In this document: one piece after another, positions 1 to 64,000 of the stretch
Numbering within the stretch: position 1 is the stretch's first letter
How the letters are laid out: each line of letters starts with the position of its first letter
Origin: Limnothrix sp. CACIAM 69d
Lineage (GTDB): Bacteria; Cyanobacteriota; Cyanobacteriia; CACIAM-69d
NCBI GenBank assembly: GCA_001913845.2
Contig: MKGP02000063.1
Coordinates: forward strand, 1-64,000
Length of the DNA: 64,000 nt
Direction: 5' to 3'
Program-made: the position numbers and the translations under genes
The notes under the pieces: model-generated
Told to the model about the DNA's origin: nothing
Database searches by the model: none
What the model saw: only the letters and a program-made list of their open reading frames with translations

Positions 1-479
1 CGTCGATACTTTGCTGGGAACACTAAGTGGTAAAGCAAAATTGTGACGTTATGACTTTTGTGGATATATTCGCTCATCTCTGATTTTTACGCCGCAGAGC
101 GGCGGGGAATTGACCCTTAGAGATTAAAAAAATCCTCATTTGTCTATGTAAAAAATGATGCTTTTGATTGCGTCCCAATGACTCTAAATGCTGGAGTGGG
201 ATCAGTTATAAAGGATCTGTAATCAGGACTAAGATGGGTTAATTAGGCTCTTAAAGTCATTAAGCCCAGAATGAAATTAATGACTTTAAGAGAATTTTGA
301 CCGCAAAAATGGGATCGTCTTGTGTTTGCTAATTGAGTTGAAATTTTGCCTGTGCAGAGCATGATCTGACTGAGAAGTCAGCACGGGGGTTCTTGATTGG
401 AATATTGGTTTTAAGGGACAAATAAGAACGCAGTCGTGGTTGATGCGATCGGTTGGTGTGGATGTGTTGCGGTTCTTGA
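1..479. other. AT-rich intergenic region at the window start
   Basis: No convincing coding frame is seen before the S9 peptidase gene. The stretch is AT-rich compared with the genes that follow. It contains one clear structure, the 16-bp perfect inverted repeat listed separately. The gene that precedes it lies outside the window. Confidence 0.6.
248..292. terminator. perfect 16-bp inverted repeat, possible bidirectional terminator
   Basis: CTCTTAAAGTCATTAA (248-263) and its exact reverse complement (277-292) are separated by 13 bases. The stem is AT-rich and has no strong T-run, so it may be a terminator for an upstream gene outside the window, or another kind of palindrome. The structure is seen directly; the function is inferred. 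Confidence 0.4.
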
Positions 480-3050
480 TTGATCAGGAGTGTGAGGCCT
501 GTGGTGGATGGAGATCGATCGAGCCGATATCGATCGCGCTGGTGGTCAGTCCTGGGATGCTTGGCCACAGTCATAAGTGGGGGATGGGCTGAATCATCGG
601 TTTTGGCACAACCATCGGTGAAGTTACCGTCGGTGACCGGGGCCGCCCGTTGGCAGCCCGCACCGTCACCGATCGATCAAATGCTGAAAGCGCCAGCCAC
701 GCCGATCGTGATGGTTTCGCCTAACCGTCGCTACGCGATCGAGCTATTGCCGGTGGGAATGGTAGCCCTTGCCGATCTAGCTGCTCCGGCTTTGCCCTTG
801 GCTGGTTTGCGCATTAATCCCCAAACGAACGGCCCCTCACTGGATGCCTACTATCGCGGCATAGCAATTACTGAGCTAAGTACGCGGCGACGACAGGCGG
901 TTTCTTTACCGGCCAACAGTCGCCTCAGTAATCTGCGTTGGTCACGGGATGGCCGATCGCTGGCCCTAACGCAAACGACCGATCGCGGGCTGGAACTGTG
1001 GGTGATTGATCTAGAAACGGCTAGCCCCAGAATGTTGACGGGGCCAATTCTGAATGGGGCTTACGGGCCGCCCTGCGATTGGTTACCAGGAATAGAAGGC
1101 TTGGTTTGTAAGGTCATTCCTACCGATCGGGGTGCGCCTCCACCCATGCCAGTGCCGCCTGAGGGGCCGATCATTGAGGATCATGATGGACAACGATCGC
1201 CCAATCGCACTTACACCAATCTGCTCAGTAGCCCCCATGATGAGGCTCTACTGAAGTATTACCTCAGCGCCACGATCGAGCGGATTGATTTACAAGGTCG
1301 TCGCTCATTACTGCTCCCCCCGGATTTGTACGACCACGTTACACCCTCACCCAACGGTCAACATCTGCTGGTCGAAACGGTGGAAACGCCTTTTTCCTAT
1401 AAGGTACCGATTGATCGTTTTCCCCGTCGCATTGCCTTGCATCACCTCAATCAAGGGCAAAACCAAGGGCGATCTCAGATCTTGACCCGCTTGCCCTTGG
1501 CGGATAACTTACCGCTCGGTTTTGATGCTGTGCGACCGGGTAAACGGTTGTTTGGGTGGCGAACCGATCGCCCCGCCACGCTCTATTGGGTTGAGGCCTT
1601 GGACGGGGGCAATCCAGGACAGGCCGCAACCGAGCGGGATGCGCTCTACGTCCAAGAAGCCACCGACTTGGATCAGCCACCCCAACGGCTTTGGCAATCC
1701 TCATTTCGGTTTCGCTATGCCTGGTGGGGCAATGGCAACCTGGCCCTGATCGAAGAAATTTGGTTCGATGAGCGGCGGGTTCGGTTGTGGCAAGTGGCTC
1801 CCGATCGCCCCAGCGCGGCCCCGATTTTGCGAGGCGATCGTAACTATCAGGATCGATACCGTGACCCCGGCGACCCCTTGATGGCTCAAGGGCCCTATGG
1901 ACTTGAGGTGTTGCGACTGGCGACCGATCAACAATCTCTTTACCTAGTGGGTCAGGGAGCCTCGCCCCAGGGAAGCTATCCTTTCCTAGACCGCTGGAAC
2001 TTGATTACCAATCAAACGGAGCGGCTGTGGCAAGCCACTGATCCTTACTATGAGTACCCGATCGACCTGCTCAGTCAGGGGCAACTGCTCACCCAACGGC
2101 AATCCCAGCGCGAGGCCCCCAATTACTTTTTGCGGAACTTAGCCAGCTCCGACAGCCCAGCCCAGCCCTTGACCCAATTTTCAGATCCCATTCCTGCCTT
2201 GGCTGATATTCAGCAAGAGATTGTCTATTACCAGCGGGCTGATGGCGTTCCCCTCTCGGCCACGCTCTATCTGCCTCCCGGTTACCAACGAGATCGGGAT
2301 GGGCCCTTGCCCATGGTGTTTTGGGTTTATCCCGAAGAATATGCCGATCGCAACACCGCCGGACAGGTCACCACCTCCGCCAACGTCTTCAGTCGCCCCG
2401 AAGCCGATTCACCCCTGTTTTTGTTGGCCTTGGGCTATGGGGTATTGCTCGATCCTAGCCTCCCGATCGTGGGTGAAAACGGTGCAGAACCCAATGACAC
2501 CTACATTGAGCAACTGATCGCGGGAGCCGAAGCGGCGGTGAACTACGTAGTTGATCGCGGCATTGCCGACCCCAAGCGATTGTTAGTGGGAGGGCATTCC
2601 TACGGAGCCTTCACCGTGGCCAACCTGCTGGCTCACACCAATCTCTTCAAGGCCGGGATTGCCCGTAGCGGAGCCTATAACCGCACCCTCACCCCCTTTG
2701 GGTTTCAGGGCGAACAACGCACCTACTGGCAAGCCCAAGAAACCTACACCCGTCTGTCTCCCTTCACCTTTGTCGATCGCATTAATGAACCCCTGCTGCT
2801 GATTCATGGTCAGCGGGATGCCAACCCTGGCACTTATCCCATTCAAAGCGAGCGGATGTATGATGCCATGCGCGGCTTAGGGGGAACGGCGCGGCTGGTG
2901 CTGCTGCCCTACGAAGACCATGCCTACGAGTCCCAGGAAGCGATCGGTCATGTGTTGTGGGAAATGGCTCGTTGGTGTGATTTGTACATTGGCACTTCCA
3001 CCGTGCAGCGGCTGCGGATGGCTTTTCAGCAAGCTCACGCCCATCCCTAG
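480..3050 (+). CDS. secreted S9-family serine peptidase (prolyl oligopeptidase fold)
   Basis: 856 residues from a TTG start; a GTG 12 bases later is an alternative. A hydrophobic stretch at about residues 22-44 looks like a signal peptide, so the enzyme probably acts in the periplasm. Residues about 100-580 look like the beta-propeller part of S9 peptidases, and the C-terminal 270 residues form an alpha/beta hydrolase domain. The catalytic triad can be placed: Ser707 in GGHSYGAF, Asp780 in HGQRDANP and His814 in YEDHAYES. The GGHSYGAF nucleophile elbow and the layout match the S9C/S9D (acylaminoacyl or glutamyl endopeptidase-like) groups better than classic prolyl oligopeptidase, which is also present at 39607-41724. 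Substrate unknown. Confidence 0.85.
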   Translation: MIRSVRPVVDGDRSSRYRSRWWSVLGCLATVISGGWAESSVLAQPSVKLPSVTGAARWQPAPSPIDQMLKAPATPIVMVSPNRRYAIELLPVGMVALADLAAPALPLAGLRINPQTNGPSLDAYYRGIAITELSTRRRQAVSLPANSRLSNLRWSRDGRSLALTQTTDRGLELWVIDLETASPRMLTGPILNGAYGPPCDWLPGIEGLVCKVIPTDRGAPPPMPVPPEGPIIEDHDGQRSPNRTYTNLLSSPHDEALLKYYLSATIERIDLQGRRSLLLPPDLYDHVTPSPNGQHLLVETVETPFSYKVPIDRFPRRIALHHLNQGQNQGRSQILTRLPLADNLPLGFDAVRPGKRLFGWRTDRPATLYWVEALDGGNPGQAATERDALYVQEATDLDQPPQRLWQSSFRFRYAWWGNGNLALIEEIWFDERRVRLWQVAPDRPSAAPILRGDRNYQDRYRDPGDPLMAQGPYGLEVLRLATDQQSLYLVGQGASPQGSYPFLDRWNLITNQTERLWQATDPYYEYPIDLLSQGQLLTQRQSQREAPNYFLRNLASSDSPAQPLTQFSDPIPALADIQQEIVYYQRADGVPLSATLYLPPGYQRDRDGPLPMVFWVYPEEYADRNTAGQVTTSANVFSRPEADSPLFLLALGYGVLLDPSLPIVGENGAEPNDTYIEQLIAGAEAAVNYVVDRGIADPKRLLVGGHSYGAFTVANLLAHTNLFKAGIARSGAYNRTLTPFGFQGEQRTYWQAQETYTRLSPFTFVDRINEPLLLIHGQRDANPGTYPIQSERMYDAMRGLGGTARLVLLPYEDHAYESQEAIGHVLWEMARWCDLYIGTSTVQRLRMAFQQAHAHP

Positions 3051-3113
3051 GGGGGTGGGGATTTCCAACTTGGCGGTTCTGAATGCCCTGATTTTGCGGG
3101 CTGAACCCAAGCC

Positions 3114-3593
3114 CTAGAGCACCTGATGGGTGTAAGCATGTTGCTTCACGTTGTCTTCGGGGCGAACCACGCTGTTGGCGTTCAAAACACGCTTGCGATC
3201 GACCGAGTGATTTAAATCCGTCCGCCGTTGCCCGATCGGGATGTGTTGTTGGGCGCTGGGTCGGCTGCGGTAGGTGCGAGCCGCCGCGATCGCCCGGGGT
3301 TCAAAATCAGCGCACCAATGGGATTCGGGCGGGAACCCTTCCGGCAACTGTCCCGCCGCACTGGCAGCCAAGGCCGCTTCGATCGGCAGGGCGATCGCCC
3401 ACTGATAAGAGGTGGGAATGCCTTGCAAAATCGTTTCTAGGGCTGCTGAAGGAATCGGCTCAATAAGGCTGACCGACTGCAACTCACCCTCTTCCTTGAG
3501 AAAGCAAGTGGCCAAGCCCAAAACTAGATAATCTTGATTGCTTAAGTCGGTGGCGTGGGAGGGAAGGCTCATAGAGCAATCAATCAACTTCAT
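3114..3593 (-). CDS. conserved hypothetical protein
   Basis: 159 residues with an ATG start. I do not recognise a named family. The N-terminal two thirds is soluble with mixed alpha/beta character (YLVLGLATCF, GELQSVSLIEPIP) and the last 60 residues are basic and polar. No membrane segment or signal peptide is seen. It converges with the S9 peptidase gene and diverges from the PBP gene across a 465-base gap. Codon use and GC content match the neighbours, so it is probably a real resident gene. Confidence 0.6.
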   Translation of the reverse strand: MKLIDCSMSLPSHATDLSNQDYLVLGLATCFLKEEGELQSVSLIEPIPSAALETILQGIPTSYQWAIALPIEAALAASAAGQLPEGFPPESHWCADFEPRAIAAARTYRSRPSAQQHIPIGQRRTDLNHSVDRKRVLNANSVVRPEDNVKQHAYTHQVL

Positions 3594-4058
3594 GAGTTTT
3601 GGTCAGTAATCTAGCTTAAAGCCACGATCATCATGATCGAATCGGTCTTGCATCGCCTCAACTCGTTCTCTCATCAACATTCCAGCCCCTAGATTACCGG
3701 CGCATTCGCCCTCTTGGCTTTGGATTTACTTTGGATTTGCGCTGGATTTGCGCTGGATTCGCTTTCAACTGGTCAGCATGACACTGTTCTAGGCAATTGC
3801 TTCGATTTACCAGCACAAAACCGTTCCAGGCGATCGCCCCGAATCCAAACCTTCATTGGCACGATGCAGATTTTGCAACTCAACAAAGGCAAATATGAAC
3901 CAACGACTTTTACGCTCTAAATCAGCCCAAAGTTAGACTCCATCACTCATTGAGCGACTTTTTTCCTCAGACTTCCTTGGGGTCATGTTAAGTTATTTGC
4001 CAACCGGCGGGCCGCATTCTCTCCTCCTGCACCGACGGGCCAGCAACGAGGAAAAGCT
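3594..4058. other. intergenic region with short tandem repeats
   Basis: This gap separates the divergent hypothetical gene and the PBP gene and should hold both promoters. It contains a four-unit 11-bp tandem repeat (listed separately). A small frame across 3714-3920 is not supported by composition or a ribosome site. Confidence 0.5.
3719..3762. repeat. tandem repeat, four 11-bp units
   Basis: Units TTTGGATTTAC, TTTGGATTTGC, GCTGGATTTGC and GCTGGATTCGC follow each other without gaps. They differ stepwise by one to three bases, as expected for slippage expansion. No function is evident. Confidence 0.7.
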
Positions 4059-6494
4059 GTGAGTCAATCAGATTCGGGATTTACAGATTTACCACCAGTC
4101 CCTAGCCAGGGTGGTGAGGGATCGACAGCGACTCCGGCTGATCCATTGCCAACGCTGCCGCCAACGGTTGCCACACCACAACGGGCAGCCTTCCCTTGGC
4201 CTCGGTGGTTGCGTTTGCCCTCCCGATCGACCCGCCACCCCTCCGATGGCCGTCCCCGCTCCTTCGGTAAATATTGGGGAATCCTAATTGGGATCAGTTT
4301 TTTAGGTGGCAGCACTGCCCTCGGCTGGGCCGGCTGGCGTTCCGTCAAAGCCTTTGAAGATACCCTGCCTTCTGCCCAGGATGTCTTCACGTTTTCCCGA
4401 GATGGCACGGTCACGATTATTGCTGCCGATGGCACGATTTTGCAGCAACAGGGGCCCGCAACCCGGGAGAAAACGCCCCTAAAGCGAATTCCCAAAAAGC
4501 TGCTCCAGGCATTTATGGCCGCTGAAGATCGGCGGTTTTATGAGCATGACGGGGTTGATGCGATCGGGATTTTGCGCGCTTCCTGGACCAACCTGCTCGC
4601 GGGAGAGGTGGTGGAAGGTGGCAGCACCATCACCCAACAGCTAGCACGGATTGTTTTCCTGAACCAAGAACGCAGCGCCACCCGCAAACTGCGAGAAGCG
4701 CTGTTGGCGGCCAAAATGGAGCGATCGCTTACCAAAGACCAGATCGCCGAAAGCTACCTCAATTTGGTCTATCTCGGTTCAGGAGCCTATGGGGTTTCCG
4801 ATGCCGCTTGGGTTTATTTTGGCAAAAGCCTCGATCGCCTCACCCTAGCGGAAATGGCAACCTTGGCCTGTTTGGCTCCGGCTCCGAGCTATTTTTCGCC
4901 CCTGGTCAACCCGGAAATTACCAAAGAGCGCCGAAATATCGTGCTCGATCGAATGGTGGTGGCCGGTTTCCTGAGTGCGGCCGAAGCGGACACAGCCCAA
5001 AATGAGCCAATTGCCCTCAACCAAAAAATTCCGCGCCGCCTGATCGTCACGGCCCCACACTTCACGTCCTATATCCTGCAAGAGCTGCCCAAACACCTGC
5101 CTCCGGAAGTGATTGAGCGCGGCGGCCTGACCGTTGAAACCACCCTCCGCCCCGATTGGCAAACAGTCGCCACCCGCGCGGTGCAAGAGGCTGTCCAAAA
5201 ACGCGGTCGATATCAACGATTCTCCCAAGGGGCTTTGGTGGCGATCGACCCGCGCACCGGGGAAATTCGAGCCATGGTGGGCAGCGGAGACACCAACTTC
5301 ACCGCCAACCAATTCAACCGCGTCACCCAAGCCAAACGGCAGCCCGGCTCCACCTTCAAAACCTTCGTCTACAGCGCTGCCATCCAAGCGGGGATGTCTC
5401 CCTATGCGGGTTATGCGGACGAACCTTACCGCATTGGGGGATACGAACCCAAAAACTTTAGCGGTAAGTTCTCCGGTTGGCAGTCGGCCACTGCGGCCCT
5501 GACCAAATCCGTGAACATCATTGCCCTGAAGGTGATGCTGGATGTGGGGCGGGAAAACGTGATTGACCTGGCCCGCAAGATGGGCATTCAGTCCGAACTC
5601 AAGCCCACCTACTCCTTGGCTCTGGGGGCTTCGGAGGTGAATTTGCTGGAGCTGACGGCGGCCTATGGCACATTGGCCGCGAAGGGTAAACATTTCCCCA
5701 CCTACGGCATTCGACGGATTCGCGATCGCCGAGGTCAGGTGATCTATGAAAACAAAACGAATCCCGTCGTAGCCTTGAACACCAATGATGCAGCGATCAT
5801 CAACTGGATGTTGCAGCAGGTGGTGAATGACGGGACTGGGGCCCCCGCAGCCCTGGAAGGCCGCCCGGTGGCAGGTAAAACCGGCACGTCAGATAAGGCG
5901 CGGGATCTTTGGTTCATTGGGTTCATTCCGCAATTGGTGACCGGTGTTTGGTTGGGAAATGACAATAACCAACCCACCTATGGAGCCAGTGCGGCGGCGG
6001 CCGCCACTTGGAACGACTTCATGAAAGAGGCCGTGAAGGGGTTCAAGGTGGAAACCTTTGACAAGCTGCCGAACCTGTCTGGCCGTCGCTTCCGACCCAA
6101 AAAACGGGCCGATCGCGGTTCTCGGGAAGGCCAAGCCACTTCCGAAGAAGATCTGAAGCGTCGTCAGCGGGAGGAGCGCGAAGAAGAACCCCGGAGCGGC
6201 AGTTCATCGGAGCGTTCCCCGCAACCCCGAAGCGGTGAAGCGCGATCGGGACGTGGCGAAGAGAGCCGTGGCGAGGGTGAGCGTCGTTCTCCGCGTTCCA
6301 GTGCCCCAAGCCCGGCGACGGCCCCAGCCCGCTCTGGATCTTCGGAATCGGCGGCCCCGGTTCGCTCCGCCCCCGTTGCCCCGCCGCCGCCGCCCGTTGC
6401 CCCGCCGCCCCCGGCTGCCCCGCCGCCGCCACCGGTTGCGCCCCCACCACCCGTCGCACCCCCCACCACCAGCGACGGCGGTGGTAGCCCTTAG
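4059..6494 (+). CDS. class A penicillin-binding protein (PBP1A-type)
   Basis: 811 residues from GTG with AGGA about 8 bases upstream. Cytoplasmic N-terminus (Pro/Thr-rich, about 65 residues), one membrane anchor (about 73-95), then a GT51 glycosyltransferase domain with Glu156 in EDRRFYEHDG and the GGSTITQQLAR motif, and a transpeptidase domain with the acyl-enzyme Ser431 (STFK), the SVN motif at Ser484 and the KTGTS box starting at Lys607. It polymerises and cross-links peptidoglycan in the periplasm. The last about 130 residues are low complexity: an Arg/Glu/Ser-rich tract followed by Pro/Ala/Val repeats of the PPPPVAPPPP type, beyond the catalytic domains. Such tails occur in cyanobacterial PBPs; whether this one binds the wall or partners is not known. 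Confidence 0.95.
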   Translation: MSQSDSGFTDLPPVPSQGGEGSTATPADPLPTLPPTVATPQRAAFPWPRWLRLPSRSTRHPSDGRPRSFGKYWGILIGISFLGGSTALGWAGWRSVKAFEDTLPSAQDVFTFSRDGTVTIIAADGTILQQQGPATREKTPLKRIPKKLLQAFMAAEDRRFYEHDGVDAIGILRASWTNLLAGEVVEGGSTITQQLARIVFLNQERSATRKLREALLAAKMERSLTKDQIAESYLNLVYLGSGAYGVSDAAWVYFGKSLDRLTLAEMATLACLAPAPSYFSPLVNPEITKERRNIVLDRMVVAGFLSAAEADTAQNEPIALNQKIPRRLIVTAPHFTSYILQELPKHLPPEVIERGGLTVETTLRPDWQTVATRAVQEAVQKRGRYQRFSQGALVAIDPRTGEIRAMVGSGDTNFTANQFNRVTQAKRQPGSTFKTFVYSAAIQAGMSPYAGYADEPYRIGGYEPKNFSGKFSGWQSATAALTKSVNIIALKVMLDVGRENVIDLARKMGIQSELKPTYSLALGASEVNLLELTAAYGTLAAKGKHFPTYGIRRIRDRRGQVIYENKTNPVVALNTNDAAIINWMLQQVVNDGTGAPAALEGRPVAGKTGTSDKARDLWFIGFIPQLVTGVWLGNDNNQPTYGASAAAAATWNDFMKEAVKGFKVETFDKLPNLSGRRFRPKKRADRGSREGQATSEEDLKRRQREEREEEPRSGSSSERSPQPRSGEARSGRGEESRGEGERRSPRSSAPSPATAPARSGSSESAAPVRSAPVAPPPPPVAPPPPAAPPPPPVAPPPPVAPPTTSDGGGSP

Positions 6495-6540
6495 GGTATT
6501 GTTGTGTTTGGATAGTGGTTTGTAACTTTTTGTAATCCTT

Positions 6541-6828
6541 ATGGACACCGCCCTGTTGTTTGGCCATTCCTTGCCGACGTTGTTTGGCTCGTTGGTGACC
6601 TCCCAGTTGCTGGCACTGCCCGGCGTGAGCCAGGGTTTTCCTTGGGCGTTTGTGGCGGTTTATGTTGTGGGGTTCATTGCGGCGGTGTCGATCGGGTCGA
6701 TCGCCTGGTACAACTCCAAGCGTCCGGCGGGCTGGGAAGGCAGAGACCGGCCCGACTTTGTGCCCGACCTGAAACCCACAGATGCGGAAGGGACTACTAG
6801 CTCACAGGATTCGTCTACGGCTGAGTAA
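6541..6828 (+). CDS. small one-helix membrane protein, probable photosystem II assembly factor Psb35
   Basis: 95 residues from ATG, 46 bases after the PBP gene. One transmembrane helix (about residues 32-56, WAFVAVYVVGFIAAVSIG) is followed by the motif IAWYNSKRPAGWE..DRPDFVP and a polar acidic tail. This helix plus the SKRP-GWE-RPDFVP signature resembles the cyanobacterial Psb35 (Ssl2148-type) proteins that stabilise the CP47 module during photosystem II assembly. The assignment is from memory of the motif and has not been checked by a search. The location would be the thylakoid membrane. Confidence 0.55.
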   Translation: MDTALLFGHSLPTLFGSLVTSQLLALPGVSQGFPWAFVAVYVVGFIAAVSIGSIAWYNSKRPAGWEGRDRPDFVPDLKPTDAEGTTSSQDSSTAE

Positions 6829-6969
6829 GCTTCCCGATCGGGGTGGGCCGCTGCCGTGTGGCTGTGTGGATCCGCCCCTGGGAGCTTAGCTAGGCTGTTG
6901 CTGAGCCGGAAGCTGAAAATCAGCGATGTCTTGTCGGTGCTCTAGAAATTCTGTCAGGAATTCTTGTTT

Positions 6970-7042
6970 CGCAGAATTTTGTATTGTGCAGAATTTTGTT
7001 TCGAGACACATTTTCGGCGCACTGAGACGCACTGAGACGCAC
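6970..7042. repeat. short direct repeats upstream of cysC
   Basis: GCAGAATTTTG occurs at about 6971 and again at about 6988, and ACTGAGACGC is repeated back to back at 7021-7040, ending 20 bases before the cysC start. They lie where a promoter or regulator site would be, but could be slippage products. Confidence 0.5.
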
Positions 7043-7059
7043 TTTTAAAGCAGTTTGGT

Positions 7060-7623
7060 ATGGAATCTTTAACAGCAAGCCCAGCTTCAGCGATCGGCGC
7101 AACTATTTGGTTAACGGGGTTGAGTGGTGCGGGCAAAACCACGATCGGGCAGGCTGTGGCCGAGGCCCTCAGGGCCCGAGGGCAGCGCGTGGAAATTCTG
7201 GATGGCGACCTGGTGCGACAACACCTGAGCAAGGGCCTGGGGTTCAGCAAAGAAGACCGCGATGAAAATATCCGGCGCATTGGCTTCGTGGCTCATCTGC
7301 TGACTCGGAATGGGGTGTTTGTGGTCGCTTCCGCCATCTCGCCCTATCGCGCCATTCGCCAAGAGGTGCGATCGATGATTGGGCAGTTTGTGGAAGTTTA
7401 TGTCAATGCCCCCTTGGCGGTTTGCGAATCGCGGGACGTGAAGGGCCTCTATGCCAAGGCACGGGCGGGCTTGATTCGAGGCTTCACGGGCATTGATGAT
7501 CCCTACGAAGCGCCGGAGCAACCGGAGGTGGAATGCCGCACCGATCGGGACTCCCTAGCGGATTGCACGGCACAGGTATTGGCCGCGCTCGATCGCCTGG
7601 GTTATCTGCCCAGCCAGGACTAG
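7060..7623 (+). CDS. cysC: adenylylsulfate kinase
   Basis: 187 residues with an ATG start. It phosphorylates adenosine 5'-phosphosulfate to PAPS for sulfate assimilation in the cytosol. The P-loop GLSGAGKT (residues 20-27), the LDGD motif, the [10 protein letters not shown] helix and the [11 protein letters not shown] segment with the candidate phosphoacceptor Ser94 are all in place. Length and order are typical of stand-alone CysC rather than a CysN/C fusion. It stands alone, with no sulfurylase gene beside it. Confidence 0.95.
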
Positions 7624-7666
7624 GCAGCCAGAATTAGGCAGCCAAGATTAAGCCAGCCAGAATTAG
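7621..7666. repeat. three imperfect tandem units after cysC
   Basis: Units of about 14-15 bases of the form TAGGCAGCCAGAAT follow the cysC stop codon in a head-to-tail array with small changes, between the convergent cysC and phzF genes. No hairpin typical of a terminator is obvious. Confidence 0.6.
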
Positions 7667-8583
7667 GCGCGATACATTACCCCTTCCGAAATCAGCACTG
7701 AGCTGCCCCCCACGCGCACCTCGGTGACCTCCCCTTGGGCGATTCGCACCGTCACGGTTAATTCGCTAGGCCGCTGAATCGCCGCCCCCTGAGCAATTGC
7801 CCAAGACGGTTCGCCGTCGGGAAACGATCGCCCCTGAACCAAATAGCCCCCCAAGGCCGCTGCCGCCGAGCCGGTGGCGGGATCCTCCGCAATACCCAAG
7901 GCCGGAGCAAACATCCGCACCGTCAGGGGGCGATCGCCCGTTAACCCCGTCACCAAATACAACTGGGGGGCTGCTGTGGCCGCAAAGATTTCTTCCCAGG
8001 GGCCCATCTGCAACCGGGCCCGGTTCAGGGCCGCCAAGTCGCGCAGGGGAATCACCGTGAAGGGCAAGCCACAGGAAGCCGTGGCCGGTTCCCAGCCCGG
8101 CACGGTCAAATCGGCCGCCGTTAGCCCGATCGCCCGAGCCATGGCCGCGCGATCGCCCTGCCAGGGTTCCACCACCGGCAATTGGGCCACGGTTAACTCA
8201 CTGGCGATCGGTTGTCCCGCCCGCGATCGCACCGTCACCGGCACAGGCCCCACCCCTTCCTCAAAAATCAAGCGAGTGTCATCACCCGTGAGGCTAATTT
8301 CGCCAATTTTCGCCAAAACATAGCCCGTGCCCACCGTGGGATGGCCAGCGAAGGGAATTTCACCCCCTGGCGTAAAAATGCGCAGCCGTCGAGTGCCCTG
8401 GGGAGTTTCCGGTGGCAAAACAAACACCGTCTCCGACAGGTTTAGCTCCCGGGCGATCGCCTGCATTCGTTCTTCGCTCAGGCCGCTGGCCTGCGGGAAC
8501 ACCGCCAGGGGATTGCCGCCAAAGGCTTGGGTTGTAAACACATCGGCCGTGTAAAAGCGATCGCCGATCGGGGAAAGGGTCAT
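7663..8583 (-). CDS. PhzF-family isomerase/epimerase
   Basis: 306 residues from ATG. The protein has the two-lobed diaminopimelate-epimerase fold of PhzF proteins. The diagnostic N-terminal sequence [18 protein letters not shown], a catalytic Glu51 in LNLSETVFV, the GHPTVGT loop and the C-terminal [15 protein letters not shown] motif are visible. PhzF itself isomerises a phenazine precursor; most bacterial relatives, including those of organisms that make no phenazines, have unknown substrates. No phenazine cluster is present here, so the substrate is left open. Confidence 0.9.
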
Positions 8584-8900
8584 GGTTAAAGTCTCCAGCT
8601 TGCCAACACCACCGCCTGAGCCGGTGGAAATGATTGATTTGAAATTAACCGTTTGTAATTAACCGTCTGCAATCAAACTTCTGTGGTTATTTGTGATTAT
8701 TTGTGATTAACCGTCTGCAATCATCCGCTCATTAGCCCGATCGAACTGAAACATTGCCGCATGATTTTGCAGTGCCATTGCGCCCAATCAACCCATTTAG
8801 CCTACGATCCCTGACTGTCCAAATTGCCCGATCGCTAATCAAGGGCAATGTTGGCCAGAATACCTAGGTTCGATCGCCCTGTCCGTTAGGCTGCTGGGAT
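8584..8900. other. intergenic region with interspersed repeats
   Basis: This divergent gap lies between phzF and the chromate transporter gene. It holds three copies of ATTAACCGTYTGYAAT (8644-8659, 8658-8673, 8706-8721) and a duplicated TTATTTGTGA (about 8688-8707). It should also carry both promoters, which I cannot place. Confidence 0.6.
8644..8721. repeat. three copies of a 16-bp motif
   Basis: ATTAACCGTTTGTAAT, then ATTAACCGTCTGCAAT twice. The first two overlap by two bases and the third lies 32 bases on, all in the same orientation. Regular direct copies upstream of a divergent pair could be regulator sites; slippage is equally possible. Confidence 0.6.
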
Positions 8901-10175
8901 GTGATGGTTTTGATGGAGTTTGCTTGGCCCATGACTGCTGCATCGCCCACCCCTTCCTTGCCCGATCGACTGCGGGAACTGGCCCGCCTCTTTCTCACCT
9001 TGGGTGTGACCGGGTTCGGCGGCCCCCAAGCCCACATGGCGCTGATGAATGAAGCCGTGGTGGTGCAGCGGGGTTGGCTGACGGCAGAAGAATTCACCGA
9101 AGGCATTGCCGTTTGCGAAATGTTGCCCGGCCCCGCCTCCACCCAACTCGGCATCTACATCGGCTATTGCCGTGCCGGTTGGCTCGGGGCCCTGTTGGCA
9201 GGCATCTGCTTCATTGCCCCCGCTTGGGCGATGGTGGTGACTTTGGCTTGGGCCTACTTTCGCTATGGGGCATTACCGGCCGTTTCCGCCCTGTTTTTGG
9301 GCATTTCCCCGGCCGTGGTGGCCATTGTCTTGACCTTTTGTTGGAAATTGGGGCGCAAGGTCTTGCTGGGCGGCGATCGCCCTTGGATCCGCTGGGCGAT
9401 CGCCCTTGGGGCTTTTGGGCTGTTGCGGTTCAGCCCTTGGGGTATTTTGTGGGCCTTTGTCTTGGCGGGGCTGGCCGGGTTAGCGTTTTTTGGGCCGCGC
9501 CGCTCCGCCTTAGGGGCGATCGGCCCTTGGGGCATTCTGCTGCCCACCTTTGTTGCCGCCTTGCCGCCGGAATCCCTGACCGTTGCCAGCTTTTGGGGTT
9601 GGGAACGCATCCACACCTACGGCCCCGAACTGATCAGCACATTCTTGCGGGCAGGAACCCTGGTCTTTGGCGGTGGACTAACGATCGTGCCCTTGCTGGA
9701 GTTGGAAGTGGTGCAGCGGTTGGGCTGGTTGACCCGTTCCGAGTTCTTGCACGGCGTGGCGATCGGGCAGGTCACCCCCGGCCCCGTCCTGCTCACCGTC
9801 GCCTTTGTGGGCTACAAAGTGGCCGGTGTTCTCGGGGCCCTAGCCGCCACTGTCGCGGTTTTTCTGCCTTCCTTTGGCTTTGTGGGGTTGGCCGCACCCC
9901 TGTTGCGGCGATCGCGCCATAATCCTTGGGTGCGTGCCTTCTTACAGGGGATCACACCTGCCGTGCTCGGGGCAATTTTGGCGGTTACGCTGCCTTTGGT
10001 GCAGGCGGCCCTCCAAATCGATCGGGGGTTGGCTTGGCTGTCAGCGGCCACCGGGGCGCTCTTAATTTTAGGAATAGTGGGCCTGTTGCGATGGCGGTTG
10101 GCGGCTTGGCAGGTGTTGGCCTGCGGGGCAATTGCAGGGGTGTTGTTGGGATGGGTTCCCGGCGCGATCGGCTAA
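8901..10175 (+). CDS. chrA: CHR-family chromate transporter
   Basis: 424 residues with a GTG start; an ATG three bases later and another at 8931 are alternatives. The protein is the long, two-domain form of the CHR family. The first half begins RLFLTLGVTGFGGPQAH and carries MLPGPASTQL; the second half repeats the pattern as FLRAGTLVFGGGLTIVP and GQVTPGPVLLT. About ten to twelve hydrophobic segments place it in the inner membrane. Members of this family export chromate, probably by proton antiport, and some are linked to sulfate. Direct evidence for the substrate is lacking here. Confidence 0.9.
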   Translation: MMVLMEFAWPMTAASPTPSLPDRLRELARLFLTLGVTGFGGPQAHMALMNEAVVVQRGWLTAEEFTEGIAVCEMLPGPASTQLGIYIGYCRAGWLGALLAGICFIAPAWAMVVTLAWAYFRYGALPAVSALFLGISPAVVAIVLTFCWKLGRKVLLGGDRPWIRWAIALGAFGLLRFSPWGILWAFVLAGLAGLAFFGPRRSALGAIGPWGILLPTFVAALPPESLTVASFWGWERIHTYGPELISTFLRAGTLVFGGGLTIVPLLELEVVQRLGWLTRSEFLHGVAIGQVTPGPVLLTVAFVGYKVAGVLGALAATVAVFLPSFGFVGLAAPLLRRSRHNPWVRAFLQGITPAVLGAILAVTLPLVQAALQIDRGLAWLSAATGALLILGIVGLLRWRLAAWQVLACGAIAGVLLGWVPGAIG

Positions 10176-10275
10176 AACTGCCCCTTGATCCAGGCCCAAG
10201 AAACTGAACGCCAGGCCAAAGACAGCGTATCCTGAGAGCCGATCCCTGCTGCGCCCTTTAGGCTTTTGTCCTGCC

Positions 10276-11229
10276 ATGAACCCGCGCTACTCGCTGATTG
10301 TGCCCATTTTCAATGAAGAGGAAACGATCGCAGAGTTATATCGGCGCGTGGTGGCCGTGGGCGAGCAATTGGATGGGCCCTTTGAGCTGGTGTTAATTAA
10401 TGACGGCAGCCGCGATCGATCCCTGGCCATGATCCGCGAGCTGCAAGCCCAAGATCCTCGGGTTTGCTATCTCTCCTTAGCCCGCAATTTTGGTCACCAA
10501 ATCGCTGTCACGGCCGGCTTGAACTTCTGTCGAGGCCAAGTGGTGGTGATTCTGGATGCGGACTTGCAAGACCCCCCGGAGCTGATTTTTGAAATGCTCG
10601 ACCAATGGCGATCGGGCTATCAAGTGGTCTATGCCCAGCGGGTTTCCCGCCAGAAAGAAACCTGGTTCAAGCGGTTCACCGCCTATGGGTTCTATCGATT
10701 GCTCAAGCAACTGGCCGATATTGAAATTCCCACCGATACGGGGGATTTTTGCCTGCTCGATCGCGCCGTGGTGGACTTGCTCAACACCATGCCCGAACGC
10801 AATCGCTATATTCGCGGTCTCCGATCGTGGGTGGGCTTTCGACAAACCGCCGTGCAGTTTCACCGCGATCCACGCTTTGCCGGAGAAGTGAAATATACCT
10901 TTCGCAAGTCGCTGCGGCTGGCGATCGATGGGTTAGTGTCCTTCTCCAAAGCGCCCCTGCGGCTGTCGGTTTACTTGGGGTTGCTCTCCGCCGCGATCGC
11001 CCTGGTCATGGCCGCCATGGTGTTCTACTGGCGCATTTCCCAACCTCAATCCCCCGTCACGGGCTTTGCCGCGATCGCGATCGCCATCTTCTTCCTCGGA
11101 GCCGTCCAGCTCGTCAGCATCGGCATTTTGGGGGAATATGTGGGGCGCATTTATGAAGAAGTCAAAGGCCGCCCTCTCTATACCCTGTCAGAAATCATCG
11201 GGTTCGATCGCCCCTCAAAATCCAGTTAA
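10276..11229 (+). CDS. GT2 membrane glycosyltransferase, GtrB/DPM1-like
   Basis: 317 residues from ATG. Residues 5-170 form a GT-A domain with [14 protein letters not shown] and the metal-binding region [12 protein letters not shown]. The C-terminus has two transmembrane helices (about 232-255 and 264-290) followed by [17 protein letters not shown], typical of GtrB-type polyprenyl-phosphate glucosyl- or mannosyltransferases. It would move a sugar from a nucleotide donor to a lipid carrier at the cytoplasmic face of the membrane. A paralogue follows at 11547 in the same orientation. Confidence 0.9.
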
Positions 11230-11366
11230 ATTCCAGTTAAATCCCCCCTGGGAACCGCACCACCGCCCGATCGCCCAGCCTTTTCCCAAAGAAGGCACTT
11301 TTTTCTTTAAAATTCATCCTTTTCAAAATTATCAATTTCAAAGTTATCAATAAGAACACATTTCCC

Positions 11367-11401
11367 AAGATAATTCTCAGAGGATGTCTGAGAATTATCT
11401 T
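11367..11401 (+). terminator. 15-bp perfect hairpin after the first GT2 gene
   Basis: AAGATAATTCTCAGA (11367-11381), a five-base loop GGATG, and the exact complement (11387-11401). A short TT follows rather than a full T-run. It could end the first GT2 transcript. It also overlaps the left end of the MITE-like element, so it may be a by-product of that insertion. Confidence 0.45.
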
Positions 11402-11510
11402 TCAACACGGGCTGAAGATTAATTGTCATAGGAACAAGGGGCTTGAGCATCTTGTCTACATCGATCTCTGGGGCGTACAGAGTAGCAATTTTGGCTTTTC
11501 AGACATCCTC
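11380..11510. mobile_element. MITE-like element, 131 bp, with terminal inverted repeats and 3-bp duplication
   Basis: The left end reads GAGGATGTCTGAGAA and the right end, on the opposite strand, GAGGATGTCTGAAAA (14 of 15 identical). Both ends are flanked directly by TCA (11377-11379 and 11511-11513), as expected for a 3-bp target duplication. Ends of this kind with 3-bp duplications are typical of IS5-group elements. The interior is too short to code for a transposase, so it would depend on one elsewhere in the genome. The repeats are seen directly; the family link is an inference. Confidence 0.6.
11435..11454. repeat. dispersed palindrome, diverged copy
   Basis: CAAGGGGCTTGAGCATCTTG, a variant of the CAAGGGGCTTAAGCCCCTTG family seen at six other places in this window. 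It is the exact reverse complement of the copy at 57357-57376. Confidence 0.65.
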
Positions 11511-11546
11511 TCAGATACTCTCTAGCGGTTCGACAGGGTAAACACC

Positions 11547-12485
11547 GTGAAACCTCGCTACTCGATTGTGATTCCAATTTTTAATGAAGCAGCAACAATT
11601 TTGGAATTATGGCAACAACTCCGCGCCACCCTTGATCAACTAGCAGATTCCGCCGAAATCATTTTTGTAGATGACGGTAGTGTTGATCACTCTGCCAAGA
11701 TTGTGCAGGATTTGATCGATCGCGATTCCGAAGTTCGCCTCTTGCAGCTCTCTCGAAATTTTGGTCATCAATGCGCCCTCGCCGCCGGAATTGATCACGC
11801 CCAAGGGGATGCGGTGATTTTGATGGATGGTGATTTACAAGATTCGCCCAGTGCCATTTTATCTTTCGTGGAACAGTGGCAAGCGGGCTATGATGTGGTT
11901 TATGCCATTCGTCGTAAACGCAAAGAATTTATCCTCAAACGCATTGCCTTTCGATTGTTTTATCGCCTCTTAAATTATCTATCTGGGTTAACCTTACCCC
12001 TTGATGCTGGAATTTTCTCGCTCATGGATCGCAAAGTGGCGGCGGCTCTGCGATCCATGCCCGAGCGTAATCGCTACCTCAGCGGCCTGCGGGCCTATGC
12101 CGGGTTTCGGCAAACGGGAGTGGTTGTAGAACGGGGACCCCGCTTCAGTGGCGAACCTCGGGTTACTATCAGCAAATTGTTTAAGTTGGCCTTTGATGGC
12201 ATCTTTTCATTTTCCGTCATTCCCCTGCGAATTACGGTCTATGTGGGTCTGCTTTGCGCCCTGATTGCCTTTGCCTTAGGGTTGATTGGTCTCTATTTCA
12301 AATTTGTTTTGGGCCATAGCTTTCTGGATTGGGCCTATGGTTTGACCACAACCTTTTTCATGGGGGGGATTCAATTGGTTTTTCTGGGGATCCTAGGAGA
12401 ATATATTGGTCGAATTTATGACGAAGTAAAACAGCGGCCCTATTACTTAGTCAGCAATCGGCTGGGATTTCGAGATTCAGCTTAA
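11547..12485 (+). CDS. GT2 membrane glycosyltransferase, paralogue of the preceding gene
   Basis: 312 residues from GTG. It has the same plan as the gene at 10276: a GT-A domain with AEIIFVDDGSVDHS and VILMDGDLQDSP, two C-terminal helices and GEYIGRIYDEVKQRPYY. Shared blocks such as LSRNFGHQ, MPERNRYLSGLR and AFDGIFSFS show that the two are clear paralogues. This copy is noticeably richer in AT. A polyprenyl-phosphate sugar transferase role is likely; sugar and acceptor are not determined. The two genes may act in the same envelope glycan route. Confidence 0.9.
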   Translation: MKPRYSIVIPIFNEAATILELWQQLRATLDQLADSAEIIFVDDGSVDHSAKIVQDLIDRDSEVRLLQLSRNFGHQCALAAGIDHAQGDAVILMDGDLQDSPSAILSFVEQWQAGYDVVYAIRRKRKEFILKRIAFRLFYRLLNYLSGLTLPLDAGIFSLMDRKVAAALRSMPERNRYLSGLRAYAGFRQTGVVVERGPRFSGEPRVTISKLFKLAFDGIFSFSVIPLRITVYVGLLCALIAFALGLIGLYFKFVLGHSFLDWAYGLTTTFFMGGIQLVFLGILGEYIGRIYDEVKQRPYYLVSNRLGFRDSA

Positions 12486-12629
12486 TTTTCCCAACGCACT
12501 TCCCCAAAACCTGCGATGAATCATGGCGAAGAATCGTGGCTAGAAATTGGTCATCAATCAATCCCTAGGTCTCCCACCAATCATGATTTGCCGGTTGCAT
12601 CTGGGTACTATTGCGCGATCGATAGGGAA

Positions 12630-13214
12630 CTAGATTTCGTAGTGCCATGTTCGATCGGGGCATAACACAATTCGATGGAGCGATCGGGTGACTAATCCTT
12701 GGCGCTCCAACTGCCCAAAGGCGCGGGTGATGGTGACTCGGGTGGCTCCCAGGAGGTCAGCAAAATCCTGATGGGTCAGCCGCAAGTCAATCTCGCGACC
12801 ATTTTGGGTGTTGCGGCCGAAATGTTGCCCCAGCCAATCCAACAGTTTCAGAAGCATCATTTCAACGCGCCGATAGCTGCGGATGGCTAGCAGTTCCTCG
12901 GTGCGTTGGCTGCGGCGTAACAGGTCTAAAGGGTTGGGGGCCCATTGGCCGATCGGCACAGACCGCACCTTCACATCCGTCAGACACTCAGCGTGGTGGT
13001 GAGCCACGTTGGAGAGGGGCGCACCCACCCAGTCGCCGGGGCCCCACAGTCCCAAAGTGACCAACGATTCGTCATCTAACCAAGCCAAGGTGCGCACCAC
13101 GCCGGACTCGATTTGCCACAGGCGATCGGGCGCGAGGGGCAAGGGCGATCGCCGCAAAAACAGGCGGGTTCCTTTGGACAGAAGAGGATGATGGAGGGAA
13201 GCAACAGCGGTCAT
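12630..13214 (-). CDS. Crp/Fnr-family transcription regulator
   Basis: 194 residues from ATG. A shortened cyclic-nucleotide-binding-like beta domain (LWQIESGVVRTLAWL..ESLVTLGLWGPGDWVG) is followed by a long helix and a Crp-type winged helix at about 140-190, with the recognition region LTHQDFADLLGATRVTITRAFGQLERQGLV. The cysteines of an Fnr iron-sulfur cluster are not seen. The canonical cAMP pocket motif is not evident either, so the ligand is unclear. The Uma2 gene is divergent from it. Confidence 0.85.
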   Translation of the reverse strand: MTAVASLHHPLLSKGTRLFLRRSPLPLAPDRLWQIESGVVRTLAWLDDESLVTLGLWGPGDWVGAPLSNVAHHHAECLTDVKVRSVPIGQWAPNPLDLLRRSQRTEELLAIRSYRRVEMMLLKLLDWLGQHFGRNTQNGREIDLRLTHQDFADLLGATRVTITRAFGQLERQGLVTRSLHRIVLCPDRTWHYEI

Positions 13215-13404
13215 GGCTAATCTGACGGCTTAATAAGCCGGTTTTCCGATCGACTAACCGTAGTTTAGCCGATTGAGGCCGAATAGCCATCAATGGCCGT
13301 CAACTAATGGTCATCAACTGTTGATTAGCCCTGTTGGCCGGTTCCGATCAAACCGCCTCGCTACACTGGAAACAGTCACCGCCCGATCGCTGGGGGACGC
13401 TCCC

Positions 13405-14079
13405 ATGACCCTTGCCACAACGCCACCACCAGCCGCCATTACAGATCCGCCGCTGGATCAATGGTTGCCCGCCACCTGGGACGAATTCCTCGCGATCGCC
13501 AACGACCCTGCCGCCCCACCCGATCGCCGCAGCTACTACTACAACGGCCGGATGCGCTTTGAGATGACACCTTTAGGCCATGACCACGCTCGCCAGAACC
13601 TGCCGCCCACCGACATTGTGGCGTTCTATGCCCTGGTACGGCAGATGCGAGTGGTTCGCTACTTGAATGTGAGCTTGCGGAAAACCGGCGTTCAAGAATG
13701 CCAGCCCGATTTGTCGGTCTATGTGGGCGATCGCCCTGAGTGGCCACCCAAGGGCAACGAGCCGATCGACCTCGATCGCTTTGGGCCGCCGGACTTGGTG
13801 GTGGAAGTGGGAGCCAGCAGCTTCAACGACGATCTCGGCCCCAAACGCTTGCTCTACGAACAGTTGGGCGTGCGGGAATATTGGGTGATCAACGCCAATG
13901 AGCGCCAGGTGATTGCCTTTGCGATCGCCGATCGGGGTAGTCGGGCGATCGAGGAATCCCAAGTTTTGCCGGGGCTGTCGATGGCGATCGTCGCGGAAGC
14001 TCTGGAACGCACCGATCGCAACGATGATGCGGAGACGATCCGCTGGCTGATGGAACAATTCCAGGCGATCGAGTCCTAG
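13405..14079 (+). CDS. Uma2-family (DUF820) PD-(D/E)XK nuclease-like protein
   Basis: 224 residues from the ATG at 13405; the frame stays open further upstream, but the residues there are unlike the family. The fold-defining parts are present: YYYNGRMRFEMTPLGHDHA, QPDLSVYV, then PDLVVEVGASSFNDDLGPKRLLYEQLGVREYWVIN in pieces, giving the D-(E)-K pattern of the nuclease superfamily. Uma2 proteins occur in many copies in cyanobacterial genomes and their role is not established. It lies tail to tail with the DUF262 gene, 23 bases apart. Confidence 0.9.
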   Translation: MTLATTPPPAAITDPPLDQWLPATWDEFLAIANDPAAPPDRRSYYYNGRMRFEMTPLGHDHARQNLPPTDIVAFYALVRQMRVVRYLNVSLRKTGVQECQPDLSVYVGDRPEWPPKGNEPIDLDRFGPPDLVVEVGASSFNDDLGPKRLLYEQLGVREYWVINANERQVIAFAIADRGSRAIEESQVLPGLSMAIVAEALERTDRNDDAETIRWLMEQFQAIES

Positions 14080-14102
14080 AACCTGTTGCTCAATGGGCCA
14101 TG

Positions 14103-15806
14103 CTAGGTCGCAAAGTCCGATCGCCAGATATGAACGGCTCGCTTGGCCAGTTGTTTTTGGCGATTTGCCAGCGCATTCGGAGTCCATTCTTCAGCCAAAA
14201 TTCCTTGAGTTAGGCGATAGGCACTCGTTGGATAAACATCCCGCTTGATGGCGTAAGGCCGGTTCCCAATTTGGCGATTCAGAGGCGGCTCCAGGGGAGT
14301 CAAATTGCCCAAGCGGTACACCATGTCAGTGATTTGAGCATCGGTAAAATTGTCTTGCCAATCCTGCTCTGGTGATTCGGGCAAAATATGTTCGATCGAA
14401 AAACTCTCTTCGACAATCTCTTGGTTGGCTGCGTCATTTTCAAGCTTCCACAGAATATAACGAGCCAGTTTTTTCTGTTGCCCTCTCGTAGAAACCGTTA
14501 GCAGCTCAAAGTCCTGTGCAAATTTCTCATCGGAAACATAGACCGATTTCAATTGTTCAAAGACTTGTTTAGGAGTTGTGATTTTTGAATCTTGAATCGC
14601 GATCGCAACCTGGTTATAAACCTTCTCTAGTTCACTGGGATTCAGGCCACAAACAACCGTATATCGAAAAGACAGCACGCTAATCAGCTTCAACAGTCGT
14701 GTGAAATCCGCATCAGAAAATTTGCCATGAGCAGCAAATAAAATCGGATAAGCTTGCTTCACCCGAAACAACTCTAATTCTCGGATATAGATCCGATTGG
14801 CAGGTGTTTCGCGCCAAAAATCATCCTGAGCATTGCCAAGAGCAACAAATAGGTTGCTATAGCTTTCAAGTTGGTCTATTAGGTCAAACACTTGGTGACC
14901 ATTTTTGACAGATTCTCGAACAATTTTGAAGAGTCGTTCTCGTCTAACCCATGGCTGCTCAAGACTGAGATAGTACCGCAGGAACTCAGGAAATTTCTCC
15001 ATTCGTACGGTACTAATAATCATCTGCCATTGGCGCTGTAGTGCCTTCAAGTCACCCGGACTTCGTATTAGCGAGAATAGATAATTTTTAAGTAAATCTG
15101 TTGAACTAAGCTCCAGTCCCCGCGCATTTAAAGTCTCAAATACTGTATAAGCATTGAGTTCATCCTCTACATTGATTTGAATAAATAGCAGCCGACGAGC
15201 AATAATATCTGTGAGGAATTCAGCAAGATTTTCACCACTTTCCACTATTTCTGGATATTGATCGATCTGTTTTGAAAAATATTCAAAGGCTTGCCAAATA
15301 AGTTGATTTGATTTGGGAAGAGAGCGAATATTTCTTGGTTGCTTCAAATTAATTAGATAATCTTGGTAGAATCCATCATTGTTGTCATTTAAACGAATTT
15401 TACTTGAATAACGCAACGAAATAGAATCTTTATCACTCAAGTAGGTTCGTTTCAGAATTTCTTGTCTCTCTTGATTTTCCTCTGGTTTGTTGCCCTGATT
15501 TACTAGAGTTTTAATTTTATTAATCACTACAATTGCGATAATACTCAGAGTTGCTAATCGCTGTTGACCATCAATAATAGTGAATTCTTGATCAGACTCT
15601 CTAGAGTTTTGCAGGACGATTGCTCCCATATAATGGCTAGTCTTGGGATTCTGATGTAAGCCCAAAATATCCTGCCAAAGATCTTCCCAATTCTCTTCAG
15701 TCCAAGAGTAATCGCGCTGGAACAGGGGGACTTGATACCGTTTACCGTTGCCCAGTAAATCGCCAAAACTGGCGGTGCGGGTATTAAGCAGGTGGATCGG
15801 AGCCAT
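14103..15806 (-). CDS. DUF262/DUF1524 protein, GmrSD-like single-chain type IV restriction enzyme
   Basis: 567 residues from ATG. The N-terminal DUF262 domain shows VPLFQRDYSW (residues about 26-35) and IIDGQQRLATLS (DGQQR at 79-83), the ParB-like NTPase motif. A long helical middle follows. The C-terminal DUF1524 domain has the His-Asn-type motif EHILPESPEQDW (His473) and RLGNLTPLEPPLN (Asn501). GmrS and GmrD joined in one chain cleave modified phage DNA and are part of bacterial defence. The gene is clearly AT-richer than its neighbours and nearly lacks the CGATCG words common elsewhere here, which suggests recent transfer. No partner gene is adjacent. Confidence 0.9.
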   Translation of the reverse strand: MAPIHLLNTRTASFGDLLGNGKRYQVPLFQRDYSWTEENWEDLWQDILGLHQNPKTSHYMGAIVLQNSRESDQEFTIIDGQQRLATLSIIAIVVINKIKTLVNQGNKPEENQERQEILKRTYLSDKDSISLRYSSKIRLNDNNDGFYQDYLINLKQPRNIRSLPKSNQLIWQAFEYFSKQIDQYPEIVESGENLAEFLTDIIARRLLFIQINVEDELNAYTVFETLNARGLELSSTDLLKNYLFSLIRSPGDLKALQRQWQMIISTVRMEKFPEFLRYYLSLEQPWVRRERLFKIVRESVKNGHQVFDLIDQLESYSNLFVALGNAQDDFWRETPANRIYIRELELFRVKQAYPILFAAHGKFSDADFTRLLKLISVLSFRYTVVCGLNPSELEKVYNQVAIAIQDSKITTPKQVFEQLKSVYVSDEKFAQDFELLTVSTRGQQKKLARYILWKLENDAANQEIVEESFSIEHILPESPEQDWQDNFTDAQITDMVYRLGNLTPLEPPLNRQIGNRPYAIKRDVYPTSAYRLTQGILAEEWTPNALANRQKQLAKRAVHIWRSDFAT

Positions 15807-15933
15807 AGATTAGGTTGAGCACTAGTTCTTGTGCCTACTGCTGAAATTATAGGGCTTTACAAACTTGGCAAAATCATCGCCTGTTGTACCCAACTTGCGC
15901 GATCACTAACCGGGGCAGTCGAGCGATCGATTC

Positions 15934-16320
15934 CTAGGGATAGTCCACGACAATTGCGCCGGTCTCGGAGTTGGGATTCAGCGGGGCGATCGCGCCATCG
16001 CCATACCAGCGCAGGGCCAAGTCACCGAGCGGATCCAACACCTGCACCAACTCCGAACCCCGATCGGTCAGGCCGTAGCTGACTTGGGGCGGTACGGTCG
16101 CTTCGTAGTGGCGATAAATTAGCCCCTCGCGCTCCAGCAGTCGCAGCCGTTCCGTAAGCACTTTGGTGGAAATGCCCTCCACTTGCCGCTTCAAAGCTCC
16201 AAAGCGGATCGGCCCCTTCGTAGTCATCACCCACAGCAGGTATAGCGTCCAGGGGCCAGACAAAATATCCATCAAGAGGCTGACAGGACAGCGCTTCACT
16301 TCTTTGGAGGGGCGAGGCAT
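15934..16320 (-). CDS. HxlR-family transcription regulator
   Basis: 128 residues from ATG. It has the HxlR winged-helix plan: CPVSLLMDILSGPWTLYLLW, the recognition helix region GISTKVLTERLRLLEREGLI and the wing VPPQVSYGLTDRGSEL. A conserved cysteine at position 11 (KRCPVS) matches the redox- or quinone-sensing Cys of YodB/HypR-like members. It is divergent from a flavodoxin-type reductase gene across 143 bases, the usual arrangement for a regulator and its target. Confidence 0.9.
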   Translation of the reverse strand: MPRPSKEVKRCPVSLLMDILSGPWTLYLLWVMTTKGPIRFGALKRQVEGISTKVLTERLRLLEREGLIYRHYEATVPPQVSYGLTDRGSELVQVLDPLGDLALRWYGDGAIAPLNPNSETGAIVVDYP

Positions 16321-16365
16321 GGGCAGGCACTTCCAGACTCAATTTTGGGCGCAAAAAGGAAGCTA

Positions 16366-16402
16366 GTTACTTTTAGGTTCCTACTTTACTTTAGTGGGTA
16401 GC
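16366..16402. promoter_or_regulatory. candidate operator between HxlR and reductase genes
   Basis: Around 16380-16398 lies CCTACT-N7-AGTGGG, an imperfect inverted repeat, and related TTACTTT/TAGTTAC words crowd the same 40 bases. HxlR proteins such as YodB bind TACT..AGTA sites. This is a candidate by position and partial symmetry only. Confidence 0.35.
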
Positions 16403-16463
16403 GACTTCTAGGATCAGCATTACGGGCCAAGGCCGCTCGTTTCCAGTCCGTATTGAGGTTTTT

Positions 16464-17057
16464 ATGACGACGATCTCAGTGGTCTACTTTTCGGGATCTG
16501 GGCATACCCATCTGATGGCAGAATCGGTGGCGCAGGGAGCTAGCCAGGTGGACGGTGTGACGGCCGAGTTGCTGCGGATTACGGGTGCGCAAATTACCGA
16601 GGGGCGTTGGAAAGATCCGGAGACGCTAGATGCTTTGACCCGATCGGATGCGATCGTGTTTGGGTCACCCACTTATATGGGCGGCGTGGCGGCCCAGTTC
16701 AAGGCGTTTGTGGATGCGGCCAGCTCAGCTTGGTTTGCCCAACAGTGGAAGGACAAGATCGCTGGCGGGTTCACCCACTCGGCTTCTCCCAGTGGTGACA
16801 AGCAGGGCACGCTGCTGTACATGGCGATTAATGCGGCCCAGCACGGCATGATTTGGGTGGGGGCGGCCGAAATGCCCAGCCAGTATGCGGGGAAGGATGA
16901 TGGTATCAACCGTCTCGGGTCGTTTTTGGGGGTGATGGGTCAAAGCGATCTGAATCCCAATGGTGGTGAAGCGATCGTTCACCCGGGCGATCTCTTGACG
17001 GCTGAGAAATATGGTCAGCGGATTGCCACGATCACCCAGCGCCATCGCGGCAGCTAG
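16464..17057 (+). CDS. flavodoxin-fold NAD(P)H:quinone-type reductase
   Basis: 197 residues from ATG. The N-terminal FMN phosphate loop VVYFSGSGHTHLMAESV and the SPTYMGGVAAQFKAFVD segment are as in WrbA and the wider flavodoxin-like oxidoreductase group, and the KIAGGFTHSASPSGDKQGTL stretch also fits. It probably reduces quinones or related electrophiles using NAD(P)H in the cytosol. The divergent HxlR gene with its N-terminal Cys suggests induction by quinone or oxidative stress. Confidence 0.85.
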   Translation: MTTISVVYFSGSGHTHLMAESVAQGASQVDGVTAELLRITGAQITEGRWKDPETLDALTRSDAIVFGSPTYMGGVAAQFKAFVDAASSAWFAQQWKDKIAGGFTHSASPSGDKQGTLLYMAINAAQHGMIWVGAAEMPSQYAGKDDGINRLGSFLGVMGQSDLNPNGGEAIVHPGDLLTAEKYGQRIATITQRHRGS

Positions 17058-17134
17058 GGCAAGCTATCTAAATTGGGTAGTGCCTGTGGAGTAATGATGC
17101 TAACCTGGCAGCAGTAATCATATGACTCCAGTTC

Positions 17135-17416
17135 ATGCCTGCTTGCCCTCAATGCCAATCCAGCCACACAGTCAAAAATGGTCGCATCCACAACGGCAAG
17201 CAACGCTTCAAATGCAAAGCCTGTGGCCGACAGTTCATTGAGCACCCCACTCAGAAACGCGTCACGCCCGAGCAGATTGCGCTCATTGATCGTCTGCTCC
17301 TAGAGCGCCTTTCCCAAGCAGCCATTGCGCGGGTTGCGCAGGTTTCCGAATCCTGGATTGAATCTTATGTGGCGGTTGAAGGTGGTCGCATTCTGCGGGC
17401 TAAGAGACCAGATTGA
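17135..17416 (+). pseudogene. InsA-like part of an IS1-family transposase
   Basis: 93 residues from ATG. The zinc-ribbon motif CPQCQSSHTVKNGRIHNGKQRFKCKACGRQF is present in pieces (two CxxC pairs), followed by a helix-turn-helix (LSQAAIARVAQVSESWIESYV). This length equals InsA of IS1, but the downstream insB is deleted and out of frame, so the element cannot make its own transposase. InsA alone acts in IS1 as a DNA-binding repressor and may still bind the ends. Confidence 0.8.
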
Positions 17417-17434
17417 TAAATTACATGGCAACAA

Positions 17435-17473
17435 TTGAGTCATGCATTTGAGTCATGTATTTGAGTCATGCAT
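17435..17473. repeat. triplicated 13-bp unit inside the IS1 remnant
   Basis: TTGAGTCATGCAT, TTGAGTCATGTAT and TTGAGTCATGCAT stand head to tail just after the insA stop codon, where the rest of insB is missing. They may mark the deletion junction. Confidence 0.8.
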
Positions 17474-17651
17474 TGCGTTAACTGATCCGTCGTTTAGTTT
17501 GGCGAACCCTGTCTTTTTCCCATCACGAGTTAGCAAGCTAGCAATTGATTGATCACCACAATGCCCATGGTCGATCGCTTGATAACTCATCATTACTTCA
17601 CAGGCATTACCGAATTTTTCGTTTCCCTGAGTGGCAGGCTCTGGCCCCTTA

Positions 17652-18416
17652 ATGTTGTGGGTAATTGGTGGAACCAGCGATAGCCGTACCCTTGCCCAAG
17701 CCCTCGATCGCGCTGGTTTGCCCTGGATTGCCACGGTGGTGAACCCGGCGGCCGCTCGGCTCTATGACGGCTTAAACGGTGTGGTGCGATCGGGCGCGTT
17801 TGCTCCCGCTGACCTCATGCCCTGGCTGGCCGATCGCGCCATCCGGGGCATCATCGACGCATCCCACCCCTTTGCCACGGAAATTTCCCAGCAGGCGATC
17901 GCCGCCGCCGCTCTTCGCTCAATTCCCTATCTGCGATTTGAGCGACCCACCATCCCCCTGGAGCCGCCGGCCTTGAAATTGCCCAATTTAGCCGCCGCAT
18001 TGTGCGATCGATTCCTGCGCGATCGGTTGGTGTTGTTCACTTTGGGGGTGAAGGCCTTGCCGCAGATTTTGCCCTGGCGCGATCGGGTGGCGGCTTTGTG
18101 GGTGCGGGTGTTGCCGGAGTCGGTGGCCCAGGCGATCGCCCTCGGGTTCGATCGCTCAGAGGTGATTGGCCAGCGCCTGCCGGTGGATCCGGCCCAAGAG
18201 CGAGCCGACTGGCAAAATCGGGCGATCGAAGTGGTTGTGACCAAAGCAGCCGGGGCAGCGGGGGGGCTGGATCTCAAACAAGCTTTGGCTAAGGAATTAG
18301 GCGTGCAGTTGCTGGTGATCGATCGCCCTTCGATTGTCTATCCTGCGCAAACCGATCAAATTGATGAGGTGGTGGCGTTTGCCCATCAGGCGATCGGTCT
18401 TAGGTCATCCTATTGA
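17652..18416 (+). CDS. cobK: precorrin-6A reductase
   Basis: 254 residues from ATG 17652; an in-frame GTG at 17631 would add seven residues. It reduces precorrin-6A or the cobalt form (CbiJ) in corrin synthesis. Visible family features are the N-terminal nucleotide loop LWVIGGTSDSR, IRGIIDASHPFATEISQQA, TLGVKALP, and the late VVVTKAAGAAGGLDLKQALA segment. cobI and cobH lie 6 kb further on, so the corrin genes of this region are scattered. The IS1 remnant abuts its 5' end and may have replaced or supplied part of its promoter. Confidence 0.92.
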   Translation: MLWVIGGTSDSRTLAQALDRAGLPWIATVVNPAAARLYDGLNGVVRSGAFAPADLMPWLADRAIRGIIDASHPFATEISQQAIAAAALRSIPYLRFERPTIPLEPPALKLPNLAAALCDRFLRDRLVLFTLGVKALPQILPWRDRVAALWVRVLPESVAQAIALGFDRSEVIGQRLPVDPAQERADWQNRAIEVVVTKAAGAAGGLDLKQALAKELGVQLLVIDRPSIVYPAQTDQIDEVVAFAHQAIGLRSSY

Positions 18417-18777
18417 GATCGTTTGCTAGTCTTTCTAATTACCTTGTGTATCGGTTCCAAAGACGATTCATCGCACGTTCTGGTTGCTCATCCGCTTTCA
18501 GAGTTTCTGCTGGAATTTTCCCCATTTGTTTACAATACTGAACGTACTCAGTTGATACTAGCCGTAACCAGTGAGCTAGTAGGTTGGGTTGAGCCTTGCG
18601 AAACCCAACGCGATCACCATCAAGGTTACTGGTGTTGGGTTTCGTGCCTCAACCCAACCTACTTGTACTACTTTTTTACTTTCTCTTCAGTTTCTTTTCA
18701 AGGGAATCTTAAATAAGCACTTATTTTTAAAAATTGAATAAGTGATATGATTCAACCATCTGCCCTCAACGAACCCC
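18417..18777. other. intergenic region holding repeat copy 1
   Basis: AT-rich gap between cobK and the first SH3 protein. It contains the first 95-bp repeat (18573-18667). A short frame across the region (18423-18716) runs through the repeat and is not credible. Confidence 0.6.
18573..18667 (+). repeat. 95-bp direct repeat, copy 1
   Basis: This copy matches the one at 20640-20734 in the same orientation. Its ends are mutual inverted repeats (AGTAGGTTGGGTT and AACCCAACCTACT), and it contains two internal hairpins built from GTTGGGTT and AACCCAAC. In copy 1 the first hairpin (27 bases, 18583-18609) has the loop GAGCCTTGCGA; in copy 2 the same 27 bases are exactly inverted. Otherwise only one base differs (C/T just after the first hairpin). 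Confidence 0.9.
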
Positions 18778-19194
18778 ATGAAGCTTTTCTGGATTTTCGG
18801 TTCATTGCTGCTTCCGTTGGCGCTTGCCCCGATCGCCCAAGCAGAAACACCTCGATCGGATGACATGCAGCTAGCTCTGACTGACCCGCTCCAGAATCTC
18901 TGCATTGTCACTAATATCCAGCAAGGCCAACTGGCTGTCCGCAATAGCCCTGGCGGTCAATCTCGTGCAGGACTAGACAATGATAATTTGGTCGAAGTTT
19001 ATCAACAACAAGGAAATTGGTCTTGTGTGCGAGTTTTGAGCGGCCCCAATCAACGAGTTGTTGGGATTGAAGGCTGGGTGAATAGCAACTATCTCAATTG
19101 CGAAAACATTGGTTGCTATCGTGCTTGTGATCAAGTCATTCAACTGCGAAATCGCGTGAATGCGCGCACTCGCCCTGGGATGTGTAGCCGCTAA
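18778..19194 (+). CDS. secreted SH3-domain-like protein, tandem copy 1
   Basis: 138 residues from ATG. A signal peptide (MKLFWIFGSLLLPLALAPIAQA) is followed by a bacterial SH3-like domain with GQLAVRNSPGGQSRAGLDN, VEVYQQQGNWSCVRV and GIEGWVNSNYLNC. Several cysteines fit an exported, disulfide-bonded protein. The next gene is a clear paralogue of the same length. SH3b domains in exported bacterial proteins often bind cell-wall peptides; the role here is unknown. AT-richer than the core genes around it. Confidence 0.8.
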   Translation: MKLFWIFGSLLLPLALAPIAQAETPRSDDMQLALTDPLQNLCIVTNIQQGQLAVRNSPGGQSRAGLDNDNLVEVYQQQGNWSCVRVLSGPNQRVVGIEGWVNSNYLNCENIGCYRACDQVIQLRNRVNARTRPGMCSR

Positions 19195-19247
19195 TCAATC
19201 TACCTGCACCACCACTAACGCTAGATATCTCCAGAATTGTAAAACTC

Positions 19248-19664
19248 ATGAATTTCAAGCATGTTATTCTCGCAATTCCGATGACGCTTCTTGGCCCGAG
19301 TGCTTTGGCAACAACTAGCCTGAATACTCCCCCACTGTCTCGCCAGACCCTAATTGCACAACTCGAAACTTGTCGTGTTGATCGCCTGCGTAGTGGTCAG
19401 CTAGCTGTGCGTAATAGCCCTGGTGGTCAAGCCAGGGCAGGGTTAGACAATGGAGACATCATTGAAATCTACAAGCAACAAGGCAACTGGGCTTGTGTAC
19501 GTGTCATTCGCCCTGCTGGCGATCGGCTGCGTGGAATTGAGGGCTGGGTTAATAGTAACTATGTTAATTGTGACCAGGGCTTTAACCACGTAATCTGGGA
19601 AATAATTCAATCCGATAGTCAGGACATTGCCCGTCGTGTCCCACGCGGCATTTGTAGTCGTTAA
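19248..19664 (+). CDS. secreted SH3-domain-like protein, tandem copy 2
   Basis: 138 residues from ATG, 53 bases after copy 1. It has a hydrophobic signal peptide (VILAIPMTLLGPSALA). The SH3 core is shared with copy 1 (GQLAVRNSPGGQARAGLDN, YKQQGNWACVRV, GIEGWVNSNYVNC) and the C-terminus ends in the same GMCSR/GICSR form, while the linkers differ. The pair arose by tandem duplication and has diverged outside the core. Function unknown. Confidence 0.8.
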   Translation: MNFKHVILAIPMTLLGPSALATTSLNTPPLSRQTLIAQLETCRVDRLRSGQLAVRNSPGGQARAGLDNGDIIEIYKQQGNWACVRVIRPAGDRLRGIEGWVNSNYVNCDQGFNHVIWEIIQSDSQDIARRVPRGICSR

Positions 19665-19676
19665 ATACTACAAATT

Positions 19677-19713
19677 AAGGGATGATTCCTCATCTATCTA
19701 GGAATCATCCCTT
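19677..19713. terminator. 14-bp hairpin between convergent genes
   Basis: AAGGGATGATTCCT (19677-19690), a nine-base loop, and the exact complement (19700-19713). It lies between the convergent SH3 copy 2 and DUF4230 genes, with A/T bases on both sides of the stem, and could terminate both transcripts. Confidence 0.65.
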
Positions 19714-19761
19714 CAGTAGCAATCAAATTTTTGAATTACTGATTTATGTCAGTAATTTTAG

Positions 19762-20442
19762 TCAACCTGCTTCACTCAAATTGTTAGGCTTGCGGATTGG
19801 ACATGAATCCTCAGTCGGTAGCTGAGCCTTCACGATGATCTCTCTATAACCTCGATCCTTTAAAACTTGACTGAGCAAACGCTCAACAATTTTCTGAACA
19901 CGCTCACCAGCCGTTTTCATCAGCCAATCTCGACAAGCGGCCTCCTCAACTCTCCTGAGCGCTTCACGTTGAGCTTGGGTCTGTAAATTCACAACATCTG
20001 GCCCACTGCCTAGGAAACCTCTACTGTAGGAGTAGACGCTAGAATGCTCTAAATCAAGGTTGCTGCCAAGGATTTTTAGAGGTGGTAAAGTCACTGCAAT
20101 TTGATCACCATTAACCTGGACGTTATTAGCTTGAAATTGACTCAAGTCAATACCTACTCGAACGTTGCCATGGGCAATGTAGAGTAATTTACTCTCAGCA
20201 ATAATGCCTTTGTCACTGACAGGCACTACAGCATCCATCTCAAATATGGCTGTAGTCAACTCGCTGACATCTTTGACTTGGCGAACGATTAGCGAACCAG
20301 GGTCAACTGATGATTTTGAGGCGTTGACATGGCTAAGTTGATAAAAAAGCCATAGTAAAACAATACTCAGAACTAGGGTCACTCCTGCTAATAACTTAGT
20401 AGTCAGACTTGCATCCTTAATAGGATTGCTAATCATTTTCAT
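19762..20442 (-). CDS. DUF4230 protein with one N-terminal membrane helix
   Basis: 226 residues from ATG. A transmembrane helix (about residues 14-36, TKLLAGVTLVLSIVLLWLFY) anchors a soluble domain that begins VRQVKDVSELTTAIFEMDAVV and has LLYIAHGNVRVGIDLSQ, the pattern of DUF4230. The C-terminal helix region (ALRRVEEAACRDWLMKTAGERVQKIVERLL) is long and amphipathic. DUF4230 proteins are membrane-anchored with unknown function. The gene is AT-rich and lies inside the two 95-bp repeats. Confidence 0.8.
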   Translation of the reverse strand: MKMISNPIKDASLTTKLLAGVTLVLSIVLLWLFYQLSHVNASKSSVDPGSLIVRQVKDVSELTTAIFEMDAVVPVSDKGIIAESKLLYIAHGNVRVGIDLSQFQANNVQVNGDQIAVTLPPLKILGSNLDLEHSSVYSYSRGFLGSGPDVVNLQTQAQREALRRVEEAACRDWLMKTAGERVQKIVERLLSQVLKDRGYREIIVKAQLPTEDSCPIRKPNNLSEAG

Positions 20443-20770
20443 CTACTCCAGTGTGACTGTTGGTGGTGGTTGCGGCTAAGGCTTCTGACAAATTGAGGTA
20501 CTCGACTTTTCATCAACTACCCCCTCTTGCGAGATCATAAACCAGACGTTGCATAGCTGCAACTTTAATTCTCTGATTTAGCTGTGTCATTTACATAGGC
20601 ATAAACCTTACACTTTGATCATCCCCTGAGTATCCCGTAGAGCTAGTAGGTTGGGTTTCGCAAGGCTCAACCCAACGTGATCACCATCAAGGTTACTGGT
20701 GTTGGGTTTCGTGCCTCAACCCAACCTACTTGTATAAACATCTACAACGAAAATAATAGGTCTACTTCAC
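20443..20770. other. intergenic region holding repeat copy 2
   Basis: The AT-rich gap between the divergent DUF4230 gene and the small split gene. It holds the second 95-bp repeat (20640-20734), which ends 36 bases before the small gene. Confidence 0.6.
20640..20734 (+). repeat. 95-bp direct repeat, copy 2
   Basis: Same orientation and near-identical to 18573-18667, but the 27-base hairpin at 20650-20676 (loop TCGCAAGGCTC) is the exact reverse complement of its counterpart. The rest differs by one base. Confidence 0.9.
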
Positions 20771-20968
20771 ATGATGCAAAACATGGGAAAGTTTGAGTAT
20801 TCTGAGACTCTGCCTTGTACGGGGCAATTAGTGGTAAATCCTGATAACTGGCATATCAAATATACTTTTGCTGGCCCTGATTTAAGATATAAAGTTCATA
20901 CTATTAGCATTGATTCTTCCGAAATTGAATCTCATATCCAAGCTTTAGAATCAGCGTGGAGAAAATAA
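20771..20968 (+). pseudogene. small protein, first part of a gene split by an in-frame stop
   Basis: 65 residues from ATG, soluble (GKFEYSETLPCTGQLVVNPDNWHIKYTFAGPDLRYKVHTISID). I do not recognise the family. The TAA stop is followed immediately by codons in the same frame that stay open for 96 more residues (20969-21259). Two readings are possible: a single protein of about 160 residues broken by one nonsense change, or two separate small genes. Either is low confidence. Confidence 0.45.
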
Positions 20969-21259
20969 TTGGAATTCAAGCAAGAGTACACCCTTACACA
21001 GGTCAAGCAAGATCCACGATTAGTAACTTTTAAACCAGGAATTTATATCCACTTGGGTTACCAATACATGGAAGGAATTTCAATTGCATCTCATAGTCAA
21101 AGTAAGATGATTCAGAGCGAAGACTATCTGCAAGAGGTCATTCAAGGGTTACGATATTCAATCAAAAAAGCGAAAATGGTGATGGCAATGCTGAAAACAG
21201 TAGAAAATCACCTTAGGCTAAAAACGATCCGAGATGATCGAGAGTCAATAGCAGAGTAA
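20969..21259 (+). CDS. small protein, second part of the split gene
   Basis: 96 residues if started at the TTG directly after the previous stop; GGAG lies about 9 bases upstream. The sequence (EYTLTQVKQDPRLVTFKPGIYIHLGYQ, then a helical C-terminus YLQEVIQGLRYSIKKAKMVMAML) continues the preceding frame without a break. No known family was recognised. It might be expressed by coupling to the upstream frame. Confidence 0.45.
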   Translation: MEFKQEYTLTQVKQDPRLVTFKPGIYIHLGYQYMEGISIASHSQSKMIQSEDYLQEVIQGLRYSIKKAKMVMAMLKTVENHLRLKTIRDDRESIAE

Positions 21260-21491
21260 GTAATGCTCATTGCCCTCTAGGAAGGGCGCTATTCATTTCA
21301 AAAGCAATCATTACTTTTTTCCTGAATGCGATCGCATCGCTTGGGTTATGGGTTATGGATGGGCAACTTGGAGCCTACGGGCTATTACTGCCACGATAAA
21401 AACTGAAATTTATAGTTAATATTGTTTTGAAAGAGCGCCTTATCTGTGGCTGCTTAGGTTTACGATTTGCTGTTCTATTGCTTCAAACATC

Positions 21492-22016
21492 ATGGAAAAC
21501 ATCAGAATTAAGCGATTTCGGGCGATTTTTGAATCTCGCCTAGAAACCTTGAGCCATTTACTAGACATTGCCGATTCTCACTTTGCAGCCGATCGGGCGG
21601 CCCTCTTTCAGCTTCGGCTTGCGCCCGACATGCTGCCCTTTGGTACACAAATTGCCTTTACCTGTAACCAACCCCGTAATTTTGCCCTTTGGTGTGCCGA
21701 CCAACCCGCGAGCAACTTGAATCCCGAAGTGGCCACCTTGGAAACTGCTCGGGATTACATCGCCTCCACCCGAGAATTACTCAGCAATATCGATGCTGGA
21801 GATGCCAAACTCTCAGAAATTCATCGCATTGACCTAGGAGAAGGCCTCTCGCTGGAGTTGCCAGGATTAGCCTATGTGGATGATTTTTTGATGCCGAATT
21901 TCTACTTTCACCTAACCACAACCTATGGCATTTTGCGGATGGCTGGGGCTGCGATCGGGAAGCGGGATTTTATGATGCACCTCGTGCCCTTTGTGAAACG
22001 GGATCCCAATCCCTAG
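21492..22016 (+). CDS. DUF1993 family protein
   Basis: 174 residues from ATG. It is a soluble helical protein matching the DUF1993 pattern: an N-terminal RFRAIFESRLETLSHLLDIADSHFA, FQLRLAPDMLPFGTQIAFTCNQ, and a C-terminal MPNFYFHLTTTYGILRMAGAAIGKRDFMMHL. This family has the four-helix DinB-like arrangement with several conserved histidines; function is not established. It lies upstream of lpdA in the same orientation. Confidence 0.85.
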   Translation: MENIRIKRFRAIFESRLETLSHLLDIADSHFAADRAALFQLRLAPDMLPFGTQIAFTCNQPRNFALWCADQPASNLNPEVATLETARDYIASTRELLSNIDAGDAKLSEIHRIDLGEGLSLELPGLAYVDDFLMPNFYFHLTTTYGILRMAGAAIGKRDFMMHLVPFVKRDPNP

Positions 22017-22130
22017 CGATCGAGCAACCGATTGAATGCTAAGGCCCTGAGCTAGCCGAGGTGGCCGGGTGGCAATTGCCCGATCGCCCCTTTCGCCGGA
22101 CAATGGGGACTTTGAGAGCAATCCAAACCC

Positions 22131-22136
22131 AGGAGG
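22131..22136 (+). promoter_or_regulatory. Shine-Dalgarno site that sets the lpdA start
   Basis: AGGAGG lies five bases before the GTG at 22142. The frame is open 27 codons further upstream, but those residues are unlike the family and no comparable site precedes them. Confidence 0.8.
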
Positions 22137-22141
22137 CGGGC

Positions 22142-23596
22142 GTGACTCAAGAATTCGACTACGACTTGTTGATCCTCGGAGCCGGAGTCGGCGGCCATGG
22201 TGCAGCACTGCACGCCGTCGCCTGCGGCCTGAAAACGGCGATCGTGGAAGCGGCCGAAATGGGCGGCACCTGCGTGAACCGGGGTTGCATTCCTTCCAAG
22301 GCGCTGTTGGCCGCTTCCGGCCGGGTGCGCGACCTGCGAAATGCGGCACACCTGAAGGCCATGGGAATTCAAGTGGGCGGCGTGCAGTTCGATCGCCAGG
22401 CGATCGCCGACCACGCCACCAACCTGGTGGGCAAAATCCAAGGCGACCTGACCAACAGCCTGAAGCGGATTGGCGTGGACATCATCCAAGGCTGGGGCAA
22501 GCTGCTGGCTCCCCAAAAGGTGGAAGTGAACACCGCCGACGGCAACCGCACGATCACCAAAACGATCAGCGCCCGCAACGTGTTGATTTCTACCGGGTCT
22601 GTGCCCTTTGTGCCGCCGGGGATCGAGCTGGATGGCAAAACGGTGTTTACCAGCGATGAAGCGGTGCGGCTGGAATCCGTGCCCCAGTGGGTGGCGATCA
22701 TCGGCAGCGGCTACATCGGCTTGGAATTCTCCGATGTGTACACCGCTCTGGGCGCGGAAGTGACGATGATCGAAGCACTCGATCAACTGATGCCTGGGTT
22801 TGACCCGGATATCGCCAAGGTGGCCAAGCGGACACTGATTGACCAGCGCGACATCGAAACCTATACGGGCGTGTTTGCCACCAAGATCACCCCCGGTGCA
22901 CCGGTAACGATCGAACTAACCGACGCGAAAACCAAGGAAGTGGTGGACGTGTTGGAAGTCGATGCTTGCTTGGTGGCCACGGGTCGCCGCCCCGCCACGG
23001 CCAACATCGGCTTGGAGAACGTGGGCGTGGAAACCAACCGCCCCGGCTTCATCCCTGTTAACGGCAAGATGCAGGTGCTAAAGGATGGCGAACCCGTGCC
23101 GCACCTCTGGGCGATCGGGGACGCGACAGGGCAAATGATGTTGGCCCACGCGGCTTCGGCCCAAGGCGTGGTCGTGGTGGAAAACATCTGCGGGCGCGAT
23201 CGGGAAGTGGATTACCGCAGCATTCCCGCCGCCGCCTTCACCCACCCCGAAATTAGTTTCGTCGGCTTGACGGAACCCCAAGCCAAGGAACTGGGTGAGG
23301 CCGAAGGCTTCAGCGTCGGCACCACCCGCACCTACTTCAAGGGCAACTCCAAGGCCGTGGCCGAGGGCGAAGGGGACGGCCTGGCCAAGGTGATTTTCCG
23401 CAAGGACACGGGCGAAGTGTTGGGCGCGCATATCTTTGGCATCCACGCTTCGGACTTGATCCAAGAGGTGGCCACGGCGATCGCCCAGCGTGATTCCGTG
23501 AAGAACCTGGCCTTTGTGGTACATGCGCACCCGACCCTTTCGGAAGTGATCGACGAAGCCTACAAGCGGGCCGAGCGGGAACTGGCTGAGGTCTAG
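22142..23596 (+). CDS. lpdA: dihydrolipoyl dehydrogenase (E3)
   Basis: 484 residues from GTG 22142. It reoxidises dihydrolipoamide with NAD+ in the pyruvate dehydrogenase and glycine cleavage complexes. Seen in order: FAD site [14 protein letters not shown], the redox disulfide GGTCVNRGC (Cys44 and Cys49), the NAD site [12 protein letters not shown], the second FAD motif [17 protein letters not shown], and the C-terminal His-Glu pair in [10 protein letters not shown]. Full length and canonical for the cyanobacterial enzyme. Confidence 0.95.
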
Positions 23597-23641
23597 GACT
23601 CGTTTCGCCTGAGATCTGAAGGGGGCGACAATGACCACAGA

Positions 23642-23661
23642 CAAGGGGCTTCAGCCCCTTG
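23642..23661. repeat. dispersed palindrome copy
   Basis: CAAGGGGCTTCAGCCCCTTG, a 9-bp perfect stem with a two-base centre, between the convergent lpdA and cobI genes. It could act as a shared terminator. Confidence 0.7.
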
Positions 23662-23716
23662 CCCCCTTCCAATAGAGCAACAGCAGGACAGGAAGTTAGA
23701 GATTTGAGGCTAGCCC

Positions 23717-24418
23717 TTAGGCTCCCGGCTGGCTGCGGCTGGGAATCAAAATCAGCGACCAGTAGGGCACGGCGGCCGGGTCTACCTGGTCGATCGCCCG
23801 GATTTTTTGTTCCGGCAGCGTTGCCCGTTCGATGTAGATCGATCGCCCCGTTAGCCCCAACTCATCGAGCACCGATCGCACCTTCTCGAAATGCCGCCCC
23901 AGTTTGATAATCACCGCCGCATCGGTCTGGGCCAGGCGATCGCACAGGGTCGGGCGATCGAGCGTGGCTGGCAAAATCGTCAGCACATCTTGGCGATAGG
24001 TCAGGGGCACTTGGGCCACATCCGCCGCCGCCAGGGTGGAAGAAATGCCCGGCACCAGTGCCGTCGGGAAGCGATCGCCCAGCCGATTCAGCAAATACAT
24101 GAACGAACCGTAGAGCATCGGTTCCCCCTCGCAGAGCACCGCCACATCGCGCCCCGCCGCCAGGTGAGTTGCAATTTCCGCCGCGCCGCGATCGTAGCCC
24201 GCCGCCGCCGACTCTTGGGGGCTGAAGGGCAAGACGATCGGGACTTCAATTTGCGTCGGTTGCAAGAACGCCGCCACGATCGCCCGGGCCACCGAGCCAC
24301 CGTCAGCCGCCGCCGGATAGGCCACCACCGGCACGCTTGTCAAAATTCGGTGCGCCTTCAGGGTCAGCAATTCCGGGTCGCCCGGCCCCACGCCCAGGCC
24401 GTAGAGCTTGCCCGTCAC
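23717..24418 (-). CDS. cobI: precorrin-2 C20-methyltransferase
   Basis: 233 residues from GTG 24418, chosen because the family start GKLYGLGVGPGDPELLTLKA follows directly; the frame is open far upstream but reads through cobH in another frame. It transfers a methyl group from SAM to C20 of precorrin-2 (or the cobalt form). SAM-methyltransferase features are GVGPGDPE near the start, VAVLCEGEPMLYGSFMYLL, and VPGISSTLAAA. Its GTG overlaps the TGA of cobH (GTGA), so the two are probably translationally coupled. Confidence 0.93.
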   Translation of the reverse strand: MTGKLYGLGVGPGDPELLTLKAHRILTSVPVVAYPAAADGGSVARAIVAAFLQPTQIEVPIVLPFSPQESAAAGYDRGAAEIATHLAAGRDVAVLCEGEPMLYGSFMYLLNRLGDRFPTALVPGISSTLAAADVAQVPLTYRQDVLTILPATLDRPTLCDRLAQTDAAVIIKLGRHFEKVRSVLDELGLTGRSIYIERATLPEQKIRAIDQVDPAAVPYWSLILIPSRSQPGA

Positions 24419-25041
24419 GCTTCCAACTCCTTGGCCAGGGCATTCACCGCCGCCGCCGCGATCGCGCTGCCGCCCCGCCGCCCATGGAGCGTGATCAACG
24501 GCACACCCCGAGAGTTCGCCGCCAACGCCGCCTTCGATTCCGCCGCCCCCACAAATCCCACCGGAAACCCCAAAATCAGCGCCGGTTTTGGCCAACCTGC
24601 GTCCAACAATTCCAGCAAGTGAAACAGAGCCGTGGGCGCATTCCCGATCGCCACTATGGCCCCCGCCAAATGGGGCCGCCACAGTTCCACCGCCGCCGCC
24701 GATCGGGTGTTGCCCATTTGCTGGGCCAGCGGCCGCACCGCCGGATCGCCCAAGGTGCAGATCACCGGATTCGTGGCCGGCAATCGATCGCGGATGATGC
24801 CCTGCACCACCATCTGCGCATCACAGAGAATCGGCGCACCGGCCGCCAGGGCCGATCGGCCGATCGTCGCTGCCCCTGCCGTGGCCTGCAAATCCGTCAC
24901 CAAATCGGTCATCCCGCAGGCGTGGATCAGTCGCACCGCCACCGGTTGCAGATCCATGGGCAACTGCGCCAAATCCGCCTCCGCCCGAATGGTGGCAAAG
25001 GACTGTTCATAAATGGCTTGACCATCGCGCAGGTATTGCAC
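24415..25041 (-). CDS. cobH: precorrin-8X methylmutase
   Basis: 208 residues from GTG 25041; the frame remains open upstream, and a start about nine codons earlier (TTG) is possible. It moves the methyl group from C11 to C12 to give hydrogenobyrinate or cobyrinate. Visible: QSFATIRAEADL, the catalytic His in RLIHACGM, ILCDAQMVVQGI, and GFPVGFVGAAESKAAL. Forms a two-gene operon with cobI, overlapping by 4 bases. Confidence 0.93.
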   Translation of the reverse strand: MQYLRDGQAIYEQSFATIRAEADLAQLPMDLQPVAVRLIHACGMTDLVTDLQATAGAATIGRSALAAGAPILCDAQMVVQGIIRDRLPATNPVICTLGDPAVRPLAQQMGNTRSAAAVELWRPHLAGAIVAIGNAPTALFHLLELLDAGWPKPALILGFPVGFVGAAESKAALAANSRGVPLITLHGRRGGSAIAAAAVNALAKELEA

Positions 25042-25569
25042 AGGCAGGGCGATCTCAACGACACAAAAACAGGTTAAGACTGACCCAATGGGATCGCGTC
25101 CTGAGCCGATGGATGGGGTTTAACTTGCTCAAGGCTCGGCCGGTCAGCTTGTTCAGAATATCAGGCGAATTCGATCGCGGATCCGGCAATTGCTGAATTC
25201 TGGGTCAGCAGCAATGTTGCAACCTCATGGGTCAGACCTTGCGGCAACCTATTCAAGACCGGTTCAAAAGGTCATCGATCGGGGGATTGAGGTAACTCAC
25301 CGCAATACTTAATTTCATGTGTTAATTAATACTCAAAATAGGCAATTGATTCCGTAGTTCCCTGGGCGATGGGAAGATCAACAAAAACCATAAAATTTGA
25401 TGCTAACTGAGATTAGTCCATGTCTTGGGGTTACCTGCGAGGGGGCGATCGGGCAAGGCCGATTTGACCCTACTTGGAAACTTCTGATTAGACTGAAGCA
25501 GTTGCTAGAAATTGCTAAAGAAAAGAGGCAACGAATGGTAAATGCTCCCCATGTTGGAGTAGGGATCCT
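25042..25569. other. long divergent intergenic region
   Basis: The 528-base gap between cobH and the ammonium-sensor gene holds promoters for both. I looked for a cobalamin-riboswitch B12 box on the cobH side and saw none. An NtcA-like site lies at 25319-25332. A small frame at 25397-25594 that overlaps the next gene is not supported. Confidence 0.5.
25319..25332 (+). promoter_or_regulatory. NtcA-like site upstream of the Amt-kinase-cyclase gene
   Basis: GTGTTAATTAATAC fits the minimal GTN10AC consensus and GT(G)N8TAC, one base off the full GTAN8TAC. The spacing to a -10 box is not convincing: TAGTTC starts 23 bases downstream but lacks the final T. It lies 238 bases before the start codon. 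Confidence 0.35.
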
Positions 25570-28500
25570 GTGGCTGCTTATCTCAATTGGCTGAATATGC
25601 GCGATGTGGCTTGGTTGCTGGGGTGCTCGGGACTCGTGTTTCTGATGCAGCCTGGTTTTATGTGTTTGGAATCGGGCATGACCCGATCGAAAAACAGCAT
25701 TAATGTGGCGGCCAAAAACCTATCGGATTTTGGCATTTCTGCACTGCTCTACTGGTTGTTTGGATTTGGAGTAATGTTTGGCCCCTCTTGGTGGGGTTGG
25801 ATTGGCCATGACTACTTTGCCCTATCGGTGGAATCGCAGCCTCAACTGGCCGCTTTTTTAATTTTTCAATTAATGTTTTGTGGCACTTCCACCACCATTA
25901 TTTCCGGTGCAGTGGCGGAACGGATGCGGTTTTCGTCTTATCTAATCGTTTGTGTGCTTTGTTCGGGCTTGATCTATCCCCTGTTTGGCCATTGGGCATG
26001 GAAGGGAATGGAAATTGTGGGCGCAAGTCCCGCCGGCCAGGGAATGGGCTGGTTGCGATCGCTCGGGTTCTATGACTTTGCGGGTTCCACGGTGGTGCAT
26101 AGCGTGGGGGGCTGGATTGCCCTAGCCACGCTGTTGGTGGTGGGGCCGCGCTGGGGACGCTATGACGAAGCCAACCGGCAGCACAAAATCAGCGGATCGA
26201 ATTTGCCCTTTTCCATGCTCGGGGCCATGATGCTGTGGCTGGGCTGGTTGGGGTTCAATGGCGGCAGCACCCTGGCCCTCAATGAACATGTCCCGGCAGT
26301 GTTGGTGCATACGGTGATTGGGGGCGTGGCGGGGATGCTGGGCGGTGGAGCCCTGGGTTGGTACTATCGCCACCGGCCAGATGTGGAATGCCTCATCAAC
26401 AGTTCCTTGGCGGGCATGGTGGCCGTGACGGCCTGCTGCAATGTGATTACGACCCCGATCGCCCTGGTGGTGGGGTTCACGGGGGCCGCCGTGGCGTTGG
26501 CGGTGGAATGGTGGCTCGATCGCCACAAAATCGATGACGCGGTGGGAGCCGTGCCGATCCATGCGGGAGCCGGAGCCTGGGGCACGCTTTGTGTGGGGCT
26601 ATTTGGGGACTTAAGCCAAATGCCGGGTGGTTTGGATCGCCCCCAACAAATTGCCATGCAACTGTTGGGCATTGGGGTTTGCGCCCTCTGGTCCTTTGGG
26701 TTGTCCTATGGGTTGTTGCGTTGGGTCGATCGGCTGCATCCCCTGCGGGTTTCCCTGGCGGAAGAACAGATGGGCCTGAACGTGGCGGAGCACCAGGTGA
26801 AAACGGAGGTCTATGACCTATTTGAGGTGATGGATCGCCACGCTCGCCAGGGAGATTTGCATTTGCGAGTGCCGGTGGATCCGTTCACGGAGGTGGGCTA
26901 CATTGCCGAGCGCTACAACCAGGTGATGGATGCCTTGCAGGAAAAGTCCCGGGCGCTGGAGTCCCTGAATGCGAGCCTGGAAGCCCAGGTGCAGCAGCGG
27001 ACGGCGGAATTGGAAACCGCCAACCAGGAACTCCAGCGCCTGAACCGCCTGAAGGATGATTTGCTGGCAAACACGTCCCATGAACTGCGCACGCCCCTCA
27101 ACGGCATCATTGGCTTGGCCGAGGCGATGCTGGATGACGATCGGGGGGGACTGAGCAATCGAGAACGGTCAAACTTGGACACGATCGCCGCTAGCGGTCA
27201 CCGGTTGGCCAATTTAGTGAACGATCTGCTGGACTTTTCCAAACTGCAACACCAGACGATCGACCTGGCCCTGCGCCCTTGCACCTTGGCCGTGGTGGTG
27301 GAACAGGTGTTGCAACTGCACTACGACCAAGCGGAACGGAAGGGCTTGGCGCTGGTGAATGCCATTGATTTGACCCTGCCGCCCGTGTTGGCGGACTTCA
27401 ACCGGCTGCAACAGATTTTGCACAACCTGGTGGGCAATGCGCTCAAGTTCACCCAAAGCGGTGAGGTGATTGTTCATGCTCGCCGTTGGCAACCGGATGC
27501 GGAACGGTTAAATCAGTTGCATCCTGCCGATCCCGTCAACGCCCTAGATCCTCAACTGGGGGATCAGCAATTGGGTCAACGATTGGATCAATTAACGGGG
27601 GTGGTGATCCCCTCAAGCGCGATCGGGCAGAGTGCTCTGTTCGATCGCCCCGGATTGGATCCGGCGGAGTCTGAGCAGCTTGATCGGGAGCACCCTGCCG
27701 AGTCATCCCCGAAAACGGCTGCCCAACAGTGGCTGGCCATTTCCGTCAGCGATACGGGCATTGGCATTCCCGCAGTGGCGATCGAGCGCATTTTTGAATC
27801 CTTTGAACAGGCCGATCGTTCCACGGCCCGAGAATATGGCGGCACGGGGTTGGGGTTGGCCATTGTGCGGCAACTGGTGGAATTGCATGGGGGCAAAATT
27901 TGGGTGGAGTCCCGGCCCGAAGTGGGATCTATCTTCACGCTGACCTTGCCGGTGGCCCTGGAAGCGCCAGCCCTCACCTACGAAATGCCCAGCTTCCGGA
28001 GATCGCCCATGATGTTGCGCAAGCCCGCCACGGTCAATCCCAAGCCAGCCCCCGAAGCCCCGATCGAACCGGAACCGATTACCCTAGCCCCGGCCACCGT
28101 GGAGGGCGATCGTCTCCTAGAAGCCCTCAGCCAGCGGGACACGGAACAGCTCCTAGCCAAGGCCAGCGCCGCCCGCACTCAACCCAATCAACGGTTCAAA
28201 ATCCTGATGGTGGATGATGAGCCGGTGAATCTACAGGTGCTGGAAAATTTCCTGTCCCAGGAGGAGTATGAAATCGTGACCGCCGACAACGGCCCCGCTG
28301 CCCTGGCCGTTTTGGAGCAAGGGTTTCAGCCCGATGTGGTGTTGGTGGATGTGATGATGCCGAAAATGACCGGCTATGAGCTGACCCAGCAGTTGCGATC
28401 GCGCTATCCCGCCCACAAGCTGCCGATTTTGATGCTCACGGCCAAAAACCAGGTGGAAGACTTGGTGCAAGGTCTCGACTCGGGAGCCAATGACTACCTC

Positions 28501-29397
28501 ACGAAACCCGTTTCCAAGAAAGAGTTGCTGGCTCGCCTGAAAACCCACCTGCAACTGTCCCATATCAACATTGCCTATGGGCGGTTTGTGCCCCACGAGT
28601 TCCTGCGGCTGCTGAATAAACAGAGCATTTTGGAGGTGGAACTGGGTGACCAAGTGGAACGGCAGATGTCGGTTTTGTTTTCTGACATTCGATCGTTCAC
28701 TACGATCACGGAAAACCTGCTACCGGCCGAGAGTTTCCGGTTTATTAACCGCTATTTGGCCCACATGGAACCGGCGATTCAGCAAAATGGCGGCTTCATT
28801 GACAAATTCATTGGCGATGCGGTGATGGCGCTGTTTCCGGAATCGGCCGATGATGCGGTGGCCTCCGCGATCGAAATGCGGCGAAATTTGGAAGTCTTTA
28901 ACCGCGAACGACAACAGGCGGGCGAAGTGCCGATCGAAATTGGCATTGGCATCAACACCGGCCAAATGCGATTGGGAACGGTGGGTGGCAAAAATCGGAT
29001 GGATGGAACTGCCATCAGTGACGCGGTTAACTTGGCGGCCCGGTTGGAAACCCTGACCAAGCGCTACCAAAGCAGCGTCCTGATTTCCCACCACACGATC
29101 GCCCAGATGGAGGATCCAACGCGCTATCACCTGCGGTTTATCGATCGATTACAGGTGACAGGCAAATCTCGGCCCGTGGCGGTGTTTGAGGCGATCGATG
29201 GCGACCCGTTACCCATCCGAGACCAAAAACTTGCCACCATGGCCCATTTTGAAGAAGGTACTTGGCTCTATCACCGCCAGGAGTTCAAGTCGGCGGCCGT
29301 TTGTTTTGAGGAATGTTTGCGGCAATTTCCGGGCGATCGGGTGGCTCAAATCTATTTAGAGCGATCGGTTCATGCGGCCCTGCCCACCACGGATTAG
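25570..29397 (+). CDS. Amt-histidine kinase-receiver-class III cyclase fusion (ammonium sensor)
   Basis: 1275 residues from GTG with GGAG about 10 bases upstream. Domains in order: an ammonium-transporter domain (about 1-395, eleven hydrophobic helices) with FLMQPGFMCLESG, and both twin pore histidines, His177 (VVHSVGG) and His331 (PIHAGAGAWGT); a HAMP-like and coiled-coil linker (about 405-490); HisKA with His504 (SHELRTPLNGI); HATPase with NALKFT, DTGIGIP and GGTGLGLAI; a receiver domain with Asp882/Asp883 and phospho-acceptor Asp927; a class III cyclase with Asp1039, Lys1079, Asp1083, Thr1147, Asn1154 and Arg1158; and a short TPR-like tail. The K/T pair predicts ATP as substrate and the class IIIb type, known for bicarbonate stimulation. 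An insert of about 80 low-complexity residues splits the HATPase. Inference: ammonium passing the Amt part steers the kinase and relays to cAMP synthesis. Ammonium transceptor kinases are known; this full chain I do not recall described. Confidence 0.93.
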   Translation: MAAYLNWLNMRDVAWLLGCSGLVFLMQPGFMCLESGMTRSKNSINVAAKNLSDFGISALLYWLFGFGVMFGPSWWGWIGHDYFALSVESQPQLAAFLIFQLMFCGTSTTIISGAVAERMRFSSYLIVCVLCSGLIYPLFGHWAWKGMEIVGASPAGQGMGWLRSLGFYDFAGSTVVHSVGGWIALATLLVVGPRWGRYDEANRQHKISGSNLPFSMLGAMMLWLGWLGFNGGSTLALNEHVPAVLVHTVIGGVAGMLGGGALGWYYRHRPDVECLINSSLAGMVAVTACCNVITTPIALVVGFTGAAVALAVEWWLDRHKIDDAVGAVPIHAGAGAWGTLCVGLFGDLSQMPGGLDRPQQIAMQLLGIGVCALWSFGLSYGLLRWVDRLHPLRVSLAEEQMGLNVAEHQVKTEVYDLFEVMDRHARQGDLHLRVPVDPFTEVGYIAERYNQVMDALQEKSRALESLNASLEAQVQQRTAELETANQELQRLNRLKDDLLANTSHELRTPLNGIIGLAEAMLDDDRGGLSNRERSNLDTIAASGHRLANLVNDLLDFSKLQHQTIDLALRPCTLAVVVEQVLQLHYDQAERKGLALVNAIDLTLPPVLADFNRLQQILHNLVGNALKFTQSGEVIVHARRWQPDAERLNQLHPADPVNALDPQLGDQQLGQRLDQLTGVVIPSSAIGQSALFDRPGLDPAESEQLDREHPAESSPKTAAQQWLAISVSDTGIGIPAVAIERIFESFEQADRSTAREYGGTGLGLAIVRQLVELHGGKIWVESRPEVGSIFTLTLPVALEAPALTYEMPSFRRSPMMLRKPATVNPKPAPEAPIEPEPITLAPATVEGDRLLEALSQRDTEQLLAKASAARTQPNQRFKILMVDDEPVNLQVLENFLSQEEYEIVTADNGPAALAVLEQGFQPDVVLVDVMMPKMTGYELTQQLRSRYPAHKLPILMLTAKNQVEDLVQGLDSGANDYLTKPVSKKELLARLKTHLQLSHINIAYGRFVPHEFLRLLNKQSILEVELGDQVERQMSVLFSDIRSFTTITENLLPAESFRFINRYLAHMEPAIQQNGGFIDKFIGDAVMALFPESADDAVASAIEMRRNLEVFNRERQQAGEVPIEIGIGINTGQMRLGTVGGKNRMDGTAISDAVNLAARLETLTKRYQSSVLISHHTIAQMEDPTRYHLRFIDRLQVTGKSRPVAVFEAIDGDPLPIRDQKLATMAHFEEGTWLYHRQEFKSAAVCFEECLRQFPGDRVAQIYLERSVHAALPTTD

Positions 29398-29449
29398 GAG
29401 CCGATCGATGCCTAACTGTTCGATCGTTTCCTAGTCCCAACAGCCGTAA

Positions 29450-29469
29450 CAAGGGGCTTAAGCCCCTTG
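29450..29469. terminator. dispersed palindrome copy, perfect, between convergent genes
   Basis: CAAGGGGCTTAAGCCCCTTG, extended by A and T to a 22-bp perfect palindrome. It lies 52 bases after the Amt-kinase-cyclase stop codon and before the 3' end of ccaA, and could act as a bidirectional terminator. Confidence 0.6.
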
Positions 29470-29525
29470 TCCCTTGCGATCCCCTTACTGTGCAATCAGG
29501 GTTTCAGGCGATTGGACAACGGGCC

Positions 29526-30251
29526 CTAGCGTGCGCCGCGATAAATTCGCTCCGACTGCTCCGGTGGCAACCAGGCACAGGCTTGGGCTTGGCGCTGGGG
29601 CAAGGTCAGGGCCGGCGTGGGTCGGCTCCAGGCGCTCTCCGGCTCCACATACTCTTGCGTTTGGGAGTCGTAGGCATAAATTCGACCCGTTTCGATTTCA
29701 TACACCCAAGCATGGAGCCGCAAGCTGCCCTGGTTCAGTTTGGCTCGCACACAGGGATAGGTGCGCAGGTTGTCAATTTGGGTGAGCACGTTTTCGGCCA
29801 CCGCAATTTCCAGCAAATCTTCACCACTACAGGGGCTGTAGTTTTGCAAAACCACCTGGCGCGTTGCTTCCGCATGTTCCAGCCAGCGGCTGACCAAGGG
29901 CATTTTGTCTTCCAGCTCTTTGATCTTCAGCAGGCCCTTCATGGCCCCGCAGTGGGAATGGCCGCAAACAACGATTTCACTCACTCCCAAGGCTTCGATC
30001 GCATATTCGATCGTGGCTCCTTCACCGCCATTGGCCGCGCCATAGGGGGGGATGATGTTACCGGCATTGCGGATTACAAAGATTTCGCCAGGATCCGATT
30101 GGGTAATCAGTTCCGGGTCAACGCGGGAGTCAGAACAAGAGATGAAGAGAACTCGCGGTTTTTGCCCATGGGCCAGCTCTTCAAACAGCTTTTGATGGGA
30201 AGCGAAGTAATCTTGCTGAAACTGCCGCAAGCCTTTAATCAATTTGTGCAT
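29526..30251 (-). CDS. ccaA: beta-type carbonic anhydrase, CcaA-like
   Basis: 241 residues from ATG. It interconverts CO2 and bicarbonate; CcaA (IcfA) does so inside carboxysomes. The zinc ligands fall at Cys39, His98 and Cys101 with the Asp41-Arg43 pair (SCSDSRVD, CGHSHCGAM). GNIIPPYGAANGGEGA and EYAIEALGVSEIVVCGH match the cyanobacterial enzyme closely. It also ends in EQSERIYRGAR, like the tail of Synechocystis CcaA that is implicated in CcmM binding, but the linker before that tail is much shorter, making the protein about 30 residues shorter. It converges on the Amt-kinase-cyclase gene. Confidence 0.93.
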   Translation of the reverse strand: MHKLIKGLRQFQQDYFASHQKLFEELAHGQKPRVLFISCSDSRVDPELITQSDPGEIFVIRNAGNIIPPYGAANGGEGATIEYAIEALGVSEIVVCGHSHCGAMKGLLKIKELEDKMPLVSRWLEHAEATRQVVLQNYSPCSGEDLLEIAVAENVLTQIDNLRTYPCVRAKLNQGSLRLHAWVYEIETGRIYAYDSQTQEYVEPESAWSRPTPALTLPQRQAQACAWLPPEQSERIYRGAR

Positions 30252-30330
30252 GGCGTTCTGTGCATGGCCTGGTTACCCGTGGCCTGGTCGTTGCCCGTCT
30301 GGCTGGTGAGTTGGTGAATATCTTACGGCC

Positions 30331-31599
30331 TTAGGGGCGCTGGTCGTCGGTGGTGGCGGGTGCTTCGCGCCGGTTGGTGCTGCGGGCCCGATCGGGCGAC
30401 TCCGCCGGACGACTGGCGGGCGCAGCGCTACTACTGCTGGACGGTTTGCGATCGGCCGGTGAGGCCTTGGGCGTGGGGGAAGGGCGATCGCTTGGGGTTG
30501 CCACGTTCCGGTTGTCGGAATCGGTCAATCGCTGGGCCCCGGCCCGGTTTTCTTCGGCGGGTCGCGGGGTGACGGTTAGCCCCGCCGCGCCCGATCGCGA
30601 CAGTTGCAAGAAAGAATCGAGGGCCGCCCGCCAAACCAAATAGCCCCGATCGCTCAGGTGCAGGCCGTCAGTGGTGAGGTCTGGGTGCAGATTGCCCTGC
30701 GGATCGGTGAACATCGGAAACAAATCTAAGAAGCCCACCCGTTCATCCCGGGCCACCTGGTTCAACCGGCGGTTGATGCGCTTGATGCGATCGAGCGTGG
30801 CCTGTCGCAAACGGGCCCGACCTTCCCAAGTGGAGCTAGCTCCGCGATGGGGAAACAGGCTTTGCAACACAATCCGCGAATTGGGGTGGGCCCGGCGCAA
30901 TTCCTGGGTGATGGCCCGGTGATTTTCCACGATCGTGTCATCACTGACCCCTTGCATCAGGTCATTAATCCCGATCGCCACAAAAATCACCTCCGGTTGC
31001 AGACGCGCCAACCCATCCAAGCGCTGCAACAACAACCGGGTCGTATCCCCAGAGATGCCCTGATTTAGCCAAGTGGTTCCCGCCGGCAACAGACGGGACG
31101 GAAAGGCCAGGGTTAAGGAATCGCCCACCAGCACCGCCAACCGGGCGGGCCGTCGCAGGGCCATCGCATTGGCTTCCTGCCGCCGCCGAGCCACCCATCC
31201 TTCATAACTGGTGGCCGCGACGGGCGATCGCTTCGGAGTGGTAACCGTTGCCGCCACAGCCCTGGTGGGCGATCGCTCCAAAGACTCTTGGGTTTGCTGA
31301 ATCTGGTCAATCGCTTGGGCAATGGCCTTGGCCGCCGCACGGTCTAGGCCCGTGACGACCACCAAAAAGGCCACCGCTAATAATCCATTGCCCCATAGAG
31401 ACCATTTGACCCACCAAGGAGCGCGGGGCTTAGACGGTGAGAAACCACTCGATCGGCGTGACCAGCCAATCGAGCGGCCAAAAATTCCTGTTCGTCGAGC
31501 ACGCGATCGAGAAAACACGATTTGCCCTGAAACGTTGTGGTGACCCTGCCTTGGTGCAAGCCAACCGACCCTAACCGGCTCCGTTGACCTTGCATCCAT
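30331..31599 (-). CDS. SGNH/GDSL-family hydrolase with one membrane anchor
   Basis: 422 residues from ATG 31599; a TTG six bases upstream is also in frame. A basic N-terminus and one helix (about 66-84, WSLWGNGLLAVAFLVVVTGL) anchor it. The hydrolase domain carries block I VLVGDSLTLAF (Ser161), block II GISGDTT, block III AIGIND and block V DGLHLSDRGY with the catalytic Asp and His. The last about 80 residues are a Pro/Ser/Arg-rich tail. An esterase acting at the cell surface, such as on acylated glycans or lipids, is likely; substrate unknown. Confidence 0.88.
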   Translation of the reverse strand: MDARSTEPVRVGWLAPRQGHHNVSGQIVFSRSRARRTGIFGRSIGWSRRSSGFSPSKPRAPWWVKWSLWGNGLLAVAFLVVVTGLDRAAAKAIAQAIDQIQQTQESLERSPTRAVAATVTTPKRSPVAATSYEGWVARRRQEANAMALRRPARLAVLVGDSLTLAFPSRLLPAGTTWLNQGISGDTTRLLLQRLDGLARLQPEVIFVAIGINDLMQGVSDDTIVENHRAITQELRRAHPNSRIVLQSLFPHRGASSTWEGRARLRQATLDRIKRINRRLNQVARDERVGFLDLFPMFTDPQGNLHPDLTTDGLHLSDRGYLVWRAALDSFLQLSRSGAAGLTVTPRPAEENRAGAQRLTDSDNRNVATPSDRPSPTPKASPADRKPSSSSSAAPASRPAESPDRARSTNRREAPATTDDQRP

Positions 31600-31659
31600 C
31601 GCCAAAAGACCAATTCACTAAGAACTCTAGCGAACTTTGGCCGCAAAAAAAACATCCCT

Positions 31660-31691
31660 AAACACAAAAGGGGGCGATCGCCCCCTCCTGT
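31660..31691 (-). terminator. Rho-independent-type terminator of the ammonium transporter gene
   Basis: A perfect 18-bp palindrome AGGGGGCGATCGCCCCCT (31669-31686), with flanking CACA/TGTG pairing, is followed on the minus strand by TTTTGTGTTT. It lies about 115 bases after the amt stop codon and before the SGNH gene. Its centre is CGATCG, the HIP1 core. Confidence 0.7.
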
Positions 31692-31803
31692 GTCATTGAA
31701 CACCTGTGGTAATCAGTCGCATCCACACTCGGCTAACAGCTAAGGTCGTCGAAACGATGAAAGGTATCGTTACCCAACCCAGACCGAGTACCGAGGTTTT
31801 CCC

Positions 31804-33348
31804 TTAGGATGCAGCTTGATCTGAAACATCCATTACCGCCGTACCTGTGGGGCCGATCGAGGTGTTGTCCTTCACAAAGCCGCTGTAGGCTTCCATGCCG
31901 TGCTCGCCGATATCGAGACCCAGCGCCTCTTCCTCCGGCGAAACGCGAATGCCACCAAAGGCACTCAGGGTATACCAGAAGATGGTGGACAGCAGCACCG
32001 TCACCCCGCCAACAATCGCAACACCCAAGAGCTGGATACCCAACTGGGTCAAACCACCACCATAGAACAGGCCCAAACCAGCCGCATCCGCCCCCGTGGC
32101 ATCCTTACCAATGCTGAACAGACCGACCGCCAGCGTGCCCCAAACACCGCAGACCAAGTGTACCGACGTGGCACCCACCGGGTCATCCACCTTCAGCACT
32201 GAGTCAAAGAAGCCCACCGACAGCACCACCAAAATCCCGGCAATGCCACCAATCAACACAGAACCGGTGTAGTCAACCACGTTGCAGCTCGCCGTGATGC
32301 CCACCAAGCCCGCCAGGATGCCGTTGATCACCATCGACAGATCCGGCTTGCCCGACAACCACCAGGACGTTACCGTGGCGGTTACGCCACCCGCTGCGGC
32401 GGCCAAGTTGGTGGTCACGGCAATGTAAGGCACGGCTGCATTCACCGCCAGGGTCGAAGCGCCGTTAAACCCAAACCAGCAAACCCACAGAATCAAGCAA
32501 CCCAGGGTGGCGATGCTCATGTTGTGGCCAGGGATGGCGCGGGGTTGGCCGTTGTCGTATTTGCCCATCCGGGGCCCCAGGATTGAAGCACCCATCAGCG
32601 CTGCCCAACCGCCGACGGAGTGTACCGCCGTTGAGCCAGCGAAGTCGCGGAAGCCCATGTTGAACAGCCAACCGCCCGTGCCGCTCCAAATCCAACGGCC
32701 CGTGATGGCGTAGGACACCCCAACCAGCAGCAAGCTAAAGATCAAGAAGTCCACAAACTTGATCCGCTCAGCCACCGCACCCGACACGATCGTCGCGGCA
32801 GTGCCCGCAAAGGCAACTTGGAAGAGGAAGTGCAGCGAAACCGGCAGCCCCGTTGCTTCAATGCCATAGGTTTCGGGCGTTCCCGACAGGAAGAAGCCCG
32901 TCGTGCCAATCACGTTATTGCCTTGGGCAAACATGAAGCCATAGCCCAAAGCCCAGAAGGCCAAGGTGGCCAGGGCAAATACAATCAGGTTCTTGGTCAG
33001 AACGTTAACGGCGTTCTTCTGGCGACAGAAGCCCGTTTCCAACATGCAGAAGCCCGCGTTCATGAAGATCACGAGGATGGCTCCCACTAGAACCCAGGTC
33101 ATGTTCAGCAGACCCTGAACGTCTTCGGGCTTGATGGGTTCGGCGGCGTGGGCAGCCAGGTTCCAGGTGGCCACAATTACGGCGGCCAAAGGAATGCAGG
33201 CTAGCCAACCGAGGGAGGTGCGGCGACCGAATACGTCGTGAAAGAACGATCGCCCGGCACGCAGGATCTGGTCAATGGATCGATCGGTGCCCTCGTTAAG
33301 GGAGCGCGAATGCCCCTTACGGCGACCCGAGAACTTGAGCCTAGCCAT
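31804..33348 (-). CDS. amt: ammonium transporter (Amt family)
   Basis: 514 residues from ATG. A basic N-terminal stretch and a first hydrophobic segment resembling a signal peptide ([25 protein letters not shown]) are followed by eleven transmembrane helices. Motifs: [16 protein letters not shown], the twin pore histidines in [11 protein letters not shown] and [12 protein letters not shown], and the C-terminal [22 protein letters not shown] that is the usual Amt tail and PII contact region. Imports ammonium across the cytoplasmic membrane. The upstream region has a perfect NtcA box. It lies 2.4 kb from the Amt-kinase-cyclase fusion. Confidence 0.96.
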
Positions 33349-33690
33349 AGACTAACGGTTCCTATAGGGGTTGATGTTGATATGGATGGTTCAGAGACAG
33401 GGCGGTTGCTGACTGGTTAAAACTAAGACCATCACTCCTTCACTAACAATTGCTGCGATTCGCTCACGAATGCGGCAATCAGGAAACTTCCTGCTCCATC
33501 GCGGCGAAGTTGGCTTCACTTGCTCCACAGGCTGACACGATCGGACTGGCCGCCTTTTGCAGATGCATCGCCTTTGGGAGTGGTTTGCCCCAGGGTTTGA
33601 CAGGGACTCAATGAGAGCTAGACTGCAATCCAAGACAGTCTCTTAACGCAGCAATTGTCGATCGATGTGGACTTGCTTTAAACACAGGCA

Positions 33691-33696
33691 ATTGCA
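33691..33696 (-). promoter_or_regulatory. candidate -10 box of amt
   Basis: TGCAAT on the minus strand, 23 bases after the NtcA box, matches four of six positions of TATAAT. NtcA-activated promoters have a -10 box 20-24 bases after the site and no -35 box. Confidence 0.4.
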
Positions 33697-33719
33697 TCAA
33701 TTTTGTCGAGTATCGTTCT

Positions 33720-33733
33720 GTATCTAGCGATAC
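33720..33733. promoter_or_regulatory. NtcA box between amt and the pentapeptide-repeat gene
   Basis: GTATCTAGCGATAC is a full match to GTAN8TAC with five-base perfect arms. It is flanked by a further inverted repeat AGTATCG/CGATACT (33709-33734). NtcA is the global nitrogen regulator of cyanobacteria, activated by 2-oxoglutarate, and amt genes are classic targets. On the plus strand TAGATT (a TAN3T -10 box) lies exactly 20 bases downstream, so the same site could also drive the pentapeptide-repeat gene. Confidence 0.75.
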
Positions 33734-33753
33734 TGATCGTTCTGGGCTGTGGG

Positions 33754-33759
33754 TAGATT
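33754..33759 (+). promoter_or_regulatory. candidate -10 box facing the pentapeptide-repeat gene
   Basis: TAGATT fits TAN3T and is 20 bases from the NtcA box, within the usual spacing. The resulting leader would be about 390 bases. Confidence 0.4.
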
Positions 33760-34158
33760 CACCGGGACAAAAAGCTGAAGATGGGTGATGCGATCGGGCG
33801 GGACTGGCCATATCGTTGGCGGCCGTTGGGGGTGCAAGCCCCGTCCTGTCAGGAGCGACCCTGAGCCGAGGTGTAAAATCAGCATGGTTACGATCGCAGC
33901 CCAAACAAAATCCCGATCGCCTAGTCATTTCGCCATGTCGCTGGTTGGCCCTGTTCTTGATTGGCCAAGTCGCTGGGGCTGAAGAGCCAAGGTGTGAATT
34001 GGTTTTGAATGGCTCTGTGAAACTGCTAGAACTGCTGAATTGCTGAGCTGGCGTTGAAATCTCTGCCCCGGTCTTTTGGGGGATTTTGAGGACGATTGAA
34101 ATGTGGATTGTTCATATCCCCCAGACAGCAGCATTGAAGTCCGTGATGAGGCTCCCCC

Positions 34159-35061
34159 ATGGAAGTTAGCGAATTGCTCGAACGCTACGCAGCCGGAGAG
34201 CGAGATTTTGACCGCGTTGATTTGTCATCGGCGGATCTCAGTGGGGCCCTGTTGCCCGGTATTTCGCTCCAGGGGGCGGATTTATCAGGGGCCAAGTTGT
34301 CCGGCTCCAACTTGGAAGAGGGAAACCTGCGGGAAGCACGCTTATTGAGCGTGGAGGCGAATCATGCGCAATGGCGTGGGATTAATCTCCGCGAGGTGAA
34401 GTTGCGGGATGCGTCATTGCGGGGAGCCAATTTGGTGAATGCGAACTGCATTGGGGCGGATTTGAGCGGCGTGGATTTGGGCGATCAGGCAAATTTGTCC
34501 GGTTGCTCCATGCGGGCCACCAAGTTGGTCGGTGCGAATTTGCGGGAAGCGGTGTTGATAGAGTCCAATCTCAGTGAAGCGGATTTGCATCAGGCCAACC
34601 TGGAAGGGGCCAACATGCGAGAGGCCACGTTGCACCACGCCAAGCTCACGGAAGCCAATTTGACCAAGGCGAACCTGACGCGGGCCAATTTGACCAAGGC
34701 CAATTTCTCAGATTCGGTGTTGGTGGGGGCGATGTTGCTGGAGGTTTATGCCAGTAGCACGGTGTTTTTGGCGGCGGATTTGTCCAGTTGCGACCTGCGG
34801 CGAGCCAAGGCAATCGGGGCGGATTTCACGGCGGCCAAGCTGCTGAAGGGCAATTTGCGGGAAACCAATCTCAGTTGGTCAACGTTGCGCCAAGCGGATT
34901 TGAGCGATGCCAATTTGTTTCAGGCTCGCTTGCAATGGACGAATTTCAGCAGTGCTGTGCTGCGGGGGGCGGTGTTGATTGATGCGGATTTGTCCCAGGC
35001 CAACACCCGGGCAGTGGTTTGGACGGGGGCGATCGGCCCGGATGGCCAGGCCCATTACTAA
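34159..35061 (+). CDS. pentapeptide-repeat protein
   Basis: 300 residues from ATG. After a short N-terminal helix (VSELLERYAAGERDF) nearly the whole protein is built of five-residue repeats of the A(D/N)LXX type (DLSSADLSGALLPG, ANLTKANLTRANLTKANF), about 45 units, which fold as a right-handed quadrilateral beta-helix. The central part (about 195-215) is less regular. No signal peptide or kinase domain. Cyanobacteria carry many such proteins and the role is unknown. Shares the NtcA-box region with amt. Confidence 0.92.
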   Translation: MEVSELLERYAAGERDFDRVDLSSADLSGALLPGISLQGADLSGAKLSGSNLEEGNLREARLLSVEANHAQWRGINLREVKLRDASLRGANLVNANCIGADLSGVDLGDQANLSGCSMRATKLVGANLREAVLIESNLSEADLHQANLEGANMREATLHHAKLTEANLTKANLTRANLTKANFSDSVLVGAMLLEVYASSTVFLAADLSSCDLRRAKAIGADFTAAKLLKGNLRETNLSWSTLRQADLSDANLFQARLQWTNFSSAVLRGAVLIDADLSQANTRAVVWTGAIGPDGQAHY

Positions 35062-35082
35062 CAAGCCTCAGTGGGTGCTGCG

Positions 35083-35982
35083 TTAACGATAGGGAGCCAA
35101 CAGGGGGGCAAGCCGATCGAGCGTGGCGGTGGGCACTTTGTCCAGGGGGGTGAGCAGCGCACCGGCCAGGGCCTGATGGGCGATCGACGCGGGCGGTTGG
35201 GCCCCCAAACGGCGGACGGTTTCCCGGATGATCGATCGGGCGTTGTCGGCATTGCGATGCAAGTTCCCAATCACCATCTCGGTGGTTACGCTGTCGTGAT
35301 TAGGATGCCAACAGTCATAGTCGGTGACCAGGGCGATCGTGCAGTAGGCGATTTCCGCTTCTCGGGCCAGCTTGGCTTCCGGTAAGTTGGTCATGCCAAT
35401 GACGGTGGCTCCCCAACTTTGATAGAGCTGGGATTCGGCCCGCGTGGAGAAAGCTGGCCCTTCCATGCAGAGATAGGTTCCGCCCCGATGCAAGGTCACC
35501 TCCGACAGGGCCAGGGAGTCGATCGCCTCAGCTACCAAGCCCGACAGCGCTGCACAGATGGGATCGCCAAAGGCAATATGAGCCACTAGACCATCGCCAA
35601 AAAAGGTGGAAACCCGGTTACGGGTGCGATCGATGAACTGATCTGGCAACACGATATCCAGAGGCTTCGCCGCCATTTGCAACGATCCCACCGCCGACAC
35701 GGACAGGAGATAGCGCACACCCAAGGTTTTGAGGGCCCAAATATTGGCGCGGTAGGGCACTTCCGTGGGCAGCAGGTAATGGTGGCGGCCATGGCGGGCC
35801 AGAAAGGCCACGGGCACACCGTCCAAGGTTCCGGTGATGATTGCGTCGGAAGTGGGGCCAAAAGGGGTGTCAATCCGCCGTTCCTGGGGGTTTTGCAGCG
35901 CCTCCATCTGATAGAGACCGCTGCCGCCCAGAATGCCAATGGCGATCGTGTCGCTTGTTAAGTCCGTCGTTGAGTCAGTCAT
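35083..35982 (-). CDS. mtnP: S-methyl-5'-thioadenosine phosphorylase
   Basis: 299 residues from ATG. It splits methylthioadenosine with phosphate to adenine and methylthioribose-1-phosphate. The nucleoside phosphorylase type 2 motifs are seen: [51 protein letters not shown], and [13 protein letters not shown] followed by [19 protein letters not shown] and TDYDCWH. The next enzyme of the pathway, mtnA, is at 62633-63754. Confidence 0.95.
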
Positions 35983-36087
35983 GGTTGAGAGGTTAGGACG
36001 CTGCGTCAGGAAGGTGATTCAAAGGTTATGCAACAGTGCTCAGTCAGCCAGTGGGGCAATCGCCCGGCTAGGGGATGCCATTTCAGC

Positions 36088-37218
36088 CTAAGCCGCCTGC
36101 CGCTGACTCATGCTCAAGATTCCGTAGTAATAGTCCTTCAGTTGGCGGGTGGCGGCGGCCCAGCCCCAGCGTTCAGCCTCGGCCCGCGCGGCCGATCGCA
36201 GGTCAGCCCGTTGGTTGGGGTCGGCAAACAGGCGCTGGGTGGCAGTGACGGCCCCTTGCTCATCGGTGGGGTCAAAGAGGAAGCCGTTTACGCCGTCGGT
36301 GACGATATCGGGGATGCCGCCCGCATTGGCCGCCACCACGGGACAACCGGCCGCCATCGCTTCCAACAACACCAGCCCTAGGGTTTCCGTGCGCGAAGGG
36401 AAAATAAACGCATCGGCGCTGGCATAGGCGGCCGCCAGCTCCAAACCGCGCAGGTAGCCGACAAAGTGGGTGTTGGTTCCGGCAAAAAATTCCTCCAGCT
36501 CGGCGCGGTAGGGGCCGTCACCCACGAGGGCCAAGCGTGCGCCGGGAATCGATTCAAGCACGGGCCGGATTCGATCGACCTCCTTTTCAGCGGACAGGCG
36601 ACCGATGTAGATCAACAGGGGCGCGTCTGGGTGGCCTTGGCTGAGGAAGTCGCGCATTTCGGCGGTGGCGCGATCGGGCGTGAAGCTGTCCGTGTCTACG
36701 CCGCGTTGCCAAAGGGCGGTGCGCTCAATGCCGTGGTCGCTCAGTTGCTGCACCATGGCGGTGGAGGTACAAAGGTTAATTTCCGCGAGGTTGTGGGCGG
36801 TTTTTAGCAATTCCCAGAGCAAGCCTTCGAGCATTCCCAAACCGTAATGTTGAAGATATTGCGGCAGGTGGGTGTGATAGGAAGCGACGAGGGGCAATTG
36901 CCGAGTTTTGGCGTAATAAATGCCGCCCAAACCAACCACGGCTGGGTTAACGACATGAATTAAATCGGGGCGAAAATGATCGAGTTCGCGACCAATGGCC
37001 GGGCGCGGCAGGGCAATTTTTAGCTCAGGATATTGCGGCAGTGGAAACCCCGAAACCCCGAAAACTTTTGAGCCGTTGTAGTCCTGTAAACCCAAATCGG
37101 GCGTGACAATTAGCACTTCATCGCCCATTTTTTGCAAATGATCGATCGTGTGGCGAAGGCGGGTCACGATCCCATCAATTTTGGGCAAAAAGGTTTCGGT
37201 AAACAGCGCAATTCGCAT
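36088..37218 (-). CDS. sqdX: GT4 glycosyltransferase, sulfoquinovosyl diacylglycerol synthase type
   Basis: 376 residues from ATG 37218 (MRIALFTETFLPK), the typical family start; the frame stays open upstream. Two Rossmann domains of the GT-B fold: the first with LPKIDGIVTRLRHTIDHL and VASYHTHLPQYLQHYGLG, the second with LIYIGRLSAEKEVDRI and the donor site FPSRTETLGLVLLEAMAAGCPVVA in pieces. The wording matches cyanobacterial SqdX, which transfers sulfoquinovose from UDP-sulfoquinovose to diacylglycerol to make the thylakoid lipid SQDG. No sqdB is adjacent. Confidence 0.88.
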   Translation of the reverse strand: MRIALFTETFLPKIDGIVTRLRHTIDHLQKMGDEVLIVTPDLGLQDYNGSKVFGVSGFPLPQYPELKIALPRPAIGRELDHFRPDLIHVVNPAVVGLGGIYYAKTRQLPLVASYHTHLPQYLQHYGLGMLEGLLWELLKTAHNLAEINLCTSTAMVQQLSDHGIERTALWQRGVDTDSFTPDRATAEMRDFLSQGHPDAPLLIYIGRLSAEKEVDRIRPVLESIPGARLALVGDGPYRAELEEFFAGTNTHFVGYLRGLELAAAYASADAFIFPSRTETLGLVLLEAMAAGCPVVAANAGGIPDIVTDGVNGFLFDPTDEQGAVTATQRLFADPNQRADLRSAARAEAERWGWAAATRQLKDYYYGILSMSQRQAA

Positions 37219-37399
37219 AGGTTCCGTGCGGAGCAACAGGGACAAAAGGGGCAAGGGGCCAGCGGCACAAGACGGGCGATCGCCCGACACAGATTAAGAC
37301 TGGGTTAATGCCAAGCCTAGACTAGGCGATGGTTTCAGCCTATTCCCGCCATATTTGCCTCAGGATACCGCTTGGGGGGGATCGATCGGCCCAGTCGAA

Positions 37400-38062
37400 T
37401 TATTCACGCCCCGCCAAACGCGCCAACCGATGGCTATACCAAGTAGCCCCAATAATCAGCAGCCCGATCGCCCCGAGGGTCAAACTCAGGGGCAAAAACT
37501 GCCCCCGGCTAATGGCATCGGTGCCGGAACTACCCAATTGCACAAACAAAAATACGCCGGGGCCCGTGCCCGCCACGGTGGCGATCAAATAATCCCGAAA
37601 GCGCACGGAGGTTAAACCGGCGGTGTAGTTGGCCAAACCGTAGGGCAAAATCGGCAGCAAACGCACGGCAAACATATAGGCAAAACCGTGGCGGCGAATT
37701 TCTTGATCCATCTCTTGCCAGCGATCGGCGAGGCGGCGCTCAAAGGCGGGTCGGGCCAGCCAACGACTGAGATAAAAGGAGGCGATCGCGGCCAAAATAG
37801 CGGCTAAACTCGTCCAAATTGTGCCCCAAATCGAGCCGAATAATGCGCCACCTAAGAGGTTTAAGGCCGTTGAGGGTAGCATCAACATGGTGACCGCCAG
37901 ATAGACCACCATATAAACCAATGGTGCGAGCCAACCGGTGCCACCAATTTGAGTTCGTAGCCGCTCCACATCAATCATGCCCAGGCTGTAAAACATTGCC
38001 CCGATCGCCCCGAGGCAGAAGAATAACAGCAGCACAATCCAACGTTTTTTAGGGGGCTTCAT
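37400..38062 (-). CDS. TVP38/TMEM64 (VTT/DedA-like) membrane protein
   Basis: 220 residues from ATG. Five to six hydrophobic segments with the SNARE-associated (VTT) core: PSTALNLLGGALFGSIWGTIWTSLAAILAAIASFYLSRWLAR and RLLPILPYGLANYTAGLTSVRFRDYLIATVAGTGPG, each shown here in part. Relatives take part in lipid scrambling or undecaprenyl-phosphate recycling. Specific role here unknown. Follows the GT2-GtrA gene in the same orientation. Confidence 0.9.
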   Translation of the reverse strand: MKPPKKRWIVLLLFFCLGAIGAMFYSLGMIDVERLRTQIGGTGWLAPLVYMVVYLAVTMLMLPSTALNLLGGALFGSIWGTIWTSLAAILAAIASFYLSRWLARPAFERRLADRWQEMDQEIRRHGFAYMFAVRLLPILPYGLANYTAGLTSVRFRDYLIATVAGTGPGVFLFVQLGSSGTDAISRGQFLPLSLTLGAIGLLIIGATWYSHRLARLAGRE

Positions 38063-38175
38063 GGGGTGCTTGGGGATAGGAAATAAAGCGGTCTATCAGG
38101 GGGCGAGGCAAGGAGCTTAGGGCCTGTCGTCATTGTGCCTAAAACCCTGGATCTACTGTTAGCAGATCGTGGGGG

Positions 38176-38195
38176 CAAGGGGCTTAAGCCCCTTG
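38176..38195. repeat. dispersed palindrome copy, perfect
   Basis: CAAGGGGCTTAAGCCCCTTG, 18 bases beyond the 3' end of the GT2-GtrA gene. A terminator role for that gene is possible. Confidence 0.65.
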
Positions 38196-38212
38196 TCTGG
38201 GGGTTGGCGGAG

Positions 38213-39604
38213 TTAGGGATTAGGGAGTTCGGCGCGATCGCGATCGGTGACCCGCCAACTGAGTTTGGTATTGAGCCAAAAGTTCCAGAAGGTGACCAAG
38301 CCGATTGCAATAAAATTGGCTAAATAACGATACTGACCTGCAAAAATCACATTAAAAAAGAGATTTAAAATCAGGACATTTAGAATCAGCCCCATCAGAC
38401 AAATTAAATTGAATTTTAAGAAGCGTTCGAGACGGCGACGAAAGCCAGTTTGACGTTGGGAAAGGTCTCGAAATGTCCAGCGATCGTTCCACCAAAAGTT
38501 ATTGAAAATCGCCACTTCCGCCGCGATGATTTTGCTTCGAGTAAGCCCCCAACCCAGGGTGCTAGGGTCGCTGAGAGCGTAGAGCACCGCCATATCTACG
38601 ATTACTCCACTGAGGCCGACGATGCCAAACCGGATGAAGCGCTGCACCGGGAACGGATCGAGCCGTAGCCGCAGCAAATGGGCGAAATAGTCGATCGCGT
38701 GGTACCAAGTGACTTTGGTTTCACCCGATTGCCGCTCACGAAATTCATAGGGGATCGTTTTGACGCGCCCAAAGTCTCCCTTTGCTAATACTTCAATCAG
38801 GATTTTGTAGCCCAAGGGATTCAGAGTTTTTTGGGCGATCGCGCTGCGTTTCAGGACAAAATAACCACTCAAGGGATCGGACAAACGCCCCACCACATCG
38901 GGCAACAAAGCCAGCCCCAAAATCTGCGCGCCCCGGGAAGTGAGCCGCCGCCACAGGCTCCAATCACTGATGCCACCGCCGGGATCATTGCGACTGGCGG
39001 CCACCAAATCGGCTCCGGCTAAAATCTGTGCCACCATCTCCGGCAAAATCTGTTCGTCGTGCTGGCCGTCGCCATCAATTACGCCCAAGATTTCTCCCTT
39101 CGCCACTTGCCAACCGCGAATTACAGCGGTGGCTAACCCCTGTTCATAGTGACGACAAAGCACCCGTAATTGGGGAAATTCGGCGGTGAGTTCCTGGGCG
39201 ATTTTCCAAGTACGATCGGTGCTGTTGTCATCCACCACAATAATTTCGTAATCATTCGGCAATGCCTGATCCAAAATCACCACGAGCGATCGCACCAAGT
39301 CCTCAATATTCTCGGCTTCCTCATAGGTAGGAATCACCAAAGAAAACCGCAGCGATCGCGCCAAAATGGTCAGCTTTCCACCCCGGGGCGAAAGGGTCAT
39401 AAATTGGGCGATCGCCTGATCTAAGGTCTTTGGATCATTTACCTGATGATTCAGATGTTCCGCATGGCGAATTTCGATTTGAAATTCCGCCGCCGTGGGT
39501 TCTCCCCAGGTGGATCGATGTAAGACCCAATCTGGCAGCGGATCAATACATAATTCACCCGTGGGAACCGCTTCGATCGGTCGCAAAGTCGCCATACCAC
39601 CCAT
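38213..39604 (-). CDS. GT2 glycosyltransferase fused to a GtrA membrane domain
   Basis: 463 residues from ATG, starting two bases after the prolyl oligopeptidase stop, so the two may be co-transcribed. An N-terminal extension of about 85 residues precedes a DPM1-like GT-A domain (FSLVIPTYEEAENI, IIVVDDNSTDRT, GVIDGDGQHDEQ). The C-terminal about 140 residues form a GtrA domain with four helices (RFIRFGIVGLSGVIVDMAVLY, FNNFWWNDRWTF). Such fusions make and translocate polyprenyl-phosphate mannose or glucose for surface glycans. Third GT2 enzyme of this type in the window. Confidence 0.9.
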   Translation of the reverse strand: MGGMATLRPIEAVPTGELCIDPLPDWVLHRSTWGEPTAAEFQIEIRHAEHLNHQVNDPKTLDQAIAQFMTLSPRGGKLTILARSLRFSLVIPTYEEAENIEDLVRSLVVILDQALPNDYEIIVVDDNSTDRTWKIAQELTAEFPQLRVLCRHYEQGLATAVIRGWQVAKGEILGVIDGDGQHDEQILPEMVAQILAGADLVAASRNDPGGGISDWSLWRRLTSRGAQILGLALLPDVVGRLSDPLSGYFVLKRSAIAQKTLNPLGYKILIEVLAKGDFGRVKTIPYEFRERQSGETKVTWYHAIDYFAHLLRLRLDPFPVQRFIRFGIVGLSGVIVDMAVLYALSDPSTLGWGLTRSKIIAAEVAIFNNFWWNDRWTFRDLSQRQTGFRRRLERFLKFNLICLMGLILNVLILNLFFNVIFAGQYRYLANFIAIGLVTFWNFWLNTKLSWRVTDRDRAELPNP

Positions 39605-39606
39605 CG

Positions 39607-41724
39607 TTAGGCCTCAGTAACCTGGGCGACCAACCGAGGTTGAAAATCGAGGGTTTTGACCAAGAATGCCAGCTTGTCGCTGGCTTCTTCCACGATTTTG
39701 GTGGTGGGTTTTCCGGCTCCGTGACCCGCTTTCGTTTCAATCCGAATCAGGGTCGGTGCGTCGCCGCTTTGGGCTGCTTGTAATGCCGCCGCAAACTTGA
39801 AACTATGGGCAGGAACTACGCGATCGTCCCGCTCGCCAGTGGTGACCAAAGTGGCGGGATAGGCCGTGCCCGATCGCAAATTGTGAAGCGGTGAATAGGC
39901 ATAAAGCGCCTTAAATTCCGCTTCGTTTTCCGGCGATCCGTAGTCGGAACACCAGGCCCAACCGATCGTAAATTGCGAGAAGCGTAGCATATCCATCACC
40001 CCCACCGCTGGCAGGGCTGCCCCAAACAAATCGGGTCGCTGAATTAGGCAAGCCCCCACCAGTAACCCACCATTGCTGCCACCGGAAATGGCCAGACGTT
40101 GGGGTTTGGTGTATTGATTCGCAATCAGCCATTCCGCAGCAGCAATAAAGTCATCAAAAACATTTTGTTTTTGCAGTTTTGTGCCCGCTTCATGCCACGC
40201 TTCGCCGTATTCTCCGCCGCCCCGCAAGTTGGCAACAGCGTAGATGCCGCCCATTTCCATCCACACCAAATTGGATACGGAAAAAATAGGGGTAAGGGAC
40301 ACATTGAACCCGCCATAACCATAGAGAATGGTGGGGCGATCGCCGGTCAGCTCTAGCCCTTTTTTGTGGCTAATAAATAGCGGAATTTGCGTGCCATCTT
40401 TGCTGCGGTAGAACACCTGGCGCGTTTCGTAATCGTCCGGGTTAAATGCCACCGTTGGCTCTCGGAAAAGCTGACTGGTTTGGTTGGCAAAGTCGTAGCG
40501 ATAAATGCGTGTGGGGGTGGTGTAGCTGGTGAAACTGTAGAAGGTTTCCCGATCGCCCCGTTTGCCCTGGAAGCCCCCGATCGAACCGAGACCCGGCAAG
40601 TCAATTTCAAACTGAAACTGCCCTTGCAAATTAAAGAACTGCACAGCCGATCGCGCGTCCTGCAAATATTCCACCACAAACCCATCGTTCAGGGTGGAAA
40701 CCGCATCCAGCTTGTAGGTTGCTTCGGGAATTACTTCTTGGATTGTGGATTGCCAATTGGTGCTGGTTGCGTCAAGGTCGATCGCCACCACCCGACCCAT
40801 GGGCGCTTGCCAGTTGGTTTCAAACCAGCCGATCGCCCCGTCATTATCAATAAATCCAAAACCGCCGACCCAATCGCCCACCAATTCCCGCACGGGGGAA
40901 TCTGGCTGCCGCAGGTCTTTCACAAACAGCAAATTCTTCGATTCAGTTCCCTTCCAAACAGAAATTAATAGATAGGAACCATCATCACTGACCGTACCAC
41001 CAAAGCCCCATTCTGGTTGATCGGGTCGCTCATAAATCAGCAGATCAGCCGCTTGCTCAGTGCCCAGTTTATGATAGTAAAGCTTCTGGAAATAATTCGT
41101 ATCTTGGAACTGGTTTTCTGCACTGGGTTCGTCGTAGCGACTGTAGAAAAAGCCGCGATTGTCCGGTGTCCAGGAAGCGCCAGAAAACTTCACCCAATCC
41201 AGGCGATCGGGCAAATCTTTGCCGGTTTCCACCGATCGCACTCGCCAGGTTTGCCAATCGGAACCCGCCGTGGATAAGCCATAGGCCATCAACGATCCAT
41301 CCTGGGTAAAGGCAATCCCTGATAGAGCCACCGTGCCATCATCCGAAAGCTGATTCGGGTCAAGCAAAACGCGCGGCTCCCCATCTAAGTGATCGAGCGT
41401 ATACAAGACGCTTTGATTTTGCAGCCCGTCGTTTTTGTAATAGAAATAGCGATCGCCCCGCTTCCAGGGCACGCTCAATTTTTCATAGTCCCAAAGTTGC
41501 AACATCCGCTCATAAATGGGCGATTGCGCCGGAATTTGCGCCAAATAATCAAAGGTCAATTGATTTTGGGCGGTGATCCAATCGGCCGTTTCCGGGGCGT
41601 TGGCATCTTCTAACCAGCGATAGGGGTCAGGCACCGAAACGCCGTGGTAGATGTCCACTTGGTCAACGGTGCGGCTGGTGGGATAGGCAAGACGATCGGC
41701 CATGGGATGCTGCAAAAAATTCAT
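39607..41724 (-). CDS. prolyl oligopeptidase (S9A)
   Basis: 705 residues from ATG; an in-frame ATG at residue 8 is also possible. The classic two-domain plan is seen: an N-terminal helix region (VDIYHGVSVPDPYRWLEDANAPETADWI), a seven-bladed propeller, and an alpha/beta hydrolase domain with nucleophile SGGSNGGLL, Asp in GERDDRV and His in KAGHGAGK. It cleaves proline-containing peptides of modest length, in the cytosol or periplasm; no clear signal peptide is seen. Confidence 0.95.
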   Translation of the reverse strand: MNFLQHPMADRLAYPTSRTVDQVDIYHGVSVPDPYRWLEDANAPETADWITAQNQLTFDYLAQIPAQSPIYERMLQLWDYEKLSVPWKRGDRYFYYKNDGLQNQSVLYTLDHLDGEPRVLLDPNQLSDDGTVALSGIAFTQDGSLMAYGLSTAGSDWQTWRVRSVETGKDLPDRLDWVKFSGASWTPDNRGFFYSRYDEPSAENQFQDTNYFQKLYYHKLGTEQAADLLIYERPDQPEWGFGGTVSDDGSYLLISVWKGTESKNLLFVKDLRQPDSPVRELVGDWVGGFGFIDNDGAIGWFETNWQAPMGRVVAIDLDATSTNWQSTIQEVIPEATYKLDAVSTLNDGFVVEYLQDARSAVQFFNLQGQFQFEIDLPGLGSIGGFQGKRGDRETFYSFTSYTTPTRIYRYDFANQTSQLFREPTVAFNPDDYETRQVFYRSKDGTQIPLFISHKKGLELTGDRPTILYGYGGFNVSLTPIFSVSNLVWMEMGGIYAVANLRGGGEYGEAWHEAGTKLQKQNVFDDFIAAAEWLIANQYTKPQRLAISGGSNGGLLVGACLIQRPDLFGAALPAVGVMDMLRFSQFTIGWAWCSDYGSPENEAEFKALYAYSPLHNLRSGTAYPATLVTTGERDDRVVPAHSFKFAAALQAAQSGDAPTLIRIETKAGHGAGKPTTKIVEEASDKLAFLVKTLDFQPRLVAQVTEA

Positions 41725-41853
41725 GTCCGGGGTCTATTGTACGGGCGCGGGCCCGACTGTAGCGGTATTCTGGGGAAGCTTTGGGGCCCCATTGCCAAAC
41801 GTCAACCCCGTTTTTGGCCCCGTTTGGACGCTGCATCCCTGTCGATCGCCCCT

Positions 41854-42651
41854 ATGAAAATCGCCACCTGGAACGTTAATTCTGTTCGATCACGCCTCGA
41901 TCACGTCACCGGTTGGTTACAGGAAAATCCTGTCGATTTCCTCTGTTTACAGGAAACCAAAGTGATTGATAGTGACTTTCCCCGATCAACTTTTACGGAT
42001 TTGGGCTATCACCTGGAAATTTCGGGACAAAAGAGCTACAACGGCGTGGCGATCGCCAGTCGGCAATCAGTTGATCAATGTTTGATTGGGTTTGGTGCGG
42101 TTTTAGATCCCGAATTAGTTGACGATTTAGATGATCAAAAACGGGTGATCACGGTTCAATCGGGTGACTTGGTTTTGGTGAATCTCTACGTGCCCAATGG
42201 CTCCGAGATTGGCAGTGAAAAATACGCTTACAAACTGCGTTGGTTAGGGTTGCTGAAAACCTATTTAGCCGAATTGCTAAACCAATATCCTCAGGTTTGT
42301 GTTTGCGGTGATTTTAATATTGCCTACGAAGATCGCGATATTCATAATCCCAAAAATCGCGAAACCCATATCATGGCCTCCGACGCTGAGCGGGCAGCCC
42401 TGAAAGATAGTGTTTTTGACTTGGGTTTTCAGGATGCCTTTCGCTTGTTTTGTGATGAGGGCGATCGCTTCAGTTGGTGGGACTATCGATCGGGTGGTTT
42501 CCAACGCAATCGCGGCTGGCGGATTGACCATTTGTATTTGTCACCAGCCTTGATTCCCGCTGCCCGCCGTTGCGAGATTGATATTGAGCCACGCAAACTC
42601 GAAAAGCCCAGCGACCACACCCCCGTGGTGTTGGATTTAGCGATCGATTAG
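41854..42651 (+). CDS. xth: exodeoxyribonuclease III
   Basis: 265 residues from ATG 41854 (MKIATWNVNSVRSRL), the universal family start; the frame is open upstream across the divergent gene. It is an AP endonuclease and 3'-exonuclease for base excision repair. Catalytic motifs: NVNSVRS, LCLQETK, NLYVPNG, CGDFNIAYEDRD, and SDHTPVV at the C-terminus with the final His. Divergent from the prolyl oligopeptidase gene, 129 bases apart. Confidence 0.96.
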   Translation: MKIATWNVNSVRSRLDHVTGWLQENPVDFLCLQETKVIDSDFPRSTFTDLGYHLEISGQKSYNGVAIASRQSVDQCLIGFGAVLDPELVDDLDDQKRVITVQSGDLVLVNLYVPNGSEIGSEKYAYKLRWLGLLKTYLAELLNQYPQVCVCGDFNIAYEDRDIHNPKNRETHIMASDAERAALKDSVFDLGFQDAFRLFCDEGDRFSWWDYRSGGFQRNRGWRIDHLYLSPALIPAARRCEIDIEPRKLEKPSDHTPVVLDLAID

Positions 42652-42659
42652 CCGAATCC

Positions 42660-42690
42660 TTGGGGCGATCGCGCTGATCGATCGCCCAAC
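42660..42690 (+). terminator. hairpin after xth
   Basis: TTGGGGCGATCG pairs with CGATCGCCCAA (one bulged G) around a seven-base loop, just after the xth stop codon. There is no T-run. HIP1 words provide the stem. Confidence 0.4.
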
Positions 42691-42813
42691 CGTCCCCCAT
42701 TGCCCAGAGAACCGCCAAGCCCGAACTCAACCGGCCGTCAGCGTTGCGCGTTAGTATTTTGGAAGTATGACTGCTGTTTGCGCAGCAGCGCCCTGAATTT
42801 TCTGAATCTGCCG

Positions 42814-43458
42814 ATGACTCCCAAGATCGAGGCCGTTCAAGCGCCCTACTACGGCGATACCGCGTACCGGACTCCCCCGCCAGACCTTCCCTCCCTGTTG
42901 CTCAAGGAGCGGATCGTTTACTTGGGAATGCCCCTCGTACCTGCCGTCACCGAGCTGATTATTGCCGAGCTGTTGTATTTGCAATACGACGATCCCGAAA
43001 AGCCGATTCGGATCTATATCAACTCCTTCGGCAATCTCGGGTTCGAGACGGATGCCTTTGCCATCTGTGACACGATGCGCTACATCAAGCCGCCGGTGCA
43101 TACGATTTGCCTGGGCTTGGCGGCGGGCACGTCGGCCATGTTGTTGGCAGCGGGCACGAAGGGTTGTCGGGCCAGTTTGCCCAACTCCAAGATTGTGTTG
43201 CAACAACCCCAAGGCGGCGCACGCGGTCAGGCCACGGACATTCAAATCCAGGCGGAAGAGGTGCTGCGCAACAAACGGGTGATGCTGGATATTTTGTCGG
43301 AATGCACCGGGCAAGCCACTGACAAGCTCACCAAAGACATGAATCGCCGGTTCTACATGACTCCGGCCGAAGCGAAGGAATACGGGATCATTGACACGAT
43401 CCTAGAATCATCGGAGGGGCTGCCTAAGCCGGTGGTGAATTCGGTGGGGTTGGGCTAG
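42814..43458 (+). CDS. clpR: ClpR, catalytically inactive ClpP homologue
   Basis: 214 residues from ATG 42814 (MTPKIEAVQAPYYGDT). It has the ClpP fold, but the catalytic Ser is replaced by Gly105 (GLAAGTSAM instead of GLAASMGA) and the His by Gln130 (VLQQPQGG instead of MIHQPSMGG), which defines ClpR. It forms the mixed ClpP3/R ring of the cyanobacterial and chloroplast Clp protease, working with ClpC. It is directly upstream of clpP3, the conserved operon order. Confidence 0.95.
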   Translation: MTPKIEAVQAPYYGDTAYRTPPPDLPSLLLKERIVYLGMPLVPAVTELIIAELLYLQYDDPEKPIRIYINSFGNLGFETDAFAICDTMRYIKPPVHTICLGLAAGTSAMLLAAGTKGCRASLPNSKIVLQQPQGGARGQATDIQIQAEEVLRNKRVMLDILSECTGQATDKLTKDMNRRFYMTPAEAKEYGIIDTILESSEGLPKPVVNSVGLG

Positions 43459-43538
43459 GTTGCCCGATCGCCCTGATGACGCTCCCAATCCATCCAACCA
43501 CCCACTAGTCAGCCATTTGAAGAAGGAGTCTCGATCCT

Positions 43539-44135
43539 ATGCCGATTGGCATTCCCCAAGTTCCCTATCGTCTGCCGGGTAGCCAATACACCCAGTGGAT
43601 CAGCATCTATAACCGCCTGTACCAGGAGCGGATCATCTTCTTGGGCAAAGAGGTGGACGACGAAATCGCCAACGAAATTGTGGCGGTGATGCTCTACCTT
43701 GACTCGGAAGACAACAGCAAGGACATCGTGCTGTACATCAACTCGCCGGGTGGTTCGGTAACGGCGGGGATGGCGATTTATGACACGATGCAGCACATCA
43801 AATCCGACGTGGTGACGGTGTGCGTGGGCTTGGCGGCCTCGATGGGGGCCTTCCTGCTGGCGGCCGGAGCCAAGGGCAAGCGGTTGGCCCTGCCCCATGC
43901 CCGGATCATGATTCACCAGCCGAGTATGGGCGGTTTCCGCGGCCAAGCCACGGATATTGACATTGAGGCCAAGGAAATTCTGAAAACCCGCAGCCAGTTG
44001 GATGAAATCCTGGCGCTGCGGACGGGCCAAAGCCTGGAGAAGGTGAAGAAGGATACGGAGCGGGATTATTGGCTGTCGGCGGAAGAGTCGAAGGACTACG
44101 GCTTGATCGATCGGGTGATTGAGTCGCGGGACTAG
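43539..44135 (+). CDS. clpP3: ATP-dependent Clp protease proteolytic subunit ClpP3
   Basis: 198 residues from ATG with a GAAGGAG ribosome site upstream. The triad is complete: Ser101 (GLAASMGAF), His126 (MIHQPSMGG) and Asp176 (TERDYWLS). Partner of ClpR in the P3/R core; the pairing with clpR 80 bases upstream supports ClpP3 over ClpP1 or ClpP2. Confidence 0.93.
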
Positions 44136-44163
44136 GGCCGGTCGTTACTTCGACCACGGTAGA

Positions 44164-44183
44164 CAAGGGGCTTAAGCCCCTTG
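44164..44183. repeat. dispersed palindrome copy, perfect
   Basis: CAAGGGGCTTAAGCCCCTTG, 28 bases after the clpP3 stop codon. It could act as the clpR-clpP3 terminator. Confidence 0.65.
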
Positions 44184-44350
44184 CCCGATCGCGGCAGGGT
44201 TCACCACGGGGCGATCGATTCGAGAGCGAGTCGATCGCCCCTCATCTTTGACCCGTAATTGGGTTGAATCGTGGCAACGGGGTTCGATCGGTTATTTTTA
44301 AAAGGGTTTGGGGTGCTCGCCAGGATTTTGGGTGAGAACATGAGGTGGCC

Positions 44351-45169
44351 ATGGCCTTGACGGTGCGAGACTGCTATCGACTGCTGGAACTGCCGCCGGG
44401 TGCGCCGGTAACAGATATCAAGCGGGCCTATCGGCGGCTGGCCCGGCGCTACCATCCCGATTCGGGCCATCGATCGGCTTCGGCAGAAACCTTTGCGACC
44501 TTGGCCCAGGCCTACCGGGCCCTGATGGAGCGATCGGGGCGGCCCAGTGCAACGGTTCCTTGGTCTGGGTCGTCGTCGGCTGCGGTTGCCGCGCCGTCCC
44601 CGCCGCCGCCCGCCGCCCGATCGCCCCAGTCACCACCCCCACCGGCCGCATCCCCGCCGCCGCCTCGGGAACCTGCCCCAGCGCCGAACTCAGCGACTAA
44701 CTCAGCGCCTAACTCAGCGCCTAACTCAGCAACCAATCAAGCGCCTGGCCCAGCGTCTAATCCAGCAACTAACCCAGCGGCTCAGTCTAATCGCTACCCA
44801 TCAACCGCACGATCGACCGCGCGATCGACCGTGAAACCTCAGGTGCAGGTGAATCCGTCCCTGTCGCCCTTTGAGCAAGAGTTAAAGGAAAATGCGTTCC
44901 GTCGGCTCCAGGAGCTGTTCCAGGGGGGCCGATTCCCCAGCGCGATCGCCCTGGCAGAGGGGTTGGCCCAACGGCTCGATCGGGATGAAGAGGTGAAACA
45001 GTGGCTGGCAATCGCCTATCACCGTTGGGGCCGGGAACTCATTAACCGAGGCCAGGGCAGCCGTGCCGAAACCTATCTGAAAAAAGCCCTCAACACCGAC
45101 CCCCGCAATCGTCAGTTGTGGCTGTTGGTCGATCACGAGTTGCAACGGCTAAGTTTGCGATCGGGCTGA
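44351..45169 (+). CDS. J-domain protein with a proline-rich linker and helical repeat C-terminus
   Basis: 272 residues from ATG 44351; a GTG six bases upstream is also in frame. Residues about 4-62 form a DnaJ domain with the HPD triplet (RRYHPDSGH), so it should stimulate an Hsp70 ATPase. The linker (about 75-165) is Pro/Ala-rich and then made of repeated NSAPNSA units encoded by 12-base tandem repeats. The C-terminal about 100 residues resemble TPR helices (FPSAIALAEGLAQRL, AETYLKKALNTDPRN). No zinc-finger or client domain of DnaJ proper. Confidence 0.85.
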   Translation: MALTVRDCYRLLELPPGAPVTDIKRAYRRLARRYHPDSGHRSASAETFATLAQAYRALMERSGRPSATVPWSGSSSAAVAAPSPPPPAARSPQSPPPPAASPPPPREPAPAPNSATNSAPNSAPNSATNQAPGPASNPATNPAAQSNRYPSTARSTARSTVKPQVQVNPSLSPFEQELKENAFRRLQELFQGGRFPSAIALAEGLAQRLDRDEEVKQWLAIAYHRWGRELINRGQGSRAETYLKKALNTDPRNRQLWLLVDHELQRLSLRSG

Positions 45170-45261
45170 GGGGACAAGAAATCTTAATCAGGCTTCATCG
45201 TTGGCCGATCGGCCAGCTTTTATCATGGGTCAATCATAAAAGACCTGTTTTTTAGAGCCTT

Positions 45262-46434
45262 ATGATTGCCGCAGTTCCCAACCCCACCGTCTCCGCGCCC
45301 ACCGTTAGCGATCGCCATCGCCTGCAAACCAGCCAACTGAACGTGCCGCCGCGTCTGCTGTTGGGGCCTGGCCCCTCGAATGCTCACCCCCGGGTGCTCC
45401 AGGCGATCGGGATGCGGCAAGTGGGCCACCTCGACCCGCACTTCATTGAGCTGATGAACGAGGTGCAAGAGCTGCTGCGCTACGCCTGGCAAACGGACAA
45501 CGCCCTGACCATTCCGGTCAGTGGCACGGGCAGCGCCGCCATGGAAGCCACCCTCGCCAATTTGGTGGAACCGGGAGACGTGGTGTTGGTGGGGGTGAAT
45601 GGCTACTTTGGCCATCGGATGAGCGACATGGCCAGCCGCTACGGTGCAGAGGTGCGGCAAATTCACCGACCCTGGGGCGAGGCATTCTCGTTGTCGGAGT
45701 TGCGATCGGCCTTGGAAACCCACCGGCCGGCAATCCTCGGCTTAGTCCATGCGGAAACCTCCACCGGGGCCCGGCAACCCCTCGAAGGCGTGAGCGATCT
45801 CTGCCGGGAATTTGACTGCCTGCTGTTGGTGGATACGGTCACCAGCTTGGGCGGTGTGCCACTATTTTTGGATACTTGGGGCGTGGATGCGGCCTACAGT
45901 GGTAGCCAAAAGTGCCTGAGCTGCCCGCCGGGAATTTCGCCCTTCACCCTGGGCGATCGGGCCTTGGCCAAGCTGCGGGCCCGCAAAACCCCCGTGGCTA
46001 ACTGGTATTTGGATATGGCGCTGGTGGGCAAATATTGGGGGAGCGATCGCACCTACCACCACACCGCCCCGATCAACATGAACTACGCCATGCGGGAAGC
46101 CCTGCGCCTGGTGGCCGAAGAGGGCCTCGAAGCTCGCTGGCAACGCCATGCGGCCAATGCGCGGCTGCTGTGGGATGGGCTGGCGGCCATGGGGCTGAAA
46201 TGCCAGGTGACCGAAGAGATTCGCCTGCCGTCGCTCACCACCGTTTGCGTGCCTGAGGGGGTGGATGCCAAGGCCGTGGCCCGTCGCCTGCTGGAGGATT
46301 ACAACATCGAAATTGGCGGTGGTCTGGGCGAGTTAGCCGGCAAGGTTTGGCGAGTGGGGCTGATGGGCTTTAACAGTCGGCCCGAAACGGTGCTGACCCT
46401 GTTGAAGGCCCTGGAGCAGGTGCTGAGTCGCTAG
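45262..46434 (+). CDS. class V aminotransferase, alanine-/serine-glyoxylate type
   Basis: 390 residues from ATG. PLP-dependent fold type I: substrate entry LLLGPGPSNAHPRVLQAIG, VSGTGSAAMEATLANL, LLLVDTVTSLGGVPLFLDTWGVD, and the Schiff-base Lys in YSGSQKCLSCPPG. The family makes glycine from glyoxylate with alanine or serine as donor, which in cyanobacteria serves photorespiratory 2-phosphoglycolate recycling. Amino donor not resolved from the sequence. Also annotated in cyanobacteria as the small subunit of a soluble hydrogenase, an old label. Confidence 0.92.
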   Translation: MIAAVPNPTVSAPTVSDRHRLQTSQLNVPPRLLLGPGPSNAHPRVLQAIGMRQVGHLDPHFIELMNEVQELLRYAWQTDNALTIPVSGTGSAAMEATLANLVEPGDVVLVGVNGYFGHRMSDMASRYGAEVRQIHRPWGEAFSLSELRSALETHRPAILGLVHAETSTGARQPLEGVSDLCREFDCLLLVDTVTSLGGVPLFLDTWGVDAAYSGSQKCLSCPPGISPFTLGDRALAKLRARKTPVANWYLDMALVGKYWGSDRTYHHTAPINMNYAMREALRLVAEEGLEARWQRHAANARLLWDGLAAMGLKCQVTEEIRLPSLTTVCVPEGVDAKAVARRLLEDYNIEIGGGLGELAGKVWRVGLMGFNSRPETVLTLLKALEQVLSR

Positions 46435-46441
46435 CTACGCT

Positions 46442-47851
46442 TCAGCCCCCATGGAAGCGGGCCAACATGAACCGCGCCACGGTGAAATAGGTCAAAACCC
46501 CCAACATGTCCACCGCTGTGGTGATGAAGGGCGCTGACATCAGAGCCGGGTCAAAGCCGACGCTCTGGAACAAAAAGGGCAAGACCGATCCCGCCGTGGC
46601 CGCCAAGGTGGAAATGGCCATCAGGCTCACGCCCACGGAAATGGCGACGGCGGGCGGATATTGAAACAGCAAAGCCCCCACGCAAACCATTGTTCCGAGC
46701 ATCATGCCCAGTAGGGCCCCGGCTACGGCTTCCCGGCGAATCACCCGCAGGGGCCCCGATCGAATCTGGTCAATGTTCAGTCCCCGAATCACCACGGTGG
46801 AAGACTGGGCCCCCACGTTCCCGCCCGTCCCAATCAGCAGCGGGATGAAGGAAGCCAAGGACACCACCTGTTTCAGGATGTCGTCCTGGCCGCGAATGAT
46901 AGCCCCGGTGACCGCATTGGTGACCAACAACACCAGCAGCCACACCACCCGTCGTTGGGCCACGGTCACCAGGTTGGTTTGGAAATAGTCATCATCACCG
47001 GCTTGCACCCCACCCAAGGCATAGATGTCTTTGGTGGCTTCTTCTTCCAAAATGTCGATCACGTCGTCCACGGTGACGATGCCCACCAAACGCTTTTCCC
47101 GATCGACCACGGGCACGGCCAAAAAGTCGTAGCGCTGGATAATGCGGGCCACTTCCTCTTGGTCTTCATCGGTGGTGACGCTGACCACATCCCGGGTCAC
47201 CAGCTCGCTCACCAACTGTTGTGGATGGGAGGTGACGATATCCCGCAGGGAAACAATGCCCGTCAGGCAGCGGGTGTTGTCGGTCACGTAGAGGTAATAG
47301 ATGGTTTCCGTGGTGTCCGCGAGGCGGCGAATCCGAGCCAGGGCATCATCAACGGTCATTTCCTCTTTCAAAGAAATGTATTTGGGGGTCATGATCCGGC
47401 CGGCGGTGCTGGCTTCATAACCCAACAGCAGGGCGGTGGCCTCCCGTTCCGCATGGCTCAGTTGATCCACGATCCGCCGCGCCAGTTTGGCGGGCAATTC
47501 GTCAAAGAGCTTGGCCCGATCGTCCGGCGACATTTTATCGACAATATCCAAGACTTCTTGGCGTTTGAAGTCTTCAATCAACAGTTGTTGAACGTTGGAT
47601 TCTAGGTGTTCATAAACTTCCGCCGCATCGTCCTTGGGCAAGAGCCGAAAGGCTAGGGCCTGCATGGTTTCAGGTAAACCCTCGATCGCCTCGGCAATGT
47701 CAGGGGCTTTGACGGGAACCAACAGTGCCTTGGCACCGGTCAGGTTATTTTGCTCCAAGAGGACTCGCAATTGTTCGCGTACGAGGTCGCGGAGTTCCCG
47801 CCGAGAAATCCCCTGAGCCGAATTCATGTCCAGCTCTTGCTCAGTGGCCAT
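46442..47851 (-). CDS. mgtE: magnesium transporter MgtE
   Basis: 469 residues from ATG. In order: MgtE N-domain of short helical repeats (ALAFRLLPKDDAAEVYEHL), two CBS domains (MTPKYISLKEEMTVDDAL and VSVTTDEDQEEVARII), the plug helix, and five transmembrane helices with the ion-selective motif IGTGGNVGAQSS. It imports Mg2+ and the cytosolic domains close the pore when Mg2+ is high. Full length. The acidic residues at CBS borders that bind Mg2+ are retained. Confidence 0.95.
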   Translation of the reverse strand: MATEQELDMNSAQGISRRELRDLVREQLRVLLEQNNLTGAKALLVPVKAPDIAEAIEGLPETMQALAFRLLPKDDAAEVYEHLESNVQQLLIEDFKRQEVLDIVDKMSPDDRAKLFDELPAKLARRIVDQLSHAEREATALLLGYEASTAGRIMTPKYISLKEEMTVDDALARIRRLADTTETIYYLYVTDNTRCLTGIVSLRDIVTSHPQQLVSELVTRDVVSVTTDEDQEEVARIIQRYDFLAVPVVDREKRLVGIVTVDDVIDILEEEATKDIYALGGVQAGDDDYFQTNLVTVAQRRVVWLLVLLVTNAVTGAIIRGQDDILKQVVSLASFIPLLIGTGGNVGAQSSTVVIRGLNIDQIRSGPLRVIRREAVAGALLGMMLGTMVCVGALLFQYPPAVAISVGVSLMAISTLAATAGSVLPFLFQSVGFDPALMSAPFITTAVDMLGVLTYFTVARFMLARFHGG

Positions 47852-48114
47852 GCTCGATCCTCCTCATCGGTCGTCTTGCTTGGAATAAATTGCGTTACGG
47901 CATGGTGGGGCGATAACGATGATCGACGGCCCGGGCTGGGCCTGCCAAACTAGCCCTTAGTTTAAGGGGTTTGGCAACGGAAGTTGCTGAAAGTCCCGTT
48001 TTGCAGATGATCGGTGAATTGGGGAGTTGCCCCCCGGATCTTGGGTATTGGTCAAGATCACCGCCTGTTGAACGGGCTGGCGGTTGTTGGACTGAGTTTG
48101 GCCTTGAGTTGGCC

Positions 48115-50040
48115 TTAGGTGGGTTGCCAAATTTGGATCGTGTGATCGCCGCTGCCGCTGGCCAAGGTCAACCCATCGGGGGCGATCGCCACCGCATTCA
48201 CCCACCAATCATGGCCCTTCATCACCTGTAATAGTTCCTGGTTGGCCAGGTTCCAGCAATAGACCTTGCGATCTTCTCCACCCGCAATCAGCAGGCCCGT
48301 ATGGGGCGCAACGGCCAGGGCAAAGACTGCTTCGGTGCTGTCGCGGAAAATGTGTTGGGGCTTGTCGTGGCTGGGTTGACCGGCTTGCAGGGGCCAGAGC
48401 TTGATGGTTTTGTCTTCGCCAGCGCTGATCAGCCATTGGCCGTCGGAGGTGACTTGCAGGGCGCAAATCCGACCCAGGTGTTGTTGCAGGCTGTGGAGCC
48501 GATCGCCCGATCGGGCATCCCAAAAGCCAATTAGCCCATCGCTGCATCCGCCAATTAGCACCTGGCCATCGTGGCTCCAGGCCAGGGCCGGAATCGGTCG
48601 GCTGTGGGCGCGCCAACTGTGGAGCAGCTCGCCGCTGCGCCAGTTCCACAGCACCAAGCGCCCATCATCACCACTGCTGGCCAGGGTTTGACCATCGGGT
48701 GAAAGGGCGATCGCGCTGACCCAATCTTGGTGATGCTTGAGGCAATGGTGAGCGGGGCCACCGGTGATGGGCCAAATCCGCACGGTGCGATCGCTGCTGG
48801 CAGAAATGAGACTTTCCCCATCGGGGCTAAAAAGCAAGGCCGTGATCCGCCCATCATGACCATCCCAGGCGGCTTGCAAGCTGCCCGTGGCCCACTGCCA
48901 AAGGCGAATTTGGCGATCGCCCCCGGCGCTGGCCAGCCATTGCCCATTGGGACTAAAGGCCAGGGCACAGATTCGATCGCTGTGGGCCGCGACCGTGACG
49001 GTGGGTCGCCACTTATAGTGCCCGAGATCCCGGGTGACCGGGGGGCTGGGCGCGGCCGCAGGGGGTGCGTCGCCTTCCGTCAGGGCGGTGATCACGGCTT
49101 CGGCGCTGGGGTAACGCTCACTGACACGATCGCTCAGCAGTCGATCGAGCACTTGCCCCAGGCGCGGATCAACCGATCGCCCCTGTTCTTGCAAGCGATC
49201 GCTCCATACCCACCGACCCGCCAGCGGATCAAACAACTCCTCCGGTGCATGGCCCGTGAGCGCAAACAAACTCGTAGCCGCCAAGCTGTAAAGATCACTG
49301 GCTGGGTAGGCATGGCCACTGCGTAGCTGCTCCAAAGGTGCGTAGCCCTCCGTGCCCACCCGGGTTCCCCCCCGGGTCACCGTTTCACCCGTCAGTTGCT
49401 TGGCCACGCCAAAGTCAATTAACACCGGCTTTTCGCCCGACTCCGGCAGCACAATGTTGTCTGGCTTAATGTCCCGGTGAATCACATTGCGGCCATGGAC
49501 AAACTGCAACACCGGCAGCAAATCCAACAGGAGCGATCGCACGGCCGCCTCGCTCCAGGGGCCCACGCGGGCCACCCGCTGGGCCAACGTGTCCCCCGCA
49601 ATGAACTGCTGCACCAGATAAAGCCGGCCCCCTTCCGCAAAATAGGCGTAGAGGGCGGGAATTTGGGGATGTTCGCCCAATTCCGCTAACCGTTGGGCCT
49701 CTTCGGCAAAGAGCTGCTCGTATTTGTCGTAGCTGCTGTCTTGGGCGATCGTGCCGGTGAGAGAGTCAGTGGCCAACAAACCGCGACTGATGGAACCCCC
49801 GGCGATCGAGTGAATTGGGTTGCCACCTTGGGGCGAAAACTGCTTGATGATGCAAGGCTGCTGGAGTCGATCGAGGTCAATAGCCAAATAACTGCGGCCA
49901 AAGCCCCCTTGCCCCACCGACCGCACCGGTTGATAGCGATTGCGCAACTGTGCCACCAAGGCTGCCCCGCAGGATTGGCAAAATTGGGCATCATCCCGAT
50001 TCATCGGTTGATGACAGTGCGGATTTAAGCAGCAAACCAT
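48115..50040 (-). CDS. serine/threonine protein kinase with N-terminal zinc ribbon and WD40 repeats
   Basis: 641 residues from ATG 50040 (MVCCLNPHCHQP); the frame extends seven codons upstream. A small zinc ribbon (CLNPHC..CQSCG) precedes a kinase domain with GQGGFGRSYLAID, Lys66, HRD (188-190) and DFG (209-211), all intact. A proline/alanine linker leads to about seven WD40 repeats (ICALAFSPNGQWLASAGGDRQIRLWQW and so on) forming a propeller. Such kinases are common in multicellular and unicellular cyanobacteria. The target is unknown; the propeller likely docks partners. Confidence 0.93.
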   Translation of the reverse strand: MVCCLNPHCHQPMNRDDAQFCQSCGAALVAQLRNRYQPVRSVGQGGFGRSYLAIDLDRLQQPCIIKQFSPQGGNPIHSIAGGSISRGLLATDSLTGTIAQDSSYDKYEQLFAEEAQRLAELGEHPQIPALYAYFAEGGRLYLVQQFIAGDTLAQRVARVGPWSEAAVRSLLLDLLPVLQFVHGRNVIHRDIKPDNIVLPESGEKPVLIDFGVAKQLTGETVTRGGTRVGTEGYAPLEQLRSGHAYPASDLYSLAATSLFALTGHAPEELFDPLAGRWVWSDRLQEQGRSVDPRLGQVLDRLLSDRVSERYPSAEAVITALTEGDAPPAAAPSPPVTRDLGHYKWRPTVTVAAHSDRICALAFSPNGQWLASAGGDRQIRLWQWATGSLQAAWDGHDGRITALLFSPDGESLISASSDRTVRIWPITGGPAHHCLKHHQDWVSAIALSPDGQTLASSGDDGRLVLWNWRSGELLHSWRAHSRPIPALAWSHDGQVLIGGCSDGLIGFWDARSGDRLHSLQQHLGRICALQVTSDGQWLISAGEDKTIKLWPLQAGQPSHDKPQHIFRDSTEAVFALAVAPHTGLLIAGGEDRKVYCWNLANQELLQVMKGHDWWVNAVAIAPDGLTLASGSGDHTIQIWQPT

Positions 50041-50161
50041 ACCGCACAGGGCAGCAATCACCCTTTGATTGAGTTGCTTCCATGTTAAGCCAAGGATCCA
50101 AGCCTCAACAGCCTGAATGGGGACAATTGGCGCAGTTGCGGCCCAGGGTGACCGCCGCTCC

Positions 50162-51499
50162 CTAGGCCAGAGGCAACCGAATCACCACTTCCAGTCCGCC
50201 ACTGGGGCGATCGAGCAGATCCAACTGCCCCCCATGGCGGGACGTGATGATGTGATGGGTTGCCGTCAGGCCCGTTTCCTTGACCCGGTGGCGATCGAGC
50301 TGGAAATTTTCCAAAATTTGCTGGCGCTGAATCGCCGTCAAGCCGGGGCCATTATCCGCGATCGACACCACCGCCCAGGAGTGAGCCGCCGCATCCTGTT
50401 CCACCCAAGTGTTGATTTCGATGTAGGGCTGTTCCGCCGCGCTCAGGGTCACCGCCTTGAGTTGGGCCCGCGTTCCCCGCTCCAACAGCACATCCACCGC
50501 ATTCACCAGCACCGCCATCAACGCCCGATCAATCTGACTGCCATAGCAACAAACCGGCGGCAACGAACCGTAATTGCGCACAAACTCAATCTGCACCGAC
50601 AACCGACTTTGCAGCAGCAGCACAATGCTATTCAGCCGTTGGTGCAAATCCGTTGGATGCGGATAGACATCATCGAGATGACAAAAATTTTGCAAACTGC
50701 TGACAATCGCCTTCAGCCGTTCGGCCCCATTGCGCAAACTACTGAGCAACAGCGGCAAATCATCCCGCAAAAAGTCAAAATCCACCGACTCTTCCAAGTT
50801 GGTAATCGTCCAGGGGATGGGTTGCTTAGACTGTTCTGCCCAATCTCGATAGGCATCCACCAACTGCACCAACTGTTCCCCGTAAGATCCCAGATGGCTC
50901 AGGTTGCCCCAAATGAACCCCACCGGATCCAGAATTTGGTGTGCTACCCCATCCACCAACCGCCCCAGGCTGGCTAACTTGTCGTTTTGAATCGCCTGGA
51001 GCTGCATTCGCTCATAGCGAGCTTGGGTTTCAATGCCGCGAATTTGCCAATCCGCCACAATCAAAGCGCGTGTGTCCAGCAGCCGAGGGCCTTCGGCACA
51101 TTGCACCACGATCGGATCCGTCAACAGCCCGATCGTGCGGCTCACGGCCCGTTTCATGGCCTGGACGATCGGTAACTCCACCGGCAAAGTTAGGCAATCT
51201 CGCTCCAAATAGCCCCACAGGGCTTGCAGCGGCTGCTCCAAAATGGTTGCCCCCGAAGGCCGAATGGCAAATTCCAATAATTGCTGGCGGGTAATCACCC
51301 CCTCTAGCCGGCCGCGATCCATGACGATCGCCCCGGGAACCCGGGGATAACGGGCCAGCCAGCTCGCCAGCGCAAACCCCGAAACCGCCACATCCACCAG
51401 GCAGTCATAGCTTGGTAAATCCGCCAGGGTTGCCTCCAGCCCCAAGGACGAACTGGCCGGCTCATGCAACACCGGGGGGCATAGGCTCTTGTCACTCAT
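50162..51499 (-). CDS. sensor histidine kinase with CBS-like N-terminus
   Basis: 445 residues from ATG 51499. The N-terminal about 150 residues look like a CBS pair (AIVMDRGRLEGVITRQQLLEFA). The HisKA motif LASLGRLVDGVAHQILDPVGFIWGNL keeps the phospho-accepting His but has Gln where the usual Glu stands. The HATPase domain has NAVDVLLE and DNGPGL, but the G2 loop reads KETGLTATHHI instead of a canonical GTGLGL. No transmembrane helix, so it is cytosolic. No response regulator is next to it (orphan kinase). Confidence 0.85.
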   Translation of the reverse strand: MSDKSLCPPVLHEPASSSLGLEATLADLPSYDCLVDVAVSGFALASWLARYPRVPGAIVMDRGRLEGVITRQQLLEFAIRPSGATILEQPLQALWGYLERDCLTLPVELPIVQAMKRAVSRTIGLLTDPIVVQCAEGPRLLDTRALIVADWQIRGIETQARYERMQLQAIQNDKLASLGRLVDGVAHQILDPVGFIWGNLSHLGSYGEQLVQLVDAYRDWAEQSKQPIPWTITNLEESVDFDFLRDDLPLLLSSLRNGAERLKAIVSSLQNFCHLDDVYPHPTDLHQRLNSIVLLLQSRLSVQIEFVRNYGSLPPVCCYGSQIDRALMAVLVNAVDVLLERGTRAQLKAVTLSAAEQPYIEINTWVEQDAAAHSWAVVSIADNGPGLTAIQRQQILENFQLDRHRVKETGLTATHHIITSRHGGQLDLLDRPSGGLEVVIRLPLA

Positions 51500-51752
51500 C
51501 AGCAAAAACGGGTCTCAAGCTCCGTCCTGTGGGGCCGGCTGTTGTGGGGCCTGCGTTAATGGTTGTTCGGGCTAAGCCAGGATTCCCGTTGATGGTTGAT
51601 GAACCCCACTGGGGGCGTTTCAACCGGGAATACCAGGTTTCAGCTTATCCCGAACTTTAGTTTCCAAACAGTCCCAGGCCAGTACAGTCCTCGTCTGGTG
51701 CTGTCCCAGTCAAGTCAAGTCCCAGCCCAGCACAACTCCAGCCCGGCCGAGC

Positions 51753-52145
51753 CTAAACGACCGTCAACTTAGCATTGGGGTGGCAACCACAGGGATCGTC
51801 GCTATCGACCCATTTCAAACCCAACTGCGCCATCGCCTGCATCACCGGTTCCACCTCCTGACCCTTGGCCGTCAACGCATATTCCACGTGGGGCGGCACC
51901 TCGGGATAAACCCGCCGCACAATTAAGCCGTGGCGCTCCAGACCCCGCAGCCGTTGAGTGAGGGTTTTGCTGCTAATGCCGGGTAACAGCATCATCAGCT
52001 CACTGGGCCGCCGTGGTTGATCGCGCAGCAGCCGCAAAATCAAGATCGACCATTTATGACCGATCGCCTCCAAAACGACCTGGATTGGGCAAGCACTATC
52101 GGTGCAGGTTTGCTCAGCCGTCATCAACCCCTGTTGTTTACCCAT
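51753..52145 (-). CDS. HxlR-family transcription regulator, cysteine-rich
   Basis: 130 residues from ATG. HxlR winged helix: IQVVLEAIGHKWSILILRLL, the recognition helix GISSKTLTQRLRGLERHGLI, and the wing VPPHVEYALTAKG. It has four cysteines: Cys13 and Cys19 in the N-terminal arm (QTCTDSACPI) and CGC at the C-terminus. Family members that sense thiol-reactive compounds use the N-terminal Cys. No obvious target gene is divergent from it. It differs from the HxlR protein at 15934. Confidence 0.9.
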   Translation of the reverse strand: MGKQQGLMTAEQTCTDSACPIQVVLEAIGHKWSILILRLLRDQPRRPSELMMLLPGISSKTLTQRLRGLERHGLIVRRVYPEVPPHVEYALTAKGQEVEPVMQAMAQLGLKWVDSDDPCGCHPNAKLTVV

Positions 52146-53564
52146 GGTTGTGCCTCCTAAAACACACTGGGAATGATTGATTTCCCCCTCCCAGTTCCAC
52201 CCTTATGTGGATCCTCAAACATGAGGAATTGAGAAATGAATGAGAGTTTTGAGATCGCCGGTCTAGACGTTGACTGGGTGCTGTGACTGCCCACCAATGG
52301 GCAGTGCCAGATGCGCAGGGCGATCGCCCCTTGGGCCGGTTCCAAGCCAGCCCTATAACTGGTCATTTTCACCGGTTGCAGCTCGCGAGCCTGAGCCAGC
52401 GGGGCAACGGGTGAGTCAGCGGCGTACTAGCCGTAAAACCGCCCGTGACCTGGCCGTAGACACATCATCGTTAACGCACGATCGTTCAAGGCACGATAGC
52501 CCATGCTGAATCCATCGTCGGCAGTGGTTGCTATTATCACCATGACGATTGGATAAGATAACCATCTACTCATCATACGCACTGGATTACGTCATCCCCA
52601 GCCAAAAATTGCGATAACACAGCTCCTGTGCATGGTTTTGGGAATTGGGGGCTGATGGTGTCCACAGTGAAGGCTGACCAGAAGCAGCAACCCAAGAACT
52701 GACTGATTTGATTTTAATCACCGCCGAGTTAAGGGATTTTAGCGGTTAAAAATTGCTAGAAATCCAATCAGCAGGCAGAGAAACTTAAAGTCTCTGAACT
52801 AAAAGTCAGGAAACTTCAAACTTTCTCAGGGAGTTCTCAAGGACTCAAAGACGTTTCGGATATTTTTATTTTCCTTTAGATTGCCCTCAATCGTCAAATC
52901 AGATTGAATTCTTTACTTTCGGATTCCAAGAATCAACTTGGAAATGACCTTGCCTAAATCATGTCCTTTGAGGAACGATTGAAGTATCTCCTTCCATAAA
53001 GGTCAAATTCAGCAAATTCCAAAATAGTCGGCAAATGATCGGACTATTTTGTCAATGGGTTCACAAACTCTCTTAACACGATCATCCGATCGAGTCATTC
53101 GGTGAGTCCCTGTGGCGGCTCCTCAGATTTCGATCAATTCCTTCATCTCATTCAAGATTGCGAACTGTTAAGGTCTGAGATCACCATTATTGTTGCATGG
53201 GCTTGACCAATATTGACTGCAAAAGATTGGTTTCAACGGAGTGCCATCGTTTTGCATCATTTGACCGTTAATGTCGGGCTTTGATCGTTAACTTGCCTTA
53301 AATCGTGAATTTCAATAAGCGGTGATGCGGATTTCTTGCGGTAATGCTGCTGAAGAATGAGTGTCATTGGGCCGGCTCTGCGAACGGTCAGAGGGTAAAT
53401 TAACTGACTTTTAGCAAGAGTTAGATGGCAACCATTGCTTCTGATCGTTATTGGCTAAACGGGAGATCAACAGAGGGATTCCTGACAATAATTGCCGATT
53501 ACAAGTTACCGATTACAGATGCCGTTCTTGAAGGTTGTTCAAGGTTATTCTGAGGTCTTCGGTT
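52146..53564. other. largest non-coding stretch, upstream of ppsA
   Basis: About 1.4 kb with no frame that I can support. The part after about 52540 is markedly AT-rich and lacks the CGATCG words of the coding DNA. Several short repeats of AAACTT and TCTCAGG type and imperfect palindromes lie at 52785-52860, followed by a run of T. A long ppsA leader, a small RNA or a remnant of a lost gene are all possible. Confidence 0.5.
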
Positions 53565-56027
53565 ATGACACATGCCACGTCAGTGCCTCATGCCCGCCCT
53601 GCGGCCGATCGCGATCGGGCGTTAGTGCTTTGGTTCGATCAAGTGGGCATTGCCGATTTGCCCTTGGTTGGCGGTAAGAATGCCTCTTTGGGGGAAATGA
53701 TTCGTCAGTTGACCGCGAAGGGCGTGCGCGTTCCGAACGGATTTGCCACCACGGCGTTTGCCTACCGATCGTTTATTCAAGAATCGGGGTTAGAAGCCAA
53801 GCTACGGGACATTTTTGCCACCTTAGATGTGGATAATGGCGAAAGTTTGCGGCGGTGTGGTCAAAAGGCGCGGAATTTGATTTTGCACGCGGAATTTCCG
53901 ATGAATTTGCAAGAGGAAATTACCCGGGCTTACCAGGCGCTCTGTTCGCAATACGGGGCGGATGTGGATGTGGCGGTGCGATCGAGCGCCACGGCGGAAG
54001 ATTTGCCCGATGCCAGCTTTGCGGGGCAACAGGAAACCTATCTGAACGTCCATGGCATGGCGGCGGTGTTGGAAGCCTGTAAGCGCTGTTTTGCGTCGAT
54101 TTTTACCGATCGCGCCATCTCCTATCGTCAAATTAAGGGCTTTGACCACTTTGAGGTGGCCCTGTCCGTGGGGGTGCAAAAGATGGTGCGCTCCGACATG
54201 GACAGTTCGGGCGTGATTTTTACCCTGGACACGGAAACCGGCTTCCGGGATGTGGTGCTGGTGACGGCGGCCTATGGTTTGGGCGAAAACGTGGTGCAAG
54301 GGGCGGTGAACCCCGATGAATACGTGGTCTTTAAGCCCACCTTAGCCCAGGGCAAGCGGCCCATTTTGAGTAAGCGGCTGGGCACGAAGGAGATCAAGAT
54401 GATCTACGCGCCGGGCAGCACCAAACCCACCAAAAATGTGCCGGTGGCCCTGGCCGATCGCAACCGCTATGCGATCGGGGACGATGACATTGTGCAACTG
54501 GCCCGCTGGGCGGTGATCATTGAGGATCACTATTCCGAAGTGCGCGGCCTGCCGACTCCGATGGACATCGAGTGGGCCAAAGATGGGCAAACGGGCGATT
54601 TGTTTATTGTGCAAGCCCGCCCGGAAACGGTGCAGTCCCAACGCAGCGGGAACGTGCTGCAAAACTATGTAATTACGCTGCCGCCGGAACAGCGGCCACC
54701 GGTAGTGATTACCGGTCGCAGCGTCGGTGAAAAGGTGGGCCGCGGTCGAGCACGGGTGATTTTGGACGTGCATCGCATTGACGAGTTCGAGGCGGGTGAA
54801 GTGCTGGTCACCAACCGCACGGATCCGGACTGGGAACCGATTATGAAGAAGGCCAGCGCGATCGTTACCAACCAAGGCGGTCGCACCTGTCACGCGGCGA
54901 TCATTGCTCGGGAAATGGGTATCCCGGCGATCGTCGGGGCCGGCAACGCCACCAGCGCTGTGGAAACGGGCCAAATGCTCACGGTGTCCTGTTGTGAAGG
55001 GGACGAAGGCAAGGTCTATGCCGGAGAAGTGCCCTTTGAGATTAAAGAAACCCGCCTGGATAATTTGCCCCGACCCAAGACCCAGATCTTGATGAACGTG
55101 GGCAACCCGGAAGAGGCGTTTAGTTTGGCCTCGTTGCCCTGCGATGGGGTGGGTTTGGCGCGGTTGGAGTTCATTATTGCCAACCACATCCAAGTCCATC
55201 CGATGGCGCTGATCCAGTACGACAAGCTGGAGGATAAGTTGGTGCGTAAGCAGGTGGGCGAGTTGACGCACCTGCATAAGACCAATCGTCCGCAATACTA
55301 CGTGGAGAAGCTGGCCCAAGGGGTGGGCACGATCGCGGCGGCCTTCTATCCCAAGCCGGTCATTGTGCGGATGTCGGATTTCAAGACCAATGAATATGCC
55401 AACCTGCTGGGCGGGCGGCAATTCGAGCCGATCGAAGAAAACCCGATGATTGGCTGGCGCGGCGCATCTCGCTACTACGATCCGAAATTCCGGGCTGCCT
55501 TTGCGTTGGAATGCCAGGCCCTGAAGCGCGTCCGCGACGACATGGGCTTAACCAACGTGATTCCGATGATTCCGTTCTGCCGCACCCCGGAAGAGGGAAT
55601 GCGGGTGTTGGAGGTGATGGCGGAAAACGGCCTGAAACGGGGCGAAAACGGCTTGCAGATCTATGTGATGTGCGAGCTGCCGAGCAACGTGATCGCTGGG
55701 GATGCCTTCAGTGAGGTGTTTGATGGGTTCTCGATCGGCTCCAATGACCTGACGCAACTCACATTGGGTCTCGATCGCGATTCCGCGTTGGTGGCGCACC
55801 TGTTTGATGAACGCTGCACGGCGGTGAAACGGATGGTGAGCATGGCAATCAAGACCGCCAAGGCCAACGGCCGCAAGATTGGGATTTGTGGTCAAGCACC
55901 CAGTGACTACCCGGAATTTGCCCAATTTCTGGTGCAGGAGGGGATTGACTCCATCAGCTTGAACCCGGATTCGGTCTTGAAGACGCTGCTGGCGATCGCG
56001 GACATTGAAACGGACACCGCGCAATAG
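53565..56027 (+). CDS. ppsA: phosphoenolpyruvate synthase
   Basis: 820 residues from ATG 53565; a TTG ten codons upstream is also in frame. It converts pyruvate, ATP and water to PEP, AMP and phosphate for gluconeogenesis. N-terminal ATP-grasp domain (GGKNASLGEMIRQL, SSATAEDLPDASFAGQQETYLNV), the phospho-His domain with His443 in GGRTCHAAIIAREMGIPAI, and the C-terminal PEP-binding barrel (NDLTQLTLGLDRDS). Full length for PpsA and not pyruvate phosphate dikinase. Confidence 0.95.
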   Translation: MTHATSVPHARPAADRDRALVLWFDQVGIADLPLVGGKNASLGEMIRQLTAKGVRVPNGFATTAFAYRSFIQESGLEAKLRDIFATLDVDNGESLRRCGQKARNLILHAEFPMNLQEEITRAYQALCSQYGADVDVAVRSSATAEDLPDASFAGQQETYLNVHGMAAVLEACKRCFASIFTDRAISYRQIKGFDHFEVALSVGVQKMVRSDMDSSGVIFTLDTETGFRDVVLVTAAYGLGENVVQGAVNPDEYVVFKPTLAQGKRPILSKRLGTKEIKMIYAPGSTKPTKNVPVALADRNRYAIGDDDIVQLARWAVIIEDHYSEVRGLPTPMDIEWAKDGQTGDLFIVQARPETVQSQRSGNVLQNYVITLPPEQRPPVVITGRSVGEKVGRGRARVILDVHRIDEFEAGEVLVTNRTDPDWEPIMKKASAIVTNQGGRTCHAAIIAREMGIPAIVGAGNATSAVETGQMLTVSCCEGDEGKVYAGEVPFEIKETRLDNLPRPKTQILMNVGNPEEAFSLASLPCDGVGLARLEFIIANHIQVHPMALIQYDKLEDKLVRKQVGELTHLHKTNRPQYYVEKLAQGVGTIAAAFYPKPVIVRMSDFKTNEYANLLGGRQFEPIEENPMIGWRGASRYYDPKFRAAFALECQALKRVRDDMGLTNVIPMIPFCRTPEEGMRVLEVMAENGLKRGENGLQIYVMCELPSNVIAGDAFSEVFDGFSIGSNDLTQLTLGLDRDSALVAHLFDERCTAVKRMVSMAIKTAKANGRKIGICGQAPSDYPEFAQFLVQEGIDSISLNPDSVLKTLLAIADIETDTAQ

Positions 56028-56038
56028 TCCCTGAGCGA

Positions 56039-56818
56039 TCACGGGGTCAGGAGTCGATCGCGCATGGCCGCTGGTTTGCCGGCGGCCACAACCCGCCCGT
56101 TTTCCAGCAAAAAGGCCCCGTCGCAATAGTCCAGTTCTTCGAGGCGATGGGTGACCCAAAGGGCCGTAATTCCCCGATCGTCCACTAACTGCCGCACACA
56201 GCGCACTAAGTCCAATTGACTGTCGGGGTCGAGCAGGGCCGTGGGTTCATCGAGCAACAAGACTTCGCAACGGGTGGCGATCGCTCCGGCAATGGCTACC
56301 CGTTGTTTTTGGCCGCCGCTGAGGGCATAGATCGGGCGGCGTTCCAAGTCCAAAATATTGAGTTCCGCCAGGGCGCTACGGATTCGATCGCGCGTTTCGA
56401 TCGCCGAAAGATTCTCTTCGGCCAACCCAAAGGCCACATCTGACCCCACCGTGGGCATCACCAATTGGCGATCGGGGTTTTGAAACACAAACCCCACAGG
56501 CCGCCGCAACAGCACCTGGCCGGCGCTCGGTTGGTTCAAACCCGCCAAGAGCTGCATCAGGGTTGACTTGCCGCTGCCATTGGTTCCCAGCAGCATCCAA
56601 AACTCCCCGGCAGGCACGCTCAGGGAACAGTTTTTGAGGACGGGTTTATCGGTTGCCCACTGGAACGAGACCTGCCGCACCGCGATCGCTGGTTCCGTCA
56701 CCCGATCGTTTGGGAACAATCCCCGCTCATCCGATTTGGGCTGGCCTGGCATGGGGGCGATCGTCCTTAACAGTGCGCGATAGAGATGTTGAACCGTCCG
56801 CAAGACCGACCCAATCAC
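56039..56818 (-). CDS. ABC transporter ATPase, CbiO/EcfA-like
   Basis: 259 residues; the ATG at 56752 (residue 23) is an alternative start. Walker A LGTNGSGKST, Q-loop VGFVFQNPDRQLVMPTVGSDVAFGL, signature LSGGQKQRVAIAGA, Walker B VLLLDEPTALLD, and the switch His in WVTHRLEEL. The QNPD-Q(L/I) loop and sequence order are those of energy-coupling-factor ATPases for cobalt, nickel or vitamins. No T-component or substrate-binding membrane gene is adjacent, so the substrate cannot be told. Confidence 0.9.
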   Translation of the reverse strand: MIGSVLRTVQHLYRALLRTIAPMPGQPKSDERGLFPNDRVTEPAIAVRQVSFQWATDKPVLKNCSLSVPAGEFWMLLGTNGSGKSTLMQLLAGLNQPSAGQVLLRRPVGFVFQNPDRQLVMPTVGSDVAFGLAEENLSAIETRDRIRSALAELNILDLERRPIYALSGGQKQRVAIAGAIATRCEVLLLDEPTALLDPDSQLDLVRCVRQLVDDRGITALWVTHRLEELDYCDGAFLLENGRVVAAGKPAAMRDRLLTP

Positions 56819-56872
56819 AGGGCAACCTCAACCCAGCAAACCAGCATGATTGTGCTCAAACTTGTTGATGAG

Positions 56873-56892
56873 CAAGGGGCTGAAGCCCCTTG
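56873..56892. repeat. dispersed palindrome copy
   Basis: CAAGGGGCTGAAGCCCCTTG, between the start of the ABC ATPase gene and the 3' end of the UPF0367 gene, both on the minus strand. Confidence 0.65.
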
Positions 56893-56928
56893 TCTGGTTG
56901 AGTAGCGATTGGATCGGTCACGGCAGAC

Positions 56929-57210
56929 CTAGTTGGTTGCGCCCGTGGCGGCGGCCAAGAAACCGGCCGTCCGGCCACCCGCTTGGGCTGCGCCAGACTT
57001 ATCGCTGATTTGCACAGCCACCACTTCGCTGGTCAGGATAGAAATTTTCTTGCCCACCATTTTTTCACAGGTCAAATCAAGCCATTGGGCCTGACCCGAT
57101 TGCACAAAACCCAAAATTTCCGCGTAGAGCGCTTCCGCATCTTCCGCATTCTTGCGCTGCACCGAAAACGTGGCGGGCGAACTCTTGAGAGCAACTTCGA
57201 TCGTGAACAT
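56929..57210 (-). CDS. UPF0367 family protein
   Basis: 93 residues from ATG. Sequence pattern MFTIEVALKSSPATFSVQRK, AEDAEALYAEILGFVQSG, LDLTCEKMVGKKISILTSEVVAVQISDKSG fits the small cyanobacterial UPF0367 family. Soluble, of unknown function, restricted to cyanobacteria and relatives. The C-terminal tail is Ala/Gly-rich and variable in the family. Confidence 0.85.
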   Translation of the reverse strand: MFTIEVALKSSPATFSVQRKNAEDAEALYAEILGFVQSGQAQWLDLTCEKMVGKKISILTSEVVAVQISDKSGAAQAGGRTAGFLAAATGATN

Positions 57211-57356
57211 AGCACTGGAAACCAGAAACAGCTTGGGAGTTGGCCGATTCAGCCTTCATCGAGTGGGGCGCAGCCGGGATCATCTTAGCGCGGCGGCCCT
57301 GGCTCGATCGCCCAGAAAACCGATCACACCCCCACCGCGATCGCACCGTGAGGGGG

Positions 57357-57376
57357 CAAGATGCTCAAGCCCCTTG
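57357..57376. repeat. dispersed palindrome, diverged copy
   Basis: CAAGATGCTCAAGCCCCTTG, exact reverse complement of the copy at 11435-11454. It lies 46 bases past the asd stop codon. Confidence 0.65.
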
Positions 57377-57422
57377 TCTACACCTGACCTGCCCCTTGGT
57401 CTAGGGCCGATGGTTTGTTGCT

Positions 57423-58454
57423 TTAGCGGGCGGATTTGCGCTTCACCCAGCCTTTTTTCATCAGCAATTCCGCGATTTGCACCGCATTCAGGGCCGCACC
57501 CTTGCGAATTTGGTCGCCACAGAGCCACAGGTCGATCGCGTGGGGGTTGGAAATGTCTTGGCGAATCCGACCCACCAACACGTCATCCTTGCCACTGGCA
57601 TCGATCGGCATCGGGAAGTAGTTGCGCTCCCAATCTTCCAGCAGGGTGACACCGGGGGCCGATTTCAGGATTTCGCGGACGCGATCGACCGGGAACGGCT
57701 CCGCAAATTCCAGATTCAGCGCCTCCGAGTGGGCCCGCAACACCGGCACGCGCACACAAGTGGCCGTCACCCGAATCGCTTCTGTGTCAAAGATCTTGCG
57801 AGTTTCGTTCACCATTTTCATTTCTTCTTCGCAGTAGCCATTGGGGCCCAGGGGCGAATTGTGCGGAAACAGGTTAAAGGCCAAGGGATAGGGCAAAATT
57901 TCCGCCACCGGCTCGCCCCCATCCAAAATCGCCCGCGATTGCACCTTCACCTCTTCCATGGCCCGAGCGCCCGCGCCGCTGGCCGATTGGTAGGTGGCGG
58001 CCACAATCCGCTGAATTGGTTGCACCAAATGCAGGGGCCAAGTGGCCACCGCCATCAAAATCGTCGTGCAGTTGGGGTTGGCGATGATGCCTTCGTGGTT
58101 GGCTGCCGCGTCGGGGTTCACCTCGGGCACGATCAAGGGCACATCGGGCCGCATCCGAAAGGCGCTGGAATTGTCGATCGTCACGGCTCCAGCGGCCACG
58201 ATCGTGTCAATCCAAGCCTTGGAGGTGCTACCTCCGGCCGAAGCCAGCACAATATCCACGCCCTTAAAGGCTTCGGCGGTGGTGGCTTCCACGGTCAGGG
58301 TTTCGCCGCCAAAGGTACAGGTCTGGCCGGCCGATCGCGCCGAGGCCAGTAGCTTCAGTTCTGCGATCGGGAACTGCCGTTCTTCGAGCAGTTGCAGCAG
58401 CTCCGTACCCACAGCGCCCGTAGCGCCCAAAATGGCGACGCGATATCCAGCCAA
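57423..58454 (-). CDS. asd: aspartate-semialdehyde dehydrogenase
   Basis: 343 residues from a TTG at 58454, chosen because GGAG lies eight bases upstream of it and the family starts at this point (GYRVAILGATGAVG); an ATG 21 codons earlier (58517) is the alternative. It reduces aspartyl phosphate to the semialdehyde for lysine, threonine, methionine and peptidoglycan synthesis. Active-site Cys129 (NPNCTTI), substrate loop SASGAGARAMEE, and VRVPVLRAHSEAL with the catalytic His are present. Divergent from tig. Confidence 0.94.
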   Translation of the reverse strand: MAGYRVAILGATGAVGTELLQLLEERQFPIAELKLLASARSAGQTCTFGGETLTVEATTAEAFKGVDIVLASAGGSTSKAWIDTIVAAGAVTIDNSSAFRMRPDVPLIVPEVNPDAAANHEGIIANPNCTTILMAVATWPLHLVQPIQRIVAATYQSASGAGARAMEEVKVQSRAILDGGEPVAEILPYPLAFNLFPHNSPLGPNGYCEEEMKMVNETRKIFDTEAIRVTATCVRVPVLRAHSEALNLEFAEPFPVDRVREILKSAPGVTLLEDWERNYFPMPIDASGKDDVLVGRIRQDISNPHAIDLWLCGDQIRKGAALNAVQIAELLMKKGWVKRKSAR

Positions 58455-58462
58455 GGTCTTCT

Positions 58463-58466
58463 CTCC
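58463..58466 (-). promoter_or_regulatory. Shine-Dalgarno site supporting the asd TTG start
   Basis: GGAG on the minus strand, eight bases before the TTG. Confidence 0.55.
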
Positions 58467-58714
58467 CCAGGAACGCCAAAAACTAGCCAACTCGATCGCC
58501 CATGCAGAGGGGCGCATTTCAGCTAGGATAGTCTATTGCGGTTCATCTGGCGTAGCTTGCCCGTCAACGTCGCACCTCGCTTCAGCACGATGCCGCAGCA
58601 CTATGCCAGCGCCGCACGTCGCTCGGTTATAGGTCTGGCGATCGCCAGCTTGTGTTGCAAGTTTCGTTGAGTCCGTTTCGTTTTGTCAGTTGTTTGTCAG
58701 TTGTTGGATCATCC

Positions 58715-60202
58715 ATGAAAGTCACCCAGGAAAAACTGTCCGCCAGTCAGGTTAGCCTCACGATCGAAGTGCCCGCTGAACTGTCGGCCAAGGTCTACGA
58801 AGACACCCTCAGTAAGTACGCCAAAGCCGTCAAACTTCCTGGGTTCCGCAAGGGCAAAGTGCCCCGCGCCGTGTTGATTCAGCAAATTGGCCCCGCCGCC
58901 CTCAAGGCCGCCAGTCTGGATGAGTTGGTGGAAGCGGGCGTGAAAGCCGCCATCAAGCAAGAAAAAATCGAACCCGCCGGCCAAGCCCAAATCACCTCCT
59001 CCGAAGAGGAACTGTTCTCGAAGTTTGAGCCGGGCCAAACCCTGACCTTTGTGGTCACGCTGGATGTGGTTCCCGATATTGAGTTGCCAACCTACACCGG
59101 CTTGGAGATCCAAGTTGAGCGTGTTGATCCCGACCCCAGCCGGGTCGATCGCATCCTGGAACAGCAACGGGAATCTTCCGCCGACCTGATTCCTGTGGAA
59201 GGTCGCCCGGCCCAGTTGGGCGATGCCGTGGTGATTGACTACAAAGGAACCCTCACTCCCGAAGAAGGCAAAACCGATCCGGAAGATCTCTCCGGCCTAG
59301 AAGCCACGGATTTCCAAGTGGACTTGGATCAGAAAAAATTCATCCCCGGCTTTGTGGATGGAATCGTGGGTATGGATGCCGGTGAGAGCAAGTCGATCAC
59401 CGTGCGCTTCCCGGCAGATTACGGTCGCGAAGACCTGCAAGATCGCGAAGTCACCTTTGAGATCACCCTGCATGACATCAAAGAGCGCGAACTGCCCGAG
59501 CTGACCGACGAGTTCATCAAGTCGATCAGCAAATACGAAACCCTGGCGGATCTGCGGGCTGAGTTTGAGTCCCAGTACCAACAGGAAGCCGACGAGCAAA
59601 CCGAGCAGAACAAGGAAGCAGCCCTGATTGCCGCCTTGATTGACAATGTGGATGTGGATTTGCCCGAAAGCCTGGTGCAGCAAGAGGTACGCGGGATTGT
59701 GAACCAGTCCATGTATCAACTGCAAAGCCAGGGCATTGATGTGCGCAAGTTCATCAACGATGAACTGATGGCCAACATGCAGCAAACGGCGCGCCCGGAT
59801 GCCGTTCGGCAAGTGAAGACGGATTTGGTGCTGCGGGCTGTGGGTCGTAAAGAGTCGATCGAGGTCAGCGATGAGGAAGTGCAGGCCCGCGCCAAAGAGC
59901 TAAAGGCGGCCCTTTCCGGCCAAAAGGTCGATCGCGCTCGGTTGGAATCCGTGGTCTACGAAGACCTGTACCGGGGCAAGGTGCTGACTTGGTTGAAGGA
60001 AAACAACAGCTTTGAGCTGCTGGAACCCGGTTCCCTGAGCGAGGCGGAAGAGTCAGAAGCAACCGAAGCGGAGGAAACCCCTGCCGCTGAAGCCACGGTC
60101 GATGTGACCGCTGAGAGCGCCGCCGACACTGACACCGACGACACCGAAGCAGCCGGTAAAAAAGGTGCGGACAAAAAGGGCAAGGGCAAGAAAGCCGACT
60201 AA
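58715..60202 (+). CDS. tig: trigger factor
   Basis: 495 residues from ATG 58715 (MKVTQEKLSASQVSLTIEVP), the usual start. Ribosome-binding domain with the signature LPGFRKGKVPRAVL (the FRK loop), an FKBP-type prolyl isomerase domain (about 160-245, GDAVVIDYKGTL, FIPGFVDGIVGMDAGES) and the helical C-terminal chaperone domain. The last about 45 residues are acidic then lysine-rich (AAGKKGADKKGKGKK), an extension beyond the domain. It folds nascent chains at the ribosome exit. The clpP2-clpX genes that often follow tig in cyanobacteria are not here. Confidence 0.96.
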   Translation: MKVTQEKLSASQVSLTIEVPAELSAKVYEDTLSKYAKAVKLPGFRKGKVPRAVLIQQIGPAALKAASLDELVEAGVKAAIKQEKIEPAGQAQITSSEEELFSKFEPGQTLTFVVTLDVVPDIELPTYTGLEIQVERVDPDPSRVDRILEQQRESSADLIPVEGRPAQLGDAVVIDYKGTLTPEEGKTDPEDLSGLEATDFQVDLDQKKFIPGFVDGIVGMDAGESKSITVRFPADYGREDLQDREVTFEITLHDIKERELPELTDEFIKSISKYETLADLRAEFESQYQQEADEQTEQNKEAALIAALIDNVDVDLPESLVQQEVRGIVNQSMYQLQSQGIDVRKFINDELMANMQQTARPDAVRQVKTDLVLRAVGRKESIEVSDEEVQARAKELKAALSGQKVDRARLESVVYEDLYRGKVLTWLKENNSFELLEPGSLSEAEESEATEAEETPAAEATVDVTAESAADTDTDDTEAAGKKGADKKGKGKKAD

Positions 60203-60716
60203 CCCAAGGCTGGCTAGCGCAGGGGGTGGTCTCGCTGTGGTGGCGAGTGCCGATGGCTAGTGCAAGCGGCTGATGCAGACCATCGGCAAAATTAGTTAAC
60301 CAACAACCAAGCCGATCGCCCGATCGGGATTGGAGCAATCGCTAGGTTCTCTGACCCGATCGCGCCCTAACTTAGCCACCGCCAACGATCCCCCAAGCGC
60401 AACCCCGAAACAGCCCGGATCCCCAGTAGTTTCGCTGTGATTTCCCTTGATCCGCCGCGATCTCGTACCCGATCTCGTAAAGTTTCTGAGCGATCGGTCA
60501 AATCGTCAGAGCTGGAGTTTTGCTTGTGGTAATCTGGATTTGCCTCGTATCAAGCATGGCGTGCCAAATCCCTCAAGGACTTGTCTAGGCAGGGGAACGG
60601 CGGTTCAGGAACTAACCTTGGCTTTGGGAAATTTTCCATGTTTTGGCCGAGGAAAGATGTCAAGATTGGTCTGAGTCAAAAGACTGATTTAGTAACGGTT
60701 TAGAGGATAGGTCAGC
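60203..60716. other. intergenic region between tig and trxA
   Basis: 514 bases without a credible frame. It holds a hairpin after tig and, near its end, the trxA promoter region, which I cannot pin down. I looked for a Yfr1-type small RNA motif (ACTCCTCAC), often found near trxA in cyanobacteria, and saw none. Confidence 0.5.
60248..60288 (+). terminator. possible terminator of tig
   Basis: TGCCGATGG (60248-60256) pairs with CCATCGGCA (60280-60288) around a 23-base loop, followed by AAATTAG. No T-run. Confidence 0.35.
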
Positions 60717-61052
60717 ATGGCGGCAGCAACGGCAGTTACCGACGCAAACTTCGAGGCAGAAGTGCTCCAAAGCACAGTCCCAGTATTGGTAGATTTCTGG
60801 GCACCCTGGTGCGGGCCTTGTCGGATGGTAGCGCCGGTGGTTGATGAAATCGCCCAAGAATTTGACAAAAAAGTGAAGGTTGTGAAGCTGAATACCGATG
60901 AAAACCCTGGCATTGCAAGCCAGTACGGTATCCGCAGCATTCCTACCCTCATGATTTTCAAGGGTGGCGATCGCGTGGACATGGTTGTGGGCGCAGTGCC
61001 GAAGGCCACATTGGCCGGCACACTTGCCAAGTATGTCGATGAGACCAAGTAA
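60717..61052 (+). CDS. trxA: thioredoxin
   Basis: 111 residues from ATG with GAGGAT upstream. The active site WCGPC has Cys32 and Cys35; [12 protein letters not shown], the cis-Pro loop [11 protein letters not shown] and the closing GAVPKATL are canonical for m-type TrxA. It reduces disulfides in target enzymes using electrons from ferredoxin- or NADPH-thioredoxin reductase. Confidence 0.97.
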
Positions 61053-61454
61053 TACAAAGCCAAGGCGTGAATGCTGGCTCAGGCTCGCTTGATTGAGAAC
61101 CCCGAATCAGCAATGGGGTCAGCTTCCCGGTGGTGGTTTGATCGCTTCCATGGCGAGCAGTTGGGTGTTCACTCAGGGTGCTGCAAACGTTTTAAAAACC
61201 TTCAAAAGACGTTTTTAAAGTCCCTGAAACTGGACTGAAATCCATCAGTTTGAAGAGCCTGGCCTTGCCAGGTTCTTTTGTTTTGGGCTGTTTTGTCCTG
61301 TTTTCGATTTCTTTGAGGCTGTTTGGGGCGGTTGTGACTCGTGGGTACAGAAACAACGTTAACGGCAATTTAAGGGGGGATCGCTGGGGATCGTGAAGTG
61401 AGATATTGAAGCAAAGTACAGATTGCGCTGGCCCAAGCAAGCCAGGGAGGGACT
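61053..61454. other. intergenic region between trxA and the LOG gene
   Basis: 402 bases. Contains the trxA terminator and a second A/T-rich imperfect palindrome of AAACGTTTT/AAAGACGTTTTT type at about 61186-61220. No frame is supported. Confidence 0.5.
61256..61284 (+). terminator. Rho-independent-type terminator of trxA
   Basis: AGCCTGGC, a three-base loop CTT, GCCAGGTT, then CTTTTGTTTT. A short GC stem followed by a T-rich run is the classic pattern. Confidence 0.75.
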
Positions 61455-62534
61455 GTGGCCTTTTCGTCATTATCCGTAGACCGTCGCAACAGCGGAGAAC
61501 GGTTACGCCATCAGATGGTGGATTTGCTCGATCGCCTGGAAACCCTTCCCAACAGTGGCCTGGTGCAGTTAGCCCTCGAAACCGTTTTGGAATTGGCCGA
61601 CAGCCACGCCGATCGCCTGGATTGGAAAATCCTGAACGGTGCGCTGATCGACATGCAACGGGCGATCGAGGTGTTCTATCCCTATCGCCATGTGCGGAAG
61701 GTGGCCATCTTTGGCTCGGCCCGCACACCTGAACAAGAGCCGGAATATGAGGCGGCCTTGACCTTCGCCCGTTGCATCACAGCCCGAGGTTTCATGGCCA
61801 TCACGGGAGCCGGCCCGGGCATCATGCAGGCGGCCAATGAGGGGGCCGGCCGGGAAAAGTCCTTTGGCCTCAATATCCAATTGCCCTTTGAGCAAACCTC
61901 CAATCCCCACATTGACGGGGATCCCAAGCTGGTGAACTTCAAGTATTTCTTTACGCGCAAGCTATTCTTCCTGCGCGAAAGTGATGCGGTGGCGCTGTTT
62001 CCCGGGGGCTTTGGCACACAGGATGAGGCCTTTGAGTGCCTCACGCTGTCGCAAACGGGCAAGTTTGGCCCGGCTCCCATTGTGCTGCTCGATCGCCCCG
62101 GTGGGGACTATTGGCAAACCTGGGAAGCCTACCACCGCGATCACCTGTTGGAGCGTGGCCTGATCAGCCCTGAAGATTTGAATTTGTATTTCATGACCGA
62201 TCGCCCGGCCGCCGCCTGTGACTACATTGCCGACTTCTATCGGATTTATCACTCCAGTCGCTATGTGGGCGATCGGTTGGTGTTGCGCTTGCGAACGGAA
62301 CTGTCGGACGAGTGGTTAGCCAACCTGAACGAAACCTTCCGTGACATTTTGGTTCATGGGGCGATCGAAAAATCCGCCGCCCTGCCCGCAGAGCGCAACA
62401 GCCCTACGGTAGGGTTGCCGCGCTTGGTGATGACGTTTAACCAACGGGATTTGGGTCGGTTGCACCAGTTAATTCACCAAATCAATCAATTTCAGCCTGC
62501 CACGACGTTGTTTCCGCATCCGGAGGTGAAGTAG
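61455..62534 (+). CDS. LOG-family (lysine-decarboxylase-like) protein
   Basis: 359 residues from GTG, with GGGAGG about 7 bases upstream. The LOG domain (about 75-265) carries the phosphoribohydrolase motif PGGFGTQDE and the nucleotide-binding region FGSARTPEQEPEYEAAL and ITGAGPGIMQAANEGAG. Plant LOG enzymes release cytokinin bases from nucleotides; bacterial members hydrolyse nucleoside monophosphates at the N-glycosidic bond. This is the long form with extra N- and C-terminal helices, and its substrate is uncertain. Confidence 0.88.
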   Translation: MAFSSLSVDRRNSGERLRHQMVDLLDRLETLPNSGLVQLALETVLELADSHADRLDWKILNGALIDMQRAIEVFYPYRHVRKVAIFGSARTPEQEPEYEAALTFARCITARGFMAITGAGPGIMQAANEGAGREKSFGLNIQLPFEQTSNPHIDGDPKLVNFKYFFTRKLFFLRESDAVALFPGGFGTQDEAFECLTLSQTGKFGPAPIVLLDRPGGDYWQTWEAYHRDHLLERGLISPEDLNLYFMTDRPAAACDYIADFYRIYHSSRYVGDRLVLRLRTELSDEWLANLNETFRDILVHGAIEKSAALPAERNSPTVGLPRLVMTFNQRDLGRLHQLIHQINQFQPATTLFPHPEVK

Positions 62535-62632
62535 TTGCCGACGGGTTTTCCCGGCTGTGGATGCACCCTTGGCTTGAGCCAGGCTAACCCTCAATGCCAA
62601 GATGACGATCGCTCTTTGAATTGTGGTGGTTC

Positions 62633-63754
62633 ATGAAAATTGCTGGTGTTGCGACCCGAACCATTCAGTTTGATCCCGATCGCCCGGAAACGGTGGCGGT
62701 GATTGACCAACGGCTGTTGCCCCATCAACTGGTTTGGCAACCGCTGCCGGATTTGGAAACGGCGGCTTGGGCGATTGAGGAGATGGTGGTGCGCGGTGCG
62801 CCGCTGATTGGGGCCACGGCGGCGGTGGGGATGGCCCTGGCGGGCATGGCGGCGCGATCGACGGCGGACTTTCAGGGCGCGATCGCGGAGGCGGCCCAAC
62901 GGCTACTGAAAACGCGGCCCACGGCCGTGAACCTCCATTGGGCGATCGCTCAGCAGTTGGCAGCAGTGGCCGATTGTCAGTCCGGGGCGGCCGCGTTCGA
63001 TCGGCTGCGGCTGCGGGCCGCCGAAATCATCGAGGCCGATGTGCAGCAATGTGCCCAAATTGGCCACCACGGCCAACGCCTAATTGCAGACATCTATGGC
63101 CGCACCGGCCGCCCTGTGAATGTGCTGACACACTGCAATGCGGGCTGGCTGGCCTGTGTGGACTGGGGAACCGCCACCGCTCCCATCTATCAAGCCTTTG
63201 ATCAGGGGATTCCGCTCCATGTGTGGGTGGATGAAACTCGCCCACGCAACCAAGGTGCAAAGCTGACCGCTTGGGAGTTGGGCCAACATGGCGTGCCCCA
63301 TACCCTGATTGCGGACAACACGGGCGGCCACCTGATGCAGCATGGTTTGGTGGATTTGGTGATTGTGGGGAGCGATCGCACCACGCGCTGTGGCGATGTG
63401 GCCAACAAAATTGGTACTTACCTGAAGGCCTTGGCCGCGAAGGATAACGAGGTGCCGTTTTACGTGGCCCTGCCGTCTTCCACGATCGATTGGACCTTGC
63501 GGGACGGGGTGCGGGAAATTCCGATCGAACAACGGAGCGATCGGGAAGTGAAATATATGGACGGCCGCACGGAATCGGGAGAAATTGCCCCTGTGCTGAT
63601 TTGCCCAGAAGACTCTCCGGCGGCGAACTATGGGTTTGATGTGACCCCGGCCCGGTTGGTCACGGGGTTGATCACCGAGCGCGGCCTTTGCCCCGCCTCC
63701 GAGGCGGGCTTGCTGGGCCTGTTTCCCGAACAGGAGACCCAAAATCATGGATGA
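62633..63754 (+). CDS. mtnA: methylthioribose-1-phosphate isomerase
   Basis: 373 residues from ATG 62633. It converts methylthioribose-1-phosphate to methylthioribulose-1-phosphate in the methionine salvage or DHAP shunt routes. Motifs: MVVRGAPLIGATAAVGMAL near the start, LTHCNAGWLACVDWGTA with the catalytic Cys region, TLIADNTGGHLM, GSDRTTRCGDVANKIGTYL, and the C-terminal AANYGFDVTPARLVTGLITERG. It follows on mtnP (35083) in the pathway, and overlaps the next gene by eight bases. Confidence 0.95.
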   Translation: MKIAGVATRTIQFDPDRPETVAVIDQRLLPHQLVWQPLPDLETAAWAIEEMVVRGAPLIGATAAVGMALAGMAARSTADFQGAIAEAAQRLLKTRPTAVNLHWAIAQQLAAVADCQSGAAAFDRLRLRAAEIIEADVQQCAQIGHHGQRLIADIYGRTGRPVNVLTHCNAGWLACVDWGTATAPIYQAFDQGIPLHVWVDETRPRNQGAKLTAWELGQHGVPHTLIADNTGGHLMQHGLVDLVIVGSDRTTRCGDVANKIGTYLKALAAKDNEVPFYVALPSSTIDWTLRDGVREIPIEQRSDREVKYMDGRTESGEIAPVLICPEDSPAANYGFDVTPARLVTGLITERGLCPASEAGLLGLFPEQETQNHG

Positions 63755-64000
63755 GGGCGTAATTAAATTTGCCTGCGATTGGGAACAGGCTCCCCCGATC
63801 GCCCTTGACCCGGCGGCATTGCAGGCGCTGATCACCTGGCGCGATCGACTGTTTCAGTGGGGGGCGATCGGGGTGTATCCCAACGGCATTGGCTACGGCA
63901 ACCTCAGCATTCGTCTGGGGATCGATCGATTTTTGATCTCCGGTACGCAGACGGGCCACCTCACCCGCACCGGCCCCGAGCATTACACCCTGGTCGATCG
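63747..64000 (+). CDS. class II aldolase/adducin family protein, N-terminal part
   Basis: 84 residues from an ATG that overlaps the mtnA stop by eight bases; cut by the window end. The class II aldolase N-terminus is visible: LITWRDRLFQWGAIGVYPNGIGYGNLSIR and FLISGTQTGHLTRTGPEHYTLV, each quoted in part. In the salvage route the next step is MtnB (dehydratase) or, in the DHAP shunt, a class II aldolase (Ald2) that splits methylthioribulose-1-phosphate to DHAP and an aldehyde. The motif GYGNLS differs from the GGNLS form of MtnB that I recall, so which of the two it is remains open. Confidence 0.75.
   Translation, partial: MDEGVIKFACDWEQAPPIALDPAALQALITWRDRLFQWGAIGVYPNGIGYGNLSIRLGIDRFLISGTQTGHLTRTGPEHYTLVD

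Follow-up and report, generated by a model that had tools for sequence, protein, structure and literature searches.

GTAG-tagged REPs have already been described in cyanobacteria, including a group, GTAG-15, with large loops of 9–15 (PMC3733652), and a long hairpin has been proposed as the mobile form of REPINs (PMC3116915). Small inversions associated with inverted repeats have been recorded elsewhere: in yeast, the inversion of inverted-repeat spacers by template switching was shown phylogenetically and is both reversible and recurrent (Abraham & Hazkani-Covo 2021, PMC8604942), and in chloroplast DNA small hairpin-associated inversions of 4–50 bp are described as common (Kelchner & Wendel 1996, cited in PMC12371153). 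Hairpin loop inversion is a known kind of mutation. Literature searches returned no earlier report of REP loop flips, nor of the present sequence motif, an absence that is not proven by these searches. Here we describe a cyanobacterial REPIN whose hairpin loop is occasionally inverted in place, most likely by replication template switching between its 8-bp arms, with the second copy in the window as the flipped descendant of a copy resembling the first; we give this reading a probability of about 0.72.

A REPIN pair with one inverted hairpin

The window, the whole 64,000-nucleotide stretch of DNA that was analysed, contains two 95-bp direct copies (18573–18667 and 20640–20734) that mismatch at eight positions as they stand and, after reverse-complementing 20650–20676, at only one (18611 C versus 20678 T). 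The first-pass annotation had described two 95-bp copies that differ by one base apart from an exactly inverted 27-base segment, and the sequence bears this out in both position and extent. The arms of the inverted hairpin are perfect over 8 bp (GTTGGGTT/AACCCAAC) and the visible change is the 11-nt loop, at 18591–18601 in copy 1; within the arms, the position of the inversion breakpoints is ambiguous. The pattern GTTGGGTTN{5,15}AACCCAAC has four matches in the window compared to 0 expected (100 shuffles). The unit is also, as had been noted, bounded by inverted repeats, with an outer match that is perfect over 16 bp in copy 1 (18578–18593/18648–18663) and is cut by the flip to about 13 bp in copy 2 (AGTAGGTTGGGTT/AACCCAACCTACT). 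The real repeat unit is 84 bp, running from GTAG to CTAC (Table 1), rather than 95 bp, and the 11 additional bases (GAGCTA, TTGTA) common to both window copies are, as a whole, absent from the other copies inspected. A search of the window region against Rfam gave nothing notable, with a sub-threshold MIR474 match. The DNA between the two copies encodes, in tandem, two small proteins that are paralogues of one another and have an SH3_3-like domain (18778–19194 and 19248–19664), adjoined by a DUF4230 gene on the minus strand (19762–20442).

Table 1. Coordinates (window positions) of the parts of the two REPIN copies.
Feature	Position	Strand	Remarks
REPIN copy 1	18579..18662	+	84 bp, both hairpins in usual orientation
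GTAG tag, left REP, copy 1	18579..18582	+	same tag elsewhere in family
A hairpin, copy 1, usual orientation	18583..18609	+	arms 18583-18590/18602-18609, loop GAGCCTTGCGA 18591-18601
Spacer between hairpins, copy 1	18610..18633	+	24 nt
B hairpin, copy 1	18634..18658	-	9-nt loop; followed by CTAC tag 18659-18662
REPIN copy 2	20646..20729	+	84 bp, A hairpin flipped
GTAG tag, left REP, copy 2	20646..20649	+	did not flip along with hairpin
A hairpin, copy 2, flipped	20650..20676	-	arms 20650-20657/20669-20676, loop TCGCAAGGCTC 20658-20668; 27/27 reverse complement of 18583-18609
Spacer, copy 2	20677..20700	+	24 nt; single mismatch with copy 1 (20678)
B hairpin, copy 2, usual orientation	20701..20725	-	followed by CTAC 20726-20729

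The 84-bp core opens with GTAG and hairpin A (27 nt), continues through a 24-nt spacer into hairpin B (25 nt), which points the opposite way, and closes with CTAC. About 40 copies, whole or partial, are dispersed at unrelated sites in the genome of the window (G000), the GTAG tag is present on nearly all hairpins scored, and a clear B partner was found for 64 of the 86 A hairpins in three genomes of the genus. Across the phylum, the unflipped tagged hairpin is present in 63 of the 386 genomes sampled. The repeat is a cyanobacterial REPIN, an inverted pair of GTAG-tagged REPs, and a non-autonomous element whose mobilisation is most likely due to a RAYT (TnpA_REP) transposase. A RAYT gene of 180 codons is located on contig C89 (L055, 1121–1663), scoring 204 bits against the NCBIfam model REP_Tyr_transpos (NF047646; cut-off 80) and matching the solved structure of the E. 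coli TnpA_REP (PDB 4er8) with E=2.5e-35. REPs of the same family stand on both sides of this gene (at 1077 and about 1745 of L055) and the right-hand REP is itself flipped. The first-pass annotation had missed both the REPIN nature of the unit and the RAYT in the genome, while its reading of an inversion in place stands.

Several other arrangements of the same elements were observed. In G000:C89 (L055 1069–2680), the RAYT gene, the REPs, and an unknown 262-aa ORF make up a stretch of about 1.6 kb, where the congener G033 has a single REP (L169, G033:C6). The same REP hairpin forms a tandem array of at least 11 copies with a regular 104-bp spacing at G008:C22:76497-77565, and short direct arrays in which the REP hairpins all point one way, in contrast to the inverted pairing in the window, are present at G101:C1:2275287-2275572 and G227:C16:12875-13006. 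At G000:C31:330-425 (L045), about 20 foreign bases (ACCCTTCGGGAAGCAAGCTACG) split the B hairpin of a REPIN and may represent a further small repeat lying within the loop.

Distribution and descent of flipped hairpins

Orientation was scored for every tagged hairpin in the fetched loci of three genomes of the genus (G000, G033, and G386), leaving out one spurious A-type match in L066 of the genome of the window and one G386 match with an ill-defined 16-nt loop. The A hairpin was flipped in 5 of 36, 0 of 11, and 5 of 39 instances in G000, G033, and G386, respectively, and the B hairpin in 0 of 38, 1 of 17, and 0 of 39, such that the pooled genus has 10/86 flipped A hairpins versus 1/94 flipped B hairpins (Fisher p = 0.004, an optimistic value as the copies are partly related). 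Exact-match hairpins in 65 genomes, from a sample with one genome per species, amounted to 23 flipped and 854 unflipped, divided into 9 versus 106 within the genus and 14 versus 748 outside (p = 0.001). Double-tagged hairpins (GTAG...CTAC), which imitate flips in pattern searches, were excluded by demanding no C after the hairpin; a flipped match in G227, one of the 14 outside the genus, is followed by TTAC and may be a decayed double tag.

Flips also occur in approximately 10 other genera, several within single contigs of 3.8 to 8.6 Mb. An assembly artefact of short-read genomes is hardly credible as their source: the genome of the window is in 100 contigs, several of which end at these repeats, and G386 is apparently a metagenome-assembled genome, but reads longer than about 40 bp fix the tag and loop together and the same flips are found in genomes represented by a single long contig (G066, G231, and G336). 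Flipped REP hairpins of the cyanobacterial type were also seen on contigs labelled Desulfobulbaceae and Gracilibacteria (L270, L271), perhaps reflecting binning contamination in metagenome assemblies.

Seven flipped REPINs had a partner hairpin that could be clearly assigned, and these were compared with their nearest relatives over all of the element but the loop. Three flipped copies in the genome of the window have an unflipped relative in the same genome that is one base away outside the loop (copy 2 and copy 1 of the window; C63:106736 and copies on C14, C24, C34, and C50; C78:5431 and C78:5294), and in the last of these pairs the loops too differ by one base, making it an imperfectly clean flip. 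For a fourth flipped copy, in G386, the unflipped relative one base away is in the sister genome G000. The flipped copies do not cluster (nearest-neighbour credit 1.0 versus 0.68 expected, p = 0.3) and agree with their unflipped sisters in the spacer. A division into two fixed subfamilies by descent, the account that the first-pass annotation had set against its own reading of an inversion, is ruled out, as the flipped copies are scattered and their nearest relatives are mostly unflipped; with genome copies collected and their orientation scored, the inversion reading survives. The hairpin loop has flipped repeatedly and independently. At the locus C78/C102, the flipped A hairpin is common to G000 and G386, indicating that a flip may also be inherited; the genome of the window has a tandem pair there, one flipped and one not (G000:C78:5215-5439), and the congener has one REPIN (G386:C102:69413-69497).

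Inversion at orthologous sites

The decisive case of inversion in place is a REPIN that two sister species carry at an orthologous position (G000:C21:13445 and G386:C66:37385), in which the hairpin is inverted over 27/27 positions, one other base of the element differs, and the adjoining segments, on both sides of the element, are 89.7%, 91.5%, and 89.7% identical. In a second case, a B hairpin bordering the RAYT locus is inverted between G000:C89:18553 and G033:C6:105582; this evidence is weaker, as the left neighbour is rearranged and the transposase segment is absent from G033. At the matching positions, G033 and G386 showed neither of the window REPINs, and around copy 1 the G033 sequence is not alignable and lacks the REPIN, so that the insertion ends are unreadable there.

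The C21/C66 site also bears on ectopic gene conversion, or the arrival of REPs from a distinct subfamily that had flipped beforehand, either of which we consider improbable. Flipped loops of several sequences exist and could in principle have served as donors, but flipped copies share their spacer with unflipped sisters and form no subfamily, and a site changed in the loop and one other base would call for conversion over a tract of about 11 nt. Gene conversion from a flipped template, as offered by the first-pass annotation, retains a small chance, provided that so short a tract is allowed.

By hand count, 2 of 19 REP hairpins in orthologous DNA are flipped; alignments that were ambiguous are excluded from this count, as is the second, duplicate half of the C78 tandem. 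The two genomes of a pair diverge by roughly 8% (6–10%, a rough value from the identities), which puts the rate at about 1.3 (1–1.8) flips per hairpin per substitution per site; its approximate 95% range is 0.2 to 4.8. The flip rate is therefore estimated, within a wide interval, to be near one point mutation per site and far below a phase-variation switch, and flipping looks like a slow recurrent mutational process with no sign of a dedicated switch; at such a rate, flipping at the level of a culture is unexpected. A regulated switch, in which toggling of the hairpin would govern adjacent genes or the mobility of the element, would accommodate the differing orientation at orthologous sites and the altered predicted fold of the full-length element (see below). 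Phase-variable inversions, in contrast, have rates orders of magnitude above point mutation, and with the near-point-mutation rate estimated from these 19 hairpins and flips scattered over unrelated sites, such a switch is very improbable.

Among approximately 36 other inverted repeats with arms ≥7 bp in the same orthologous DNA, there were 0 clear flips, and one non-REP case with a 3-nt loop is explained equally well by a single substitution. The difference in flips between REP and non-REP inverted repeats is not significant (p = 0.12), a value that leaves room for a possible REP-specific flipping process.

Candidate mechanisms

Template switching is proposed as the molecular step because the product matches what switching between inverted-repeat arms gives, as in yeast. 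The replicating strand would copy one 8-bp arm and the nascent strand would then anneal to the complementary arm, either of the opposite strand or of the sister, such that the loop would be copied backwards before the strand returned to the original template; the tags, arms, and spacer would stay as before and the loop alone would be reversed. Counting against this step for arms of 8 bp, the yeast spacer inversions were seen solely with arms >9 bp (PMC8604942). The A loop can form two further inner G-C pairs, extending the arms to 10 bp, and these may stabilise an extruded hairpin, a suggestion that bears on the excess of flips in A over B (10/86 versus 1/94), which template switching alone does not account for.

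Two other processes acting on the hairpin are unlikely, to a similar degree. Strand exchange or cruciform processing (reciprocal recombination) between the 8-bp arms would invert the loop with an identical product, and folding predictions for the single strands give the hairpins at -6.7 to -7.9 kcal/mol, but the anatomy has no pointer to a site-specific recombinase, and 8-bp arms 9–11 nt apart are far too short for RecA-type homologous exchange. Of the mechanism in the first-pass annotation, the inversion in place is upheld, and strict recombination between the 8-bp arms is less likely than template switching. Alternatively, the RAYT may make the flips, with REP single strands cut and rejoined at the hairpin and occasionally resealed in the opposite sense. 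The RAYT gene lies between REPs of the same family, its own right-hand REP being flipped, flips per exact-match hairpin are commoner within the genus than elsewhere (p = 0.001, above), and in vitro the E. coli TnpA_REP both cleaves REP strands and joins them again (PMC8266576). Cleavage by TnpA_REP, though, falls beyond the hairpin, at CT dinucleotides on the 5′ or 3′ side of the REP (PMC8266576), and an inversion that leaves GTAG in place is thus not an expected product. Further, G386 has five flipped A hairpins, yet its two detected RAYT relatives (46–50% identical, one with a stop codon) were not found flanked by hairpins of the family.

Consequences and relation to known systems

As single-stranded DNA, the unflipped copy 1 is predicted to fold into one long hairpin (-29.2 kcal/mol, z -7.9), compared to -20.5 kcal/mol for the flipped copy 2, and the flip weakens this predicted full-length hairpin. 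If the long hairpin is the mobile form, then a flip should hamper REPIN movement. Speaking against a strong effect, E. coli TnpA_REP still bound and cut REPs in which the loop or upper stem had been replaced by its complement (PMC8266576). For the element, the flip is probably either nearly neutral or slightly disabling. It is quite unlikely that hairpin orientation constitutes a state of the element, in which the RAYT or a host factor flips loops and flipped REPINs, their long hairpin weakened, are off for mobilisation, limiting REPIN spread.

With dozens of near-identical hairpins per genome, REPINs make loop inversion countable and its rate measurable in bacteria. Orientation within REPs is an unreliable marker of descent, and flipped and unflipped REPs are natural substrates for testing which hairpin features a RAYT needs.

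The family shares with the GTAG REP dimers and REPINs described with their RAYTs (Di Nocera 2013, PMC3733652; Bertels & Rainey 2011, PMC3116915) the GTAG tag, an 8-bp stem, the head-to-head hairpin pair, dozens of copies, and a RAYT between the same REPs. The loops of 9 and 11 nt are within the 9–15 range given for GTAG-15 (PMC3733652), a comparison by loop length and not by consensus. Unlike the present family, the passages searched in those accounts make no mention of a flipped hairpin behind an intact GTAG. Phase-variable invertible promoters likewise have a DNA segment between inverted repeats that switches orientation, but here no recombinase is known to be involved, the estimated rate is far lower, and no promoter has been shown. 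The yeast spacer inversions (PMC8604942) are alike in the retention of perfect arms, the exact inversion of the spacer, and recurrence, and differ in their arms of >9 bp and their location in coding DNA, as opposed to 8-bp arms and a 9–11 nt loop in a bacterial mobile repeat. The small chloroplast inversions (Kelchner & Wendel 1996, cited in PMC12371153) are, as cited there, similarly short and ascribed to hairpin structure; whereas those occur at unique sites of the plastid, the REPINs offer many copies of one element in which independent events can be counted.
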